Positions 1-64,000 of a stretch of 64,000 nt of DNA are shown here, piece by piece (position 1 is the first letter of the stretch; each line of letters opens with the position of its first letter). The position numbers were made by a program, and so were the translations under genes. The notes beneath the pieces are model-generated. The model searched no databases, had not been told where the DNA came from, and worked only from the letters and a program-made list of their open reading frames with translations. The DNA is from Chlamydiota bacterium (GTDB lineage Bacteria; Auribacterota; Tritonobacteria; UBA1439): positions 1-64,000 of the forward strand of contig JAAYCL010000008.1 in assembly GCA_012729785.1 (NCBI GenBank). The letters are read 5' to 3'.

Positions 1-127
1 CATAACCAGCATGCCCTTCCAGGTCACTTTGCCCCCCTTCCCCGTCACGGAAAGCGGGCAGTTTACCAACTCCCGAATAGGACATTTTAACTTTGCACGA
101 ATAGGACATTATCGTATTGCGATTACA
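1..127. mobile_element. Probable terminal region of an IS21-like insertion sequence
   Basis: Seen: the 13-mer CGAATAGGACATT occurs at 74-86 and 98-110 (24-nt period), next to related phrases such as GGTCACTTTG (about 23-32) and GGCAGTTTACC (about 57-67). On the minus strand the segment begins TGTAATCGCAATACG at 127. Base composition is much lower in GC than the genes next door. From memory, multiple short GGACATTTT/GGTCACTTT-type repeats resemble the ends of IS21-family elements; no transposase lies inside the window. It could instead be an unrelated intergenic repeat. Confidence 0.45.
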
Positions 128-175
128 TCCCCGAGAGGCCGCCTGAGGGGCCGCCGCCCGGCGCGCATGCCCCCC

Positions 176-1297
176 TCATGCGCAACGCCCCCGGTACCGT
201 GCGTGGACCGCGCAGGCGCCCTCGCCGGAGACCATGCAGGGGCCCACGGGGCTCGACGGCGTGCAGCGCCCCCCGAACAGGAGGCACTCCTCCGGCTCCT
301 TCGCCCCCGCCAGCACGTCGCCGCATGCGCACCCGGCGGGCTCGGGGACGTCGGGGATTTCCCCCTCGAGCAACGCCTCCGCGTCGAACGCCGCGTACTC
401 GTCCCGGAGGCCGAGCCCGCTCGACCGGATGGCGCCGAGCCCGCGCCAGATCGAATCCCGCGGGACGAACACCTCCCGGATCGCCGCCACGGCCGCCTCG
501 TTCCCGCGCGCGGAAACGAACCGCGAATAGCCGTTGCGGATCTCCGCCTTCCTCCCGGCGATCATCTCCAGGAGCATGAGGATCCCCCGGAGCAGATCCG
601 CCGCCTCGAAACCGGTGACGACGCCCGGCACACCGTGCCGCTCGGCCAGGAAGCGGAAGGCGTCGGCGCCGAGCACCGCGCTCACGTGCCCGGGAAGGAT
701 GAGCCCGTCCAGGCGGGCCCCCGGACGGCCGAGGATGGCGTCAAGCGCGGGGGGGAGCAGTTTGAACGCCGGGAGGAGGAACAGGTTCCTCGCCCCCCGC
801 GCCCGCGCCCTCCGCACGACGGAGGCGAAGAGGGGGATCGTGGTCTCGAATCCGACCCCGAAGATCACCGTCTTCAGGGCCGGCTCGCCTGCGGCGTATT
901 CGAGCGCGTCGAGCGGGCTGTACATCGACCGCACCCGGGCGCCGCGGAAAGCCCGTGCGTCCTCCAGGGAACCGTCGAGGCCGGAGACCCGGAGCATGTC
1001 GTTGAAGCAGAAGAGGACGATCCCCGGCGTGCACGCCAGGCGGACCGCCTTCTCGACCTCGCGTCCCGGCGTGACGCAGACCGGGCAACCCGGGCCCGAG
1101 ACGATGCGGAGGGACGGGGGCAGGGCGCCGCGCACCCCCGTGGCGAAGAGGGCGGCCGTGTGCGTGCCGCACACCTCCATCAGGGAGGCCGGCGCGGCGC
1201 GCGCGCGCAGCCGGTCGAGCAGCGCGCGGGCGGCCGCGCCGCCCCGGAGGCGCTCAAAAAGTTCCGGCAAGCTCCCTGAGGAGTTCGACGGTGGCAT
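176..1297 (-). CDS. hypD: Hydrogenase maturation factor HypD
   Basis: 373 aa, the usual HypD length. HypD is the iron-sulfur scaffold that, with HypC, carries Fe while CN and CO ligands are assembled for [NiFe]-hydrogenase. Diagnostic cysteines are visible: EVCGTHT (C43), GPGCPVCVTP (C71, C74) and a C-terminal Cys-rich segment (CACGDVL, EECLLFGGRC, GPCMVSGEGAC) for the 4Fe-4S cluster. The ATG at 1297 starts just before the first family-like sequence; a longer frame upstream is only the hypC shadow. It overlaps hypC by 44 nt. hypE, usually next, is not found before the window edge, where an IS-like sequence lies. Confidence 0.93.
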   Translation of the reverse strand: MPPSNSSGSLPELFERLRGGAAARALLDRLRARAAPASLMEVCGTHTAALFATGVRGALPPSLRIVSGPGCPVCVTPGREVEKAVRLACTPGIVLFCFNDMLRVSGLDGSLEDARAFRGARVRSMYSPLDALEYAAGEPALKTVIFGVGFETTIPLFASVVRRARARGARNLFLLPAFKLLPPALDAILGRPGARLDGLILPGHVSAVLGADAFRFLAERHGVPGVVTGFEAADLLRGILMLLEMIAGRKAEIRNGYSRFVSARGNEAAVAAIREVFVPRDSIWRGLGAIRSSGLGLRDEYAAFDAEALLEGEIPDVPEPAGCACGDVLAGAKEPEECLLFGGRCTPSSPVGPCMVSGEGACAVHARYRGRCA

Positions 1298-1475
1298 GCG
1301 CCTCTTCCCTGTCGAGTTTCTGGATGGCGAACCCCGCGTGGACGAGCAGGTAGTCGCCCGGGCGCGCGTCCTGGACGAGGTCGAGCGCCACGCGCCTCCT
1401 CGCGCCCATGAAGTCCACGACTGCAAACCCGTCGCCGCGCGCCTCCACGATCAGTCCCGGCACCGCCACGCACAT
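1254..1475 (-). CDS. hypC: Hydrogenase maturation chaperone HypC
   Basis: 73 aa. HypC/HybG proteins start MC(L/V)A(V/I)PG; here the sequence starts MCVAVPGLIVE, so the essential Cys2 that binds iron and the large-subunit precursor is present, which fixes the start. The rest (VDFMGARRRVALDL, GDYLLVHAGFAIQKLD) is textbook HypC. It overlaps the end of the hypF-like gene by 25 nt and hypD by 44 nt, so translation of the three is probably coupled. Confidence 0.95.
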   Translation of the reverse strand: MCVAVPGLIVEARGDGFAVVDFMGARRRVALDLVQDARPGDYLLVHAGFAIQKLDREEAHATVELLRELAGTF

Positions 1476-2653
1476 CGGTCCGTCCCCCCCTCCGGCTCGT
1501 TGCCGCGATCCGCGCGGAGCGCGACCCACAGCTGGCCGACGCAGATCCCGAAATCGTTCAGCGGGACCGCGGGGCTCTCGAGCGTCTCGAAGCCCGCCTC
1601 CCGGAGCATCCCCGAGGCCCCGTCCGCGAGCAGCCGGTTTTGAAACACCCCCCCGCACAGCGCCACCGCACGGCAGCCGCGTGAGCGCCTGATTTCCCGC
1701 GCCGCGCGCAGGATGAGCGCCGCGAGCCCGTTGTGGAATCTTTTGGCGGCGACCTCGGTCGAAACGCCGCGGCGCAGATCCGCCATCAGGGCCGCCACGA
1801 AATCCTCGCAGCGGGCCTCGAACCCGTCCCCCTTCGCGAGAAGGGGGAACGGGTACGCCTCCCGGTCGTCGGAGAGGGATGCCCGCCGCTCCAGCTCGAT
1901 CGCGGCCTCCGCCTCCCGCTGCGTCGCGGGGGCGATCCCGAGGATCGCGGCCACCGCGTCGAAGAGCCGGCCGCAGCTCGAGGTGCGGGGGGCCAGGACC
2001 GCCCTCTCCAGCATCGCCTCGAGCGGCCTCCGCGCGGCCGCCGAACGGTCCCTGAACAGCACCGGGGCGTCGAACGCCGCCGTCCCCATCGCGGCGTGGA
2101 GCAGGGAGAGGCCCATCCTCCACGGCTCGCGCGCCGCCGCGTCCCCGCCCGGCATCCCGAGGTAGGCGAGGTGCCCGCAGCGCTTCCAGTCGCGCGGGGA
2201 GACCGCCAGGAACTCCCCCCCCCAGACCGCCCCGTCCGTGCCGAGGCCGGCGCCGTCGAAGACGACGCCGATAACCTCCTCGGCGCAGGAATGCTGCGCG
2301 AGCACCGCCGCGACATGCGCGTGATGGTGCTGGACGGCGAGACGGGGGGATGCGGGGAAGAGCGCCGCCGCGGCCCGCGAGAAATAGTGCGGATGGAGAT
2401 CGTGGGCGACGAGCCCCGGTTCGACCTCTTCCTCCTCGACCATCCCCCGCGCCGCGGCCAGGAACCGGGCGAGGTTGTCGGTCTCCGCGAGGTCGCCGTG
2501 CCCCCCCGACAGGCGCAGGCGCCCGCCGGAGAGCAGCCCGCAGCACCCTTTCGAATCCGCGCCGCAGGCGAAGATGCGCCGCGGCGGGGACCGCAGCCCC
2601 TCCAACGCCTCGGAAACGATCCTCACCGGCCTGCCCCCGCCCTCACCGTCCAT
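1451..2653 (-). CDS. hypF: Stand-alone Kae1-like carbamoyltransferase domain of HypF
   Basis: 400 aa that match only the C-terminal (Kae1/TobZ-like) half of HypF: metal-binding VQHHHAHVAAV (H109-H113), VVFDGAGLGTDGAVWGGEFL, a Cys-rich RIFACGADSKGCC segment (residues 27-38) and CGGVFQNRLL near the end. Complete HypF is about 750 aa and begins with acylphosphatase, zinc-finger and YrdC-like domains that make carbamoyl-AMP. All are absent, and the only sequence further upstream in frame is antisense to a TPR gene. The ATG at 2653 is the first plausible start. This is either a split HypF with the front half elsewhere or a remnant. It is translationally overlapped with hypC. Confidence 0.85.
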   Translation of the reverse strand: MDGEGGGRPVRIVSEALEGLRSPPRRIFACGADSKGCCGLLSGGRLRLSGGHGDLAETDNLARFLAAARGMVEEEEVEPGLVAHDLHPHYFSRAAAALFPASPRLAVQHHHAHVAAVLAQHSCAEEVIGVVFDGAGLGTDGAVWGGEFLAVSPRDWKRCGHLAYLGMPGGDAAAREPWRMGLSLLHAAMGTAAFDAPVLFRDRSAAARRPLEAMLERAVLAPRTSSCGRLFDAVAAILGIAPATQREAEAAIELERRASLSDDREAYPFPLLAKGDGFEARCEDFVAALMADLRRGVSTEVAAKRFHNGLAALILRAAREIRRSRGCRAVALCGGVFQNRLLADGASGMLREAGFETLESPAVPLNDFGICVGQLWVALRADRGNEPEGGTDRCAWRCRD

Positions 2654-2754
2654 AATGGTAGCATCGGCGCCGCGTGAAGTACACACGCACGCGGGAGGAG
2701 GACGAGACGCCGGCCGGGAGTGACAAGGCGCCGGACGGCCCCGGCGGAATTGCT

Positions 2755-2783
2755 TTGACAACGCCTGGCGCATCCCGTATCGT
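2755..2783 (+). promoter_or_regulatory. Sigma-70-type promoter for the TPR gene
   Basis: TTGACA at 2755-2760, 17-nt spacer, TATCGT at 2778-2783. It precedes an AAGGAGAA ribosome-binding site and the ATG at 2816 and lies in the divergent gap with the hypF-like gene. The predicted start of transcription is about 25 nt upstream of the ATG. Confidence 0.6.
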
Positions 2784-2815
2784 GGAATCCGTCCCGGTCC
2801 AAGGAGAATACGCCC

Positions 2816-3469
2816 ATGATCCTCCGTATCGCCCTCCCCGTCGTCGCCGCCGTTGCCGTGCACCAGCCGCTGCAGGGGCTCGATCCGCTCTTTCCCGGCA
2901 ACGCCCCGGCCCCCGCGTCCGCGGTCTCTCCATCCGGCGCCACGCCCTCCTCTTCTCCTGCGGCGCCGTCCGAGTCCGGCGCCGACGCCGCACGAGCGGC
3001 CGTCGCGGAGGGGGAGCGGCTCCTCGCGGAGGGCGATTTCGACGGGGCGCTGAAGGCCTTCACGAAGGCCGCCGCGCTCGATCCGAAGAACGCCGACGCC
3101 TACAACGGGGCCGGCAACTGCTACTACGCGCAGGAGAAGATCGATCTCGCCATCGAGGCGTTCAAGAGGGCGGTCGCGCACGACCCCGGGATGAGCTCGG
3201 CCTACTTCAACCTCGGGCACTGCCACGCGGTGAAGCAGCAGTGGGAGCTGGCCATCATCCATTACGGGAAGGCGGTCAAGGACAACCCGAAAAACGCCAA
3301 GGCCCACTTCGAGCTCGCGAACGCCTACTTCATCACGAAAAACTACCCCAACGCCAAACTGCACTACGAGAAGGCGGCCGAGATCTTCGGGGAGAAGACC
3401 TCGCAGGGCGAGGACGCCCTCCGCAACGCCCTCAAGGTCGAACTGCTGATGAAGCGGATGGGCGGGTGA
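2816..3469 (+). CDS. Small exported TPR protein
   Basis: 217 aa. An N-terminal hydrophobic stretch (MILRIALPVVAAVAV) suggests export or membrane anchoring; a Pro/Ser/Ala linker spans about residues 30-55. About four TPR units follow (AEGERLLAEGDFDGALKAF, AYNGAGNCYYAQEKIDLAIE, AYFNLGHCHAVKQQWELAI, AHFELANAYFITKNYPNAK). TPR arrays bind partner proteins; no catalytic domain is visible. Start supported by AAGGAGAA 10 nt upstream and an upstream promoter. It is one of at least eight TPR genes in the window. Confidence 0.8.
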   Translation: MILRIALPVVAAVAVHQPLQGLDPLFPGNAPAPASAVSPSGATPSSSPAAPSESGADAARAAVAEGERLLAEGDFDGALKAFTKAAALDPKNADAYNGAGNCYYAQEKIDLAIEAFKRAVAHDPGMSSAYFNLGHCHAVKQQWELAIIHYGKAVKDNPKNAKAHFELANAYFITKNYPNAKLHYEKAAEIFGEKTSQGEDALRNALKVELLMKRMGG

Positions 3470-3587
3470 CCGGCCCTTTGATGCTCCGGGGGCCGGGATC
3501 CGGGATTCAGGGGAGGCGCCGCGAAAGCCGGTGCGACGCCGCGCGTCTCTGCTTCATCCAGGATTCCGACTTCCGGCTCCTCTGTCC

Positions 3588-4727
3588 TCAGCGCCCCATC
3601 CCCTCCAGCCGCGTCAGCGCGCTCCTCGCGGCCCTGGGGTCCGGATCCGTCTCCACCGCCTTCTCGAGCGCGCGCCGGGCGAGGTCGTAGCGGCCGTTCA
3701 TCATGTAGACCAGCCCCATCCCGCGGTAGGCCTCCCCGCAGCCGGGGGAGAGCGCCACCGCCTTCCGGTACTCGGCGAGCGCCATATTGAACCACTCCAC
3801 GTACCGGTACGTCGCCCCGATGCCGTAGTACGCGTCCCCGAGCATCAGACGCGCCTCGACGCACCCGGGGTCCGCCTCCACCGCCTTCTGGAGGTGCTGT
3901 ATCCTCGCGTGCGATCCGTCGGGCGACTGCCGGGCCCTCGCCAGCTCCTCGAACGCGGCGGGCGAGGATGTCGGGCACGCCGCGAGCCGTTCCATCTCGG
4001 CGTCGCTCGGCGGGACGCCGAGAAGGGCCGCGAGCCGGGCGGCCATCCGCGCCTCGAGCTCGCAGAGGCGGCCGAGGAGCCCTTCCACTCGGAACCTGCC
4101 GGGCGGGGCCGCGGTGGACGGCCGCCGCGCCTCCAGCGCCACGGAAACGGCGTCGCCGCTCCGCCTCACGGTGCCCGAGACGACGATGTCGGCCCCGATG
4201 CGGCGCGCGAGACGCGCCGTCTCCCTGTCGTCGAGCGCCTCCTCCCCCTTTGCGCGACGGCGCTCGTGCGACCGCACCTCGCCCGCGTCCAGAAACGCCA
4301 AGCCGCCGAACGAATCCAGCTTTCGCCCGAGCGAATCGGCCAGTTCGACGGCGAGCCATTCGTCGCGCGCCTGCCCGGACTCGAGACGGAACGCGAGGAC
4401 CGCGACGCGGCACTGCTCCCCGGGCCCCGCCAAAGAGGCGTTGTGCGCCTTGAGCTCGATGAAGCGCAAAAGCGGAAGCTCTCCGCCTGGCGGGGCCGCG
4501 TTTGGCGCGGGCGCCGGGGTCGGTCGGAGGGAGAGGAATCTCAGGAGCGGGGCGTCCCGCTGCTGCGCCGGGACGGCGCACGAGAGGAGGAGCGCAGCTG
4601 CATAGGTTATCACGCTGGATCGCAAAGAGGCGGTCGCCGCATCGGACGCGCCCGCCGCGAACCCCCGCACGCGGGGGAACGCCCCGCGGCGCGCCCACCG
4701 GCTCCCCGCCGGCAGCGTCCCGGACAA
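3588..4727 (-). CDS. Exported protein with TolB-amino-terminal/FlgO-like domain and TPRs
   Basis: 379 aa at most. After an N-terminal region with a signal-like segment (VITYAAALLLSCAVPAQQ, about residues 39-56) comes an alpha/beta domain (CRVAVLAFRLESG, DEWLAVELADSLGRKLD, FLDAGEVRSHERRR, GADIVVSGTVRRSGDAVSVALEA) with the order seen in TolB-like N-terminal or FlgO-like domains. C-terminal TPRs follow (AHIQHLQKAVEADPGC, YRKAVALSPGCGEAYRGMGLVYMMNGRYDLARRALEKAVETDP). The exact start is uncertain: the Arg-rich first 38 residues may be untranslated. It lies 13 nt after the propeller gene, probably in one operon. Confidence 0.6.
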   Translation of the reverse strand: MSGTLPAGSRWARRGAFPRVRGFAAGASDAATASLRSSVITYAAALLLSCAVPAQQRDAPLLRFLSLRPTPAPAPNAAPPGGELPLLRFIELKAHNASLAGPGEQCRVAVLAFRLESGQARDEWLAVELADSLGRKLDSFGGLAFLDAGEVRSHERRRAKGEEALDDRETARLARRIGADIVVSGTVRRSGDAVSVALEARRPSTAAPPGRFRVEGLLGRLCELEARMAARLAALLGVPPSDAEMERLAACPTSSPAAFEELARARQSPDGSHARIQHLQKAVEADPGCVEARLMLGDAYYGIGATYRYVEWFNMALAEYRKAVALSPGCGEAYRGMGLVYMMNGRYDLARRALEKAVETDPDPRAARSALTRLEGMGR

Positions 4728-4740
4728 GGGGAACGCGGCG

Positions 4741-6798
4741 TCAGATGGCGAAGAGGCGCTTGACGGCGCTGGAGGTGCCGGGCTTGTTCGCCTTGGCGTC
4801 GTTCAGGCGCTGGGTGAGATAACCGCCCGTCAGATAGTCGATGTTCGCCGTGACCTCCTGGAGCTGCAGCTCGAGGCGGAGCCGCTCCCGCAGCTCCTCG
4901 GCGGGGGAGAGCAGCAGGTCGATCTGGAGGTTGCGGCGCTGGAAGTAGAACTGCGTGACCTCCTCCAGCACGTCGTTGCGGAGCTCCACGAGGTCGCGCG
5001 CCTCGTCGCTGATCCGCACCTGGTCGGGGTTGTAGAGGAAGTCGCCGAGTTCCCATTCAAACTGGAAGCTGAGGTCGTTGGTGTACTTGCGCTTGTCCTG
5101 ATCCTCGCTTGTGCTCTCGGTCCTGTGCTTGTATTTGTTGTCGGTGGAGCTTATCACCTTCTCGCCGATCGCGATGCCGGTCGCAGGCCCCTCGGAGGTG
5201 GAGTCGAACTGGACGGTGTCCCCGAGATCCTCCTGCCGCGTGATCTGCAACCCCTGTCCGTCCTTCTCGTCGATCTGCTTCTGGCGGTCGATGTCGTACT
5301 TGAGCCTGAACTTCGGCAGGAGCGCCCGGTACTTCGCCCCCTTGCGCCACCCCTCGATAAGGTCGGGGTGCACCTCGGCGAAGCGCATCGCCACCTCCTG
5401 GATCTCCTGCACCGACGGCTCGTGGGTGAACTGGCCGAGGACCGTCTGCACGTCGTCGATCGTCGGAATCGCGGGGCCGGGGGGCGCCTCGTCGCGGAAG
5501 GCGCGGGGCTCCTCGAGCGACACGACCGCCACCTGCTCCTCGTCCGGGGCGGTCTGGGCCGGGACGGTCTGCGCGGGGACGATCTCCTCGGCGGGCTTCT
5601 CCTCCTTCTCCGCAACGGGGCCCGGCGCCTCGGTTTTCGCCGACTCCGTGGCGGCCGGCTCCGTGGCGGCCGGCGCGGCGGACGCATCGGCGGAGGCGAC
5701 GGCGGTGCGGTAGAGGCCGCCGGACGACGCCGCCCATATCGTACCGCTGTCGAGCGGGTCGAAGGCGATGGCCATCGCGTTGGCGAGACTGGTCCCCCTG
5801 GAGAGCTCCTGCCACTTCGCCCCGCCGTCGCTCGAACCGTAGATCCCCGTGGAGGACGCCGCGTAGACCGCGTTGGAATCCGAGGGGGAGACGGCGACGC
5901 GGCGCACCCTCTTCTGTCCGAAGGCGTCCGCGCCGATCTCCTTCCAGTTCGCGCCGCCGTCCGTGCTCTTGAATACCCCGGCCGAGGTCCCGAGGTAGAC
6001 CACGTCGGGGTTCACCGGGTCGACCGCGATGCTCTCGGCGATCCTGGGCTGGGAGGCGACCTTCTCCCACGCCGCCCCGCCGTTTTTCGTCTTGTAGACG
6101 GCGTCGGGGGTCCCCGCGTAGAGGATGTTGGAATCGAACGGATGGACCGCCACCGCCGAGACGATCCCGCCGCCGCCGGGGAGCTCCATCCCGCTCCAGG
6201 TCGTGCCGCCGTCGCCGGACTTCAACAGCGCCCGGTCGAGCGTCGCCGCGTAGACCAGGTCGGGGTTCGAGAGGTCGATGGCGAGCCCCAGCACGGTGAC
6301 CTCCGCGTCCTTCATCGCGCCGTTCGCCTTCGCCCAGCTCTTCCCCCCGTCGAGGGAGGTGTAGATCCCGTCCACGCTCCCGGCGAAGATCTTGCGCTGG
6401 TTCGACGGGTCGATGGCGAGCGCGGTGACGCCGCCTATACGGCCGGAATCGCCCGAGGCCTGGAGCCCTTCGAGGAGCGCCTTCCGGGACGGGTCGAGCC
6501 CGGCGGGGATCTCGCGGCGGGCGCCGGAGAGATCGAGGCAGTTGACCCAGACCTTCCCCCCGTCGGCGCTCGTGAAGACGCCCTTCGTGGAGCCGATGAA
6601 GACGCGCCGCGAATCCATCGGGTCGACCGCGACCGCGCGGAGCCCCTTCTCCTCGGTGCCCGCGGAGAGGTTCGCCCACTCGCTCCCGTACGCCGCGACG
6701 CGAAGCGCCGCGCCGGCGAGGCAGACGGTTACGGCAAGCGCGGCCGCGAGGTGACGCGGTGCCAACGGAACGCCCCGGCGACGCAATGCGATCTTCAT
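4741..6798 (-). CDS. YCF48/BNR-like beta-propeller fused to an uncharacterised C-terminal domain
   Basis: 685 aa from the ATG at 6798, chosen because of AAAGGAGG 10 nt upstream. A signal peptide (HLAAALAVTVCLAGAALRVAA) is followed by about seven blades with repeated phrases: VAVDPMDSRRVFIGSTKGVFTS, ALAIDPSNQRKIFAGS, GVFKSTDGGANWKEI, GIYGSSDGGAKWQEL. SxDGGxxW is the BNR/YCF48 signature. A Pro/Ala/Glu linker follows, then about 250 residues ending in a helical segment (LEEVTQFYFQRRNLQIDLLL, LQLQEVTANIDYLTGGYL). That ending resembles uncharacterised deltaproteobacterial secreted proteins, from memory. Likely a periplasmic or outer-membrane factor; role unknown. Confidence 0.75.
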   Translation of the reverse strand: MKIALRRRGVPLAPRHLAAALAVTVCLAGAALRVAAYGSEWANLSAGTEEKGLRAVAVDPMDSRRVFIGSTKGVFTSADGGKVWVNCLDLSGARREIPAGLDPSRKALLEGLQASGDSGRIGGVTALAIDPSNQRKIFAGSVDGIYTSLDGGKSWAKANGAMKDAEVTVLGLAIDLSNPDLVYAATLDRALLKSGDGGTTWSGMELPGGGGIVSAVAVHPFDSNILYAGTPDAVYKTKNGGAAWEKVASQPRIAESIAVDPVNPDVVYLGTSAGVFKSTDGGANWKEIGADAFGQKRVRRVAVSPSDSNAVYAASSTGIYGSSDGGAKWQELSRGTSLANAMAIAFDPLDSGTIWAASSGGLYRTAVASADASAAPAATEPAATESAKTEAPGPVAEKEEKPAEEIVPAQTVPAQTAPDEEQVAVVSLEEPRAFRDEAPPGPAIPTIDDVQTVLGQFTHEPSVQEIQEVAMRFAEVHPDLIEGWRKGAKYRALLPKFRLKYDIDRQKQIDEKDGQGLQITRQEDLGDTVQFDSTSEGPATGIAIGEKVISSTDNKYKHRTESTSEDQDKRKYTNDLSFQFEWELGDFLYNPDQVRISDEARDLVELRNDVLEEVTQFYFQRRNLQIDLLLSPAEELRERLRLELQLQEVTANIDYLTGGYLTQRLNDAKANKPGTSSAVKRLFAI

Positions 6799-7101
6799 CC
6801 TGGATACCCCTCCTTTGAGCCCAGGTTCGATGCAGGGCCGGCGCCCGGACGCCCTCCGCACGGCGGTTCCCGCGCGCACAGTACAGGTTACGATATGCTA
6901 ACACCCCGTTCGAAGAACTGTCAAGCCGCCAGTGCGATTTTTTTCGCCGCGTGGTACGACCGGCCTGTGCGCAGTCTCTCAGATCCGCCTCTGGAACGTG
7001 TCACCTGATTGTAAAAACAATGTCGCCGCCTTCCCGGATCCCGTGCAAGCCCGAATGCCCTTTCGCTCCCCCGCCCCGCTCTGGCATAATGAGGCGCCGT
7101 C
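6799..7101. promoter_or_regulatory. Divergent intergenic region with promoters for both flanking genes
   Basis: About 300 nt without a credible gene. On the minus strand TTGACA (6924-6919), an 18-nt spacer and TAGCAT (6900-6895) would drive the propeller gene. On the plus strand CATAAT at 7085-7090 lies only 11 nt before the ATG of the GT-C/TPR gene, implying a leader of about five bases; its -35 is poor. No hairpin terminator was seen. Confidence 0.45.
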
Positions 7102-9489
7102 ATGAACCCTCGTGCGCGTCTCGTCGTTCTCGTTCCCTGCCTCGCCCTCCTCGCGGCGCTCGCCTTCGGCCGCGCGCTGGAGGCCCCGTTCTTCTGGGAC
7201 GACGACGCACTCATCGTCACGAACCCGTGGCTGGGGACCCCGGGAGGGGTGCCGCGCTTCTTCCTCCCGGCGTTCTGGCGGGGCATCTCGTTCGCCGAGG
7301 ACTACCGCCCCGTCGAGATGCTCTCCTACAGCCTCGACCACGCCTTCTGGCGCACCAGGCCGGCCGGCTTCCACCTCACCAACCTCCTGGTGCACGTCTT
7401 CAACTGCGCCGCCCTTGTAACCCTCGCCTGGCTCCTCTTCGAGAACGCCCACGCGGCGGCCCTCGCGGGCCTCCTCTTCGCCGTGCACCCGATGCACAGC
7501 GAACCGGTGGTGTGGATCCAGAACCGTTCCGAACTCCTCGCCGCAGCCTTCTCGCTGGCCTGCATGTGCGCCTTCCTGCGCTGGGCGCGCGACACGCGGG
7601 GCGGGGCGGGACTCTACGCATGCGCGCTCGCCGCCTTCGCGCTCGCCCTCCTGTCGAAGGAGAACGCGGCGATCCTGCCGCTCCTCCTCGCCTCCCTGCT
7701 TGCCGTCGCCGTCCCCGCGCGGCGGGGCGCCTGGCGCGGTCTCGCGCCGTTTCTCGCGCTCGCCGTCCTGTTCGCGGCCGTCAAGCTCGGCCTCCTCTCC
7801 CACAGCCGCCCCTCCCCCGCCACCGCCCTCCTCGCGGGGGCGTACCCGCGCCTGACCGTGGTGGCCACGACGCTCGCCCTCTACCTCGGGATGCTCCTCT
7901 TCCCCGCCCGCTTCTGTCTCGACCGCCTCCTCAAGGTGCCGGTCCTCCCCCCCGAGGCGGCGCCGCTCCTGGCGCTCGCGGCGATCTCCCTCGTCTTCGC
8001 CGCCGCCTTCCGCGGCCTCGTCCGCCGGAGACCGTGGGGCGTTGCCCTCGCCCTCACCCTGCTGCCGCTCCTGCCGGCGTCCAATATCGTCTTCCTCTCC
8101 GGGCGCCCGCTCTCCGAGGGGCGGCTGTATCTCGCCTCCGCGGGCTTCTGTCTCGGGGCCGCTCTCTTCATCGACCGGGCGGCGCGACGCCCGGCCGCGC
8201 GCCGTCTCGCCGCGGCGCTCGCCGCCTCCCTCGCGGCGGCATGGTTCGTCGCCTCCGCCGCGCGGACCGGCTACTGGCTCGACGAGCGGGTGCTCTGGGA
8301 GCGGACGCTCGAGGCGTCGCCGTTCAGTTGGCGGACGAAGCTGTTCCTCTCCCGGATCTACTCCCGCGAGGGCCGCCCCGACGAGGCGATCGGCCTCATC
8401 AAGGGGATCCTGCGCTACTCGGAGCCCAGGCCTTCGATGGCGTTCGTCGATCTCGGGCGGGCCTACGGCGCGCTGGGGTGGAGCGCGCGGGCGCGCGCCG
8501 CGTTCGAGCGGGCGGCTGCCGCCGGCCCCGACAACCCGGTCGCGCGGCTATGCCTCGGTGAGGCGTACCGCCTCGAGGGGAGGTTCGACGAGGCGCTCCG
8601 GGAGTTCGAGGCGGTCGGGCGTCTGCGTCCCGACAGCGGCAAAGGGCTTCTCCTCGCCGCAGGGGTGTTCAGCGCCCGGGGCGATCATGCGGCGGCTCTC
8701 GACGCGCTCCGGCGGGTCATCGCTCGGCATCCGGGCAGCGTCGAGGCGCTCGCGGCCGCCGCCGCGGCGCACGCGGCGCGCGGCGAGGACGCCGAGGCCG
8801 AGCGGCTCTTCACCGAGGCCCGTTCCCTCGACCCGTCCTCTCCGGCGCTCCTCAACAACCTCGGCCTCTTCCTCGAGCGACGGGGGCGCCTCGAGGAGGC
8901 CCTCGCCATCTACAGGGAGGCCGCTGAAGCGGGCCCGGACCGCTGGGCCCCGCGCTACAACGCGGCGGTGATCCTCGAGGCGCAGGGGCGCCTCGCCGAG
9001 GCCGTGGTGGCCCTGATGCAGGCCGCGGCGCTTCGGCCCGGACACGCCGGCCTCCGGAAGGAGGTCGGCCGGCTGCTCGATCTGACGGGAAATACCCGGC
9101 TCGACCCGGGCGCGTGGGAGCGGATCGCAAACGCGCACGCGGCGCTGCTTCAGGCGCAGGGGATCTACTGCGCGCGCACCGGGGAGACGAAGGAGGCGAT
9201 CGGATGCTTCGAGGCGCTCATCGCGCTCGACCCGCGAAACGGCGAGGCGCGGGCCAATCTCGCGCGCACGCTCGCCGAGCGCGGCGAGCACCGGCGGGCG
9301 CTGGAGGAGTACCGGGCCGCGGCGCGGCTCCTGCCGGATTCCGCGGCGATCCAGGCGGGGATGGGGGCGTGCTATGCCGAGATCGGGATGCGCGGGGAGG
9401 CGGAGGCGGCGTGGGCCCGGGCCCTGCGGCTCGATCCGCACGCCAGGGAGCCCCGGAGGAACCTGTCACGCCTCAGGCGCCTCCGCTGA
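7102..9489 (+). CDS. GT-C-like polytopic membrane protein with C-terminal TPRs (TMTC/DUF1736-like)
   Basis: 795 aa. The first about 410 residues are strongly hydrophobic, with roughly ten membrane segments, and start with the GT-C hallmark acidic loop (FFWDDDALIVTNPWLG, about residues 31-46) after the first helix. DYRPVEMLSYSLDHAFW and HLTNLLVHVFNCA are typical of the TMTC/ArnT-like group that uses polyprenyl-phosphate sugars. The C-terminal half (about 415-795) has nine or more TPR units. Likely role: transfer of a sugar to exported proteins or glycans; the substrate cannot be told. The ATG follows a CATAAT -10 element almost directly, so the mRNA may be nearly leaderless. Confidence 0.75.
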   Translation: MNPRARLVVLVPCLALLAALAFGRALEAPFFWDDDALIVTNPWLGTPGGVPRFFLPAFWRGISFAEDYRPVEMLSYSLDHAFWRTRPAGFHLTNLLVHVFNCAALVTLAWLLFENAHAAALAGLLFAVHPMHSEPVVWIQNRSELLAAAFSLACMCAFLRWARDTRGGAGLYACALAAFALALLSKENAAILPLLLASLLAVAVPARRGAWRGLAPFLALAVLFAAVKLGLLSHSRPSPATALLAGAYPRLTVVATTLALYLGMLLFPARFCLDRLLKVPVLPPEAAPLLALAAISLVFAAAFRGLVRRRPWGVALALTLLPLLPASNIVFLSGRPLSEGRLYLASAGFCLGAALFIDRAARRPAARRLAAALAASLAAAWFVASAARTGYWLDERVLWERTLEASPFSWRTKLFLSRIYSREGRPDEAIGLIKGILRYSEPRPSMAFVDLGRAYGALGWSARARAAFERAAAAGPDNPVARLCLGEAYRLEGRFDEALREFEAVGRLRPDSGKGLLLAAGVFSARGDHAAALDALRRVIARHPGSVEALAAAAAAHAARGEDAEAERLFTEARSLDPSSPALLNNLGLFLERRGRLEEALAIYREAAEAGPDRWAPRYNAAVILEAQGRLAEAVVALMQAAALRPGHAGLRKEVGRLLDLTGNTRLDPGAWERIANAHAALLQAQGIYCARTGETKEAIGCFEALIALDPRNGEARANLARTLAERGEHRRALEEYRAAARLLPDSAAIQAGMGACYAEIGMRGEAEAAWARALRLDPHAREPRRNLSRLRRLR

Positions 9490-9497
9490 CGGGGGGG

Positions 9498-9959
9498 TCA
9501 CTTGACGACATCGAGGAGCATCGACTCGATCTCCTTGATGAGATCCTCGTTCTTCTTGACCCGCGCCTGGACGTCCGTATCGATCTGGACGATCCTCACG
9601 ATCCCCTGGGCGATCCCGCGCTGGAGTTGCAGCGCCTCGGCCTGCTGCTTCTGCATCTCCGGGATCTGACGGAGGATCTCCACCGTGAGCCGGTCCTTCT
9701 CGGCGCTGCAGGCATCGATCTTGGGCTGCGCCGCCCCCGCCGCGCGGAGCGCGTAGAGGGCCTCCGTGTAGTTCTTGAGGGCGCTGATCCTGTCGCCGGA
9801 CACCTTCGCCTTCTCGGCCGCCGCCATCAGGGCGCCGGCGTCCGCCGCCTCCGCGGCGTGCACCCGCGCCGCGCAGAGGCAGAGCGCCGCTGCGATTGCC
9901 GCTCCCGCACCGCACACCTTCACCGCCGCCTCCTTCCCGTCTTTCGCGCCGCCGTTCAT
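9498..9959 (-). CDS. Small exported coiled-coil protein of unknown function
   Basis: 153 aa. N-terminal signal-like helix (VCGAGAAIAAALCLCAARVHA, cleavage plausible after AHA). The remainder is helical: one TPR-like pair (MAAAEKAKVSGDRISALKNYTEALYAL) and a Gln/Glu/Lys-rich coiled coil (EMQKQQAEALQLQRG, VQARVKKNEDLIKEIESML). No known family recognised. Its ATG overlaps the upstream gene's stop by 4 nt (ATGA), so it is translationally coupled to the Asp-rich repeat protein and probably acts with it in the envelope. Confidence 0.65.
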   Translation of the reverse strand: MNGGAKDGKEAAVKVCGAGAAIAAALCLCAARVHAAEAADAGALMAAAEKAKVSGDRISALKNYTEALYALRAAGAAQPKIDACSAEKDRLTVEILRQIPEMQKQQAEALQLQRGIAQGIVRIVQIDTDVQARVKKNEDLIKEIESMLLDVVK

Positions 9960-10894
9960 TCCTCCTCGAACCCGGGATCGTTCGGATCGTTCGGATCGTA
10001 CCCGAGCTCGACCTCGTCGCCGTCGTCCCAGTTGTCGCCGTCCGTGTCGGGGTCGATCGGATCGGTGTCGTGGTCGTTGACCTCCTGGCCGTCGAGCAGT
10101 CCGTCGTTGTCCGAATCAGGGTCATTCAAGTCGGTGCCGAGCTCGAGCTCCTCGAGATCGAGCAGGCCGTCGTCGTCGGTATCGAGTTCCAACGCCTGTT
10201 CCTCGATCACGCCGGACAAGTCCGCGGACTCCGGGGCGAGGGCGTCCAGATCGTTCAGATCAACTTCGAGATCGAGCCCCTCCAGACCAGACAGGTCGTC
10301 GATGTCCAGGCCCAGCGTCTCGTCCCACTCTTCGCTCTCGAAGGGCCATGCCGCCAACTCCGAGGCGGAGGCGGACCGGCCGTCCTCGGCGCGCCGAATG
10401 TCTGCAAGCGTGACGGGAGCGTCCCTGTCCAATTCGAGGATCCTCCGCGCGTGCTCGATCCGGTTGAAGTCGCGCGCAGACCCCTCGATCTCCTTAAGCT
10501 TCTTCTTCTCCCACTCCATCTGCGTTGCCAGCGCGACCTTCCTCCCGTCCAGCTCGGCGAGATCCTCCGCAACCCCCCGCATCTCCACGATCATCATCTC
10601 GAACGATCCCAGGTCGGCGACGGGAGCCGTGCGCAACGAGCGCGTAACCTCGCCGAGTTGCGAAAGAACTATCTTCCGGTTCCAGTCGGGGAAGTCGCGG
10701 CTGATCTTCTGGAGCAGTCTCCTCGCCTCGTCCCATTTCGACGCCGCGAGCTCGGCGTTGCCCCGGTAGTCGGCCATCTTGGCCTCCCGGACAAGGCGGT
10801 ACGCGTGGCGGTACCCCTGCTCCGGGCCAACGACCGCCCCGGCAGCCGAGGCGGCGAGCGCCAGCGCCGCGGCGGCGCAGATCCACATCTTCAT
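9956..10894 (-). CDS. Exported protein with thrombospondin type-3-like calcium-binding repeats
   Basis: 312 aa from the ATG at 10894, which has AGGGAGGGG upstream and begins a clean signal peptide (MKMWICAAAALALAASAAGA). The middle is helical (residues about 25-150). The C-terminal about 130 residues are extremely Asp-rich with TSP3-like loops: DTDDDGLLDLEELELGTD, DPDSDNDGLLDGQEVND, DPDTDGDNWDDGDEVELG. Each DxDxDG loop is an expected Ca2+ site. It ends DPNDPNDPGFEEE with no obvious sorting signal. It lies between an upstream TPR protein gene and a coiled-coil protein gene. Probably a secreted or surface Ca2+-binding protein. Confidence 0.75.
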   Translation of the reverse strand: MKMWICAAAALALAASAAGAVVGPEQGYRHAYRLVREAKMADYRGNAELAASKWDEARRLLQKISRDFPDWNRKIVLSQLGEVTRSLRTAPVADLGSFEMMIVEMRGVAEDLAELDGRKVALATQMEWEKKKLKEIEGSARDFNRIEHARRILELDRDAPVTLADIRRAEDGRSASASELAAWPFESEEWDETLGLDIDDLSGLEGLDLEVDLNDLDALAPESADLSGVIEEQALELDTDDDGLLDLEELELGTDLNDPDSDNDGLLDGQEVNDHDTDPIDPDTDGDNWDDGDEVELGYDPNDPNDPGFEEE

Positions 10895-10931
10895 CGGCGA
10901 TCCCCTCCCTGGCCATGCCCGGTCAGACAAT

Positions 10932-12275
10932 TCACGCGCCCAGGCGCGCCTTCGCCTCGGCGCGCCGGCGGCGGTGGAACGCGGCAGGCACCTTCTGGCC
11001 GAGCCGCGCATAGGCGCGGGCGAGCACCGCGTGGGCACGGAGGATATCCGCGCCGAAGCGCCGCGGGGCGTCGCGCAACACCCCCTCCGCGATCTCCACG
11101 GCCCTGCGGCAGTCCGGGTCGCGAAGGGAGAGCTCGGCGAGCGCGACCCGGGCGCGGGCGTTGCCGGGGTACAGATCGAGGATGCGCTCGAGTATCCCCC
11201 TCCCCTCGTCCAGCGCCCCGGTGCTGATCTTGAGCTCGGCGATCCGTATCAGTCCCCCGAAGACGTCGCGGGACTGCTGGAGCGCTCCCTGCATCTCCTT
11301 GTGGAGGCGCGCGCGGGCCGGCTCGCGGAGCGCCCGATAGGCGTGCGTGAGGATCCGGTGGCAGCGCACCTGTTCCCAGATGTAGTAGAACGGCGTCCGG
11401 GAGAGCGCCTGCTCGCCGAGGCGCGCCGCCTCATCCGGGCGGCCCTCCAGAAACTCGATCTCGGCGCGGCAGAGTGTCACCCGGGAGTTGCCGGGCCAGC
11501 GCCGGTCCATCTCCTCCAGGACGCGGCGCGCCTCGACGAGCCGGTTCTGCCGGATGCGCAGCTCCGCGATATGCACAAGGGCCTGAAAATCGTTCGGTTT
11601 TTCGCGCAGCAGCTCCGAGAACTCGTACTCCGCGAGCTCGTAGTTTTCGTTCTCCATGAGGGCGATCCCGAGCCAGGTCCGCGTCTCGCGGTCGCCCTTG
11701 TCCTCGGCGAGGGCGCTTCCGAACTGCTCGATGGCCCCCACGTAGCGCTTCTGCAGCAGGTAGAACTTGCCGAGCTCCCTCCCGAGGCGCGCGGTGAATC
11801 CGTACTCCCGTATCTCCCGCTTCAGGCAGGAGACGGCCCTGGAGAGGTCGCCGAGGCGCCAGTAGATGCCGGTCATCCGCTTCAGGCCCTTCCTCCTGAG
11901 CGGATTGTCCGGCGCCATCCCCTCGTAGAGGGCCAGCGCGCGGCGCGGCTGCCCCGAACGGAGGTAGAGCTTCTCGAGCTCCTTGTAGAACGGGTAGTCG
12001 GCGGGATAGCGACGCAGGAGCCCCCGGTAGGCGGCGACCGCGATGCGCACGTTGCCCGCTTCGGCACAGGCGGAGGCGAGGGCGTGCGCGGGGACCCGGA
12101 TCTCCGCGGTCTTCTCCGAGAAGAGTCGATAGGCGCTGAGGGCGCCGTCGAAATCACCCCCCGCCACGCAACGCCGGATGAGGCGCGCGCAGGAGGATGC
12201 GGAGAGGGAGGCACGGCGGGGAGGCCGTGTGCGCCCCACCGGGGGGCGCCGTCGAGAAGCTTTCCTGTCGCTCAT
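10932..12275 (-). CDS. TPR protein (about 9-10 repeats), cytoplasmic or membrane-associated
   Basis: 447 aa. A basic N-terminus (SDRKASRRRPPVGRTRPPRRA) without a signal peptide is followed by TPR-type helical pairs along the whole length, for example AYRGLLRRYPADYPFYKELEKLY, GRELGKFYLLQKRYVGAIEQF, LVHIAELRIRQNRLVEARRVLE and ILERILDLYPGNARARVALAEL. No catalytic domain seen. The 37-nt gap to the Asp-rich protein downstream suggests an operon of three. Confidence 0.7.
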   Translation of the reverse strand: MSDRKASRRRPPVGRTRPPRRASLSASSCARLIRRCVAGGDFDGALSAYRLFSEKTAEIRVPAHALASACAEAGNVRIAVAAYRGLLRRYPADYPFYKELEKLYLRSGQPRRALALYEGMAPDNPLRRKGLKRMTGIYWRLGDLSRAVSCLKREIREYGFTARLGRELGKFYLLQKRYVGAIEQFGSALAEDKGDRETRTWLGIALMENENYELAEYEFSELLREKPNDFQALVHIAELRIRQNRLVEARRVLEEMDRRWPGNSRVTLCRAEIEFLEGRPDEAARLGEQALSRTPFYYIWEQVRCHRILTHAYRALREPARARLHKEMQGALQQSRDVFGGLIRIAELKISTGALDEGRGILERILDLYPGNARARVALAELSLRDPDCRRAVEIAEGVLRDAPRRFGADILRAHAVLARAYARLGQKVPAAFHRRRRAEAKARLGA

Positions 12276-12368
12276 CCCGTTTTCCCCGCGCTCGACAAAC
12301 GACGGAGCCGACCGGAGCGTGGAACGCGGCTGCGACGCAGAGAGATCCCCCCCGTGAGAACCCTTTCC

Positions 12369-12881
12369 CTAGCGCCAGGTCATCTCGGGCTGGGCCGCGG
12401 ACGCCGCCGCGCGCGCCGCCTCGGCGGCCGCCTCGGCGGCGATGGCGCCGCCCACGCCGCGGGGGGCGCCGGCGTCTATCGCGCGGGTCCCGGAGGAAAT
12501 CGCGGCGTCTGCGGCCGCGGACGCCTCGCCGGCGATGACGCCGCCCACGCCGCGGGAGGCGCCGGCGTCTATCGCGCGGGTCCCGGAAGAGATCGCGGCG
12601 TCCGCGGACAGGTACCGGCCCCCCGCGTCGGCGGTGTCAAGAACAGTGGCGGTCTCGTACTCGGAGGGCGGGTCCACCGGCTGGACGCCGTAGTCGAACA
12701 TGCTCTCGAGCATCTGGAGGCTGAACTGCGGGATATCGTCGAAGATCCCGCCTTTGGCGAAGTTCCACTTCCCTCGCCTGTACAGGTACGGATCGTCGGC
12801 CCGATACCCTCTCCTGGTCCCGCACGACGCAAGCAGGCACACGAGAAGCATTCCCACCACCACCGCAGCAGTCGGTTTCAC
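12369..12881 (-). CDS. Lipoprotein with an internal 31-residue duplication
   Basis: 170 aa from the GTG at 12881, preferred because GGAGGTG lies 5 nt upstream. A short signal peptide ends in lipobox LLASC, so the mature protein starts at Cys. A Tyr/Arg-rich stretch (GYRADDPYLYRRGKWNF) precedes a low-complexity Ala/Gly half made from two near-identical 31-aa units (DAAISSGTRAIDAGASRGVG and DAAISSGTRAIDAGAPRGVG). No family recognised. Nearby TATACT on the minus strand at about 12920 could be its -10 element. Confidence 0.65.
   Translation of the reverse strand: MKPTAAVVVGMLLVCLLASCGTRRGYRADDPYLYRRGKWNFAKGGIFDDIPQFSLQMLESMFDYGVQPVDPPSEYETATVLDTADAGGRYLSADAAISSGTRAIDAGASRGVGGVIAGEASAAADAAISSGTRAIDAGAPRGVGGAIAAEAAAEAARAAASAAQPEMTWR
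12441..12607. repeat. Tandem duplication, 93-nt period, inside the lipoprotein gene
   Basis: The segments 12441-12514 and 12534-12607 match with only a few substitutions, giving an exact 93-nt (31-codon) period that keeps the reading frame. The substitutions are mostly synonymous or conservative, suggesting a fairly recent in-frame duplication. Confidence 0.85.
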
Positions 12882-12942
12882 CAGCGCACCTCCATCGGAT
12901 TGTCGCACGCCTTTCGATACAGTATAGCACCTCTCGGCCCCG

Positions 12943-13869
12943 TCAACACAGATTTTTCCCCGGGTGGGGATTGTCGGGTTTCTCGGAGGCGCAGGACGGA
13001 CCGGAACAGCCGGGCGCGGCGGGGGGGGCGGACGCGAAACGATGGAGGCGCAACCATTTCTCCACGCGCTCGATGGACCAGGGGGGGGTGCTCGCGCCCG
13101 CCACGATACCGATTCGTTGGGCCTCGGCGAAATCCCTTGCGCAGAGATCCTTTTCAGACTCGGCGTGGATGACCTTCACCCCCGCGGCCCCGACGATCGT
13201 GGCGAGGCGCGCGGTGTTGGCGCTGTTTTTCCCCCCGACGACGATCACCGCGTCCGCCTGCCGGGCGATGTCGAGCGCCTCCGCCTGCCGCTCCTTGGTC
13301 GAGCGGCAGATCGTGTCGCAGACCACGCACTCCGCGGCGCACAGGCGAATGCGTTCCGCCAGTTCGCGGAACAGTTGCGCGTCCTGCGTGGTCTGGGCCA
13401 CGACGCAGACCCTGGCGCCGGGCGGCAGTGTATCGACGTCTCTCTGCGAGCCGACAACGCGCCCGCCTCCTTCGCTGAAGCCGAGCAGCCCCTCGACCTC
13501 GGCATGCCCGCGGTCGCCGACGATGGCGATCTCGTACCCGTCCCTCGCGTACCGGCGCACGATCGCCTGGACCTTGGCGACATCCGGACAGGTCGCGTCG
13601 AAGAGCGGGAGACCGATCCGCTTCAGCTCCTCCCGGCGCCTCGGGGAGACGCCGTGCGCCCGGATGACGATGAGGCCGCTCCCCGGCGACTCGCCGTCCT
13701 TCAAGGCGCGGATCCGCTCGCGCGCGAGCGTCTCGACGATCCCGGGGTTGTGGATCAGCGGGCCGTCGGTGTAGATCGGTCCGCGGCCCTCCGCCGCGAG
13801 GCGCCGGACGAGATCGAGGGCGCGCTTCACCCCCATGCAGAACCCCGCGTTCCGTGCGACGCGTATCAT
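12943..13869 (-). CDS. ispH: 4-hydroxy-3-methylbut-2-enyl diphosphate reductase
   Basis: 308 aa. IspH/LytB performs the last step of the non-mevalonate isoprenoid pathway, reducing HMBPP to IPP and DMAPP with a 4Fe-4S cluster. The three cluster cysteines are at C11 (NAGFCMGV), C94 (DATCPDV) and C188 (CDTICRSTKERQ); the family phrases AHGV, GDRGHAEV, QTTQ and GGKNSANT are present. The ATG at 13869 is preceded by GGGAGGGGGG. The C-terminal Pro/Cys-rich tail (PPAAPGCSGPSCASEKPDN) is longer than usual. Suggests cytosolic MEP-pathway isoprenoid synthesis, feeding undecaprenyl phosphate recycled by UppP at 31.2 kb. Confidence 0.95.
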   Translation of the reverse strand: MIRVARNAGFCMGVKRALDLVRRLAAEGRGPIYTDGPLIHNPGIVETLARERIRALKDGESPGSGLIVIRAHGVSPRRREELKRIGLPLFDATCPDVAKVQAIVRRYARDGYEIAIVGDRGHAEVEGLLGFSEGGGRVVGSQRDVDTLPPGARVCVVAQTTQDAQLFRELAERIRLCAAECVVCDTICRSTKERQAEALDIARQADAVIVVGGKNSANTARLATIVGAAGVKVIHAESEKDLCARDFAEAQRIGIVAGASTPPWSIERVEKWLRLHRFASAPPAAPGCSGPSCASEKPDNPHPGKNLC

Positions 13870-13927
13870 ACCCCCCCTCCCGTCCCGACGATTCCCGGGC
13901 TCCTGCGCGCCCGCCGCCGCTCCCGCA

Positions 13928-15586
13928 TCACAGATCCGCCCGCTCCAGCCACCGCGTCGCCGCGCGAAGCGCGAGCGCCGCCACGGCCGCGCTCCCGGCC
14001 CCAAGGACTCCGACGCACCCCCAGAAACAGGAGGGGAACGCCGCCCCCGGGAGCGCGCCGCGCAGCCGCAGCAGAAGGGGGAGACCGAGAAGCGCGAGGG
14101 CGCACAGGAGGTAGCCGAGGTTGAGGATGAGCACGATCGCCCCGCCGAGTCCCGATACCGCCTCCGCGGGCGAGGCGGCCTTCAGGTTCGGGTACAGGGC
14201 GCCGAGCCCCACGGAGAGGCCCGAGATCGCGCACCCCATGGAAACGACCGCCGCGAGCGAGCCCGCGAGCAGCATCGGCGGGACGCCGAGCATCAGGCCC
14301 GAGAGCAGGGCCAGGAGGAGCGTGATCCCCGATATGAACGTCGCGCAGAGCAGGAACTTCTCCCCGAGGATCCGCCGTGCCCCGAGCGGACTCGTCCCCA
14401 GGAACCAGAAACGCGCGAGCTCGACGCTCATCAGAGGGAAGAAGAAGCGGCTGCTCAGCCCCGCGAGCGTGAAGCCGAGCGCGGAGAGGTTGAGGATGAA
14501 GAGGAGGTATCTCCAGAAGTCGCTCTCCAGGTCGTACGGCATCGCCCGCAGGTTGAGGAGATAGAGGCCGAGGAGGCCGAAGAAGAGGGCGAACTGTCCC
14601 CACTGGCCGAAGTCCCGCACGAAACTGAGCGCGTCCTTGAGTGCGAGGGCGACGGCGGGCGAACGCCGCTCCGTCCAGGAGCGCCCGCGCGCGCCGCGCG
14701 CCCGAAGCCGGGCGGGCGCGCTCGCCCGCCGGTCCCAGCCGGCCTGCAGCAGCCGCTCGGCGACGGACGGACCGACCGCCAGCAGGAACAGCACCGTGCT
14801 CACGAGCGCCCCCCAGAGGAGCCACGCGTCGCCGCGCGCGCCGCGCGCCGCCGCGAAGATCCCCTCCGCGGCCCAGCTGCTCGGGAGGGGGAACCACGAC
14901 GCGAGCCGGCACTTCGAGACGACCTGGTCGACGAACCCCAGCGACCGCCCGGCCCCCGCCGGCCCGCCGTGGCGGCCGATGAGCAGCGCCGCCGCCGCCG
15001 CGGAGAGGAGCGCCGCCGCGCGGCGCAGGGCCGGCGGCAGCCCGCGCGGAAGGAACCTCCCCAGGAGGAGCGCCGCGAGGAGGCCGGCCGCGCCGGCGAG
15101 AACGACGAGCGGGATGAAGAAGATCCACGAGAAGGCGAAGCCCCGCAGACCCGTTTCGCTCAGGTGGAAGTACGCCAGCATGATGGGCGTCCCCGTCAAG
15201 AAGAACGCCCACGAGCCGAGGAAGATCGTCTCGACGATCCTGCACGCGGCGATCCCCGCCCGGCCGAGCGGCATCGAGAGGAGCAGCTCGTTCTCCTTCT
15301 TGACGAAGAGGAGCGGGTAGGCCAGGAGCGCGCAGCTCAGTGCGAGCATCGCGAATACGCCGAGCGAGAAAAGGTAGAGCAGCCGGTCCAGCAGGTACTC
15401 CCCGATCCCCGGGAAGCGCGCGACGAAGGAGAACCCCTCCCGGGAGATGAGGAAGGCGCCGCAGACCCACCCCGCGGCGAAGAGGCCCACGACGGCGACC
15501 TTGAGCGGCGGCTCCTTCCCGATCGAGCGGACCGTCGCCGCGAGGATCCGCCTCTTCGCGGAAAGGAGCGCCGCGGTTCCGTTCAC
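13928..15586 (-). CDS. ABC-2 type transporter permease
   Basis: 552 aa from GTG at 15586, which overlaps the ATPase stop as GTGA and has GGAGGCGG upstream. About 12 hydrophobic segments (for example VAVVGLFAAGWVCGAFLI, LFSLGVFAMLALSCALLAYP, FALFFGLLGLYLLNL, IVLILNLGYLLCALALL) arranged as two similar halves with a cytoplasmic Arg-rich loop. Such very large permeases pair with one ATPase and commonly export lipids or act in gliding or sporulation-type membrane machines. The substrate is not evident. Confidence 0.8.
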   Translation of the reverse strand: MNGTAALLSAKRRILAATVRSIGKEPPLKVAVVGLFAAGWVCGAFLISREGFSFVARFPGIGEYLLDRLLYLFSLGVFAMLALSCALLAYPLLFVKKENELLLSMPLGRAGIAACRIVETIFLGSWAFFLTGTPIMLAYFHLSETGLRGFAFSWIFFIPLVVLAGAAGLLAALLLGRFLPRGLPPALRRAAALLSAAAAALLIGRHGGPAGAGRSLGFVDQVVSKCRLASWFPLPSSWAAEGIFAAARGARGDAWLLWGALVSTVLFLLAVGPSVAERLLQAGWDRRASAPARLRARGARGRSWTERRSPAVALALKDALSFVRDFGQWGQFALFFGLLGLYLLNLRAMPYDLESDFWRYLLFILNLSALGFTLAGLSSRFFFPLMSVELARFWFLGTSPLGARRILGEKFLLCATFISGITLLLALLSGLMLGVPPMLLAGSLAAVVSMGCAISGLSVGLGALYPNLKAASPAEAVSGLGGAIVLILNLGYLLCALALLGLPLLLRLRGALPGAAFPSCFWGCVGVLGAGSAAVAALALRAATRWLERADL

Positions 15587-16314
15587 GGTTCCGCCTCCTC
15601 CGCGGTGGCCGTCAGGAAGATCTCCTCGAGGCTGCCCGCGTTCCCGGCCTTCGCCTGAAGCTCGTCGAGCGTCCCCTCGACCGCCATCCTGCCGTGGTGC
15701 AGGATGCCGATCCTGTCGGCGAGCTCCTCGGCGGCGGGGAGCGTGTGCGTGCAGAGCAGGACCGCCCCCCCCGCCCGCGCCCGTTCCCGCAGGGCGTCCT
15801 TCACCGCGCATGCGCTCTTGGGGTCGAGGCCGACGAACGGCTCGTCGACGACCATCAGCGACGGGGCGTGCAGCATCGCCATCGCGAATACGAGGCGCTG
15901 GCGCATCCCGTGCGAGAGCGCCTCTGCGAGGTCGTGCCGCACCCCGTTCAGTCCGAACCGCGAGAGCATCTCCTCCCTGGCCCGCGCCTCGTCGCCGCCC
16001 GCCTCGCCGTACACGCTCGCCGCGAAATCGAGCGTCTCGACGACCGTGAGCTTGTCGTAGAGGAACGGGATGTCGGGGACGAAGCCCAGGCGCGCCCGGG
16101 CGCGCATCCCCTCCGCCGCGGCGTCGAATCCGGCGATGCGTATGACGCCGGAGGTCGGCCGCAGCAGCCCGGCGATCATCCTCACCGCGGTGGTCTTGCC
16201 CGCGCCGTTGGGCCCGAGCAAGGCGAATATCTCCCCGCCGCGGACCTTGAGGTCGAGGCGGTCCACCGCCGTGACGCCGCCGAATCGTTTCGTCAGTCCG
16301 GAGAGCTCGAGCAT
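15583..16314 (-). CDS. ABC transporter ATP-binding protein
   Basis: 243 aa. Full ABC ATPase: Walker A GPNGAGKTT (residues 34-42), signature-like LSHGMRQR (unusual H in place of G/S at position three, common in CcmA/NatA-like members), Walker B LMVVDEPFVGLD, and switch His in CTHTL. It energises the permease translated from its overlapping stop; a 218-aa exported protein lies just upstream. Confidence 0.93.
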   Translation of the reverse strand: MLELSGLTKRFGGVTAVDRLDLKVRGGEIFALLGPNGAGKTTAVRMIAGLLRPTSGVIRIAGFDAAAEGMRARARLGFVPDIPFLYDKLTVVETLDFAASVYGEAGGDEARAREEMLSRFGLNGVRHDLAEALSHGMRQRLVFAMAMLHAPSLMVVDEPFVGLDPKSACAVKDALRERARAGGAVLLCTHTLPAAEELADRIGILHHGRMAVEGTLDELQAKAGNAGSLEEIFLTATAEEAEP

Positions 16315-16324
16315 CGCCGTCTTC

Positions 16325-16981
16325 CTACCTGTCTTCGCCGCCGCAGGCCCCTTCCCGCACGGCGCTGAAGCCCAACGACGGGAGATCCGCCCTGAGCAGC
16401 CCCCCCCGCCGGTCCACCCAGAGCTCCGCCTCGCCCGCGCCGGCGCCGACGATATATTTTCTCGCCGAAACGAACGTCCCCGACGCCTCCACCACCGCCT
16501 CGCCCGCCTCCCGCACCGTCCCCGCGGCGTTCGGGAGCGGGATCCGAACGGGACCGGATGATGCGCCCGTTCGCTCGATGCGGAGCTCGTCGTCCGAGAC
16601 CGTCCCTCGCAGGGAAACCGCCGACGCCCCCGCGCGCAAGATCAGGGAGAATCCCGAGAGCCCCCCCGGGTCCCGCACCACCGCCTCACCGTCGACAGAG
16701 ACCTGCTCCCGGAGGGCCGGGAGAACCACGCAGGCGCGAAGGATGAGGCGGTATGCGACCGCATTTCCGACGACGTCGGCGTCCGCGGACACCGTCGCCT
16801 CTCCCAGCGCCTGTTCGCCGCTCCGCAGCAGGTAGCGGGCGGGAGAGGAGGGCGCCCCGCGCACGAGGGCCAGGAACGAGGAATCGTCGTTCACCCGCCG
16901 GGCGGCGGTGTGCCTCTGGAAGACGAGGGACATCATCGCCGCCCAGAAGGCGAACGATGCGGCGAGGAGAAGGCGGCGCAT
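16325..16981 (-). CDS. Anchored or exported protein upstream of the ABC genes, unknown function
   Basis: 218 aa. N-terminal hydrophobic helix (LLLAASFAFWAAMMSLVF), then about 190 residues with beta-rich alternation (ARYLLRSGEQALGEATVSAD, EAELWVDRRGGLLRADLP). This is suggestive of a DUF3108/LolA-like half barrel, but no motif proves it. It ends 10 nt before the ATPase start, so it is probably the third component of the exporter, for example a lipid-binding periplasmic partner. Function inferred from context only. Confidence 0.55.
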   Translation of the reverse strand: MRRLLLAASFAFWAAMMSLVFQRHTAARRVNDDSSFLALVRGAPSSPARYLLRSGEQALGEATVSADADVVGNAVAYRLILRACVVLPALREQVSVDGEAVVRDPGGLSGFSLILRAGASAVSLRGTVSDDELRIERTGASSGPVRIPLPNAAGTVREAGEAVVEASGTFVSARKYIVGAGAGEAELWVDRRGGLLRADLPSLGFSAVREGACGGEDR

Positions 16982-17079
16982 GGAACGGTCGGAGGCCCCC
17001 GTACGTCACCCCGGGCGCCGCCCCCCCCCGCATCGTTGACGCCGGACGGGGAGGATCCGGGACCCCCGGCTCCCCTCCC

Positions 17080-18861
17080 TCAGGGGATGAGCAGTATCCA
17101 TCCGGCCGGGAGCGGGGCCGAGGGTTTCCACCCCTGGAGCGTGTTTTGGTTCACGTCATTGATGCTCTCCCACCTTCCGGGCGAACCGTAGAATCTCTGC
17201 GCGATCGAGCGGAGGGTATCGCCCTTCACGGTCCGGTAGCGGCGCGCCGGGGCGGGGGCGGACGTCCGCCGCGCGGGGGGCGCGGTCCGGCGCGGCGCAG
17301 GGGCGCGTTTCCCGACGCGGGCGGCGGTCCTCTGCGCCGGGGGGGCGGGCGGGGGCGGCGAGGGACGCACGGCGGCCGACGACGACGCGGATGCGCCCGG
17401 CGCGGCCGTCCGCGCGAGGATCGACTCCCGCTCCTTCCTGAAACGCTCCTCCATCTCGGCCTTCTCCCGCCTGAACTGCTCCCGGAGCCGCTCCATCGCG
17501 TCGGAGGTGTACTGCTCCGACTGGCCCGCGGAGGCGCGGGCCTTCTCGGCCTCGGCCTTCAGGTACGCGGTCTCCCTGCGCGCCTCGAGGAGTTCCTTCT
17601 GGAGGTCCGCCTTCTCGCGAACAGAGGCGCCCTGCAGCTCGGCGAATTTCCGCTCGTACGCCTCCTTCATCTCCGCCTTCAGGCGCTCCGCGTCGGCCCC
17701 GGCCTTCGAGGCGGCGGGAGGCGGCGGGGGGGCGGGGCTCTTCGCCGCCGCGCGGCGCGCGGCGACGAGCTCGCGCTGCAGCTCCGCCCGTTCCCTGTCG
17801 AACCCTGCGGCGACGTCCGCGATCTTCTTCTCGTAGACCTTCCTGAGCTCCTGCCGTTCGCGCTCGGCATCCGCCTTGACCTTGGAGAGGAGGAGCGGCG
17901 ACTCCGACGAGGCCTGGAGCCGGTACCATTGGAGCCGCTTCTCCGCGTTCTGCAGCCGGGAGACGAGCGCCTCCCGCTCCTTGGCCCCGGCGGCGACGCG
18001 CGCCTCCGTCTCCCGCAGCCTCTCCCGCGCCGCCTCAAGTTCCGCCGGCAGCGCCTCCTTCCCCGCGGACGGGGCGGCCTTCTCCGCCTCCTCGATCCGC
18101 AGATGCGCCTTCCTCAACGCATCGTCGCCCGACGCCTTCTGCGCCTTGAGGTGGGCGAGCTCCTCCCGGAGCGTCTCGAGCTCCCGTTCGAACCTCTCCT
18201 TCTCGCCGCGGTACCGCCGCCAGATATCCCGTTTCTCCGTTTCCCACCCGGCGGCGGTGGTCGCGGCCCCCTCCTCCGCCGAGGCGGCGTCGCGGGATGC
18301 GGCCAGCTCGCCGCGGACCTGGGTCAGCTCGCCCCGCAGCGCCTCGACCGTCTTCAGGTACGCCTCGTTCTCCGCGCGCATGATGGCGAGGTCCTCGCGG
18401 AGGCGCTCCTGCCCGGGGCGGGGCGGGGCGCCCCCCCCCTCGGACGCGGCCGACGGCGGCGCGGCGCCGTCCCCGGCGGAGGCGCTCCGCCCCTCCTCGA
18501 TGGCGCGTATCCAACGCCGCACCATCTCCGCCTTCGCCGAACGCGGCTCGATCGCGAGGAACGCCCGGTAGTGCTCCACCGCCTTCTCCTTGGCTCCCCG
18601 GTAGTCGTCGTGGATGATGCCGAGGTCGAGGTGGGCTTCGGCCAGTTTCGGGTTCATCTGGAGGGATCGCTCGTAGATGTCGATGGCCGCGTCGAAATCC
18701 CCCTCGCGGTACTTCTCCGCCGCGAGACGGTACTGGTAGAGCGCCCCGGCGCCGCCGGTCGCCCGACCCTCCTCGCTCTCGCCGCAGCCGGCGACGAGCG
18801 CGACGCAGAAGGCCGCCAGCGCCGCGGCTCGGACCAGCCCCGCCCCGTCGCCGCCGCTCAC
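17080..18861 (-). CDS. Lipoprotein with TPR, long coiled coil and C-terminal LysM
   Basis: 593 aa from GTG at 18861 (4-nt GTGA overlap with the upstream stop, GAGGGGGAA upstream). Signal peptide with lipobox LVAGC; then TPRs (YQYRLAAEKYREGDFDAAIDIYERSLQMNP, EAHLDLGIIHDD); then about 330 residues of charged coiled coil (LREDLAIMRAENEAYLKTVE to FRREKAEMEERFRKERES); a Pro/Ala/Arg linker; and a C-terminal LysM domain (YRTVKGDTLRSIAQRFYGSPGRWESINDVN). LysM binds peptidoglycan, so the protein could tether the outer membrane to the wall. It is coupled to the large TPR lipoprotein. Confidence 0.82.
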   Translation of the reverse strand: MSGGDGAGLVRAAALAAFCVALVAGCGESEEGRATGGAGALYQYRLAAEKYREGDFDAAIDIYERSLQMNPKLAEAHLDLGIIHDDYRGAKEKAVEHYRAFLAIEPRSAKAEMVRRWIRAIEEGRSASAGDGAAPPSAASEGGGAPPRPGQERLREDLAIMRAENEAYLKTVEALRGELTQVRGELAASRDAASAEEGAATTAAGWETEKRDIWRRYRGEKERFERELETLREELAHLKAQKASGDDALRKAHLRIEEAEKAAPSAGKEALPAELEAARERLRETEARVAAGAKEREALVSRLQNAEKRLQWYRLQASSESPLLLSKVKADAERERQELRKVYEKKIADVAAGFDRERAELQRELVAARRAAAKSPAPPPPPAASKAGADAERLKAEMKEAYERKFAELQGASVREKADLQKELLEARRETAYLKAEAEKARASAGQSEQYTSDAMERLREQFRREKAEMEERFRKERESILARTAAPGASASSSAAVRPSPPPPAPPAQRTAARVGKRAPAPRRTAPPARRTSAPAPARRYRTVKGDTLRSIAQRFYGSPGRWESINDVNQNTLQGWKPSAPLPAGWILLIP

Positions 18862-21029
18862 GTCTTCCCCCTCAGCCACGCGCGGACCTGCGGGGCGAAG
18901 GCGCCCTGCGGGTCGAGGCGGAGGTACTGGGTGTAATGGTAGACCGCCTTCTGCCGGTCCCGCACCCCCTCCGCGTAGATCGACCCGAGGCCGAGGTGCG
19001 CGTGGGCGTAGTTCGGGTCGATCTCGAGCGCCTTCTGGAACGAAACGATGGCCTTCCCGTACCAGCGCTTCTGTTTGTAGATGGCCGCGAGGTTGCTGTA
19101 CGCCTTGAGATAGTCGGGCTTCAGCTGGATGGCCTTGCGGTACTCGGCGACCGCTTCCTCGTACATCCGCAGCCGGTCGTAGCTGTAGGCAAGGTTGAAA
19201 TGCGCGTGGGCATTGTCGGGGCCGAGCTCGATCGCCTTGCGGTAGGCGTCGATCGCCTCGCGAAATCTGCCCTGGCGCTGGAGAAGGACGCCGAGGTTGT
19301 ACTGGTCGGGGACGCTCGACGGTTTCCGCATGAGCGTGCGCTTCACCTCGGCGACCTGATCCCTGTCGCGGTCGGCCTTCTTCACCTTCTTCTCGATCTC
19401 CTTCACGTCGGCCGATTTGGGCTTCGTGTCGAGGTACCGCCGGTAGTAGGCAACCGCCTTCGCCGAATCCCCCTTGAAGGTCTCGTGTATCCGGGCGATC
19501 TCCTTCACCGCCGCGCCGCCCTCGTCGCCCCCCTCCGCCGCGATCTTCTCGAGCTCCGCGACGGCGGCGTCATAGTTCCCCATCCCCTCGTGCGCCTCGG
19601 CGAGCTTCCTGCGGAGGCGCGTCCTCTTCGGATCGAACCCGAGCGCCTTCGCGAGGTCCTTCTCCGCGGCCGGGAACCTGCTCTCCTTCAGGGCGACGTC
19701 CGCGCGCGCTTCGCACATATCCGCCATGTCCCGGGTCAGATCGAGCGCCGGCTGCAGCCGCTTCGCGTCCCCGAATGCGCGGGCGGCCTCCTCGTGCCGC
19801 CCCTGCGCGAGGAGCCAGCGGGCGTTGAGCAACGCCATCTCGGCGAGCGTGGCGTCGCTGACCGCCGCGGGATCGAGCGCCTTGGCGGCCGCGGCCTCGT
19901 CCGTCGCGCGCGCGAACTTCCCGCTCCCCGCGTACGCACGCGCGAGCGCGCTGTGCAGGACGGCGTCGTTGGGGGCGAGCTCGAGCGCCTTGAGGAACCT
20001 GTCCTCCGCGTCGGCGAACTCGCCGCGTTTCAGGTGGGCGTCGCCGAGCGCGGCGTAGATGCCGGAGAGATCCTTGGCGTAGGCGAAGTCCGGCTGGCGG
20101 GCCTTCAGCCATTCGTACTCCTTCTCGGCGCCCTGCAGATCCCCGGAACGCAGGTACGCCTCCGCGAGCAGGTCGTGCACCCGCTCGTCGTCGGGCGAGG
20201 CGTCGCGCCTCCCGGAGAGGAGCTCGATCGCCTTCGCCCACTGCCCCTCCTTGATGAGACGCTCCGCCTCGGCGACGGCGCCGGAGTCGTCCGCGGGCGG
20301 CGGCGTCCCCGACGTCTTCTGCCGGAGCCGCTCCACCGCCGCCATCGCATCCGCCGCGTCGGGGGCATTGATATGCGCGTCGAGGTACGCCTGGTAGTGC
20401 CGGAGCGCGTCCCCCGGCCGTTCCAGCTCCGTCTCGCAGATCCGCGCGGCGGCGAGCTGCGCGCGCCCCGCCCCCGCCCCGCCCTTGGCGGCGATCCTCT
20501 CGTACAGCTCGACCGCCCGGGCGTGGTCGCCCTGCTCCTCGAAGGCGCGCGCCGCCTGCTCCTGTTCCTCCGGAGACTCCTCGATCGCCGTCCTGACCTC
20601 CGGCCGCTCCAGCAGCCCCTGCACGATCCTGGCCACCGCCTCCGCGCGGGGCCCTCCGGGCGAGAGGTCGAGGTAGCGCCGGTAGGCGATCACGGCGTCG
20701 GCGGGCCGCTCCAGGTGCGACTGGTAGAGGATCCCGAGGTTGTAGTGGCCGGTGGCGAGCGACGGGTCGAGCTCCACGGCGCGCCTGAACTGGTCGGCGG
20801 CCTTGTCGTAGAGCCCCACCTTGCCGTAGCAGACGCCGAGCTGGTTGTACGCCTTGCTGAAACGCGGGTTCACCCGCAGCGCCGTCTGGAGCTCGGCGAT
20901 CGCCTGCTCGTAGTTGCCGCTCTCCTTGTAGCGGAGCGCGAGCTCGTAGTGGCGCGCATCCCTCTGCCCGCAGCCGGTGAGGGCGGCGGCGAGGACGCAC
21001 GGGACGATGAGGCGAACGACCCGGTTCAT
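18858..21029 (-). CDS. Large TPR lipoprotein
   Basis: 723 aa from the ATG at 21029 (GGAG upstream). Signal peptide with lipobox AALTGC. Roughly 15 TPR units span the protein, e.g. YELALRYKESGNYEQAIAEL, GYLYDKAADQFRRAVELDP-like repeats, DAHLKRGEFADAEDRFLKALELAPND and the final consensus-like set (AHAHFNLAYSYDRLRMYEEA, AYSNLAAIYKQKRWYGKAIVSFQ, YAHAHLGLGSIYAEG). Likely an outer-membrane assembly scaffold. It is translationally coupled to the LysM lipoprotein. Confidence 0.8.
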   Translation of the reverse strand: MNRVVRLIVPCVLAAALTGCGQRDARHYELALRYKESGNYEQAIAELQTALRVNPRFSKAYNQLGVCYGKVGLYDKAADQFRRAVELDPSLATGHYNLGILYQSHLERPADAVIAYRRYLDLSPGGPRAEAVARIVQGLLERPEVRTAIEESPEEQEQAARAFEEQGDHARAVELYERIAAKGGAGAGRAQLAAARICETELERPGDALRHYQAYLDAHINAPDAADAMAAVERLRQKTSGTPPPADDSGAVAEAERLIKEGQWAKAIELLSGRRDASPDDERVHDLLAEAYLRSGDLQGAEKEYEWLKARQPDFAYAKDLSGIYAALGDAHLKRGEFADAEDRFLKALELAPNDAVLHSALARAYAGSGKFARATDEAAAAKALDPAAVSDATLAEMALLNARWLLAQGRHEEAARAFGDAKRLQPALDLTRDMADMCEARADVALKESRFPAAEKDLAKALGFDPKRTRLRRKLAEAHEGMGNYDAAVAELEKIAAEGGDEGGAAVKEIARIHETFKGDSAKAVAYYRRYLDTKPKSADVKEIEKKVKKADRDRDQVAEVKRTLMRKPSSVPDQYNLGVLLQRQGRFREAIDAYRKAIELGPDNAHAHFNLAYSYDRLRMYEEAVAEYRKAIQLKPDYLKAYSNLAAIYKQKRWYGKAIVSFQKALEIDPNYAHAHLGLGSIYAEGVRDRQKAVYHYTQYLRLDPQGAFAPQVRAWLRGKT

Positions 21030-21064
21030 CAGATCTCCGAAAATCGGCTGCGGGCACCGGTTCG

Positions 21065-21110
21065 GTCCCCGCAAAGGGATAGTGTACACTCTTCCGCGGG
21101 GCGCGGGCAA
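21065..21110 (-). promoter_or_regulatory. Candidate promoter for the TPR-LysM lipoprotein operon
   Basis: Read on the minus strand: TTGCCC, an 18-nt GC-rich spacer, then TACACT about 55 nt upstream of the ATG at 21029. The -10 is good and the -35 partial (TTG only). The remaining 21111-21278 region holds nothing further that I recognise. Confidence 0.4.
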
Positions 21111-21278
21111 TGAAATACGGGCCATCGGTTCGCCGCGGGGGAGACGGGGAAGGCGCGGCGCCGCCGGCAGGTCCGGGTTCACCCGGCGCATGCGCCGTAC
21201 GGGCGCGCCGATGGGGATGCCGGCTTCCCGGGGCGCGCCGGTTCCCTTTTCAGGCGCGGTCCGGGATCGTCGCGGGCG

Positions 21279-23873
21279 TCAAGGCTTCCTGCGGAAGGAG
21301 AACGCGCCCTTCCCGTCGACGTCGACCTCGACGGCGTCGCCCTCGCGGAACCCCCCCTCGAGCAGGGCGAGGGCGAGCGGGTCCTGGAGGGAACGCTGGA
21401 TGACCCGCTTGAGCGGGCGCGCCCCGTAGTCGGGGTCGTAGCCGAGGCGGGCGATTTCGCGCCGGGCGGCCGGGCTGATCGTGAGGGCGATGCGCCGCTC
21501 CTGGAGGCGCGCGGCAAGGAGGCCGATCTGGATATCGACGATCCGGGCGATCTCCTTCTCGCCGAGGGAGCGGAAGACGACGATCTCGTCCACGCGGTTG
21601 AGGAACTCCGGGCGGAACTGCTCCTTGAGCGCCGCGATGATCCGCTCGCGGACCGCCGCCTCGCCCGCGCCGGCCGACTCCTGGAGCATCCGGGAGCCGA
21701 CGTTGGAGGTCATGATGAGCACGGCGTTCTTGAAATCGACCGTCCGCCCGTGCCCGTCGGTCAGGCGCCCGTCGTCCATGACCTGGAGGAGGACGTTGAA
21801 GACGTCCGGGTGCGCCTTCTCGATCTCGTCGAGGAGGAGGACGGTGTACGGGCGGCGGCGCACCTTCTCGGTGAGCTGCCCCCCCTCCTCGAAGCCGACG
21901 TAGCCCGGCGGGGCGCCGATGAGCCGGGCGACCGAGTGCTTCTCCATGTACTCCGACATGTCGATCCGGACCATCGCGCTCTCGCTGTCGAAGAGGAACT
22001 CCGCGAGGGCGCGGGCGAGCTCCGTCTTCCCGACGCCGGTGGGGCCGACGAAGATGAACGAGCCGATGGGCCGGTGCGGGTCCCCGAGACCCGCGCGCGC
22101 CCGGCGGACCGCGTTCGAGATTGCGGCGATCGCCTCGTCCTGCCCGACGACCCGTTCCCGGAGCCGCTCCTCCATCCGGACGAGCTTCTCCTTCTCCCCC
22201 TCGACCAGGCGGGAGACCGGGATGCCGGTCCACGAGGAGACCACCTCGGCGATATCCTCCTCGTCGACCTCCTCCTTCAGCATCTTCCGTTCCTTCTGGA
22301 TCTCGGCGAGACGGCGGTTCGCCTCGTCGAGCCCCTTCTGCAGCCCCGCGAGGACGCCGTAGCGGTACTCGGCGGCCTTGGCGAGATCGCCCTCGCGCTC
22401 CGCGATCCCCTCGCGCGCCTTGGCGTCCTCGATCCCGCGTGTCGCCTCGCGGATCCGGGCGATCGCGGCCTTCTCCGCCTCCCAGTGCGCCCGCATCCCG
22501 TCGCGCGACTCCTTCTCCTCGGCGAGCTGGCGCTCGATCTTCTTCTGGCGCTCGCGAGACGCCCTGTCCTTCTCCTTGCCGAGCGCCTGCCGCTCGATCT
22601 CGAGCTGCATGATGCGCCGCTCGACCTCGTCGAGTTCCGTGGGGCGGCTGTCGATCTCCATCTTCAGGCGCGACGCCGCCTCGTCCACGAGGTCGATCGC
22701 CTTGTCCGGGAGGAACCGGTCGGCGATGTAGCGGTGCGAGAGCGTCGCCGCGGCGACGAGCGCCCCGTCCCGTATCCGGACGCCGTGGTGCACCTCGTAG
22801 CGGTGCTTCAGACCGCGCAGGATGGCGATGGTGTCCTCGACCGACGGCTCCCCGGTGAAGACCGGCTGGAAACGGCGCTCCAGCGCGGCGTCCTTCTCGA
22901 TATGCTTCCGGTACTCGTCGAGCGTGGTCGCGCCGACGCAGCGGAGTTCGCCGCGGGCGAGCATCGGTTTGAGCAGGTTCGAGGCGTCGACCGCCCCCTC
23001 GGCCGAGCCCGCGCCGACGAGCGTGTGCAGCTCGTCGATGAAGAGGATGATCTCGCCCGCCGCGGAGCCGATCTCCTTGAGGAGCGCCTTCATCCGCTCC
23101 TCGAACTCGCCCCGGAACTTCGCCCCGGCGATGAGCGCCCCGAGGTCGAGGGCGAGCAGGCGCTTGTTCTTGAGCCCCTCGGGGACGTCGCCCGAGGCGA
23201 TCCGCTGGGCGAGCCCCTCGGCGATGGCGGTCTTGCCGACGCCGGGCTCGCCGATGAGGACCGGGTTGTTCTTGGTCCTGCGGGAGAGCACCTGCATCAC
23301 CCGCCGTATCTCGTCGTCCCTCCCGATCACCGGGTCGAGCTTGTCGCGGCGGGCGAGCGCGGTGAGGTCGCGCGTGAACCGCTCGAGGGCGCGGTACTTG
23401 CCCTCGGGGCTCTGATCGGTGACCCGGTGACTCCCGCGGATCTTGACGAGCGCCTTGAGGAGGCGGTCGCGGTCGAGCCCGAGCCGATGCAGGATCTCCG
23501 CCGTCTCGCCCGCCCCGTTCGCCGTCAACGCCAGGAGGAGATGCTCGACGCTGACGTAGTCGTCCTGGAGCGCGGCGGCCTCGCGGGACGCCTCCTCCAA
23601 AACGAACCGGAGCTCCCTGCCGGGCGAGGGCGGCGCGGCCATGGCGCCGTGGACGCGGGGGGTCTTCTCGATGCTCCGCCGGAGCTCCTGTTCGACCGCG
23701 CCCGGCTGCACCCCCGCCTGCGCCAGGAGCGGCGGGGTCACCCCGTCGGCCTGGGCGAGCATGGCGAGGAGGAGGTGCCCCGGGGAGAGCTCCTGCTGGT
23801 TCTCCTCCCCGGCGATGCGCTGCGCCTCGGCGAGCGCCTCCTGGGACTTGAGCGTCAGCGTGTCGTGCCGCAT
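21279..23873 (-). CDS. clpB: ClpB disaggregase (AAA+ chaperone)
   Basis: 864 aa, normal for ClpB. Hexameric ATPase that extracts proteins from aggregates with DnaK. Domains: double Clp N-domain (residues 1-150), AAA1 with Walker A GEPGVGKT and Walker [11 protein letters not shown], long middle coiled coil (about 400-530; [23 protein letters not shown] follows), AAA2 with Walker [10 protein letters not shown] and Walker [14 protein letters not shown], and C-terminal domain. The ATG at 23873 begins [18 protein letters not shown], matching the family start. No CIRCE element was seen upstream. Confidence 0.97.
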
Positions 23874-23933
23874 GGGGATATCAGCGCCTCCGCGAAACGG
23901 ACGGGATGCGATCCTTCCGCCGCCGATGCCGGG

Positions 23934-23967
23934 GATCTTCACGGATCGGCGAAGATCCGCCGATCCG
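23934..23967. other. Nested GGATC-rich palindromes between the receiver gene and clpB
   Basis: CGGATCGGC (23942-23950) pairs with GCCGATCCG (23959-23967), and a competing pair GGATCTTC/GAAGATCC overlaps the same bases. There is no T tract on either side, so this is not a standard intrinsic terminator. Similar GGATC-type palindromes occur in other gaps in the window. Confidence 0.55.
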
Positions 23968-23976
23968 CGGCGCCCC

Positions 23977-24393
23977 CTACCTCCTCGGCTTCCTGCCGCC
24001 CCCGGCCTTTTTCAGGAGGACGGACTCGATCGTCGCGACGAGCCCCTCCTCGGTGAACGGCTTGGTCACGTAGGCGTCCGCGCCGAGCTTGAGCCCCTTC
24101 TCGATGTCGACCTTCTTGTCGAGCGCCGAGATGATGACCACCGGGATCTCCCGCGTCGCCGGGTTCTTCTTGAAGACGTCGCAGTACCAGTAGCCGGAGA
24201 AGAACGGCATCATGATGTCGAGGATGATCATCCGCGTGGGAGAGGAGAGCACCTTGGGGATCGCCTCGACGCCGTCGGACGCCGTCACCGCGTCGTAGCC
24301 GTGCCGTTCGACGATCTTGGCGATCATCTCCGCGACGTGGGCGTCGTCCTCGATCACCAGGATCCTGCCCTTCCTCGCGACGGAGGGGCTCAT
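23977..24393 (-). CDS. Single-domain response regulator (receiver only)
   Basis: 138 aa. Receiver fold with acidic pair D16/D17 (VIEDD), phosphoacceptor D59 (IILDIMMP), S89 (VIISA) and K111 (YVTKPF). No output domain, so it acts by protein contact or as a phosphorelay intermediate (CheY/Spo0F-like). Its ATG overlaps the upstream stop by 4 nt; the histidine kinase is not in the window. Confidence 0.9.
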
Positions 24394-25298
24394 CGGAGGG
24401 CGGTCTCCTCCTCGCGAAGGCCTCCCCTCTCCTCCTCCGGGAGATCGTCGGGAGGCGGGGGCTCCTCCTCGGGGAGCTCGAGGAGGAAGAGCGCCGCGTC
24501 CTCCATCTTCACCTTCTCGGCGGGCGGTTCGATCAAGAAGATCGGCACCAGCACCTCGAGCGAGAGGTTCAGGCACGCATAGACCGAGAGGCGCTTCCCC
24601 AACTTCCCGCGGTCGTCGATCACGTCGAGGCAGCGGGCGCCGTCCGCGGCGCCGGCGGCGATGAAGAGGTGCTTGTACTCCTCCCCCCGCTCGAGGAACG
24701 CGGCGGTCTGCTCGATACCCGCGCCGATGAGGCGCTCGCTGCCGCGGGCCGGGGCGAGCTCGGTCTTGCGGCTCCCGACGGCCATCTTGAGCAGCAGCCC
24801 CTTGGCGTGCGGCACCGCCCCGGTCCGCCGCGTCTCGAGCACGCTGCCGACCGTGAGCGGGGGGGCCTTCTTCGCCAGATCCCGGAGGAACGCCGCCACC
24901 TCCTTCTGCGACGAGAGGAAGACGATGCCCGCGACCTTGTACGGCCCCTCGGGGGTGTTCCTCCCGTAGATGTGCCCGGTGAGTTTCAGGGTGCTGCCGC
25001 TCTGCCGGAGATCGCGGAAGATGTGTTCCGGTTTCAGCTTGATCCACTTGCTGTCGCCGCCGAAGAGCGGGACGAAGGGGATGATCAGGTCCGCCTTGTC
25101 CCCCTCGGCGCCGAAGGTGACGGTGAGCTTCTCGGTGAGCGGGGCGGGGCGGGCGGGCGTGCTCCTGCCGCCGAGGAACGCCTCGATCTTCTCGAAGCCG
25201 AAGAAGAGGAGCGCCCCCGCGCTGTAGAAGGCGTAGAGGAACGGCTTCCGCGCCCAGCGGTACCACTCGACCGCCGGCCTCTTCTTCCGCGCACTCAT
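24390..25298 (-). CDS. Conserved-looking membrane-anchored protein, unknown
   Basis: 302 aa. Basic N-terminus, then one possible membrane helix (FLYAFYSAGALLFFGF, residues 19-34). The following about 230 residues are mixed alpha/beta (KLTVTFGAEGDKADLIIPFVP, GPYKVAGIVFLSSQKEVAAFL, EEYKHLFIAAGAADGARCLDVID) and the C-terminus is Glu/Pro-rich. No family recognised. It is coupled to the receiver protein downstream; a 68-aa protein gene lies 25 nt upstream. Possibly it supplies or senses the input for that regulator; this is inference from position. Confidence 0.6.
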   Translation of the reverse strand: MSARKKRPAVEWYRWARKPFLYAFYSAGALLFFGFEKIEAFLGGRSTPARPAPLTEKLTVTFGAEGDKADLIIPFVPLFGGDSKWIKLKPEHIFRDLRQSGSTLKLTGHIYGRNTPEGPYKVAGIVFLSSQKEVAAFLRDLAKKAPPLTVGSVLETRRTGAVPHAKGLLLKMAVGSRKTELAPARGSERLIGAGIEQTAAFLERGEEYKHLFIAAGAADGARCLDVIDDRGKLGKRLSVYACLNLSLEVLVPIFLIEPPAEKVKMEDAALFLLELPEEEPPPPDDLPEEERGGLREEETALR

Positions 25299-25323
25299 CG
25301 TTCGCCCCCCGCCGGAACCGCCG

Positions 25324-25527
25324 CTAGTCGTTGACGACGCTGAACCCGAAGTAGTGCACCGTGAGGTCCCGGCTGTCGCTGAACGCGGCGGCGAGCCGTT
25401 TCTGGAGGTAGTCGAGCACCTCCTTACGCCGCCGCTGTACGTCGAAGTCGCGCGTGCGCTCGTCCACGCCCTCCAGCGGAAGGTCCGCCTTGAAACTCAC
25501 CTCGGAGTAGATCCGCAACATCGCCAT
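25324..25527 (-). CDS. Small conserved-looking protein, unknown
   Basis: 67 aa from the ATG at 25527, preceded by GGAGGGG; a GTG one codon earlier is also possible. Sequence MAMLRIYSEVSFKADLP, then a helical basic middle (VQRRRKEVLDYLQKRLAAAF) and a hydrophobic end (LTVHYFGFSVVND). No signal peptide. Same strand and close spacing to the 302-aa gene. Confidence 0.55.
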   Translation of the reverse strand: MAMLRIYSEVSFKADLPLEGVDERTRDFDVQRRRKEVLDYLQKRLAAAFSDSRDLTVHYFGFSVVND

Positions 25528-25557
25528 CACGCCCCTCCTCTCCCCCTCTCGCGCCGC

Positions 25558-27867
25558 TCACATCCTCCCCATGTGCAGGAAGGCGCTGATCTGGGGGCCG
25601 AACTTCACGATGAGCCCCGCCACCACGACGCTCACCATGCTCATCAGCTTGATGAGGATGTTGAGCGAGGGACCGGCAGTGTCCTTGAACGGGTCGCCGA
25701 CGGTGTCGCCCACGACCCCGGCCTTGTGGGCGGCCGAGCCTTTGCCGCCGTGGTGCCCCTGCTCGATATGCTTCTTCGCGTTGTCCCATGCGCCGCCCGA
25801 GTTGGCGAGCATGACCGCCAAAACGAATCCGGTCGCCGTGGCCCCCGCGAGGAACCCCATCACGCCCGCGACGCCCAGCACGAGCCCCACCAGGATCGGG
25901 ACGACGATCGCGCTGATGGAGGGGAGCATCATCTCCCGCTGCGCCCCCTTCGTGGAGATCGCGACGCAGGAGGCGTAGTCGGGCACCGCCTTCCCCTCCA
26001 GCAGCCCCTTGATCTCCTTGAACTGGCGCCGGACCTCCTCAACCATCCGCCGTGCGGCGCGCCCGACCGCCAGCATCGAGAGCGCGCAGAAGACGAAGAC
26101 CATCATCGCGCCGAGGAAGAGGCCGACGAGCACCTTGGGGTTCAGGAGCGTGACCTCGTACTGGGCCATGAAGAAGTCGAGGTTCGCCTTCTGGATTGTC
26201 GCGGCGTCGAACGCCTTCGTGCCGATCCGGGCGAGCCCGTCGGCGCTCGTGGAGGCGACGCGGACGAGGCCGATGCGCACCTCCTCGATGTAGGCCGCCA
26301 GGAGGGCGAGCGCGGTGAGCGCCGCGGAACCGATCGCGTACCCTTTGCCGGTCGCGGCGGTCGTGTTGCCGAGCGAATCGAGCGCGTCGGTTCTTTCGCG
26401 CACGCCCGGTTCGAGCCCGCTCATCTCGGCGTTGCCGCCCGCGTTGTCCGCGATCGGACCGTAGGCGTCGGTCGCGAGGGTGATCCCGAGGGTCGAGAGC
26501 ATCCCCACGGCGGCGAGCCCCACGCCGTAGAGCCCGTGCTCGGGGTTCGTGAAACCGCCGGCGAAGCCGTAGGCCAGGATGGTCGCCACGCCGATCGTGA
26601 CCACCCCGGGCCAGGTGGAGAGCATCCCCACCGACATCCCCTCGATGATGACCGTGGCGGATCCGGTGAGCGACTGCGATGCGACCTGCCGGGTCGGGGG
26701 GTAGTCCTGCGAGGTGTAGTACTCCGTCGCCTTGCCGATGATCCATCCCGCGCAGAGCCCGGCGACGATCGAGCCGAAGAGGCCGAAGTGCCCCGGCAGC
26801 ATCCACGGGACGAGGAAGAACGACACCGCGCAAATCCCGACGATGCTCAGGTTCACCCCGCGGGCGAGCGCCTTGAGCAGCTCCTTCTGCGTCGCCGTCT
26901 CCCCGCTCCGGACGAAGAAGATCCCGACGATAGAGAGGAAGACGCCGATCCCGGCGATCATCATCGGCAGGAGGACCGACCTGAGCATCAGGACGGAATT
27001 GCCGGAGAACGCCGCGACGCCGAGGGCGGCCGTGGCGAGGATGGAGCCGCAGTAGGATTCGTACAGATCCGCCCCCATCCCCGCGACATCCCCGACGTTG
27101 TCGCCCACATTGTCGGCGATGGAGGCGGGATTGCGGGGGTCATCCTCGGGGATCTCCGCCTCGATCTTGCCCACCAGGTCGGCGCCGACGTCCGCCGCCT
27201 TCGTGAATATACCGCCCCCGACGCGCGCGAAGAGCGCCTGGGTGCTCGCCCCCATCCCGAAGCAGAGCATCGTGACCGTGGTCTCGACGAGGCCGAGGCC
27301 GACGATGCTGTTGAGCAGGTAGAACCAGATACAGATGTCCAGGAGCCCGAGGCCGACGCAGACCAGCCCCATCACGGCGCCGCTCCGGAAGGCGATCTGG
27401 AGGGCGCTGTTGAGGGAGCTGCGGGCGGCGTGCGCGGTGCGGGCGCTCGCGTGGGTCGCGGTCTTCATCCCGATGAACCCGCAGAGGCCGGAGAAGAACC
27501 CGCCGGTGAGGAAGGCGAACGGGACCCATTTCGACTGGACCTGCAGCACGAAGGCGAGGAAGGCGAAGAAGAGCCCTGCGACGACGAAACACCAGAAGAC
27601 GACCTTGTACTGCTGCCGCAGGTAGGCGCGGGCGCCGGTGCGCACGTACGAGGCGATCTCCTTCATCCGATCGGTGCCCTCGGATGCGCGGATCATGGAG
27701 CGGTAGAAGAATCCCGCGACGACGAGCGCGGCGACGGAGGCGATCGGGGCGATGAGCCAGGAGAGGGGGAGCGGCGCCGTCTCCGCGACCGCCTCCGGCA
27801 GGGCCGATGCCGCGCGCGCCCCGAGCCCCGCCGCCAGCGCACACAGACGCACGATGCTGTTCTTCAC
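25558..27867 (-). CDS. hppA: Membrane-bound ion-pumping pyrophosphatase, K+-dependent type
   Basis: 769 aa, about 16 membrane helices. Hydrolyses PPi and pumps H+ or Na+ across the cytoplasmic membrane. Catalytic phrases: DVGADLVGKIEAEIPEDDPRNPASIADNVGDNVGD and DAYGPIADNAGGNAEM (both shown here only as recognisable parts, first seen about residues 225-260). GNTTAATGKG (about residue 500) has Ala where K+-independent enzymes have Lys, so K+ dependence is predicted. H+ versus Na+ specificity was not resolved. GTG start at 27867 with AAGGAGG 6 nt upstream. Confidence 0.95.
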   Translation of the reverse strand: MKNSIVRLCALAAGLGARAASALPEAVAETAPLPLSWLIAPIASVAALVVAGFFYRSMIRASEGTDRMKEIASYVRTGARAYLRQQYKVVFWCFVVAGLFFAFLAFVLQVQSKWVPFAFLTGGFFSGLCGFIGMKTATHASARTAHAARSSLNSALQIAFRSGAVMGLVCVGLGLLDICIWFYLLNSIVGLGLVETTVTMLCFGMGASTQALFARVGGGIFTKAADVGADLVGKIEAEIPEDDPRNPASIADNVGDNVGDVAGMGADLYESYCGSILATAALGVAAFSGNSVLMLRSVLLPMMIAGIGVFLSIVGIFFVRSGETATQKELLKALARGVNLSIVGICAVSFFLVPWMLPGHFGLFGSIVAGLCAGWIIGKATEYYTSQDYPPTRQVASQSLTGSATVIIEGMSVGMLSTWPGVVTIGVATILAYGFAGGFTNPEHGLYGVGLAAVGMLSTLGITLATDAYGPIADNAGGNAEMSGLEPGVRERTDALDSLGNTTAATGKGYAIGSAALTALALLAAYIEEVRIGLVRVASTSADGLARIGTKAFDAATIQKANLDFFMAQYEVTLLNPKVLVGLFLGAMMVFVFCALSMLAVGRAARRMVEEVRRQFKEIKGLLEGKAVPDYASCVAISTKGAQREMMLPSISAIVVPILVGLVLGVAGVMGFLAGATATGFVLAVMLANSGGAWDNAKKHIEQGHHGGKGSAAHKAGVVGDTVGDPFKDTAGPSLNILIKLMSMVSVVVAGLIVKFGPQISAFLHMGRM

Positions 27868-27967
27868 GTATGACCTCCTTCTAAATGATCACACCCGGGG
27901 TGAATATTGCCGCTCGCCCACCCGGTTGTCAATCGCATTCTGATCCCCCGCCTCCCCGGGCCGGCGG

Positions 27968-30394
27968 TCAGGGACCGTCCATCAGCCGTTTCACCAGGCG
28001 GACGATCTCGCCGGCGTTCCGCGCGTAGCCGTCCGCGCCTATCTTGCGCGCGTAGGCGGGGGTGACGACCGCCCCCCCCACCATCACCTTCTGGGCCATC
28101 CCCCTGCGTTTGAGCTCGGCGATGACCGTCTCCATCTGCCGCATCGTGGTGGTCATCAGGGCGGAGAGCCCGACGAGTTGGGCCCCGGTCGCCGCCGCCT
28201 GCTCCGCGATCAGCTCGGCCGGCACGTTCCGGCCGAGGTCCGTGACCTCGTAGCCGTAGTTCTCGAGGACGGTGCAGCAGATGTTCTTGCCGATGTCGTG
28301 GACATCCCCCAGGACCGTGGCCATCAGGATCCTGCCCCGCGACGGCATCCGCTCCCCCTTCATCTCGCGCTTCAGGCGCGCGAAGGCGGCCTGGACGGTC
28401 TCCGCGGCGAGGATCATCTGCGGCAGGAAGATCTCGCGGCGTTCGAAGCGCGCCCCGACCTCCTCGAGCGCGGGGGCCAGCATCGCCACGTTGATCTCGA
28501 GGGGCGGGATCCCCATCGAGAGCGCCGCCTCGAGGGGCGGGATGACCCCGTCCCGGTCGCCGGCGAGGATAGCGGCGAGGAGCCGCTCGCGCACCCGCGC
28601 GGCGTCCTTTGCGGGCTCCTCGGGCGCGGAGGGCGCGGCCGGCCCGGCGGCGCGCGCGCCGGCGATGAAGTCGCGCGCGCCGGGATCCTTCCCGGCGAGC
28701 ACGCGCGCGGCGCCCAGGACGCGCATCACGAGCCCGTCCGCGGGGTTGCAGATGACCGCGTCGAGGCCCGCCTCCACCGCCATCGCGAGGAACGCCGCGT
28801 TCAGGCTGCTCCGCCCGGGGAGGCCGTGGGAGACGTTGCTGAGGCCCATCACCGTCTGCCAGCCGCGGGCCTTCAGCATCCGCAACGTCTCCAGCGTCAC
28901 CGCGGGCTGCGCCTGCGAGGCCGCGGCGGCCATCACGAGCGGATCGACCAGGATATCCTCGCGCCGCAGCCCCGCCCTGACCGCGCTCGCCGCCACCTCC
29001 TCGGCGAGCGCGACCCTCCGCGCGGCGGTCTCCGGGATCCCCTTCCCCGAGAGCGGCAGCACGATGATCGCCGCTCCGTGGAGGCGGGCGAGGGCGAGCA
29101 GTCTCGGCATCGACCCCCCGTCCGCGGTGATTGAGTTGACCAGCGCGCGCCCCTCCACCTCCCGCAGCCCCGCCTCGAGCGCCTCGGGGCTGCTCGAGTC
29201 GATGACGAGGGGGGCGTCGACGCAACGCTGCACGACGCGCGCCGCGCGCGCCATCAGCTCCGTCTCCGAAACCGCGCCCACGCCGAGCGTCTCGCCGTGG
29301 GCGCCGGCGTTCAGATCCAGCAGCTGCGCCCCCTCCCGGACCTGGGCGGTCGCCGCGTCGCGCACCGGGGCCGTATCGCCGCGGATGAAGAGGCGCGCCA
29401 TCTCCGCCTGGACGCTCAGGTTGATCCGCTCGCCGATGACGAGCGGTCCGCGGGAGGGATCGAGCGATACCGCCCGCACGCGGCTGCACAGCCGGAGGCG
29501 GTCCGGCACCGCGCGCCGCGCCGGCCTCCTCCGCCCGAGCGCCGCGGCCATCGCCTTGATGTGCGCGGGGGTCGTCCCGCAGCACCCCCCGATCAGGTTC
29601 GCGCCTGCGGCCGCGAACCGATCGGCGAACGCCGCCATCTCGGCGGGGCTCTTCCGGAAGACGGTTTTGCCGTCGACGAGCTCGGGGAGCCCCGCGTTGG
29701 GGAGCACGGAGAGGCACGCCGGGGCGACGCCCGCCATCGCCTCCAGGAGCGGGAGCATCTCCTCCGGCCCCAGGCTGCAGTTCACCCCGACCGCGGCGGC
29801 GCCGGAGGCGGCGAGCACGATGGCCGCGACGTCGGGCGGGGTCCCCGAGAAGGTCCTCCCGTCCTCGCCGAAGGTCGCGTGGGCGACCACCGGGATGTCG
29901 GAGACCTCGCGCGCGGCGACCAGCGCCGCTTTCGCCTCGCGGATATCCGAGAAGGTCTCGAGGAAGAGGGCATCCGCCCCCGCGCGCGCGAGCGCGCGCA
30001 TCTGCTCGCGGAACGTTTCGACCGCCTCGTCGAACGTCAGCGCGCCCAACGGGGCGAGCTGCGCCCCGAGCGGGCCTACCGAGCCGGCCACGTAGGCCCT
30101 GCCGCCGGCCGCCTTCCGTGCCAGGCGCACCGCCTCGCGGTTGATGCGCTCGACATCCGCCTCCAGACCGTAGTCGGCGAGCTTGCGGCGGTTGGCGCCG
30201 AAGCTGTTCGTCTCGATCACCTCGGCCCCCGCGTCGAGGTACCGCGTGTGGATGTCGACGACGAGGGCCGGGCGGCCGAGGATGGCCTCCTCCGGGCAGC
30301 CGCCGTCGGGGAGCCCCCCCTCCTGGAGCATCGTCCCCATCGCCCCGTCGACAAGGAGCACGCGCTCCCGCATCGCGTCCAGAAACGGTTTCAT
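27968..30394 (-). CDS. metH: Cobalamin-dependent methionine synthase lacking the reactivation domain
   Basis: 808 aa versus about 1,200 for full MetH. Transfers methyl from methyl-THF to homocysteine. Order: homocysteine/zinc domain (Zn ligands C206 in GVNCSLG, C271 and C272 in GGCCGTTP); pterin-binding domain (VIGERINLS, LLDLNAGAHGET); helical cap; B12 Rossmann domain with axial His699 in DVHDIGKN and GLSALMT, VGGAVV. The AdoMet-binding reactivation domain is missing but is encoded separately upstream (30544-31179). Thermotoga-type split enzymes are known. No clear Shine-Dalgarno before ATG 30394. Confidence 0.93.
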   Translation of the reverse strand: MKPFLDAMRERVLLVDGAMGTMLQEGGLPDGGCPEEAILGRPALVVDIHTRYLDAGAEVIETNSFGANRRKLADYGLEADVERINREAVRLARKAAGGRAYVAGSVGPLGAQLAPLGALTFDEAVETFREQMRALARAGADALFLETFSDIREAKAALVAAREVSDIPVVAHATFGEDGRTFSGTPPDVAAIVLAASGAAAVGVNCSLGPEEMLPLLEAMAGVAPACLSVLPNAGLPELVDGKTVFRKSPAEMAAFADRFAAAGANLIGGCCGTTPAHIKAMAAALGRRRPARRAVPDRLRLCSRVRAVSLDPSRGPLVIGERINLSVQAEMARLFIRGDTAPVRDAATAQVREGAQLLDLNAGAHGETLGVGAVSETELMARAARVVQRCVDAPLVIDSSSPEALEAGLREVEGRALVNSITADGGSMPRLLALARLHGAAIIVLPLSGKGIPETAARRVALAEEVAASAVRAGLRREDILVDPLVMAAAASQAQPAVTLETLRMLKARGWQTVMGLSNVSHGLPGRSSLNAAFLAMAVEAGLDAVICNPADGLVMRVLGAARVLAGKDPGARDFIAGARAAGPAAPSAPEEPAKDAARVRERLLAAILAGDRDGVIPPLEAALSMGIPPLEINVAMLAPALEEVGARFERREIFLPQMILAAETVQAAFARLKREMKGERMPSRGRILMATVLGDVHDIGKNICCTVLENYGYEVTDLGRNVPAELIAEQAAATGAQLVGLSALMTTTMRQMETVIAELKRRGMAQKVMVGGAVVTPAYARKIGADGYARNAGEIVRLVKRLMDGP

Positions 30395-30399
30395 GATGT

Positions 30400-30543
30400 A
30401 TGTCGCGGATCACCGCGGATCAGAACGAAGAGAAAATCTTGCCGCGGATTGACACGGATGAACATGGATCGATTCTGTCTTGTGACCTCCGGATAGTGTC
30501 GTTACCCGTGTCTATCCGCACACATCCGTGGCACGAGATATCT
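30400..30543. repeat. Low-GC intergenic repeat of CGGAT units
   Basis: The stretch has repeated ATTGACACGGAT, GAACATGGAT, ATCCGCACACATCCGTGG-type units, with inverted copies at the right (CGGATTGACACGGAT at left, ATCCGCACACATCCG at right). Composition is clearly less GC-rich than the flanking genes. Similar CGCGGATTNACGCGGAT sequences occur between genes in some environmental genomes, from memory. Function unknown; no ORF is supported. Confidence 0.5.
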
Positions 30544-31179
30544 CTATCCCCCGCCGCGCGGCACCCAGCCCACGACCGCCGTCACCGACTTCTCCGGGAC
30601 CAAAATGCACCCCCGGCCCGCCGAGATCCCGATCCGCTCCGCCCCGAGCGCCGCCAGCACCCCCGGCTGCGCATCGAGCGCCCAATCGCCGTAGCCGGGA
30701 CTGAACCGCCGGGTGAGCTCAAACCCCTCCTTCGCCGCCTCCCGCCCCAGCGAAGCCGCCGCGGCCTCCACGACCGCCTCGACCGCCTCCGAGCCGTAGG
30801 CGTCGAGGATCATCGCCTCGGTCATCCTCTTCTCTCGCATCAGGCGCTCCGCGGCGGACGTGAGTGCCGCACCGACGGTCGCCCCGATGAACGTCGCGCA
30901 GCTGCAGGGGGCGAGCAGCTCCGCCACCCGGGCGCTCCGGATGGCGAACGGCGTCTCCTTGAATTCGACGACCCCGCCGGCGTTGCGCCTGATACGGAAC
31001 GTCGCCCGCACCGCGGCGGGGGCGGCGAGCGCTTCCCCCTCCCCGATGCCCCGGGCGACCAGCGCCGCGAGCGCCGGCGCCCCCCGCGCGGCGGAGGGCC
31101 CCATCCCCATCCGCCGCAGAACGGCCTCCGCCGCGACCGCCGTTCCGATCTCCCGGAAGACGCCGTCGGAGGAACTCAT
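30544..31179 (-). CDS. Stand-alone methionine synthase reactivation-domain protein
   Basis: 211 aa. The C-terminal part, RRFSPGYGDWALDAQPGVLAAL, ERIGISAGRGCILVPEKSVTAVVGW, matches the AdoMet-binding reactivation domain of MetH; the N-terminal helical part (MILDAYGSEAVEAVVEA, LAPCSCATFIGATVG) also fits. It should rescue cob(II)alamin in the MetH encoded next on the same strand. The ATG at 31179 overlaps the uppP stop (ATGA), giving a uppP-reactivation-metH order. Confidence 0.85.
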   Translation of the reverse strand: MSSSDGVFREIGTAVAAEAVLRRMGMGPSAARGAPALAALVARGIGEGEALAAPAAVRATFRIRRNAGGVVEFKETPFAIRSARVAELLAPCSCATFIGATVGAALTSAAERLMREKRMTEAMILDAYGSEAVEAVVEAAAASLGREAAKEGFELTRRFSPGYGDWALDAQPGVLAALGAERIGISAGRGCILVPEKSVTAVVGWVPRGGG

Positions 31180-31940
31180 CCCCAGAGCGCCCAGGCCACG
31201 CCGAGCGCGATGCAGTAGCAGCCGAACCAGGCGATCCCGCCCCTCTCGACCGCGCCGTTGAGGACCCTGATCGCCACAAGACCGCTCGCGCAGGAGACCG
31301 CCGCGGAGGCGGCGAGCGCCGCGACGCCGAAATTCTCCGCCGCGGATCCGATCTCGGGCAGGTGCATGAGGGCGGCGCCCAGCATCGCGGGGGCGGCCAT
31401 CATGAACGCAAACTCCACCGCCCGCCGCCGCCCGACCCCGGCGAGAAGGCCCGCCCCCACGGTCATGCCCGATCTCGAGATGCCGGGGGGAAGGGCGAGG
31501 GCCTGCGCGCACCCGATGAGGAGCGCCCTCCCCCACCCGATCTCCGCGTCTGCCGGACGGGCGCGCCCCGCGGCGACGAGGAAGACGCCGCCCGCGACGA
31601 GCCCCGCCGCGGCCATCCGCGGGTCGTGGAAACGCGCCTCCAGCCACCCGCGAGCGAGCACCCCCACCGCCGCGGCGGGGAGCGTGGCGACGAGGAGGAG
31701 GCCGAGGTCCCGCCGCGCGCGGGGCTCGGCGGGGTGGAGCAGGATGCGTCTCCATGCCGCGCGATAGAAGACAACCGCCGCGGCGAGCGTCCCCAGATGG
31801 AGCACCAGCTCGAGGGCGACCCCCTCGGACCGCACGCCGAGCAGGCGCTCGGCGAGCACCAGATGCGCCGTGCTCGACACCGGGAGCCACTCGGTGGCCC
31901 CCTGCACGATCCCGATCACGACGGCCTGCGGTATGGTCAT
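31176..31940 (-). CDS. uppP: Undecaprenyl-diphosphatase (BacA/UppP)
   Basis: 254 aa, about eight membrane helices. Recycles undecaprenyl pyrophosphate to the monophosphate for peptidoglycan and glycan synthesis. Catalytic motif one GATEWLPVSSTAHLVL (E17, S22-S23, H26) and motif two PGISRSGMTVGAG are intact. It begins 32 nt after the epimerase stop and overlaps the metH reactivation gene by 4 nt. Confidence 0.95.
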   Translation of the reverse strand: MTIPQAVVIGIVQGATEWLPVSSTAHLVLAERLLGVRSEGVALELVLHLGTLAAAVVFYRAAWRRILLHPAEPRARRDLGLLLVATLPAAAVGVLARGWLEARFHDPRMAAAGLVAGGVFLVAAGRARPADAEIGWGRALLIGCAQALALPPGISRSGMTVGAGLLAGVGRRRAVEFAFMMAAPAMLGAALMHLPEIGSAAENFGVAALAASAAVSCASGLVAIRVLNGAVERGGIAWFGCYCIALGVAWALWG

Positions 31941-31971
31941 AAGGCTGCCGCTCGTGCGCGCGGAGGGGCGT

Positions 31972-32922
31972 TCACGGATTGACGCGCCGATACCAGTCGA
32001 CGAACCGCTGCACCCCCTCCTCGACCCGGACGCGGGGACTGTAGCCGAGGAGCTCGCCCGCCTTGCGGATATCCGCGCAGGTCACCGGGACGTCCCCCGG
32101 CTGATCGGGGAGCGATTTCACGACCGCCTTTTTCCCGACGGCGCGCTCGATCGCCGCGATGAGCGCCCTGAGCTCCACGGTCCTCGACTCGCCGAGGTTG
32201 ATGACCTCGAACGGGAACGGAGTGTCGACGGCCCGCACCAGGCCGTCCAGGATGTCGTCGACGTAGGTGTAGTCGCGGCGGCTTGTCCCGTCGCCGTAGA
32301 CCTCGATCGGTTCCCCGCGCAGTATCCTGCGCGTGAAACGGTGGATCGCCATCTCCGGCCGCTGCCGGGGCCCGTAGACAGTGAAGAATCGGAGGCAGGT
32401 GGCGCTGAGGCCGTGGAGGTGGTGCCAGACGTGGCAGAGGAGCTCGCAGGCCCTCTTGGTGGCCGCGTACGGGGAGATGGGGCGGTCGGCGCAGTCGTGT
32501 TCCGAGAACGGCACCTCGCTGCGCGCCCCGTAGACCGAAGAGGAGGAGCCGAAGACGAAGCGCCCCACCGCGTGCTCGCGCGCGAACTCGAGAAGGTTGA
32601 GCGTGCCGCAGCAGTTCACCTCCTCGTAGAGGAGGGGGTTTTTGAGGGAGGCGCGCACCCCCGCGCGGGCGGCCAGGTGGACAATCACCTTGAACCTGTG
32701 GCGCGCGGCGATGCCGCGGAGGACCTTCCTGTCCCTGATGTCTCCCTCGACGAGCGCGTACGACGGGTTCTTGAGGGCCGAAGCGATATTCTCCCGCTTC
32801 ACGGCGGGATCGTACGAGTCGTTGAAGTCGTCGAGGCAGACCACCTCGTCGCCGCGCTCGAGCAGCCGGTCGACCAGATGAGACCCGATGAACCCCGCAC
32901 CGCCGGTGACGAGGACCTTCAT
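31972..32922 (-). CDS. NAD-dependent UDP-sugar epimerase (UDP-glucuronate 4-epimerase-like)
   Basis: 316 aa, extended SDR family. NAD site TGGAGFIGSHL (residues 6-16), HLAARAGVR (82-90), SSSSVYG (127-132), and catalytic Y152 and K156 (PYAATKRACE). The phrases AGVRASLKNPLLYEEVN and FFTVYGPRQRPEMAI are most like UDP-GlcA/UDP-Glc 4-epimerases; the substrate is not certain. Likely supplies sugar for cell-surface polysaccharide, consistent with uppP downstream. Confidence 0.88.
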   Translation of the reverse strand: MKVLVTGGAGFIGSHLVDRLLERGDEVVCLDDFNDSYDPAVKRENIASALKNPSYALVEGDIRDRKVLRGIAARHRFKVIVHLAARAGVRASLKNPLLYEEVNCCGTLNLLEFAREHAVGRFVFGSSSSVYGARSEVPFSEHDCADRPISPYAATKRACELLCHVWHHLHGLSATCLRFFTVYGPRQRPEMAIHRFTRRILRGEPIEVYGDGTSRRDYTYVDDILDGLVRAVDTPFPFEVINLGESRTVELRALIAAIERAVGKKAVVKSLPDQPGDVPVTCADIRKAGELLGYSPRVRVEEGVQRFVDWYRRVNP

Positions 32923-33025
32923 AACGGCACACCCCCGCCCGCCCCGCCGATCCGCGGGGCGAAGCTCCCTTCCCGGATCCTGAAGCCGGGCCCCGAACCT
33001 GCGCCCGGGGCCGGCGACGGCAGGT

Positions 33026-33055
33026 ATGGTACCACAGTGCCGTCCAGGCGCGCAA
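33026..33055 (-). promoter_or_regulatory. Promoter for the epimerase-uppP-metH transcript
   Basis: Minus strand: TTGCGC (33055-33050), 18-nt spacer, TACCAT (33031-33026). It predicts a leader of about 95 nt before ATG 32922. No hairpin with a T run was found in the leader. Confidence 0.45.
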
Positions 33056-33124
33056 CGAAAGGCGCCGCCGCGGCGCGGTTCAGGCGGGCCGCGTCCGCCG
33101 CTGTACCCACGCCCGCCCCCGTGC

Positions 33125-33130
33125 TATACT
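33125..33130 (+). promoter_or_regulatory. -10 element six bases before a start codon (leaderless candidate)
   Basis: TATACT at 33125-33130, then six bases, then ATG at 33137. With normal -10 to +1 spacing, transcription would begin at or next to the A of the ATG. The -35 (TGTACC, 33102-33107, 17-nt spacer) is a weak match. No Shine-Dalgarno precedes the ATG. Confidence 0.45.
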
Positions 33131-33136
33131 GCCTGT

Positions 33137-33568
33137 ATGCCGCGCCTCAAGATCGCGCTCCCGAAAGCGTTTCCGTTCTCCACGGAGATCCCGGTGCGTG
33201 TCGCCGACCTCAACTACGGCGGCCACCTGGGCAACGACGCGGTCCTTTCCATCGTCCACGAGGCCCGCGTCCGGTTCCTCCGGCACCACGGCTTCACGGA
33301 GGCACGGATCGGCGGGCCGGGCATCCTGATGACCGATGCCGCCGTCGTGTACGCCGCGCAGGGCTTCTGGGGCGACCCCCTGACGGTCGAGGTCGCGGTG
33401 ACGGACCTTTCGCGGTGCGGCGCCGCCTTCGTCTATCGTCTCTCCAACCGCCTCTCGGGCAGGGAGATCGCCCGCGCCAGGACCGGCATCGTCTTCTTCG
33501 ACTACCGGGCCGGCCGTATCGCGCGCGTCCCGGACGCGTTCGCCGCGCGCTGCGCGGGCGCCTCCTGA
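33137..33568 (+). CDS. Hotdog-fold acyl-CoA thioesterase (4-hydroxybenzoyl-CoA thioesterase-like)
   Basis: 143 aa. Single hotdog domain: FSTEIPVRVADLNYGGHLGNDAVLSIVHEARVRFL has the Asp (ADLNYGGHLGN) and helix expected in the 4HBT/YbgC-like group. Probably hydrolyses an acyl-CoA; the substrate is unknown. The ATG at 33137 is chosen because a TATACT element lies just upstream and the family-like sequence begins there. It is followed 10 nt later by the Cys-rich small gene. Confidence 0.8.
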   Translation: MPRLKIALPKAFPFSTEIPVRVADLNYGGHLGNDAVLSIVHEARVRFLRHHGFTEARIGGPGILMTDAAVVYAAQGFWGDPLTVEVAVTDLSRCGAAFVYRLSNRLSGREIARARTGIVFFDYRAGRIARVPDAFAARCAGAS

Positions 33569-33578
33569 GGAGCCGCGA

Positions 33579-33797
33579 ATGGCGTTCATACGACTGCGCG
33601 GCGTGCCCGGCCTCGTGTATCTCCCCGACGCGGACCCCGCCGCCCCGAAGAAGCACCCGTGCGCGGACTGCTTCTCGTGCGGCTGGTGCAGCGACGAGCG
33701 GTGCGCGCTCTGTCTCAGGCGCGGGAGGCAAGGACGGCCGCGGCGGCGCACGCGGCGGCGAGCAGGAGATTGCCCGCGGCGTTGCGGGACGACGTGA
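33579..33797 (+). CDS. Cys-rich mini-protein with a six-cysteine cluster
   Basis: 72 aa. GAGGAG lies 7 nt upstream of the ATG and the thioesterase stop is 10 nt upstream, so it looks like the second gene of a small operon. C28, C31, C34, C37, C42 and C45 form C-x2-C-x2-C-x2-C-x4-C-x2-C (HPCADCFSCGWCSDERCALC), a plausible zinc or Fe-S site. The Arg-rich C-terminus runs 83 nt into the 3' end of the convergent DUF3307 gene. Real translation of this tail is uncertain. Confidence 0.6.
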   Translation: MAFIRLRGVPGLVYLPDADPAAPKKHPCADCFSCGWCSDERCALCLRRGRQGRPRRRTRRRAGDCPRRCGTT

Positions 33798-34449
33798 GGA
33801 ACGGCTCCGGGCGGAAGCGCTTCGCGGCGCGGTTCGCGGCCGGGATGCGGAGGAGCAGCACGAGCGGGACGAGAACGAGCCACCATCCGCCCGCCGCCAT
33901 CGCCAAAAAGAGCGCGCCCCGCTCGGCCGCGCCGTAGTACTTCTCGGCGCCCCCCGGCGGGGGCGTTTCGGCGCACGTCTCGAACAGCGTCCGACGCGCC
34001 GCGCTCAGCAGGTACACGCCGCCGAAGGTCGCCGCCACGAACAGGATCGCGGGGGTCAGGATCCCCGCCTCGTCGAGCCGGGCGGGGAGAGTTCCCCGGA
34101 GCGCCGGGGAATCCGGGAGCGGGGTGAGGAAGACCGTCGCGAGCGTCGCGAGGTGCAGCGCCTGATCGGCGCAAAAAGCCCAGAGGCCTCCCCCCAAGAC
34201 GCCGCGCGCGGAGAGATCCACCTTCAAGGCGTCGATCAGAAGATGGAGCGACGCGACCGCGGCGGCGAACGCCCAGAACGACCAGTCCCCCGCGAGCGGG
34301 TAGCAGACACACACCGTCGTCGCCAAGGCGATGCCCGCGTGCGGGAGCTGGCCCGCAAGGCGCGTCAGTTTCATCCGGTAGACGCGGGCGGACTGGAGCG
34401 GGAAATCGGCGACGAGGTGCGCGAGCACGAGGAGCTTGAAGAGGAGCAT
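33715..34449 (-). CDS. DUF3307-like membrane protein
   Basis: 244 aa, about six hydrophobic segments. It starts LLFKLLVLAHLVADFPLQS, the DUF3307 hallmark (hLxHhhxDFxLQ), followed by HLLIDALKVD with the family His/Asp. DUF3307 proteins are integral membrane proteins of unknown function. The DUF3307 start in MLLFKLL fits. It lies 31 nt downstream of the FecR-like gene. Confidence 0.75.
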   Translation of the reverse strand: MLLFKLLVLAHLVADFPLQSARVYRMKLTRLAGQLPHAGIALATTVCVCYPLAGDWSFWAFAAAVASLHLLIDALKVDLSARGVLGGGLWAFCADQALHLATLATVFLTPLPDSPALRGTLPARLDEAGILTPAILFVAATFGGVYLLSAARRTLFETCAETPPPGGAEKYYGAAERGALFLAMAAGGWWLVLVPLVLLLRIPAANRAAKRFRPEPFLTSSRNAAGNLLLAAACAAAAVLASRA

Positions 34450-34480
34450 CGTCTTCTCCGCGCGGCAGACAGGCGGGTTC

Positions 34481-35953
34481 TCAGATCCCGCCGAGGCCGA
34501 GGAGCCGGATACAGTCGTCCGCGTCGAGCGCGGCGGGTGAGGCCAGGTACTGCGCGCCGAGGGAAAGCCCCGGGATCGAGGCGAGCCCCTCCTTCAGCGT
34601 TGCGCCCCCGATCTCGAGCGTCACGTCGATCGAGCCGTCGGAGTAGTACGTCTTCGCCACCTCCTCCGCGCCCTGCACCAGGCCGTTCACGGCGATGTCG
34701 ACCCGGTCGTCGGCGACCGCGAAATCCCGCAGGGTGGTGGACGAGGTCACCACGGTGCCGTGGATCTTCTCCGCCAGCCGCCGGTAGGCGTCCACCGCCG
34801 CCGCCCGCTCCGCGGCGAGGCGGATGAACCCCCCGAACAGGGCGGCGTAGTCGGCCTGCGGCAGCGGCGCGATCCCTCTCCACGCCTGCGCCAGATCCCT
34901 CCCGGTGATCCTGGGCACCGCGTCGAGCGGAAACTCCAGGCACACCGACGCCGCCCGCTCCGCCGCCGAGTAGTCCTCCGCCGAGACGGGGGCGTCGAGC
35001 GCCGCGTCGAGGAGGCGGCGGGAGATCTTCGGGTCCCTCTCCATCAGGTCGCCGACCGTCTCGTTCCCGGAGAGCATCAGCGTTTCGAGCTTGCCGGCGA
35101 GTTCCCTCTGCGCCCGGCGCCGCGCCTCCGCCCTCGCCCACCCCTCGGCCTCCGCCGGATCGGCGATGCCGGCCGGGGCCGCGGCGCGGCCCTTCCCGGA
35201 AAGCGCGAGGCCCGTGAGATCGGCCGACGGACGGGAGAGCCGGTCGAGAAGCCCCTTGGCGTCCTTCAGCGGGACGGCCGGGTCGCCGAGGCGCTTGAGG
35301 AGGAGGCGGCGGGGGGGGAGCCCCGTCCCCTTGGCGCGCAGAATCGCGCGCGCCCACGGGGCAACCGTCGTGCGCCGGTCGGGGAAAACCGTCACGTGCT
35401 TGTCCGGCTCCCCGAGCGCCTCGACGCGCACGCTCCCGTCGGCGACGGCGACGCCGGTCGTCTCCCCGTCCGCCGCGACCGACATGGCGAATCCGGTCCC
35501 GCGGACCGCGGCGACGGCGACCGGCGATCTCAGGGTGAGCCGCGCGCCGGCGGGCAGCTTGTCGAGGCGGGCGATGATTTCGCCCTTCAGGAGCCCGAGG
35601 TCCGTCAGGCGCACCACCGAGCCGTCCGGGTCCCGCGACTCCCCGAAGAGGCGCTCCACCTTCAGCACCGAATTCTCCTTGAGACGGAAACGGTTGGGGG
35701 GATCGAGCTGGAGGTCGGCGTAGGAGTTGTTGAGCGTCCGGAGCGAGTCGGCGGCCGCGAGCGACGTCCCCGCGGCCGCGGGGACCCACGCGGCGGAGGG
35801 GGGATTCAGGCGCTCCGCCTGCCGGTGGATCTTGACGAGGGAGACGCCGTCCGGCGCGCGGGGAGCGGCCTGCGCCGCCGCAGCCAGCGCCCCGGCGACA
35901 GTCGCGGCGCACAGCCGCCGCATCGCGCCCCTCACCGCCCGTCCCGCGGTCAT
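34481..35953 (-). CDS. Exported FecR-like domain protein with an LPP20-type C-terminal domain
   Basis: 490 aa. Signal peptide (MRRLCAATVAGALAAAAQA). The N-terminal third reads as a FecR beta domain: SLRTLNNSYADLQLDPPNRFRLKENSVLKVERL, KGEIIARLDKLPAGARLTLRSPVAVAAVRGTGF. The C-terminal third (AVDAYRRLAEKIHGTVVTSSTTLRDFAVADDRVDIAVN, GAEEVAKTYYSDGSIDVTLEI) is an LPP20/FlgT-like domain. The middle is charged helix. The combination suggests an envelope sensor or assembly protein; no direct role can be assigned. Confidence 0.75.
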   Translation of the reverse strand: MTAGRAVRGAMRRLCAATVAGALAAAAQAAPRAPDGVSLVKIHRQAERLNPPSAAWVPAAAGTSLAAADSLRTLNNSYADLQLDPPNRFRLKENSVLKVERLFGESRDPDGSVVRLTDLGLLKGEIIARLDKLPAGARLTLRSPVAVAAVRGTGFAMSVAADGETTGVAVADGSVRVEALGEPDKHVTVFPDRRTTVAPWARAILRAKGTGLPPRRLLLKRLGDPAVPLKDAKGLLDRLSRPSADLTGLALSGKGRAAAPAGIADPAEAEGWARAEARRRAQRELAGKLETLMLSGNETVGDLMERDPKISRRLLDAALDAPVSAEDYSAAERAASVCLEFPLDAVPRITGRDLAQAWRGIAPLPQADYAALFGGFIRLAAERAAAVDAYRRLAEKIHGTVVTSSTTLRDFAVADDRVDIAVNGLVQGAEEVAKTYYSDGSIDVTLEIGGATLKEGLASIPGLSLGAQYLASPAALDADDCIRLLGLGGI

Positions 35954-36082
35954 CGTTTCAACCTACCACACCGCCGCGTGCGCGTCCAGTTTCGCGGCAT
36001 ACGCGCAGGGACTGTTCATATCGAATCCTGAACGCGGCCGCCGCCGCGGCGCCGCCGCTCCCCCCCGCGCGCCTCTCCGGGG

Positions 36083-36112
36083 TTGCGCGGCGGCCGGGGC
36101 CCGATGTAAGAT
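36083..36112 (+). promoter_or_regulatory. Promoter for the cyclase-phosphatase-kinase operon
   Basis: TTGCGC (36083-36088), 18-nt spacer, TAAGAT (36107-36112). The ATG at 36130 lies 17 nt downstream, so the leader is short (about 10 nt) with only a weak GGGGAT upstream of the ATG. Confidence 0.45.
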
Positions 36113-36129
36113 ACACGGGGATACCGCCC

Positions 36130-38076
36130 ATGAAAACCCGGCAGGTCGCCTTCCTCACGGTGCTGCTCAGCCTCGCCCTGGTCGCGCTCCTCTCCAGGAC
36201 CGCCTTCTTCAGGATCTACGAGGCCAAGACCGTCGACTCCCGCTTCGCCTGGCGGTACCGGTTGCGGGGCCCCCGCCCGAACCGGTCCATCGCCCTCGTC
36301 GGGATCGACGACCAGACCCTCGCCGCCCTCGGCGGCCGCTGGCCGATCGCCTGGCGCTGGCACGCCCTCCTGCTGGAGGCCCTCTCCGAAAAGCTCCCCG
36401 CGCTGGTCGCCTACAACGTCCTCTTCCTCCCCGCGAGCGGGCAGGACGCCGGCGACGAGACGGACCTCGCCGAGGCGACCCGCCGGCTCGGGGACGTCGT
36501 CTACCCCTACTACTTCGACTTCGAGACAACGGAGGGCGGAGACGGCGACCCCCTCCTCCGGAACGCGATCCCCGCCGGCCGGGACGCCCTCTCCTCCCTC
36601 CCCCGCGCCGCCGCGGCGATGCTCCCGATCCGACCGCTCGCCGCCTGCGCCGCCCTCGGCTTCGCCAACGCGCCGGGGGATGAGGAGGACGGCGTGATGC
36701 GGCGCGTGCCGCTCCTCCTCCGTTTCGGCGACCGCGTCTACCCGTCGTTCTGCCTGATGGCGGCGCTCCGCTACTTCAACGTCGAGCCCTCCCGGGTGCG
36801 CTTCTCGCCCGGGGGGCGCATCGACTTCGACCCCCCCGGCGGACCGCCGGTGTCGATCCCGATCGACCGGTCCGGGGCGATGCGGATCGACTACGCCGCC
36901 CGCGAGGAGGACTTCTCGCGGAGCGTCTTCTCCCAGGTGCTCCAGTCGTACGCCCTCCGCGCAAGGGGCGCCCCCGCGGCCGTGGATCTGGCCGATTTCG
37001 AGGGGAAACTCGTCCTCGTCGGCGTCACCGCCACGGGGGTGATCGAGTCGTACTCGAAGCCGACGCCGCTCGCGCCCGAAAGCCCCCTCCTCTCCGTCTA
37101 CGCGAACGCGATCGCGACGATCCTCTCCCGCTCGTTCCCGACCGCCCCGTCCCCGCGCGCCGCCGCGGCGCTGCTGCTCCTTCTCGCCGCGCTCGCGGCG
37201 GTAGTCTCGATCTCGTTCAGGGCGGGCGCGAGCCTCGCGCTCTCCATGCTCTTCCTCGCGGTCTACCTCGCGGCCGCCTACGCCGTCTTCATCGCCGCCG
37301 CCGTGATTCTGCCGGTCGTGCCCGGGGTCCTGACGGTGGCCTTCGTCTACACGCTCGTCACATCGTTCCGCTACGCGACCGAGGAGCGCCAGCGCAGGTT
37401 CTACCGCGGGGTGCTGGGGAAATACCTCTCCCGGAACGTGATGGAGGAGCTTCTGCGGAACCCCGGGGGGCTGCGGCTCGGCGGGGAGCGCCGCGAGCTC
37501 ACGGTGATGTTCGCCGATGTCAAGCAGTTCAGCGCCTTCTGCGAGAAGAGCGCGGTGGAGGAGATCGCCCCGCGCCTGAACGAGCTGCACGACCGGATGA
37601 CCCGTCTCATCTGGAAGCACGACGGCACGCTGGACAAGTACATCGGGGACGGTATCATGGCGTTCTGGGGGGCGCCGCTCCCGCAGGAGGACCACGCCGC
37701 CCGGGCGGTTTGTGCCGCGCTCGAGATGCGCGACGAGCTGCGGCGGATGGGGGAGGAGGCGCGGCTGCGCGGCGCCGATTCGTTCTCGATGGGGATCGGC
37801 CTCAACACCGGGACGGTGGTCGTCGGGAATATGGGGTCGAACGACTTCTGGGACTACACGGTTCTCGGCGACGAGGTGAACCTCGCCGCGCGCGTCGAGG
37901 CGCTCACGCGCGCCTACGGCGTCGACATCATCGTCACCGAGTCGACCCGCCGCAGGGTCGAGGGGCTCGTCGAGACGCGCCTCCTCGGCGAGGCGACCGT
38001 CAAGGGCAAGGAGAGACCGGCGGTGCTGCACGAACTGCTCGGCCGCGCGGCGGAGAAACCGACGGATGGACGCTGA
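36130..38076 (+). CDS. CHASE2-domain adenylate cyclase
   Basis: 648 aa. N-terminal anchor (VAFLTVLLSLALVALLSRTAFF), extracytoplasmic CHASE2 sensor (about 30-330: RSIALVGIDDQTLAALGGRWPIAWRWHALLLEAL), three membrane helices (335-420) and a C-terminal class III cyclase domain (about 450-640) with metal ligands in LTVMFADVKQFSAF and KYIGDGIMAFWG and substrate residues in DYTVLGDEVNLAARVE. Predicted to make cAMP in response to an external signal. It overlaps the next gene by 11 nt. Confidence 0.92.
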   Translation: MKTRQVAFLTVLLSLALVALLSRTAFFRIYEAKTVDSRFAWRYRLRGPRPNRSIALVGIDDQTLAALGGRWPIAWRWHALLLEALSEKLPALVAYNVLFLPASGQDAGDETDLAEATRRLGDVVYPYYFDFETTEGGDGDPLLRNAIPAGRDALSSLPRAAAAMLPIRPLAACAALGFANAPGDEEDGVMRRVPLLLRFGDRVYPSFCLMAALRYFNVEPSRVRFSPGGRIDFDPPGGPPVSIPIDRSGAMRIDYAAREEDFSRSVFSQVLQSYALRARGAPAAVDLADFEGKLVLVGVTATGVIESYSKPTPLAPESPLLSVYANAIATILSRSFPTAPSPRAAAALLLLLAALAAVVSISFRAGASLALSMLFLAVYLAAAYAVFIAAAVILPVVPGVLTVAFVYTLVTSFRYATEERQRRFYRGVLGKYLSRNVMEELLRNPGGLRLGGERRELTVMFADVKQFSAFCEKSAVEEIAPRLNELHDRMTRLIWKHDGTLDKYIGDGIMAFWGAPLPQEDHAARAVCAALEMRDELRRMGEEARLRGADSFSMGIGLNTGTVVVGNMGSNDFWDYTVLGDEVNLAARVEALTRAYGVDIIVTESTRRRVEGLVETRLLGEATVKGKERPAVLHELLGRAAEKPTDGR

Positions 38077-39391
38077 CACCCCTCCCCTGAAGGACCGGAT
38101 CGCCGAGCTCGGGGCGCTCCAGGAGCAGCTCCGGATCTCGAACCAGCGGGTCGCGAACCTGTCCGCGCTGGTCGAGATCAGCAAGATCATCAACTCCACG
38201 CTCGACCTCGACACGCTGCTCACGATGATCATGGAGATCATCAAGCAGGTGCTGAACGCCGAGAGCGGGTCGCTGATGCTCCTCGACGAGCGGGGCGACG
38301 AGCTCCTCTACCGCGTCGCGCTGGGCGAGAAGGGGTCGCGGCTGAAGGAGCGGTTTCGTCTGAAGATCGGCCAGGGCATCGCCGGATGGGTGGCGGCGCA
38401 CGGCGAGCCGCTCCTCGTCCCGGACGCGGCCCGGGACGCCCGTTTCTACGGGGCCCCCGACAAAACGCTCAACCACCGGACCCGCTCGATCCTCTGTGTC
38501 CCGTTGCGCGGCCAGGGGAAATTGCTCGGGGTGCTCGAGGCGATAAACTCCAAGAGCCCCGGCGGCTTCACCCCCGACGACCTGTCGCTCTTCCTCGCCT
38601 TCGCGAGCCAGGCCGCCGTCGCCATCGAGAGCGCCCGGATGCACGAGCGGCTGCTCGAGAAGCAGCGGGTCGAGCAGGAGCTCAAGATCGCCAACCAGAT
38701 CCAGCGCAACTTCCTCCCCTCCTCGTTCCCGAAACCCGCGGGGGCGCGCGTCTACGCCAGGACCGTCCCCGCCTGGGAGACGGGGGGGGATTTCTACGAT
38801 GTCGTGGAGCTTGGCCCCCGGCGGCTGGGCGTCGTGGTCGGGGACGTCTCGGGGAAAGGGGTCCCGGCCGCGCTGTACATGGTGCAGGTGCTCAGCGAGT
38901 TCCGCTTCAGGGCTTCGGCCGCCGACGGGACGGACGCCGTGCTCGGCCGGTTGAACGACGGGCTGCTCGTGCACGGCACCAGCGGGATGTTCGTCACGCT
39001 CGTCTACGCGATCGTGGACGCCGCGGCGCGTCTCCTCTCCTTCAGCAGCGCGGGCCACCTGCCGATGCTCTGGAGGAGGAGCGGGGGCGGGACGGAGCTC
39101 CTCGAGGGGCCGTCGGGGATGCCGCTCGGCATCTCCGCCGGCGTGCGCTACCCGATGCACACCGTCGCGCTCGGCAGGGGGGACCTGCTGTTCCTCTACA
39201 CCGACGGGATCATCGAGGCGCGGGACAGGAAGGGGCGCGAGTTCGGCATTGCGCGGCTCAAAAACATCCTCGGCGGTCCCGCGGCGGGGCCGGAGGCGGC
39301 GGTGCGGCGCGTGATGCGGCGGGTCGAGACGTTCTCGCGCGGCGTACCTCAGTACGACGATCTCACGGCACTGGCACTGCGAATGGGGTGA
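38066..39391 (+). CDS. GAF domain PP2C-type (SpoIIE/RsbU-like) serine phosphatase
   Basis: 441 aa. Short coiled coil, GAF domain (about 30-190: LVEISKIINSTLDLDTLLTMI, IGQGIAGWVAAHGEPLLVPDAA), linker helix EQELKIANQIQRNFLPSSFP typical of RsbU phosphatases, then PP2C/SpoIIE domain with metal-binding GGDFYDVVEL, GDVSGKGVPAALYM and DDLTALALRMG. Such enzymes dephosphorylate anti-anti-sigma factors in partner-switching. It is placed between the cyclase and an RsbW-like kinase. Confidence 0.92.
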   Translation: MDADTPPLKDRIAELGALQEQLRISNQRVANLSALVEISKIINSTLDLDTLLTMIMEIIKQVLNAESGSLMLLDERGDELLYRVALGEKGSRLKERFRLKIGQGIAGWVAAHGEPLLVPDAARDARFYGAPDKTLNHRTRSILCVPLRGQGKLLGVLEAINSKSPGGFTPDDLSLFLAFASQAAVAIESARMHERLLEKQRVEQELKIANQIQRNFLPSSFPKPAGARVYARTVPAWETGGDFYDVVELGPRRLGVVVGDVSGKGVPAALYMVQVLSEFRFRASAADGTDAVLGRLNDGLLVHGTSGMFVTLVYAIVDAAARLLSFSSAGHLPMLWRRSGGGTELLEGPSGMPLGISAGVRYPMHTVALGRGDLLFLYTDGIIEARDRKGREFGIARLKNILGGPAAGPEAAVRRVMRRVETFSRGVPQYDDLTALALRMG

Positions 39392-39395
39392 CGAC

Positions 39396-39836
39396 ATGGC
39401 GGGCACGCGCGCGGCTTCCGACAGCATCACGGTGATCATCCCCAGCAATCCACGCTACCTCAGGGCGGTGCGCTCCCTTCTCGACGAGATCGCCTACGAG
39501 ATGAGGTTCCCGGCGAAGGCGCGGAGCGAGATCGTCCACGCTGTCGACGAGGCGTGCACCAACGTCATCAAGCACGGGTACGGCGGCAACCTCGACAAGA
39601 AGATCGTGCTCATCCTCCGGGAGCGCGCCGACCGGCTCGAGATCACCATCAAGGATTTCGGCAAGAAGGTCCACCCGGCGCGCATCCGTTCCCGGGACCT
39701 GCACGACGTCAAGCCCGGCGGGCTCGGCGTCTATTTCATCCGGCAGTCGATGGACCTGGTCTGGTACGACACGAGCCCGCGCGTCGGGACCGTGCTGACG
39801 ATGGTCAAGTATCTGAAGAAACCGGGACGCAGGTAG
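39396..39836 (+). CDS. RsbW/SpoIIAB-like anti-sigma factor kinase
   Basis: 146 aa. HATPase_c_2 fold: N box DEACTNVIKHGYGG (E52, N55, H60), then IKDFGKKVHPARI and GGLGVYFIRQSMDLV for the ATP lid. These proteins bind a sigma factor or phosphorylate an STAS anti-anti-sigma. No STAS or sigma gene is in the window. It begins 4 nt after the phosphatase stop. Confidence 0.9.
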   Translation: MAGTRAASDSITVIIPSNPRYLRAVRSLLDEIAYEMRFPAKARSEIVHAVDEACTNVIKHGYGGNLDKKIVLILRERADRLEITIKDFGKKVHPARIRSRDLHDVKPGGLGVYFIRQSMDLVWYDTSPRVGTVLTMVKYLKKPGRR

Positions 39837-40003
39837 GCGCCCCCCCGCCCGCCCCGCGCCAAAACCGCCGCCGCCCGGCACATCTTCGACCCCATGCCCC
39901 CCAGGTGACCCCGCATCGCAACGGCTCGGGCCCGCTCCTTCCGGCTGCATGTGCGCATCAGAAAGCACGCAAGAATTGTATGTTTTACCGAGTATCTCAT
40001 CGT

Positions 40004-40033
40004 ATATTGCGCTATTTTGAATGCAATATTTTT
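40004..40033 (+). terminator. AT-rich hairpin with T tract (terminator or attenuator)
   Basis: ATATTGC (40004-40010) pairs with GCAATAT (40023-40029) across a 12-nt loop, followed by five T (40029-40033). It sits 168 nt after the RsbW-like gene stop and 117 nt before the zinc-ribbon ATG. It could end the signalling operon or attenuate entry into the next gene. Confidence 0.45.
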
Positions 40034-40059
40034 GTCAATCTTTTGGCTCTATTCTTAAT
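40032..40059 (+). promoter_or_regulatory. Candidate promoter for the zinc-ribbon mini-gene
   Basis: TTGTCA (40032-40037), 16-nt spacer, CTTAAT (40054-40059), about 85 nt before ATG 40150. AT-rich surroundings make chance matches likely. Confidence 0.35.
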
Positions 40060-40149
40060 CCATTGGAGTTCAATATGTTATGTCTTAACATTTGCCATCA
40101 GAGCTTGGCATCTATCTTGCTTAACAATCTTTCGGGTTGGAGGTTGGCC

Positions 40150-40335
40150 ATGAAAGAGATTTGCGAGTACTGCTTCAGCGAGCTTGCGGTAGAGGATGAG
40201 AAGGTCGAGGGCAACCGCAAGTTCATCTGGAAGCGCTGCACGAACGACGAGTGCGGCGAGACCTTCCTCTTCGTGGAGTACCTCTGGCAGCTCAACCTGG
40301 CGGAGTGCAGCTCATTCCAGGTTGTCGCCGGCTGA
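40150..40335 (+). CDS. Small zinc-ribbon-like protein
   Basis: 61 aa. ATG at 40150 has GGAGG 8 nt upstream. Cys pairs C5-x2-C8 (EICEYCFSEL) and C30-x4-C35 (KRCTNDECGETF) outline a four-Cys metal site. The upstream reading frame continues into the AT-rich island but lacks a good RBS, so the short form is favoured. No homologue recognised. GC of this gene is lower than that of its neighbours. Confidence 0.65.
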   Translation: MKEICEYCFSELAVEDEKVEGNRKFIWKRCTNDECGETFLFVEYLWQLNLAECSSFQVVAG

Positions 40336-40360
40336 GCGATGGGCTGAGGATTTCGACACG

Positions 40361-40396
40361 GGCGCCGCTCCCGCGGGGGGGCGGCGCCGCTTGTTG
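40361..40396. terminator. GC hairpin between convergent zinc-ribbon and thiF-like genes
   Basis: GGCGCCGC (40361-40368) pairs with GCGGCGCC (40381-40388), followed on the plus strand by the weak T-rich CTTGTTGT. It lies after both stops, so it may serve either gene and would end the long metK operon. Confidence 0.55.
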
Positions 40397-40430
40397 TACG
40401 GTCAGGGCTGCCGCGGAACCGCCGGGGCCG

Positions 40431-41291
40431 TCACCCCGCGCCTCCCCCGGGACCGAGCGGAACGGAACAGGTCGTCCCCGCGGCGAGATCGATGAAGAGG
40501 ACCCTGTTCCGCACCGGTTCCCCGATCCCGGCGATGATCTTCACCGCTTCGGCCGCCTGCATCGCCGCGACCGCGGCGGGGGTCGGGGTCGAAACGCCGA
40601 GCTCCACCTCGATCCCCTTCCTCGACGCCGGTCCCTCCCCCCCGTAGAGCGCCTCCAGGCCCGGGTCCCCGGGGAAGACCGTCATCAGTTCGCCGATCCA
40701 CCCCGCGACGGCGCCGTGGATGAACGGGATCCCGCAACGCGCGGCGGCGCGCTGGAGGACGAGGCGCGAGGGGATCTCGTCGAGGGCGTCCACGACGAGG
40801 CGGCAGCCGGCGAACAGCGCGTCGGCGTTGGTGTCGTCCACGAACAGGCGGTGGGGAAGGATTTCGACGGCTGAGTTGACGCACCCCGCCCGCCGCGCCG
40901 CCGCGGCGGCCTTGCCCTCCCCGATGTTCCCCTCGTCGCAGAGAAGCTGGCGATTGAGGTTGTCCTCGGAGAAGAGGTCCGCGTCCGCCACCACGAGCTC
41001 CCCGACGCCGAAACGGGCGAGGTGCTCGACGACCGCGCCTCCCAGCCCCCCCGCCCCCACGACCGCCACGCGCGCCCGGCGCAGGGCGAGCAGCCCCTCC
41101 ACGCCGAGGGTGCCGACGAGGCGGAGGTACCTGCGGGGAACCGCGCCGCCTGCGAGCGCGGAGATCTCCACCTCCCGCCGTGTCGCACCCGTCGCGGCGG
41201 CGATCGCCGCGACGTCGCGGAGCGCGAGCGTGGGGGGGCGGGTCTTGTCGTCAAGGCGGGACCGCACCATCGCCGCGAGCGTATCCGCCAT
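40431..41291 (-). CDS. ThiF/MoeB/HesA-family adenylyltransferase
   Basis: 286 aa from ATG 41291 (GGAGGCGGAG upstream). E1-like fold: ATP site VVGAGGLGGAVVEHLARFGVG, VVADADLFSEDNLNRQLL with the family Asp/Asn/Arg, and VDALDEIPSRLVLQRAAA. The usual CxxC zinc pairs of MoeB/ThiF are not apparent. The N-terminal about 70 aa (EISALAGGAVPRRYLRLVGTLG) is family-like. It would activate a ubiquitin-like sulfur carrier or other C-terminus. Last gene of the run, next to a NifU-like protein, hinting at sulfur transfer. Confidence 0.82.
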   Translation of the reverse strand: MADTLAAMVRSRLDDKTRPPTLALRDVAAIAAATGATRREVEISALAGGAVPRRYLRLVGTLGVEGLLALRRARVAVVGAGGLGGAVVEHLARFGVGELVVADADLFSEDNLNRQLLCDEGNIGEGKAAAAARRAGCVNSAVEILPHRLFVDDTNADALFAGCRLVVDALDEIPSRLVLQRAAARCGIPFIHGAVAGWIGELMTVFPGDPGLEALYGGEGPASRKGIEVELGVSTPTPAAVAAMQAAEAVKIIAGIGEPVRNRVLFIDLAAGTTCSVPLGPGGGAG

Positions 41292-41338
41292 CTCCGCCTC
41301 CGGGATTCCCTCTACCCCCGGGGTGCCCCGGGGGCGCG

Positions 41339-41566
41339 TCAGTCCACCGCCTCGATCCCCTTGATCTCGGGAACCCGGTTCCGCAAGGCGGACTCCACGA
41401 CGTTCGACAGCGTCATCCTCGCCCCGGGGCAGCCGGCGCAGGCGCCGGCGAGCCGCACCCGAACCACGCCCTCCGCCGTCACCTCGACCAGCGCCACGCT
41501 TCCGCCGTGGGCGCCGAGCATCGGCGCGATCTCCTCCCTGATCACCTTCTCGACTTTTTCGCGCAT
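41339..41566 (-). CDS. NifU-like iron-sulfur scaffold (C-terminal domain type)
   Basis: 75 aa from ATG 41566, supported by GGAGGAGTT directly upstream. MREKVEKVIREEIAPMLGAHGGSV and C43AGC46PGARMTL are the NifU_C/Nfu signature that holds a labile Fe-S cluster. Stand-alone Nfu proteins carry clusters to apo-enzymes. It overlaps cutA by 25 nt. Confidence 0.92.
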   Translation of the reverse strand: MREKVEKVIREEIAPMLGAHGGSVALVEVTAEGVVRVRLAGACAGCPGARMTLSNVVESALRNRVPEIKGIEAVD

Positions 41567-41901
41567 AACTCCTCCGTGAGCCATTCCAGATACTCCCCGC
41601 TTCCCCCGACGAGGGGGAACGCGGCGATCTCGGGCACCTCGTAACTGTGGATCCTCTTGACCTCCTCCACCAGGCGCGGGAGCGCGTCGAGACGCGCCTT
41701 GGCGAGCACCAGATGCTCGCGGGCGCGCTCCACAACGCCCCTCCAGCGGTAGATCGATTCGCCCTTCGGGTACACGCTGGCGCAGGCCGCGAGACGCGCC
41801 TGCACGAGACGGCGCGCGATCCGCCGCGCCTCGCCGGTCTTGTCGCAGGTGATCATCACCACGGCGTATCGCCGCCAGCGGTTCGCCATCGCACGGGCCA
41901 T
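41542..41901 (-). CDS. cutA: CutA1 divalent-cation tolerance protein
   Basis: 119 aa. CutA core: VMITCDKTGEARRIARRLVQARLAACASVYP, ESIYRWRGVVERAREHLVLAKAR, HSYEVPEIAAFPLVGGSGEYLEWL. Forms PII-like trimers; role in metal tolerance is debated. ATG 41901 is one base after the folE stop; ATG at 41889 is an alternative. Confidence 0.9.
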   Translation of the reverse strand: MARAMANRWRRYAVVMITCDKTGEARRIARRLVQARLAACASVYPKGESIYRWRGVVERAREHLVLAKARLDALPRLVEEVKRIHSYEVPEIAAFPLVGGSGEYLEWLTEELCAKKSRR

Positions 41902-41902
41902 G

Positions 41903-42457
41903 TCAACGGGGCTCGGAATGTCCGATGAGGTTCAGAAACTCCATCCGCGTCTCCTGCCGCGTGCGGAAGCAGCCCCGCATCGCGGAGGTGACCGCCCGCG
42001 AGTGCCCCTTCTCGGCGCCGTGGAGCACCATGCACAGGTGGCGCGCCTCGATCACCACCGCCACCCCCTTCGGCCGGAGGTGTTCCTGGATGGCGTCCGC
42101 GATCTGGGTCGTGAGCCGCTCCTGTATCTGGAGACGGCGCGCGAACGCGTCGACGAGGCGCGCGATCCGCCCGAGGCCGAGCATCTTCCGGTCGGGAAGG
42201 TAGGCGATGTGGCAGCAGCCGTAGAACGGGAGCAGATGGTGTTCGCAGATGCTCAGCAGCTCGACCCCCTTCAAGAGCACCATCTCGTCGCAGATGTCGG
42301 TGCTGATCTCCGCGGAGAGGATGGCGGCGATATCCTCGCGGTAGCCGCCGGTGAGGAACGACCAGGCCTGCCGGAGACGCTCGGGGGTCTGTCGGAGCCC
42401 CTCGCGGTCGGGGTCCTCGCCGAGCTCCCTGAGCCAGCTCCTCAGCGTCTCCCGCAT
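41903..42457 (-). CDS. folE: GTP cyclohydrolase I
   Basis: 184 aa. First enzyme of tetrahydrofolate synthesis, GTP to dihydroneopterin triphosphate. Zinc ligands C71 ([10 protein letters not shown]), H74 and C142 ([10 protein letters not shown]), plus [17 protein letters not shown] at the end. Start [21 protein letters not shown] is family-like. Tightly packed with cutA (1-nt gap). Confidence 0.95.
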
Positions 42458-42467
42458 CGGCCGCCCC

Positions 42468-42719
42468 TCACCGCTCCTTGAACAGGTCCAGTGTGCGGGC
42501 GATCTCCGCCAGCTCGTCGATCGAGACCGTGTCGAGCGTCTTCTTCCTCTTCTCGAGCTGCTCGTTCAGCTTGATCGCCTTCTCCTGCATCTCCCCGTGC
42601 GTCTCCTCGGAGCCGCCGTAGAGGCGGAAGTTCTTCCCGCGCGTGACGCGCCAAAGGCCGTCCCGGCAGTCGAAGCCGAGCCCCAGGAGAAGGCGTTTCA
42701 GCGCGTTCCTGTCTTTCAT
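42468..42719 (-). CDS. Small protein, unknown
   Basis: 83 aa. [18 protein letters not shown] suggests a small alpha-beta domain; the second half is helical and charged ([21 protein letters not shown]). No motif recognised. It ends 10 nt before folE, clearly inside the operon. Confidence 0.6.
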
Positions 42720-42759
42720 ATGCAGCCCCGCCCCCCGATCGGCCGGGCCCGGCGCAGAA

Positions 42760-42948
42760 TCACCGGAGCCTGCCCGCCATCGGGGAGATCCTCTTGAAGG
42801 TGCGGCCGATCCTGTCGGCCTTCTCGGCGTTCTTCTCGTCGACGCTCCCGCCGCCGTAGTCGCGGTATTCGTACCGGGACGCGGTCCCGCACCCCGCGAC
42901 GGAAACGCAGAACCCCGCGGCCAGCGCCGCGGCGATCAAGGCGCGCAT
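42760..42948 (-). CDS. Small lipoprotein
   Basis: 62 aa. Signal peptide with lipobox VSVAGC (about residues 15-20), then a Tyr/Gly/Arg-rich 40-aa mature part (TASRYEYRDYGGGSVDEK). Start overlaps the end of the M23-like gene by 13 nt. Function unknown. Confidence 0.7.
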   Translation of the reverse strand: MRALIAAALAAGFCVSVAGCGTASRYEYRDYGGGSVDEKNAEKADRIGRTFKRISPMAGRLR

Positions 42949-43631
42949 CGATCCCCTCCGAACTCCTCGGGGTTCAGCACCCCCCCCAGGTAGCTCCCGT
43001 AGACCGCCTCGCCGAGCTGCCGCAGCGTCGTGATCAGGTGGGGGCTGAAGAGGCCGATGATCCGAAGCCCCCCGAGGTCGATGAGCCCCGACGGCGCATG
43101 CAGTATCTCAAAATGGAGCTGGTATTGGAACTCTTTCGGTATCCGCATCGCGTTGCCGCTCCGCCCGACCGCCGCGAACCGCTCCCCCGCCGCCACCCGG
43201 CGCCCGACCGGCAGCGGCGACGGCCCGTCGAGGTGGGCATAGAGCGTGTAGAAGTTGTTCGCGTGGTCGATCAGCACGGTGTAGCCGTAGCCGCTGTCGG
43301 GCCCGCCGTTCATCTCGTTGTAGCAGATGAACCCCGCGGCGGCCGCCCGCACCGGGGTCCCGGGCGGGGCGAGGTAGTCCACCCCCTTGTGGTAGGAGAT
43401 CCCGCTGCGGCGCGCCGCGCCGAACTCCCCCTCGGGCCTCCGGATCGGCGCCCCGGCGACCGGCTGCGCCTCGACCCGGAACCGGGCGACCTCGCGGGCC
43501 GACTCCGCCCGGTCGCGCGGGCGCCAGTCAAAGCCCCAGATCGCGGCGACGTCGGCCCCCCCCGCCGGCCCCGCGGCCGTCGCGGCCGTGAGGAGCGCCG
43601 CCACGGCGGCGAGAGACGCGGATCTCGGCAT
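42936..43631 (-). CDS. Exported M23-like peptidase with altered active site
   Basis: 231 aa. Signal peptide MPRSASLAAVAALLTAATAAG. LytM/M23 fold: H81 and D85 (YHKGVDYLAPPGTPV), H133 (LYAHL) and H173 (QLHFEI). The usual HxH has become Q171-L-H173, so one active-site His is replaced by Gln while the zinc ligands H81, D85 and H173 remain. It may be an inactive wall-binding or amidase-activator protein, or use a variant mechanism. Start is the ATG of the signal peptide; comF lies upstream. Confidence 0.82.
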   Translation of the reverse strand: MPRSASLAAVAALLTAATAAGPAGGADVAAIWGFDWRPRDRAESAREVARFRVEAQPVAGAPIRRPEGEFGAARRSGISYHKGVDYLAPPGTPVRAAAAGFICYNEMNGGPDSGYGYTVLIDHANNFYTLYAHLDGPSPLPVGRRVAAGERFAAVGRSGNAMRIPKEFQYQLHFEILHAPSGLIDLGGLRIIGLFSPHLITTLRQLGEAVYGSYLGGVLNPEEFGGDRCAP

Positions 43632-43689
43632 CGGCCACACCCCCGTGAAGCGGACTGTCGGACGGGGAGCGGGTCCGCGGCCGTCCCCC

Positions 43690-44445
43690 TCACTCCCCGC
43701 GCGCGAGCGTGTAGACATCCACCCCCGCGGCCCCCGCGGCGAGGAGCGTCGAAACGCACTCGGCCGCGGTCGCCCCGGTCGTGTACACATCATCGACGAG
43801 CAGCAGCCGGCGGCCCGCCACGAGGCGGGCGTCCGAAACGGCGAACTCCCCGCGCACGTTCTGCCGCCGCTGCGCCTTCGAGAGGGCGCGTTGCGACGGC
43901 CGTCCGCCCCTGCGCGCGAGGGCCCGCTTCTCCACGGCGATCCCCGCGAACCTGCCGAGCACCAGGGCGAGGTCAAGCGACTGGTTGAAGCCCCGCTCCC
44001 GGCGGCGTTCCGGGGAGATCGGCACGGGGACGAGCGCGTCGTACGACGCCCCCGGGCACTCGCGGGCGAACGACTCCGCCATGAACGCCCCCAGCGGCTC
44101 CGCGAGGTCCCGCCGGTCCCGGAACTTCAGCAGGTGCACGCACTCCCGCAGCGGGCCCTCGTACCGCCCCGCGGAACGGCAGGTGCCGAACCGCGGCGAT
44201 CGGACCCTGCAGCCGCCGCAGAGGGTGTCGAACGGGACCGGAACGGCGCCGTACACCTGTGTCCCGCACCGGGGGCAGTACGGCTGGCGTATCGCGGGAA
44301 GCCGTCCGCGGCAGGGGCCGCAGAGGCCGCCCGGTTCCGCGGGGGCGAGCGCCGCCTCGCAGAGGGCGCACCGGGCCGGCAACAGGAGGCCGAGGAGGCC
44401 CCGCCAGAAGGCGACGCACACGGACCGCGTGCCGATGCCGTTCAT
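43690..44445 (-). CDS. comF: ComF-family phosphoribosyltransferase-like protein
   Basis: 251 aa. N-terminal zinc ribbons C26/C29, C42/C45, C57/C60 and C76/C79, then a PRTase fold ending RRLLLVDDVYTTGATA, the PRPP-binding loop. Family is linked to DNA uptake (ComFC) or purine-like salvage (GntX). Fits its place in the operon by spacing only. Confidence 0.9.
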   Translation of the reverse strand: MNGIGTRSVCVAFWRGLLGLLLPARCALCEAALAPAEPGGLCGPCRGRLPAIRQPYCPRCGTQVYGAVPVPFDTLCGGCRVRSPRFGTCRSAGRYEGPLRECVHLLKFRDRRDLAEPLGAFMAESFARECPGASYDALVPVPISPERRRERGFNQSLDLALVLGRFAGIAVEKRALARRGGRPSQRALSKAQRRQNVRGEFAVSDARLVAGRRLLLVDDVYTTGATAAECVSTLLAAGAAGVDVYTLARGE

Positions 44446-44477
44446 GGCTCCCGCGCGCCTCCCCGGGAGCCCCCGCG

Positions 44478-45776
<1,299 letters not shown>

Positions 45777-46943
45777 CTAGAGCCCCGCGGCCTTCCGCAG
45801 CGCCTCCGCCTTGTCGGTCTTCTCCCAGGTGAAGCTCGGAAGCAAGCGGCCGAAGTGCCCGTTCCGCGCCGTCTCGCGGTAGATCGGACGGCGCAGCTTC
45901 AGATGGGCGATCATCCCCGCGGGGGTCAGGGGGAACAGCTTCCGGATGAGGCCGGCGATCTTCTCGTCGGGTATCCTCCCCGTCCCCTCCGTGTCCACGT
46001 GTATCGAGAGCGGATCCGCCACGCCGATGGCGTAGGAGAGCTGCACCTCGCAGCGGTCGGCGAGGCCGGCCGCGACGACGTTCTTGGCCACGTAGCGCGC
46101 CATGTAGCTCGCGCTCCGGTCCACCTTCGACGGATCCTTCCCGGAGAAGGCGCCGCCGCCGTGCCGGCCGCGGCCCCCGTAGGTGTCGACGATGATCTTG
46201 CGGCCGGTCACGCCGGTGTCGCCGGCGGGCCCCCCGACCACGAAACGCCCGGTCGGGTTGACGTGGTAGATCGTCTTGGCGTCGAGCAGCCGCTTCGGGA
46301 TGATCGGCAGGATGACCTTCTTGATGATCTCGCTGCGGATCTTCGCGTACGGGATCCCGTCCGCGTGCTGCGTCGAGACGACGACCGTGTGGACGCGGAC
46401 CGGTTTCCCGCCGTCGTACTCCACCGTGACCTGCGACTTCCCGTCCGGACGGAGCCACGAAATGAGCCCCTTCTCGCGGGCGTACGAGAGGCGCTCGACG
46501 AGCCGGTGCGCGAGGTGGATCGGGAGCGGCATCAACTCCTTCGTCTCGCGGCATGCGTAGCCGAACATCAGCCCCTGGTCCCCCGCCCCCGCCGCCTTGT
46601 GCAGCCCCTGCCCCGCCGTGACGCCCTGCGAGATGTCGGGGGACTGCTTGTGCACGGAGACGAGGATGCCGCAGCTCTCGGCGTCGAAGCCGATGTCGCC
46701 AGTCGTGTAGCCGATCTCGCGGATCGTCCTGCGGGCGACCCCCTGGTAGTCGATCTCGGCTTTGGTGGTGATCTCGCCCGCGATCACCACGAGGCCGGTG
46801 GTGAGCATCGTCTCGCAGGCCACCCTGCCGTGGGGATCCTTCTCGTAGACGGCGTCGACGATCGCGTCGCTGATCTGGTCCGCGACCTTGTCGGGGTGGC
46901 CCATCGTGACCGATTCAGAGGTGAACAGATACCGCGATGCCAT
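45777..46943 (-). CDS. metK: S-adenosylmethionine synthetase
   Basis: 388 aa. Makes SAM from methionine and ATP. Start [27 protein letters not shown] with the signature [39 protein letters not shown] and GGGAFSGKD loops present. RBS GGGAGGA before ATG 46943. In the same transcript as ahcY, so SAM use and SAH removal are co-regulated. Confidence 0.97.
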
Positions 46944-46980
46944 TGCGTCCTCCCTTTCTGTGCGTCCCTGCCGCGTGCCG

Positions 46981-47733
46981 TCAGTCCGTTTCGGCGCGCC
47001 TCGTTGCCGTGTAGAGCGCGTCGGCCCTCCGGTACATCTCCAGATCCCCGATATCATACCAGATCCCCCGGAAGACGTAGGCATAAACCTCCTCGCGGGG
47101 GCAGAGCCACTTGACGAAGAGACCCGGCGCGTCCATCTTGTTCCCCTCCCGCGCGTACGTCTCGAAGAGCGGGAGCTTCCGGCGCGGGTACAGGTACATC
47201 CCGATCGCGGCGAGCGTCGTGGGCGGGTCGGCGGGCTTCTCCACGAAGTTCACGACGCGGTGCGCCGCGTCGACCCGGAGGATGCCGTAGAGCCGCGCCG
47301 CCTCCCGGTCGCCGACGTCGTAGGCGGCGACGGTGATCCCCTTCTCCCTGAAGAACGGGATGAGTCTTCCCAGGTCGAGGTCGAAGAGGTTGTCGCCGAG
47401 AACGACGAACAGGTCGTCGTCGATCCTCTCCTTCTCGATCACGAACCGGATGTCGCCGATGGCCCCGAGCTTGTCCGCGTCGGAGACCGTCCCGTCGTCG
47501 ATGACGGCGACCGGGGCGCGGCTGCGCCTCTTCTCAGCCCATTCCCGGAACGACGGGGCGAACCGGCGGTTGGTCACCACGAGGATCCGGTCTATCTCCT
47601 CCACCTTGTCGAGCGCGTCGACGATGTAGTCGATGATCGGCCTCCCGGCGATCGGGAGGAGCGGTTTGGCGCGGTCTTTGGTGAGCGGGTAGAGCCGCGT
47701 CGCGTACCCCGCAGCCATGATCAGCGCCTTCAC
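46981..47733 (-). CDS. Sugar-phosphate nucleotidyltransferase
   Basis: 250 aa from GTG 47733 (GAGGAGGAGGGA upstream). NTP transferase fold: [57 protein letters not shown]. Most like glucose-1-phosphate thymidylyltransferase or UTP-type enzymes; sugar not certain. First gene of the metK/ahcY operon. Confidence 0.9.
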
Positions 47734-47758
47734 CCCGTCCCTCCTCCTCGAAAGATGG

Positions 47759-47787
47759 AAAAAAGGACCCTGGAGACACCCGGGTCC
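47759..47787 (-). terminator. Intrinsic terminator-like hairpin inside the operon leader (attenuator candidate)
   Basis: On the minus strand GGACCC (47787-47782), an 11-nt loop, GGGTCC (47770-47765), then six T (47764-47759). It lies between the promoter at 47845-47817 and the GTG at 47733, so transcripts meet it about 20-50 nt after starting. A second inverted pair upstream (ACCC about 47814 region, GGGT about 47800) could compete. Confidence 0.65.
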
Positions 47788-47816
47788 CCGCATTCCCACC
47801 CACGGTACGAGGGTAC

Positions 47817-47845
47817 AGTATATACCGCGTCGAAACGGATGGCAA
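47817..47845 (-). promoter_or_regulatory. Promoter of the nucleotidyltransferase-metK-ahcY operon
   Basis: TTGCCA (47845-47840), 17-nt spacer, TATACT (47822-47817), one of the best matches in the window. Confidence 0.65.
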
Positions 47846-47939
47846 GCCCCTTGCCCCCGCCCCGCGGGCGCCCCCTCCCCGTGCGCCCGACGCGGCCGGC
47901 GCGACGGCCCCCCACGCCCCGCCCGCGGCGGTATTCCGC

Positions 47940-47968
47940 TTGACATCGGCGTATGAAACTGGTGTAAT
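47940..47968 (+). promoter_or_regulatory. Promoter of the bactofilin gene
   Basis: TTGACA (47940-47945), 17-nt spacer, TGTAAT (47963-47968); ATG at 48030. Divergent from the metK operon promoter. Confidence 0.7.
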
Positions 47969-48029
47969 CGCGCCTACGGGTTGGACGCGATGTGTCCGCG
48001 GATACCGAGAGCCGCGGGGGAGGAGATGA

Positions 48030-48587
48030 ATGAGCAATATCCTGAGGAGGCTCGGCGCGGACGGTGCGGGCCAGGGCATCCCCAACTACCCCGGCAGGGA
48101 GGAGGGACAGAAGATGGCCATTCAGGACAAGCTGCAGCAGCCGATCGCCCACAGCGAGCTCAAGGAGACCGTCATCAGCCCGGACGCCGAGTTCAAGGGG
48201 TCGATGAAGTTCAAGGACTCTTTGCGGATCGACGGGAACTTCGAGGGGGAGATCGACTCCAACGGAACGCTCTTCGTCGGCAAGACCGGCCTCGTGAAGG
48301 CCGAGGTCCACGTGGGGAACGTGATCGTCGAGGGGAAGATCGAGGGGAACGTCACCTGCGAGGACAAGATCGAACTCCGGGCGACCGCGAAGATGCTCGG
48401 CGACATCCAGGCCGCCCGCCTGACCATCGCCGAGGGGGTCAACATCGTCGGCAAATGCTCCGTGAGCTCGCAGAAGCCGGCGGCGGAAGCGTTCAAGCCC
48501 GACCGGCCTTCCCGCCCCGACTTCAAGAAAGGCAGGGACGACAGGTCCGGCGGCGAGCGGTCCGGGATGGGGGGGGGCGCGGACTGA
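48030..48587 (+). CDS. Bactofilin
   Basis: 185 aa. Core right-handed beta helix: DAEFKGSMKFKDSLRIDGNFEGEIDSNGTLFVGKTGLVKAEVHVGNVIVEGKIEGNVTC, with the regular short repeats of bactofilins, cytoskeletal polymers that shape cells. N-terminal MSNILRRLGA may act as a membrane-targeting helix; C-terminal tail is Gly/Asp/Arg-rich. ATG 48030 has GGGGGAGGAG upstream; an internal ATG at 48114 also has GGGAGGAGGGA, so two forms are possible. Confidence 0.93.
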   Translation: MSNILRRLGADGAGQGIPNYPGREEGQKMAIQDKLQQPIAHSELKETVISPDAEFKGSMKFKDSLRIDGNFEGEIDSNGTLFVGKTGLVKAEVHVGNVIVEGKIEGNVTCEDKIELRATAKMLGDIQAARLTIAEGVNIVGKCSVSSQKPAAEAFKPDRPSRPDFKKGRDDRSGGERSGMGGGAD

Positions 48588-48616
48588 CCGATTCGCGGCG
48601 CGACGGTGCACACGCG

Positions 48617-48648
48617 GGGCGGCCGCAGGGCCGCCCTATTTCTTTTCC
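48617..48648 (+). terminator. Intrinsic terminator after bactofilin
   Basis: GGGCGGCC (48617-48624), loop GCAG, GGCCGCCC (48629-48636), then TATTTCTTTT. A strong 8-bp GC stem with a T-rich tail in the right place. Confidence 0.8.
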
Positions 48649-49838
48649 TCGATATGGCCGAGGGCGCGGCGGCCGAGGGGGGTATCCGTGCCGTAGAGCT
48701 CGGCCGCCCGCTGGAGGTGGTAGGCGGCGAGGACGAAACGGCCCTGCTTCTTGTAGTTGATGCCGAGGTTGAAGTGCGCCTCGGCGTTCTGCGGATCCTT
48801 GTCGATCAGTCCCTTGTACTCCCTGACCGCCTCCTCGCTGTTCCCCATCACGCCGTGCAGGAACGCCAGATTCATCCTCGCCGCCCGGTATCCCGGATCC
48901 TTCGAGAGCGCCGTGCCGAACGCCTCCAACGCCTCCTGGTAGCGCTGGATGTGCATGAAGACGAGGCCGAGGTAGTTGTACGCGGCCGCGTTTTCCGGGT
49001 CGAGATCGAGGGCCGCGCGGCACTCCCGGTAGGCGGCGAGGTACTCCTTGGCCTCGATGCGGACCCAGGCGAGGTTGACGCGGAGCGACACGTCCGCGGG
49101 GGCCTTCTCGATGCCGCGGCGGTAGACCTCCGCGGCCGCGGCGAGGTTCCCCAGCCGTTCCTGGAGTTCTCCGAGGGCGAGGTACGCCGGGATGTAGCTG
49201 GGATTCCGCTCCAGGATGCCGGAGTAGATCCGGACGGCGGCTCGATTCCTCCCGAGTTTCTCGTTCAGGAGGCCCGCCTTCATCGCCGCGTCGAGGTTGT
49301 CGGGAGCAATCCTGAGGAGCTCCTGGAACTGGGCGAGGGCGCCCTCGAGATCCCCCTTGCCGAGCATGGCGTCGCCCTTGACCAGGCGGGCGCGCGCGTC
49401 ATCCGGATCGATCGCGAGCGCCTTCTCCGCCGCGGCGAGCGCGCCCGGCGCATCCCCGTTTCGGAGCGCACGCTCCGCATGGAGGCGGTGCGCCTCCGCG
49501 AGCCGGCCCGAGATCTGGAGTTTCGGGTCGAGCGCCCGCGCCTTCTCGTATTGTTCCGCGGCCCCGCGGGGGTCCCCGTTGCGGAGCAGCAGCGCCGCGA
49601 GGCCGACGTGCGCGCGGGCGATGCTCTCCCGGAGTTCTATCTCCGGGGAGAGCGCCACCGCCCTGGTGTACATCGAGAGCGCCTGCTCGTACTGCCCCCC
49701 GTCGATGAAGGTGTTGCCGAGCCGGATGTAGAACTCCGCGTTCTGCGCGGCCTCGGGCGGCTCTCCCGCCGCCGGCGTCGCGGCGGACCAGGCGGCCAGG
49801 CAGGCGGCGACAAGGTGTCGGAACGGGCGGCTCTTCAT
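48636..49838 (-). CDS. Exported TPR protein
   Basis: 400 aa from ATG 49838. Signal peptide (LVAACLAAWSAATPAAG). About ten TPR units (AEFYIRLGNTFIDGGQYEQALSMY, YIPAYLALGELQERLGNLAAAAEVY, AAYNYLGLVFMHIQRYQEALEAF, AHFNLGINYKKQGRFVLAAYHL). TACACT 10 nt upstream of the ATG could be a -10 element with a very short leader. Convergent with bactofilin. Confidence 0.78.
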   Translation of the reverse strand: MKSRPFRHLVAACLAAWSAATPAAGEPPEAAQNAEFYIRLGNTFIDGGQYEQALSMYTRAVALSPEIELRESIARAHVGLAALLLRNGDPRGAAEQYEKARALDPKLQISGRLAEAHRLHAERALRNGDAPGALAAAEKALAIDPDDARARLVKGDAMLGKGDLEGALAQFQELLRIAPDNLDAAMKAGLLNEKLGRNRAAVRIYSGILERNPSYIPAYLALGELQERLGNLAAAAEVYRRGIEKAPADVSLRVNLAWVRIEAKEYLAAYRECRAALDLDPENAAAYNYLGLVFMHIQRYQEALEAFGTALSKDPGYRAARMNLAFLHGVMGNSEEAVREYKGLIDKDPQNAEAHFNLGINYKKQGRFVLAAYHLQRAAELYGTDTPLGRRALGHIEEKK

Positions 49839-49955
49839 CGGCGGCACCAGTGTAGCACGGATGGCGTCACAGATCCCGTCTCCCGGATCGCGCATCCCCT
49901 ATCCGTATCCCGCATCGCCGGTTCCAGGCCCGCCGCAGAAACAATCGTCCCCTTG

Positions 49956-50273
49956 TCAGCGGATCCCCTCGGGGCTGCCGGCGGTCCCCTCTTCCGGGGG
50001 GCAGGAGACGGCCTCCGCGCACCCGGCGAGAAGCGCCGCCGCCGCGCTATTGGCCGGATCGAGGAGCAGGATCTTCTCGAACTCCATCGCGGCGCTCCGC
50101 GCGTCGCCCCGTTCGAGGAGGCGCATCCCGCGCCCCGTCAGGTCGATGGCGGCGCGCAGGGCATGCTCCGCGTCGATCGCGGAGCGCTCCCGGGCATAGC
50201 CGCCCGATGCGGCCAGGAGCGCGGCGGCGAGGAGACCGCACCTTCGGACCCGCGATTTCATCTTCCCGCGCAT
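49956..50273 (-). CDS. Small exported TPR-like protein
   Basis: 105 aa. Signal-like LLAAALLAASGGYA, then one TPR (MRLLERGDARSAAMEFEKILLLDPANSAAAALL) and a Cys-containing tail. ATG 50273 (GAGGG upstream); ATG 50261 is an alternative. It follows the GspB-like gene closely. Confidence 0.6.
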   Translation of the reverse strand: MRGKMKSRVRRCGLLAAALLAASGGYARERSAIDAEHALRAAIDLTGRGMRLLERGDARSAAMEFEKILLLDPANSAAAALLAGCAEAVSCPPEEGTAGSPEGIR

Positions 50274-50313
50274 CGCACCGCCCTCGCCCGCATCCCGTGT
50301 CCCGCGCCCCCCG

Positions 50314-50769
50314 TCACTCCTCGACCGTGAGCGTGAACTCCTCCGCGCCGCGCCTGAACGTCGCGCCGTCCACGCTGATCCCCACCACCTGTATCCCCGA
50401 CAGCTCCTCGCCGACGGCGACGGGCCTTCCGTTCACGATGGCGAGGGGACTCTCCTCGTCCCAGATCACCCCCGAGAGGCGGAGGGACGGGATGCTCGCC
50501 GCCGCTGTGTTCGATGCGGCGCGCGGCGGAAAGGAACGCGCCCCGTGCGGCGCCGCGGGGCGCGCCGGCGCATCCGCCGCGAAGCGGGGCGGGCGGAGCC
50601 GCATCGCCGCCGCGACGACCGCCGCGGCGAGGAGCAGGGCGGCGAGGGCGATCGCCGCGCGGCGGCGCGCGGAAGCGGCGGGCGGCTCCTCGGCGACGAG
50701 CCGCTCCTGGAGGATCGTCTTGGCCCTCCCGTTCTCCGCCTTCTTCAGCGCCTTCAGGATCGTGCTCAT
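50314..50769 (-). CDS. GspB-like general secretion/assembly protein
   Basis: 151 aa. STILKALKKAE is the hallmark N-terminus of GspB/PulB-like proteins; then a membrane helix (AIALAALLLAAAVVAAAM) and a C-terminal beta domain (LRLSGVIWDEESPLAIVNGRPVAVGEELSGIQVVGISVD) typical of the pilus/secretin-assembly PilP-like fold. ATG overlaps the ExeA-like stop (ATGA). In Aeromonas-type systems ExeB works with ExeA in secretin assembly. Confidence 0.82.
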   Translation of the reverse strand: MSTILKALKKAENGRAKTILQERLVAEEPPAASARRRAAIALAALLLAAAVVAAAMRLRPPRFAADAPARPAAPHGARSFPPRAASNTAAASIPSLRLSGVIWDEESPLAIVNGRPVAVGEELSGIQVVGISVDGATFRRGAEEFTLTVEE

Positions 50770-52574
50770 CCGCCCCTCCCCTCCGCGGCGCCGGCGAAGA
50801 GCCGCGGCACCTCCCTGCCTGCCTCCGCGCTCCTGAGCAGCATCCACTCCGCGGCGCCCGCCACCCCGTCCGCGGGGAGGCCGCGGTCCTCCTGGAACCG
50901 CTTCACGGCGGCGGTCGTCTTGGCTCCGTAGCCGCCCTCCTCCCCGTCTGGCGGGAACCCGGCCGCCGCGAGGGACCGCTGCAGTTCGCCTACCGCCGGC
51001 CCGCGCATCCCCGGCGCGCAGAGACCGGGGAGGGTCACCCCGGCGGGATAGAAATAGACCGCCCGCCCGCAGAGCGCCTCCTCGAGCTCCTGCTCGGCGA
51101 GCAGCCGCGTCTCTCCGCCCTGCATGCGGAGCGCCGCCCGCTCCCCCCTGACGCCCGAGAGCACGGCCGCGAGGCGCCCGCCCCGCGGCGCGCGCAGGAA
51201 CAGGATGCAGGGGAGGTCCATCCGGCGGATGAAATCGACCCCCCCCCAGCACGCGACCGCCTGCATCCCGAAGCATCCGGCGAGGCGGTGAAGATCCCGC
51301 TTCTCGCCGAACTCGGGCGGTTCAGTGTCCCCGCGCCCCCACAGGGCGGCAAGCCGCGCCGCGGCTTCCGCCTCGGGGTTCACGGGAACGGCGATGGGAG
51401 CGGAGGCGGCCTGCGGTTGCGCCTCCTCCAGCGGCGCCGTGTCGTCCGGCGCCGGCGCCTCCAGCGGCGAAACAACGGGCGTCGGGGGCGCACCCGGCGC
51501 CGCCTCCTCGTCGAGCCGCTCCGCGACCGGCCCCAGGACGGTGCCGAGGAGCCCCTCCGCGTCCGCCCCGTTTCCCCCGGCCTCCGCCGCCGCTTCGGCG
51601 AGAGGAGCCTTTGCATCCCCCGCTCCCCCCGCGGGCGGACCCGGGAGGGGCGGCGGGGCGGGCCGCGTCGCGTACACCAGGGCGGCCGCGACGGCGGCCG
51701 CCGCGGCCCCCGCCGGCAGCGCCGGCATCCAGCGGCGCCGGGCGGCCGCGCCTCGAGGGCCCGGGTGGGCCCGGAGCTCCTCGATCGCGCGCCGCGCGAT
51801 CCGGCCCGTGATCTTCCTCCTTCCGGCCACGAACCCCACGAGCAGCGCCCGGTCGCAGACGACGTTGATCCTGCGGGGGATCCCTCCCGAGTAGCGGTAG
51901 AACCTCCGCATGGCGGCGTCGGTGATGCGGATGGCGGGCGGCCCGTCTCCGGCGGCAACCGCGAGCCGGTACCGGATGTAGCGCGCCGTCTCCGCCGGTG
52001 TCAGCGGATTCAGATGGCAGGTGACGGCGATTCTCTGGGCGAGCTGCCTGAGCGCGGGGATCGCGAGCATATCCCGCAGCTCCGGCTGTCCCACCAGGAC
52101 GATCTGGAGCAGCTTCTCCTTTTCCGTCTCGAGGTTGGAGAGCATCCGGAGCTGCTCGAGCACGGGGAGAGCGAGGTTCTGGCACTCGTCGATCAGCACG
52201 ACGACGCTGCGCCCCGCCTCATGCTGCGAGAGGAGGTACCGGTTGAGCTCGTCGACGAGCCCCTTCCGGGTTGACGCCCCGCGGTGGCAGGAGAGATCCT
52301 CGTTGATGTTCTTGAGCAGCTCCTCGGCGGAGAGGAAGCTGTTGATGATGAACCCGACCTCCGCCTCCTTCTCGATCTCCGCGATGAGCGCCCTGCAGAG
52401 CGTGGTCTTGCCGGTGCCGACCTCCCCGCTCACGAGGATGAATCCTTTGCGCTCCCGTATGCCGTAGAGGAGGTGCCCCATCGCCTCGCGGTGCAACGGA
52501 CTCAGGTAGAGGAAATGGGAGTCGGGGGTGAGGTTGAACGGCCGCTCCTTGAGGTTGTAGAAGTTGGTGTACAT
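50766..52574 (-). CDS. ExeA/GspA-like AAA ATPase with C-terminal peptidoglycan-binding domain
   Basis: 602 aa. MYTNFYNLKERPFNLTPD is the ExeA family start. Walker A GEVGTGKTT (50-58), Walker B VVVLIDECQNL, then arginine-finger region RRINVVCDRALL. A membrane helix near residue 300 (ALPAGAAAAAVAAALVYA) precedes a Pro/Ala linker and a PG_binding_1 domain (ELQRSLAAAGFPPDGEEGGYGAKTTAAVKRFQEDRGLPADG). Needed to open the peptidoglycan for secretin assembly. No other type II or IV secretion genes in the window. Confidence 0.9.
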   Translation of the reverse strand: MYTNFYNLKERPFNLTPDSHFLYLSPLHREAMGHLLYGIRERKGFILVSGEVGTGKTTLCRALIAEIEKEAEVGFIINSFLSAEELLKNINEDLSCHRGASTRKGLVDELNRYLLSQHEAGRSVVVLIDECQNLALPVLEQLRMLSNLETEKEKLLQIVLVGQPELRDMLAIPALRQLAQRIAVTCHLNPLTPAETARYIRYRLAVAAGDGPPAIRITDAAMRRFYRYSGGIPRRINVVCDRALLVGFVAGRRKITGRIARRAIEELRAHPGPRGAAARRRWMPALPAGAAAAAVAAALVYATRPAPPPLPGPPAGGAGDAKAPLAEAAAEAGGNGADAEGLLGTVLGPVAERLDEEAAPGAPPTPVVSPLEAPAPDDTAPLEEAQPQAASAPIAVPVNPEAEAAARLAALWGRGDTEPPEFGEKRDLHRLAGCFGMQAVACWGGVDFIRRMDLPCILFLRAPRGGRLAAVLSGVRGERAALRMQGGETRLLAEQELEEALCGRAVYFYPAGVTLPGLCAPGMRGPAVGELQRSLAAAGFPPDGEEGGYGAKTTAAVKRFQEDRGLPADGVAGAAEWMLLRSAEAGREVPRLFAGAAEGRGG

Positions 52575-52663
52575 CCGCCGCCCGCCCTCCCCTCGCCGCG
52601 GCGCCGCGCGGAGCCCTCCCGCGCTCATCCGGACTCACCCGCGGCGGCCGCCGTGCCCCGCGG

Positions 52664-53203
52664 TCAGTGCACGCCCTCGAGGGAGAGGAGCTCGCGCACC
52701 TGCTTCTGCACCTCCCTCGCCTGCCCGACGGCGAGCCCGGGGTCCTCGACCAGCAGCGTCTCCCCGCTCCCCGCGAACTCGTAGACGACGAGCCGGCGCC
52801 CGCTTCCCGGCTCGACGATCCTGTCGCGCGGCAGGAGCTTCCGCTTCCGTTCAAGCATCAGGGCGAGGATGTACGAGAAGTTCACGTGCGCGGGCTCGCC
52901 TGAATCGAGGTACTTCCTGAGGAGCCGCTCGACCGTGCTCCGGGCGATCGGCTCCTCCTTCTCTTTCGGCGGCTCCGGTTTGAAGCGCCCCTTCCAGGAT
53001 GAGAGGGCCTCCGCCGCGCGATCCGGCCCCGCGGAACTGTCGAGCGCCGCCCGGCAGGCCGCGCAATAATCCTCGCGCTGATACGACCCGTCGACGGCGA
53101 AGAGGAAGGTTTCGTACCGATCCCCGTCCGCGAACTCCCGGGCGCAGCAGGCGCACCGCCTGGCCCGTTTGATGCTGTGCCACTCCTGCGGGTTCCTGGC
53201 CAT
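52664..53203 (-). CDS. Zinc-ribbon protein, unknown
   Basis: 179 aa. Two CxxC pairs, CACC (residues 18-21) and CAAC (about 47-50), form a likely zinc site in RRCACCAREFADGDRYETFLFAVDGSYQREDYCAAC. The rest is helical (RSTVERLLRKYLDSGEP, NFSYILALMLERKRKLLPRDRI). Translationally coupled (1-nt overlap) to the DUF1844 gene. Role unknown; context is the ExeA/GspB run. Confidence 0.7.
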   Translation of the reverse strand: MARNPQEWHSIKRARRCACCAREFADGDRYETFLFAVDGSYQREDYCAACRAALDSSAGPDRAAEALSSWKGRFKPEPPKEKEEPIARSTVERLLRKYLDSGEPAHVNFSYILALMLERKRKLLPRDRIVEPGSGRRLVVYEFAGSGETLLVEDPGLAVGQAREVQKQVRELLSLEGVH

Positions 53204-53616
53204 CAGTCCGCGCCCGCCGCAGGGTCCTCCCCAGACGCCTTCCCCGGCTCCCCCTTCGTTTCGCCCCGCGCGGGGGAGGGGGCCTCCTCCGCCCCCCCCG
53301 CCGCGGACGCGGGAGCGGCATCCCGCCTCCCCGCGGCGTCATTCGGCTCCTTGGCGGCCTCGTCGACAAAGTTGAGCTGGAGAGTGCTCAGGGCGTTGGC
53401 GAGCACCCGCTCCTCCTGCCTCGTCAGGTTCCCCTTCGTCTTCGCCTGCAGGGTCTCGAGCAGGTCGATGCTGCCCCGCGCGGCCTCGAGGTCCTTCTCG
53501 GTCTTCCCCGAGACCGGGTTCGCCACCTTGCCCAGCGCCACCCACGCGGAGCCGTGTATGCCCATCAGCAGCGAGAGGAAGCGCGCCTCGTGCACCTTCT
53601 CCTTTTCCCTGTCCAT
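53203..53616 (-). CDS. DUF1844 family protein
   Basis: 137 aa. The first 90 residues (HEARFLSLLMGIHGSAWVALGKV, GSIDLLETLQAKTKGNLTRQEERVLANALSTLQLNFVDEA) match DUF1844; the tail is low-complexity Ala/Glu/Gly. Function of the family is unknown. RBS GGGGG before the ATG. Confidence 0.78.
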   Translation of the reverse strand: MDREKEKVHEARFLSLLMGIHGSAWVALGKVANPVSGKTEKDLEAARGSIDLLETLQAKTKGNLTRQEERVLANALSTLQLNFVDEAAKEPNDAAGRRDAAPASAAGGAEEAPSPARGETKGEPGKASGEDPAAGAD

Positions 53617-53739
53617 TGCATCCCCCTGTGTGATGCCCCGCCGCGGAGTCCGCGGGGAGACGACCCCGCCGGAGGGCCTCTCCCCTCCCCCTCCGTTTCG
53701 TTCCGTGCCCCCCCGGGGTGAAACAACCGGCTCTTCGCG

Positions 53740-54108
53740 CTAGTCGTCGAAGATGCGGTCGAACGCCTCCTTGAAGTCGTAGCCGCCCCGGAAATCGTCG
53801 AGGTTGTCCTGTTCGGTCTTGTTGAGGAGGCCGCCGTTGACGAGGTTGAACACCGCCTCGCCGATATCCTCGCACCGGCGCACCCCCCAATGCTCGAGAA
53901 CGGTCCTCGCCATCGGGCCGTAGCGCTCGATCGCGTGCCGGCGCGCCCCCTCGAGCAGCTCCCGCCCGCTCACGTGCCTCCTCTCGCCGAGCATCCGGTA
54001 CGTGTAGTCGAGCGCCTCCATCACGAACTGGTAGGCGTCGAAGGCGTACCGGTCGTCGCGCCTGACGATCTCCCGCACCAGCTGTTCCGCCGTCTTCTTC
54101 CTGCCCAT
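53740..54108 (-). CDS. Minf_1886 family (Plancto_Ver type) protein
   Basis: 122 aa from ATG 54108. DDRYAFDAYQFVMEALDYTYRMLGERRHVSGRELLEGARRHAIERYGPMARTVLEHWGV and the following VFNLVNGGLLNKTEQDNLDDFRGGYDF are typical of this family, common in Planctomycetes and Verrucomicrobia, so it is useful for placing the organism. Function unknown. Confidence 0.85.
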   Translation of the reverse strand: MGRKKTAEQLVREIVRRDDRYAFDAYQFVMEALDYTYRMLGERRHVSGRELLEGARRHAIERYGPMARTVLEHWGVRRCEDIGEAVFNLVNGGLLNKTEQDNLDDFRGGYDFKEAFDRIFDD

Positions 54109-54184
54109 CCGTCTCGATCCCCTCCCGCATTGCGACACGCCGCCGCACACCCCGCGCTGGTGCGCGCCGTCCCGGGCGACGGGG

Positions 54185-54709
54185 TCAGCGGCTCTCCGGC
54201 AACACCGCCTCGTAGGCGATGCGGTACCGCTCCCGGTCGGCGCCCCGGAGCGAATCGTGGTTGGCCTTCTTGAGCGCGCTGTAGGTCGAACTGGCGTAGA
54301 GGACGAGCTGCGCCACGTGGTCCAGTATCTCCTGTTCCATGCTCCGGCTTCGCTCCTCGAACGTCACGAGGATCGCGGCGCCGCCGCCGAGGAGCCGCTT
54401 GAGGAAGCCCTTCTCCTCCCTGAGGAGGGCCTCGTGCTCCAGCATCACCAGCGCCGCCCTCACCCCGTCGCAGACCAGGAGAAGGTACTTCAGGAATATC
54501 CGCTCGTCGCGCCAGCCGCGGCTCCCCCGGAGGGCGCACGTCGCCTCCCGGATCGCCTCGGCGATATGGTGGAGGATCCCCTCGAGGCGTCTGCGTCTCT
54601 TCACCAGCGGGGTCTCCTCGAAACGCTGCTCGAGGAGCCGGATGCAGCACCGGTAGTGGGCGTCGCGCCGCGCCAGATGCACCGCCCTGTTTATCGCGAT
54701 GTTGACCAT
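54185..54709 (-). CDS. Helical protein, unknown
   Basis: 174 aa, alpha-helical with many Arg and Leu (AIREATCALRGSRGWRDERIFLKYLLLVCDGVRAALVML). No membrane helix or motif. First gene of the run ending at the TPR gene at 48.6 kb; a decayed moaC lies just upstream. Confidence 0.55.
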   Translation of the reverse strand: MVNIAINRAVHLARRDAHYRCCIRLLEQRFEETPLVKRRRRLEGILHHIAEAIREATCALRGSRGWRDERIFLKYLLLVCDGVRAALVMLEHEALLREEKGFLKRLLGGGAAILVTFEERSRSMEQEILDHVAQLVLYASSTYSALKKANHDSLRGADRERYRIAYEAVLPESR

Positions 54710-54844
54710 AGCTTTCGACGAACAATGTCGGACGGGAGAAGGCGCCGGGGCCTTGTGAACGCCCCGCGGTCGTCTCGTCGCATGGCCCCCGTCGTTCCGT
54801 TCCGCGCCCCGTCGCCCCGATCGCCTCCCGGGCGCCTCTCTGCC

Positions 54845-55110
54845 CCGCCGCGGGGAGATGTCGACCGCGGCGTGCGCGATCGCGAAGGGAGGCGGAGGGG
54901 GATCGGCTGGTTCAGGCGCACGGCGGCGGGGATGCCGGCGATGCGCGCCGCGTCGAAGACGTCGCCCGCGGGGCCGCGGCCGCGCGCGGCGGGGGAGAGG
55001 GTCGCGGCCGCGCCGCGGGCGACCGTCTCCCGGCCCGCATCCGGCGTGCCGCCCATGCCGATCATCGGGGCCCGCCCGTCGCAGCCCAGGTGGCTGAGCG
55101 TCCGGCCCAT
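54845..55110 (-). pseudogene. moaC: Decayed moaC (molybdenum cofactor biosynthesis)
   Basis: MGRTLSHLGCDGRAPMIGMG, ETVARGAAATLSP, GDVFDAARIAGIPAAVRLNQPIPL aligns with MoaC (LTHINAAGEAHMVDV, GDVFATARIAGIQAAKRT, LIPL). After IPL the frame shifts: the continuation PPPFAIAHAAVDISPRRG (MoaC: CHPLMLSKVEVNL) is in another frame. The loop before GDVF is shortened, the HHK lysine is gone and the second half of MoaC is missing. About 90 of the usual 160 codons remain. Confidence 0.78.
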
Positions 55111-55130
55111 ATCCTTCCCCCCGTGGCGAA

Positions 55131-55156
55131 GCGCCCGCACGAACGTCGGCGGGCGC
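55131..55156 (-). terminator. GC hairpin after rplQ
   Basis: GCGCCCGC (55131-55138) and GCGGGCGC (55149-55156) can pair over a 10-nt loop just beyond the rplQ stop. There is no T tract, so if it terminates the ribosomal operon, it may be weak or Rho-assisted. Confidence 0.4.
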
Positions 55157-55162
55157 GGGGGA

Positions 55163-55582
55163 TCACGCCCTGGCCTTCCTCTTCTTCTCTTCTTCCTTCT
55201 TCGCCTTCTTGACCTTCACCGGGCGCGTGGTGTCCACGAGCTCGCAGACCGCCATCGGGGCGCCGTCGCCGCGCCGGTACCCGGTCTTGATCACCCGGGT
55301 GTACCCGCCGGCGCGCGCGGCGTAGCGCGGCCCGAGCTCCTTGAACAGCTTCGCCGCCGCCGGCCCGTCGCCGAGGATGCGCATCGCCAAGCGCCGGCTG
55401 TGAAGGTCGCCGCGCTTCCCGAGCGTCACCATCCGCTCGGCGAGCCGGCAGACCGCCTTCGCCTTCCCCTCGGTCGTCTGGATCCGCTCGACCGTGAGGA
55501 GACTGCAGACCGCGTTCGAGAGCATCGCCCGCAGGTGGGCCGGCTTCCGGTTGAGTTTCAGCGTCCGCTTCCTGTGCCTCAT
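55163..55582 (-). CDS. rplQ: 50S ribosomal protein L17
   Basis: 139 aa. MRHRKRTLKLNRKPAHLRAMLSNAVCSLL is the L17 N-terminus. Lys/Glu/Arg-rich tail. Last gene of the alpha operon, after rpoA. Confidence 0.96.
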   Translation of the reverse strand: MRHRKRTLKLNRKPAHLRAMLSNAVCSLLTVERIQTTEGKAKAVCRLAERMVTLGKRGDLHSRRLAMRILGDGPAAAKLFKELGPRYAARAGGYTRVIKTGYRRGDGAPMAVCELVDTTRPVKVKKAKKEEEKKRKARA

Positions 55583-55615
55583 CGTCGATATCCCATCCCC
55601 TCTCCCGGCGCCGCC

Positions 55616-56614
55616 CTATTCCGGCAGCTCCTTTTTCGCCGCAAAATCCATCCCGAGGGACAACCCCATCTCGCCGAGCTTGTTCTTGATCTCGGCGAGC
55701 GATTTCTTCCCGAAGTTCCTGTACTTCAGCATCTCCGCCTCGCTCTTCTGCGTCAGATCCCGGATCGTCTTGATCCCGGCGGCGTTGATGCAGTTGGCGG
55801 CGCGGACGGAGAGCTCGATCTCGGTGATGGGGGTGTTCAGCTTGCGATCGAGCTCAAACTCCTCGACCCTCTCCTTCTGCTGCTGCTCCTCGTCCTCCAT
55901 CCGGACCGGATGCGCGGTGTAGTCCACGAACACCGTGAGGTGCTCCCGCAAGATCGAGGCGGCGTGGATCAGGGCATCCACCGGCTTGACCCTGCCGTCG
56001 GTCCAGATCTCCAGGATCAGCTTGTCGTAGTCGGTGATCCGGCCCACGCGCGTATCCTCGACATGGTAGGCGACCCGCGTCACCGGGGTGAAGATCGAGT
56101 CGATGGGGATGATCCCGATCGGCTGCCCCTCCCGCTTGTTCCCCTCCGCCGGGCGGTAGCCCCTCCCGATCTCGACCGTCAGCTCGGCCCCGAAGGAGAG
56201 CTTCTTGTTCAGGGTGGCGATATGGTGGGACGGGTTCACGACCTCGACGGTCCCGTCGGTGACGATGTCCCCCGCCGTGATCTCGCCCATCTTCTCGGTT
56301 TTGATCCCGATCGTCTTGGGCTCGCGGCTGTGGGAGACGAGGAGCACCTTCTTCAGGTTGAGGACGATCTCGGTGACGTCCTCGACGACGCCCTCGATCG
56401 TGTCGAACTCGTGGAGCACCCCGGCGATCTTCACGGTGGTGATCGCGGTGCCCTCGATCGAGGAGAGGAGGACCCTGCGCAGGGCGTTGCCCATCGTGTG
56501 CCCGTAGCCGCGCTCGAACGGTTCAGCGATGAACCTCGCGTAGGTGTCCTGCTCGGTCTCCGGATCCACGGACAACCGCTTGGGCATCTCGAACTTCGCC
56601 ATTCGTATAACCAT
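55616..56614 (-). CDS. rpoA: RNA polymerase alpha subunit
   Basis: 332 aa. N-terminal dimerisation domain (ERGYGHTMGNALRRVLLSSIEG) and C-terminal DNA-binding domain (CINAAGIKTIRDLTQKSEAEMLKYRNFGKKSLAEIKNKL). First ATG 56614 has GGAGAGGG upstream; 56602 lacks an RBS. Confidence 0.97.
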   Translation of the reverse strand: MVIRMAKFEMPKRLSVDPETEQDTYARFIAEPFERGYGHTMGNALRRVLLSSIEGTAITTVKIAGVLHEFDTIEGVVEDVTEIVLNLKKVLLVSHSREPKTIGIKTEKMGEITAGDIVTDGTVEVVNPSHHIATLNKKLSFGAELTVEIGRGYRPAEGNKREGQPIGIIPIDSIFTPVTRVAYHVEDTRVGRITDYDKLILEIWTDGRVKPVDALIHAASILREHLTVFVDYTAHPVRMEDEEQQQKERVEEFELDRKLNTPITEIELSVRAANCINAAGIKTIRDLTQKSEAEMLKYRNFGKKSLAEIKNKLGEMGLSLGMDFAAKKELPE

Positions 56615-56644
56615 ATCAGCACCCTCTCCTTGTCTTCCGCCCGA

Positions 56645-57271
56645 TCACTTCGAGTAGAGCTCCACCACTAGCTGCACGTTCACCGGTACCGCGATATCCG
56701 ACCTCTCGGGCAGGCGGACCATCGAACCTTTCATCGCCTCTCGGTCCATCGACAGCCAGGCCGGGACCTCGCGCTTCGCGGTGGCGTCGAGGTTCTTTTT
56801 CACCTCCGCCCGAACGCGCTCCCCGGGCTTCACCTCGACGGCCTGCCCGGCCCGGCACTGGTAGGAGGGGATGTTCACCGTGCGCCCGCCGACGCGGAAA
56901 TGCCCGTGACAGACCATCTGGCGCGCCTGGGCCCGCGACGGGGCGAACCCCATCCGGAAGACGACGTTGTCGAGCCGGGTCTCGAGGAGCTGGAGCAGCG
57001 TGTCGCCGGTGATCCCTTTGCGGCGCTGGGCCCTGTCGAACAGCACGCGGAACTGTTTCTCCAGCATCCCGTACATCCGGCGCAGCCGCTGCTTCTCCCG
57101 CAGCTGCTCGGCGTAGGCGGTGGTCTTGCGCTTCCGCGCCCCGTGGACCCCCGGCGCCGGGCGGCCGCGTTCGATCGGGCACTTGGCCATCTCGCACCGC
57201 GGCCCCTTCAGGAAGAGTTTCATCCCCTCCTGGCGGCAGAGCCGGCACACCGGACCTGTGTATCTTCCCAT
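56645..57271 (-). CDS. rpsD: 30S ribosomal protein S4, zinc-binding type
   Basis: 208 aa. [16 protein letters not shown] with C9, C12, C26 and C31 is the Cys4 form. S4 RNA-binding domain ([25 protein letters not shown]). Confidence 0.97.
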
Positions 57272-57346
57272 GGTATCCTCTTCCTCCTGCCCCTGCGTTC
57301 AGCACCCGCGCGGCCGCCGGGGCGTTCCGCCCCCGCGCGGCGTCCG

Positions 57347-57757
57347 TTACACCCTGCGGCGCTTCGGCGGCCTGCAGCCGTTGTGCGGGATCGGCGTGAC
57401 GTCCCGTATCGCGGTGATCTGGAGGCCCGCGGCCTGCAGCGCCCTGATCGCGGACTCGCGCCCCGCGCCGGGGCCCTTGACGTTGACCTCGATCTCGCGC
57501 ATCCCGTGCGCCACGGCGCGGCGGCCGCAGTTGGTGGCCACGACCGTGGCGGCGAACGCGGTGCTCTTGCGCGCCCCCTTGAACCCCGATGAGCCCGCGC
57601 TGGCCCAGACGACCACGTTCCCCCGGTTGTCGGCGATGCTCACGATCGTGTTGTTGAACGACGCCAGGACGTGGGCGACGCCCCGCGGAGCGCTGCGCCA
57701 CGCCTTGCGCTTCGTCGTCGCCGTCCTCGGCCCCCTCTGCTCCCGTTCCTGTGCCAT
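57347..57757 (-). CDS. rpsK: 30S ribosomal protein S11
   Basis: 136 aa. [35 protein letters not shown] and [18 protein letters not shown] are the S11 hallmarks. Confidence 0.97.
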
Positions 57758-57790
57758 GCTCTCCCTTTCTCCCGTTCCCGGCCGCGCCGC

Positions 57791-58189
57791 CTACGCGATC
57801 TGGCCCTGCTTCTTCATCGACGCCTTGCGCTTCACGCCGACGGTCTTCCGCGGCCCCTTCCGGGTGCGGGCGTTCGTGCTGGTCCGCTGGCCGCGGACCG
57901 GCAGCCCGCGGCGGTGCCGCATCCCCCGGTAGCTGCCGATGCTCATCAACCGCTTGATATTGCCCGCCACCTCCCGCCGCAGGTCGCCCTCGACCCGGCA
58001 GGTGTTCTGGATCACGGAGGCGATCTTCGCCACCTCCTCCTCGGTGAGGTCTTTAGCCCTCGTGTCGGGATTCACCCCGGCCGCGGCGAGGATCCTCGAC
58101 GCCTTCGCCGGCCCGACGCCGTAGATGTAGGTGAGGGCCGTCTCGACCCGCTTCTCTTTCGGTATGTCGACCCCTACGATGCGCGGCAT
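57791..58189 (-). CDS. rpsM: 30S ribosomal protein S13
   Basis: 132 aa. [54 protein letters not shown] 58189 is the family start; upstream in-frame sequence is not ribosomal. Confidence 0.97.
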
Positions 58190-58278
58190 AGCGCTGCTCC
58201 TTGTTCGTTGTTCAGGACACTCCCGATCGCCGTCTCCCATCCGGCCGGATGCTGGAAACGGGAACCCCTACGCGGTCT

Positions 58279-58392
58279 TCACCCCTGCTTCTGCTTGTGC
58301 CGCGGGTTGGAGCAGAGCACCCGCACCACCCCCTTGCGGCGGACGATCTTGCACTTCTCGCAGATCCTGCGCACCGACGCTTTGACCTTCAT
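58279..58392 (-). CDS. rpmJ: 50S ribosomal protein L36
   Basis: 37 aa. [21 protein letters not shown], then [15 protein letters not shown]; the Cys3-His zinc set (C11, C14, C27, H32) is intact, so it is the zinc-type L36. Confidence 0.96.
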
Positions 58393-58441
58393 GGCATCCC
58401 TTCGGGGCCCCCGCGCATCGCGTATCCCGCGCGGGCCGCCC

Positions 58442-58663
58442 TCACTTGACGCGGTAGACGATCCGTGCCTTCGCCAGGTCGTACGGGGACATCTCGAGCA
58501 GCACCTTGTCCCCCGGGAGGATCCTGATGAAGTGCATCCGCATCCTGCCCGAGATATGGGCAAGGACGCGGTGCCCGTTCTGGAGGTCCACCCGGAACAT
58601 CGTGTTCGGGAGCACCTCCGCGACGACCCCCTCGACCCTTATCGCTTCTTCCCTTTTGGGCAT
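58442..58663 (-). CDS. infA: Translation initiation factor IF-1
   Basis: 73 aa. S1-like OB fold: [52 protein letters not shown]. The gene's 5' end overlaps map by 25 nt. Confidence 0.96.
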
Positions 58664-59400
58664 GTGAGCACCTCTGGACCGTTCTCCGTGATCGCGATCG
58701 TGTCCTCGTAGTGCGCCGAGGGCCTTCGGTCCCGCGTTACGACGGTCCATCCGTCCGACAGGACCCGCACCGCGTGCGAGCCCGCGTTGATCATCGCCTC
58801 GACCGCAAACGTCATCCCCGGCTTGAGCCTCGGCCCGGTGCGGGGCTTCCCGTAGTTCGGAATCTGCGGATCCTCGTGGAGCCGCGCGCCGATCCCGTGC
58901 CCGACGTAGTCCCGCACCACCGAGAAGCCGCCCGTCTCGGCGCGGCGCTCGATCGCGTGCGAGAGATCGAAGAGCCACCCGCCCGCCACCGCCTGGCGCA
59001 CCGCGTCGTCGACCGCGAGCCGCGCCGCCTCCGCCAGACGTGCCTTTTCCGAATCCACCGCGCCCACCGCGAAGGTGCGCGCCATGTCGCCGAAGTAGCC
59101 GCCGTGCTCGACGCCCGCGTCGATGCTCACCAGGTCGCCCGTGCGCAGCTCGCGGCGCCCCGGGATCCCGTGGACGACCTCCTCGTTCACCGACACGCAG
59201 ATGGTCGCGGGGTACCCCCGGTACCCTTTGAACGCCGGGCGCGCCCCGCGCTCCCTGATGAACCGCGCGGCCGCCGCGTCCAGATCCCTCGTCGCCACAC
59301 CGGGCTCGATCATCGCCCCGAGCGCCTCCATCAGGGACGCGGTGATCTCGCACGCAACGCGCATCTTCTCGAGTTCGCCCGGGGACTTGATATTGATCAT
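58639..59400 (-). CDS. map: Methionine aminopeptidase, type I
   Basis: 253 aa. Removes N-terminal Met. Metal ligands in [19 protein letters not shown] (D, D), [17 protein letters not shown] (H), FAVEAMI (E) and a distal E in [12 protein letters not shown] are in place. ATG 59400 overlaps the adk stop (ATGA). Confidence 0.96.
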
Positions 59401-60050
59401 TCCCTGCCCAGCACCCGCATGATCTGGATGAACGTCCCCTGCACCGGCGCGTCGCTGTTCACCGTCGCGAGCAGATTGCGCGCCTCGTAGTAGCCGATCA
59501 GAGGGGCGGTCTGCGCCTCGTAGACCCTGAGCCGGTTGAGGATCGTCTCCTCGCTGTCGTCCGCCCTCGCGGCGAGCGGTCCGCCGCACGCGTCGCAGAC
59601 CCCCTCGACCTTCGGCGGCACGTTGACCAGGTGGAAGCTCGCGCCGCAGGATCTGCAGACCCTGCGCCCGCCCAGGCGCTGCAGGATCACGTCCTGGTGG
59701 GTCTTCATGTAGAAGACCTTGTCGAGGTTCTGCCCGAGCTCCGCGAGAAGGGCGTCGAGCCCCTCCGCCTGGGGGAGCGTGCGGGGGAACCCGTCGAGGA
59801 GGAAGCCGCGGCGGCGGCAATCCTGCTTCGAGAGGCGCTCCCGCACGAGGCCGACGGTGATCTCGTCCGGCACCAGGTCTCCCTTCCCCCAGTAGCGGTC
59901 GTGCGCCGCCGTGCCGAGCTCCGTTCCCGCCTTGTACGCCTCGCGAAACATATCCCCGGTCGAGATGTGCGGGATCTTGAACTCCTCGCAGAGCACCTTC
60001 GCCTGCGATCCTTTGCCCGCTCCCGGGGGGCCCAGTAGTATGAGTCTCAT
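59397..60050 (-). CDS. adk: Adenylate kinase, zinc-lid type
   Basis: 217 aa. P-loop GPPGAGKG (residues 7-14); LID has zinc cysteines C132, C135, C152, C155. ATG 60050 is the family start, with a weak RBS. Confidence 0.96.
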
Positions 60051-60072
60051 TGCATTGATCCCGTATGTCCGC

Positions 60073-60130
60073 TCTCGGATCCCAGATTTCAGATCCCGGA
60101 TCTGAAAGTTCAGATCCGAGACCCCGGATC
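60073..60130. repeat. Overlapping perfect palindromes in the secY-adk gap
   Basis: CGGATCTGAA/TTCAGATCCG (hairpin with 2-nt loop) and TTTCAGATCC/GGATCTGAAA share bases and cannot form together. The gap also repeats GATCCCGGATC and GGATCCCG. No T tract follows. Confidence 0.7.
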
Positions 60131-60183
60131 CCGCCGCCGTATGTGCGCGCCGCCCGTTCAAATGGCGGGGCGAACCCGCCCCG

Positions 60184-61518
60184 TCACCGCCCGCGGATGC
60201 GTCCCTTCCGCATGAACCCCTCGTAGTGGCGCATCACGAGGTGCGACTCCACCTGCCGCATCGTGTCCAGCATCACGCCCACGATGATCAAAAGCCCGGT
60301 TCCGCCGAAGAACTGCGAGATCGTGTAGCTCACGTTCATATAGCCCGCGATGAAGCTCGGGAAGACCGCGATCGCCGCGAGGAAGAACGCGCCGGGGAGC
60401 GTGATGCGGTTCATGACCCGTTCGAAGAACTCCGCGGTGGGCTTGCCGGGCCGGATGCCGGGAACGAACGCCCCGCTCTTCTTCATGTTGTCGGCGAGAT
60501 CGATCGGGTTGAAGGTGATGGCGGTGTAGAAGTAGCAGAAGAAGATGATCAACACGACCTCCAGGAGCGTGTACAGGAGCGCCCCGGGACGCAGCGCCCC
60601 CATCGCCTCCCTGAGCCAGTCGGTCTGGACGAAGCTCCCGATCGTGGCCGGGAAGAGCAGGATCGAGGAGGCGAAGATGATCGGGATGACCCCCGCCTGG
60701 TTGACGCGCAGCGGGATATAGGTGCTCTGGGCGCTGTAGATCTTCCTACCGCGTATCTGCTTGGGGCGCTGTATGGGGATGCGGCGCTGCCCCTCCGTGA
60801 CCAGCACCACGCCCGCGACGACGAGCGCGGCGAGCAGCGCCATCCCCGCGACCGCGAACGGGCGGATCGTACCGGTCCGCACCAGCTCGTAGACCTCGTA
60901 GACGGCGCTGGGCATCCGGGAGATGATCCCGGCGGTGATGATCAGCGAGATGCCGTTCCCGATGCCGTTCTCGGTGATCTGCTCCCCGAGCCACATGATG
61001 AAGATGGTGCCGGCGGTGATGGTGATCATGATCATCAGACGCGTCGCCCATCCCGGGTTCGGGATGATGAGCCGCCCGCCGAAGCTGGCCGGGTTCTCCA
61101 GGAAACGGCTGATCATCGCCGACTGGAAGAGGCAGAGGAACACCGTCCCGTAGCGCGTGTACTGGTTGATCTTGCGCCGCCCCGCCTCCCCCTCCTTGGC
61201 GAGCCGCTCGAGGGAGGGGACGACCGCGGTGAGCAGCTGGAGGATGATCGAGGCGCTGATGTACGGCATGATCCCGAGGGCGAAGATGGTGCAGTTCGAC
61301 AAGGCGCCGCCCGAGAACATGTTCATCATCCCGAACAGGTTGCCGCCGGTCCCCTGCGTCCGCTGGAGCTCGTCGAAGAAGAGGCCGAGGGCCTTGGCGT
61401 CGACGCCCGGCGTGGGGACCCAGGCGCCGAGCCGGTACACGATCAGCATGCCGAGCGTGAACAGTATCCGGCTTCGCAGTTCGCCGATCCTGAACATGTT
61501 CCTGAACGCCGCGATCAT
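60184..61518 (-). CDS. secY: Preprotein translocase subunit SecY
   Basis: 444 aa, ten membrane helices. Central channel of the Sec system. GIMPYISASIILQLLTAV, RRINQYTRYGT-like KINQYTRYGTVFL, SAQSTYIPLRVNQAGVIPIIFASSIL. ATG 61518 is 1 nt before the rplO stop region. Confidence 0.97.
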   Translation of the reverse strand: MIAAFRNMFRIGELRSRILFTLGMLIVYRLGAWVPTPGVDAKALGLFFDELQRTQGTGGNLFGMMNMFSGGALSNCTIFALGIMPYISASIILQLLTAVVPSLERLAKEGEAGRRKINQYTRYGTVFLCLFQSAMISRFLENPASFGGRLIIPNPGWATRLMIMITITAGTIFIMWLGEQITENGIGNGISLIITAGIISRMPSAVYEVYELVRTGTIRPFAVAGMALLAALVVAGVVLVTEGQRRIPIQRPKQIRGRKIYSAQSTYIPLRVNQAGVIPIIFASSILLFPATIGSFVQTDWLREAMGALRPGALLYTLLEVVLIIFFCYFYTAITFNPIDLADNMKKSGAFVPGIRPGKPTAEFFERVMNRITLPGAFFLAAIAVFPSFIAGYMNVSYTISQFFGGTGLLIIVGVMLDTMRQVESHLVMRHYEGFMRKGRIRGR

Positions 61519-61519
61519 C

Positions 61520-62014
61520 TCACTCCGCTCCCGGCGTCGGCGCCCCGGCCGCGGCCGGCGCCGCCTTCGGCGGCGCGGCGATCCGCGCCGTGCCCTTCGC
61601 CGCTTCGATCTTCTTCCGCGCGGAGACGCTGAACGCGTCCGCGACGACATCGAGGCGCTTCGTGAGCGCCCCCTCGCCGAGGATCTTCACGCCGTCGCAG
61701 GACCGCCGCACGATGCCCCGGGCGGAGAGGGCCTTGGCGTCCACCACGCTCCCCTCGTCGAAGACGTCCAGGCGCCCGACGTTGACCGTTTCGACGCGGG
61801 GCCGCCGCGGGGCGCGGAATCCGCGCTTGGGGATCCGGCGGATGAGCGGCATCTGGCCGCCCTCGAAGCCGGGCCTGATCTTCGCCCCCGACCGCGCCTT
61901 CTGCCCCTTGTGGCCGCGGCAGCTCGTCTTGCCGTGGCCGGAACCGGGCCCCCGGCCCCTGCGCTTGGCGCCGCGCCGCGCCCCCTCGTTGTTTTTCAGC
62001 TCGTGCAGTCTCAC
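61520..62014 (-). CDS. rplO: 50S ribosomal protein L15
   Basis: 164 aa. MRLHELKNNEGARRGAKRRGRGPGSGHGKTSCRGHKGQKARSG start; Ala/Pro-rich tail is longer than usual. Confidence 0.95.
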   Translation of the reverse strand: MRLHELKNNEGARRGAKRRGRGPGSGHGKTSCRGHKGQKARSGAKIRPGFEGGQMPLIRRIPKRGFRAPRRPRVETVNVGRLDVFDEGSVVDAKALSARGIVRRSCDGVKILGEGALTKRLDVVADAFSVSARKKIEAAKGTARIAAPPKAAPAAAGAPTPGAE

Positions 62015-62015
62015 C

Positions 62016-62537
62016 CTAGTCGAGCCCCCTTCCCGCCATCACCTGCGCGCGCGTCCGCAGCCCCTCGAGCGCGACGAACGTCGCCTTCACGACGTTGATC
62101 GGGTTCTTCGATTTCAGCGACTTCGCAAGGACGTCCTTCACCCCCGCGAGGTCGAGGACGATCCGCATGCCGCCGCCGGCGATGATGCCGGTGCCGGGGG
62201 CCGCGGGTTTCAGGAGCACGCGCGCCCCCCCGAAGACACCGATCGTCTCGTGGGGGATGGTGGCGCCGCGGCGCTGGACGTGCACGATCCTCCGCCGCGA
62301 GCCCTCGGAGCCTTTCTTGATCGCCTCGGCGATCTCGTTGGCCTTCCCGAAGCCGTAGCCGATGTTCCCTTCCCGGTCGCCGCATACGACGAGGGCGCTG
62401 AAGCTGAAGCGGCGCCCGCCCTTGACCACCTTGGCGCAGCGGTTGATGCTCACGACCTTTTCCTGTATCTCTCCGGGGGCCGCTTCGCGGTTCCTGTCGC
62501 GATCCCGGTTCCTGTCCCGATCCCGTCTCTCCGCCAC
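62016..62537 (-). CDS. rpsE: 30S ribosomal protein S5
   Basis: 173 aa. GTG 62537 with AAGGAGGAG upstream. N-terminal Arg/Asp repeat [14 protein letters not shown] is unusual; the core [24 protein letters not shown] is normal. Followed directly by rplO; rpmD is absent between them. Confidence 0.96.
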
Positions 62538-62611
62538 CGACTCCTCCTTGCGGGCGCAACGCCGTCGCCGAGGCACCCGTCCCTGGTTCACGGCCGTTCC
62601 CGGCCGGCGCG

Positions 62612-62983
62612 TCAGAAGGTGAGCCCGCCCGCGCGCGCCCCGTCCGCCAGCGCCTTCACCCGCCCGTGATAGCAGTACCGGTTCCGGTCGAACACCACCG
62701 CGGCGACGCCCTTGGCCTTGGCCATCTCGGCGATGAGGGTTCCGACGATCCCCGCCGCCTCCTTGTTCCCCGTCTTCTTCGCCGTCCCCGCCGCCTTCTC
62801 CTTGAACGCGGCGGAGCGGGTCGACACCGCGGCGAGCGTCAGGCCCCGGTCGTCGTCGACGAGCTGCGCGTAGATATGCGCCGCGCTGCGGAACACGCTC
62901 AGGCGCGGCCTCGCGGCCGTGCCGTGGATGCGCTTCCTGACGCGCATCTTCCTCCTCCACCGTGCTGCGTCGCTTCTCTTCAT
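62612..62983 (-). CDS. rplR: 50S ribosomal protein L18
   Basis: 123 aa. [35 protein letters not shown] and the Arg-rich N-terminus are typical of L18. Confidence 0.96.
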
Positions 62984-63031
62984 CGTGTCGGGAACCTTAT
63001 GTTAGCGCGACGGTGCATCGCTGCGACCGCG

Positions 63032-63577
63032 TCACGAGGTCGTGGCGACCGCCTTGCCCGCCTTGCGGCGCACCCTTTCGTCCTTGTACCGTATCCCCTT
63101 GCCCTTGTACGGTTCCGGGGGGTAGAAGCCGCGTATCTCCGCGGCGACCTGGCCGACCGCCTGCTTGTCGCACCCGGTCACCGTCAGCATGTTCTCCTTG
63201 CCGAGGGTGATCCGGATCGTCTCGGGGAACTCGTAGTCGATCGGGTGCGAGAAGCCGAGCTGGAGCACCAGGCGGCGCCCCTCGATCTTGGCCTTGTAGC
63301 CGACGCCGACGATCTGGAGCGTCTTTTCGTACGGCTTCGACACGCCGCGGACCATGTTGGAGATCAGCGTGCGCGTGACGCCGTGAAGGGCCGAGCCGTT
63401 CTTCGCCCCCGGCGCGCACGCGACCTTCACCTGCGTCCCCTCCACGGCGGCGGAGATGCCGTCGGGGAGCTTCAAGGCCAGCTCGCCCTCGGGTCCCTTC
63501 ACCGTGACGCTCCGCCCCGCGAAGGCCACCTGCACCTTCGGCGGCAGATCGATCGGTTTCTTTCCCACCCGCGACAT
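63032..63577 (-). CDS. rplF: 50S ribosomal protein L6
   Basis: 181 aa. MSRVGKKPIDLPPKVQVAFAG start; EPYKGKGIRYKDERVRRKAGK end. Confidence 0.97.
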   Translation of the reverse strand: MSRVGKKPIDLPPKVQVAFAGRSVTVKGPEGELALKLPDGISAAVEGTQVKVACAPGAKNGSALHGVTRTLISNMVRGVSKPYEKTLQIVGVGYKAKIEGRRLVLQLGFSHPIDYEFPETIRITLGKENMLTVTGCDKQAVGQVAAEIRGFYPPEPYKGKGIRYKDERVRRKAGKAVATTS

Positions 63578-63652
63578 TGTCGTACTCCCCTTTGACGTTG
63601 CCCCACACACCGCGCCACAACCGCGACAGCCCGCCCGCGGCGGACTCCCCGC

Positions 63653-64000
63653 TTACCAGGCGTAGCAGAGGATCTCCCCGCCGACCCCTTCCCTGCGGGC
63701 CTGCGTATCGGTCAAGACCCCCTTCGGGGTCGTGAGGATCGCCACGCCGAGCCCGCCGAGCGGCCGCGGGATCTTCTTCTTGTCGACGTACTTCCTGCTG
63801 CCGGGCGTGCTCACCCTCCGGAGGCCGCGGATGACCTCCTTGCCGCCGGGGGCGTACCGCAGGTACACCCGAAGGATCCCCTGCGGGGGGGCGTCCGCGA
63901 TCTTGAAATCATCCACGAACCCCTCGCTCTTGAGCACCCGCACAAGGGCGAGCTTCAAGGTCGACTTCGGGATGTCCACGAACTCGCGGCGCGCCTTGCT
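63653..64000 (-). CDS. rpsH: 30S ribosomal protein S8, 5' end cut by window edge
   Basis: At least 115 codons. The reading frame stays open to 64000 (SKARREFVDIPKSTLKLALVRVL), so the true start lies beyond. C-terminal GLRRVSTPGSRKYVDKKKIPRPLGGLGVAILTTPKGVLTDTQARREGVGGEILCYAW is diagnostic. Begins the visible spc cluster. Confidence 0.95.
   Translation of the reverse strand, partial: SKARREFVDIPKSTLKLALVRVLKSEGFVDDFKIADAPPQGILRVYLRYAPGGKEVIRGLRRVSTPGSRKYVDKKKIPRPLGGLGVAILTTPKGVLTDTQARREGVGGEILCYAW

Follow-up and report, generated by a model that had tools for sequence, protein, structure and literature searches.

What does the short leader in front of a metK- and ahcY-containing gene cluster in an Auribacterota genome do: does it sense SAM or SAH, or does it restrain transcription by simpler means? 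A preliminary description of this locus, which lies in a stretch of 64,000 nucleotides (the window, i.e., the whole of the DNA analyzed), listed a promoter, a GC stem-loop with six T, a ribosome-binding site, and a GTG codon, and each of these parts was located on the minus strand (Table 1). The same description assigned them to the leader of a metK/ahcY operon; metK and ahcY are present, but the first gene encodes a sugar nucleotidyltransferase (NTase; PF00483) and is not metK. Judging from the sequence, we consider that the leader element is probably a promoter-proximal intrinsic terminator acting as a transcription attenuator.

Table 1. Features of the NTase-metK-ahcY-comF operon and its leader in the window
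Feature	Position	Strand	Evidence
Promoter, sigma-70-like, TTGCCA-17-TATACT, of the NTase-metK-ahcY-comF operon	47817..47845	-	consensus scan, 10/12
-35 TTGCCA	47845-47840	-	sequence
-10 TATACT	47822-47817	-	sequence; kept in G001, G002, G004, and G005
Start region and unconserved spacer, 29 nt from TATACT to stem	47788..47816	-	fixed length, variable sequence
Terminator hairpin GGACCC-(11-nt loop)-GGGTCC	47765..47787	-	sequence; stem kept in 5 genomes
Stem arms GGACCC / GGGTCC	47787-47782 / 47770-47765	-	sequence
11-nt hairpin loop GGGTGTCTCCA	between GGACCC and GGGTCC	-	sequence
T-run of six T, final part of the intrinsic terminator	47759..47764	-	sequence; 5-9 T across five genomes
Shine-Dalgarno sequence CGAGGAGGAGG	47740..47750	-	sequence
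GTG start codon	47733-47731	-	sequence
Gene of the sugar nucleotidyltransferase (NTase), with GTG start, first after the leader	46981..47733	-	PF00483, E 1e-34
metK, SAM synthetase	45777..46943	-	TIGR01034, above cut-off
ahcY, SAH hydrolase	44478..45752	-	TIGR00936, above cut-off
comF-like phosphoribosyltransferase, closing the conserved gene order	43690..44445	-	TIGR00201, E 6e-30, below curated cut-off

Architecture of the leader

All promoters were called by consensus matching. The leader promoter was the only sigma-70-like site that the consensus scan found in the 46.5-49.0 kb region, where 0.2 sites were expected. With the transcript start placed, by assumption, 6-9 nt after the -10 hexamer, transcription is predicted to begin at ~47810, which leaves ~20-25 nt of RNA ahead of the stem. 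The hairpin has the composition of an intrinsic terminator (i.e., a 6-bp GC-rich stem followed by T6), and the same arrangement is present in four relatives. Two more G-U pairs are possible between positions 47788-47789 and the first T's of the T-run. On the minus strand, the leader continues after the T-run with GAGGAGGAGG and then GTG.

Taken by itself, the hairpin is at chance level. When loops of up to 12 nt were allowed, a scan of the 64-kb window returned two terminators, one of them this hairpin; that count is within the range of shuffled sequences (0-4), and the leader fold was no better than that of shuffles (z -0.9). The stock terminator scan missed the hairpin because its loop limit of 8 nt is shorter than the 11-nt loop. 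The hairpin is lifted above chance by its retention in 5/6 genomes of the family at a constant distance from the -10 hexamer.

Conservation across the family

We compared six genomes of the family, comprising that of the window (G000) and five relatives (G001 to G005). A hairpin with a T-run precedes the same NTase gene in five of them (G000, G001, G002, G004, and G005), which span three genera. The shared pattern consists of TATACT, 31-32 nt, G(G/A)ACCC...GGGT(C/T)C, and a run of 5-9 T; the -10 hexamer and the ACCC of the stem are 31 nt apart in the window, against 32 nt in each of the four relatives. The 5' side of the stem is identical at 6-8/9 positions per genome pair, versus 5-12/26 for the 26 nt between the -10 hexamer and the stem (5/26 for G000 and G001, even though these belong to the same genus). 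The loops differ in sequence and measure 9-11 nt, and the distance from the terminator to the start codon varies from 23 to about 113 nt.

According to the preliminary description, absence of the hairpin from close relatives would speak against control at this site. Four relatives keep the hairpin, although that of G002 is weak (-6.8 kcal/mol). The exception is G003, in which the NTase gene directly follows a MoaA-like gene, and the promoter and the hairpin are both missing while the operon is kept. Covariation across leaders of homologous operons, also proposed in that description, yielded a single compensatory pair: one stem pair is changed on both sides (two genomes have G-C at this place, the other three A-U), and with five sequences and one pair the shuffles do not reject chance. 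In this comparison, 97.5% of cells are paired, which is weak evidence with five sequences. Stem pairs were counted on the two arms alone, because full-length MAFFT alignments shift the 3' arm by one base, the loops differing in length.

The gene upstream of the leader varies: G000 has a divergent bactofilin gene, G001 has a catalase gene, and the other three genomes with the leader (G002, G004, and G005) have a moaA-like gene. The promoter-hairpin cassette stays with the NTase gene while this neighbor differs and is thus not the terminator of an upstream gene.

The arrangement is also specific within these genomes. A search for the stem pattern with an A/T-run gave one convincing site per family genome, namely the NTase leader. 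Among 754 -10-like hexamers checked in ~1.05 million strand-bases of the six genomes, the only strong cases of a terminator 20-45 nt past the hexamer were the five leaders of this operon. A terminator census covering 450 kb of the window's genome found few hairpins with a clean T-run, and only the leader hairpin had a -10 hexamer within 70 nt. No NTase-leader hairpin was found in other Auribacterota families, Omnitrophota, or Clostridia, apart from one weak AT-rich match (L090).

Genes downstream of the leader

The gene order NTase-metK-ahcY-comF is kept in all six genomes of the family. The NTase is a protein of 250 residues with an NTP_transferase domain (PF00483), and its orthologues are 72-84% identical within the family; among known structures, it comes closest to glucose-1-phosphate uridylyl-, adenylyl-, and thymidylyltransferases.

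A metK promoter with 10/12 matches (TTGAC(A/G)-17/18-TA(T/G/C)AGT) is present in each of the five relatives, G003 among them, and ends 34-41 nt ahead of metK. Because a separate promoter serves metK and ahcY in these genomes, the leader appears to act there mainly on the NTase gene and cannot be the main SAM/SAH control. For the genome of the window, the consensus scan detected no recognizable metK promoter at 46944-46980 (the best site has 7/12 matches and lies 109 nt away), and expression of metK and ahcY probably relies on read-through from the leader promoter.

The linkage of the NTase gene with metK was also seen outside the family. In other Auribacterota families, metK directly follows the NTase gene in 9/12 loci, and the same adjacency occurs in about a dozen loci of Omnitrophota or related bacteria (L053-L064 and L079-L105 for these groups together); it was not found in the Clostridia loci compared alongside them. 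The NTase-metK-ahcY order thus reaches far past the family of the window's genome.

A probable terminator with no sign of a riboswitch

The preliminary description interpreted the leader as an attenuator or a riboswitch expression platform. The first part agrees with our results: the terminator follows the promoter and precedes the first gene, the arrangement is conserved, and the promoter scan revealed no further promoter between the terminator and that gene. In G000, G001, and G005, the T-run is separated from the start codon by only 23-31 nt, so that no second promoter fits between them and transcription from the leader promoter must pass the terminator. The riboswitch part fares differently, since nothing ahead of the terminator is aptamer-sized or conserved.

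A riboswitch that responds to SAM or SAH and acts through a transcriptional expression platform would suit a gene cluster that includes metK and ahcY, all the more since these genes appear to depend on the leader promoter in the window's genome. However, only ~20 nt precede the stem, and the 26 nt upstream of it are unconserved, leaving no conserved ligand-binding aptamer. The statement that no known SAM or SAH riboswitch consensus is recognizable was confirmed, as the leader has no relevant Rfam match even at E<=10; nothing relevant was found in the window at gathering level or in 14 related loci either. The SAM-I model had no match in any of the six family genomes, and the SAM-Chlorobi model (RF01724) had none at the operon here or across relatives, its best matches lying elsewhere and below the cut-off. 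A switching-type attenuator would require an antiterminator mutually exclusive with the hairpin, yet pairing of the spacer with the 5' arm, the loop, or the 3' arm was no better than in shuffles in all five genomes. Together with the separate metK promoter of all relatives, these results make a riboswitch hardly credible, and the NTase leader can be dropped as a candidate for a new SAM/SAH riboswitch.

By gene context, the closest described element is the SAM-Chlorobi motif (RF01724), a candidate RNA ahead of Chlorobi metK-ahcY operons for which no binding of SAM or SAH was seen (PMC2864571). Both elements lie in the leader of operons that contain metK and ahcY, and both include promoter-like sequence; here, however, the element is a plain terminator hairpin, metK is not the first gene, and RF01724 is unmatched at the locus. 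SAM-I, SAM-II, SAM/SAH, and SAH riboswitches occur in metK or ahcY leaders of other bacteria, and several of them use a terminator. The NTase leader differs in having no aptamer, and none of these models reaches its threshold. Elsewhere in the phylum, SAM-I riboswitches above the cut-off were observed in six other genomes (L112-L117), including one of the same class but outside the family (G006).

Alternative explanations

The likeliest alternative is a protein-dependent attenuator, in which an RNA-binding protein would recognize either the stem (GRACCC/GGGTYC) or the nascent leader, shifting the balance between termination and read-through. The stem stands at a fixed distance from the promoter, and its sequence is more constant than pairing in a simple terminator demands, a hint of a binding protein or some other constraint. 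There is, however, neither a candidate protein nor a conserved single-stranded motif, and the CAT_RBD domain of BglG/SacY-type antitermination was absent from all family genomes (0/6) while the control genomes matched; in the ANTAR search, the controls themselves were without a match. We regard this explanation as unlikely. A stronger version, in which an RNA- or polymerase-binding factor of Auribacterota recognizes the GRACCC/GGGTYC terminator, with the stem and its fixed distance as the signal and neither antiterminator nor aptamer involved, seems more doubtful still; if true, such a factor would control the sugar nucleotidyltransferase and, in the window's genome, SAM synthesis.

The remaining explanations assign the hairpin to something other than control of the operon by attenuation. 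The conserved promoter, ~22 nt, and conserved terminator have the anatomy of a minimal small RNA gene, which would yield an independent RNA of ~55 nt and leave the operon to be expressed by leakage. A small RNA would be expected to keep a single-stranded seed, but the first 20-25 nt and the loop are unconserved even within the genus (5/26 between G000 and G001); moreover, the leader promoter is the only recognizable promoter of the operon in G000, and Rfam offers no match, so this explanation is very unlikely. A perfect inverted repeat at a fixed distance from the -10 hexamer could equally be a DNA operator, i.e., a repressor-binding palindrome after the promoter with an incidental T-run. The spacing of the half-sites (9, 10, and 11 nt) is of a kind that RNA hairpins tolerate and DNA dyads rarely do, the T-run keeps to one side of the repeat throughout the five genomes, and no second convincing site of the pattern occurs in the genomes, all of which render an operator highly improbable. 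As for a hairpin without function, which the counts in shuffles and the ordinary fold would allow, its retention in five genomes of three genera while the surroundings diverged reduces the likelihood to next to nothing.

Two further types of attenuation were considered by eye and rejected. The ~20-25 nt preceding the stem in the five leaders contain no conserved start codon or Shine-Dalgarno sequence, as a leader-peptide attenuator would require, and the predicted transcript starts share no G-run of the kind expected for reiterative-initiation attenuation of the pyrG type. In G001 (L118, ~4267-4365), a strong outer helix can pair the 5' spacer with sequence after the T-run (-27 kcal/mol duplex; shuffle P value of 0.007). 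This helix is possible in G000 and does not form in G005, G004, or G002; given those three genomes and a combined P value of 0.036 that is uncorrected for the testing of four partners, we do not claim it.

Proposed mode of action

The promoter-proximal attenuator that we favor builds on the observed parts of the leader, their conservation, the fixed distance, and the specificity to this operon; that termination takes place at the hairpin, and to what extent, we infer from the DNA sequence. RNA polymerase would start ~20 nt ahead of the stem, and the hairpin and U-tract would form within the first 50-55 nt, releasing a share of the polymerases. Those reading through would transcribe the NTase gene. 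In the window's genome, read-through transcripts would probably also carry metK, ahcY, and comF, and in the relatives, where metK has its own promoter, the throttle would rest mainly on the NTase gene. The control most likely consists of a fixed read-through ratio or of modulation by general elongation factors (NusA/NusG, RNA polymerase speed).

Such an attenuator requires no new principle, because NusA-tuned termination in the leader of nusA itself is already known: in Bacillus subtilis, NusA stimulates termination in the leader of its own gene (PMC12288461). There, too, the amount of transcription that enters the gene depends on a terminator within the 5' leader and involves no RNA aptamer. 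The two cases differ in gene and phylum, and the leader described here is very short with a fixed promoter distance. Thus, the type of device is known, and its occurrence at the NTase-metK-ahcY operon is new. An uncultured phylum with few recognizable intrinsic terminators in the genome keeps one directly behind a promoter, and with conserved position and stem but no sensing domain, the NTase leader is a small case in which attenuation without a switch RNA could be tested cleanly.

On the opposite side of the leader, a TTGACA-17-TGTAAT sequence at 47940-47968 (plus strand), identified by eye, probably serves as promoter for the bactofilin gene that runs divergently (48030-48587). A strong terminator hairpin (GGGCGGCC-GCAG-GGCCGCCC) with a T-rich tail lies 29 nt past this gene at 48617-48636 (plus strand); apart from it, the window has only one good terminator.
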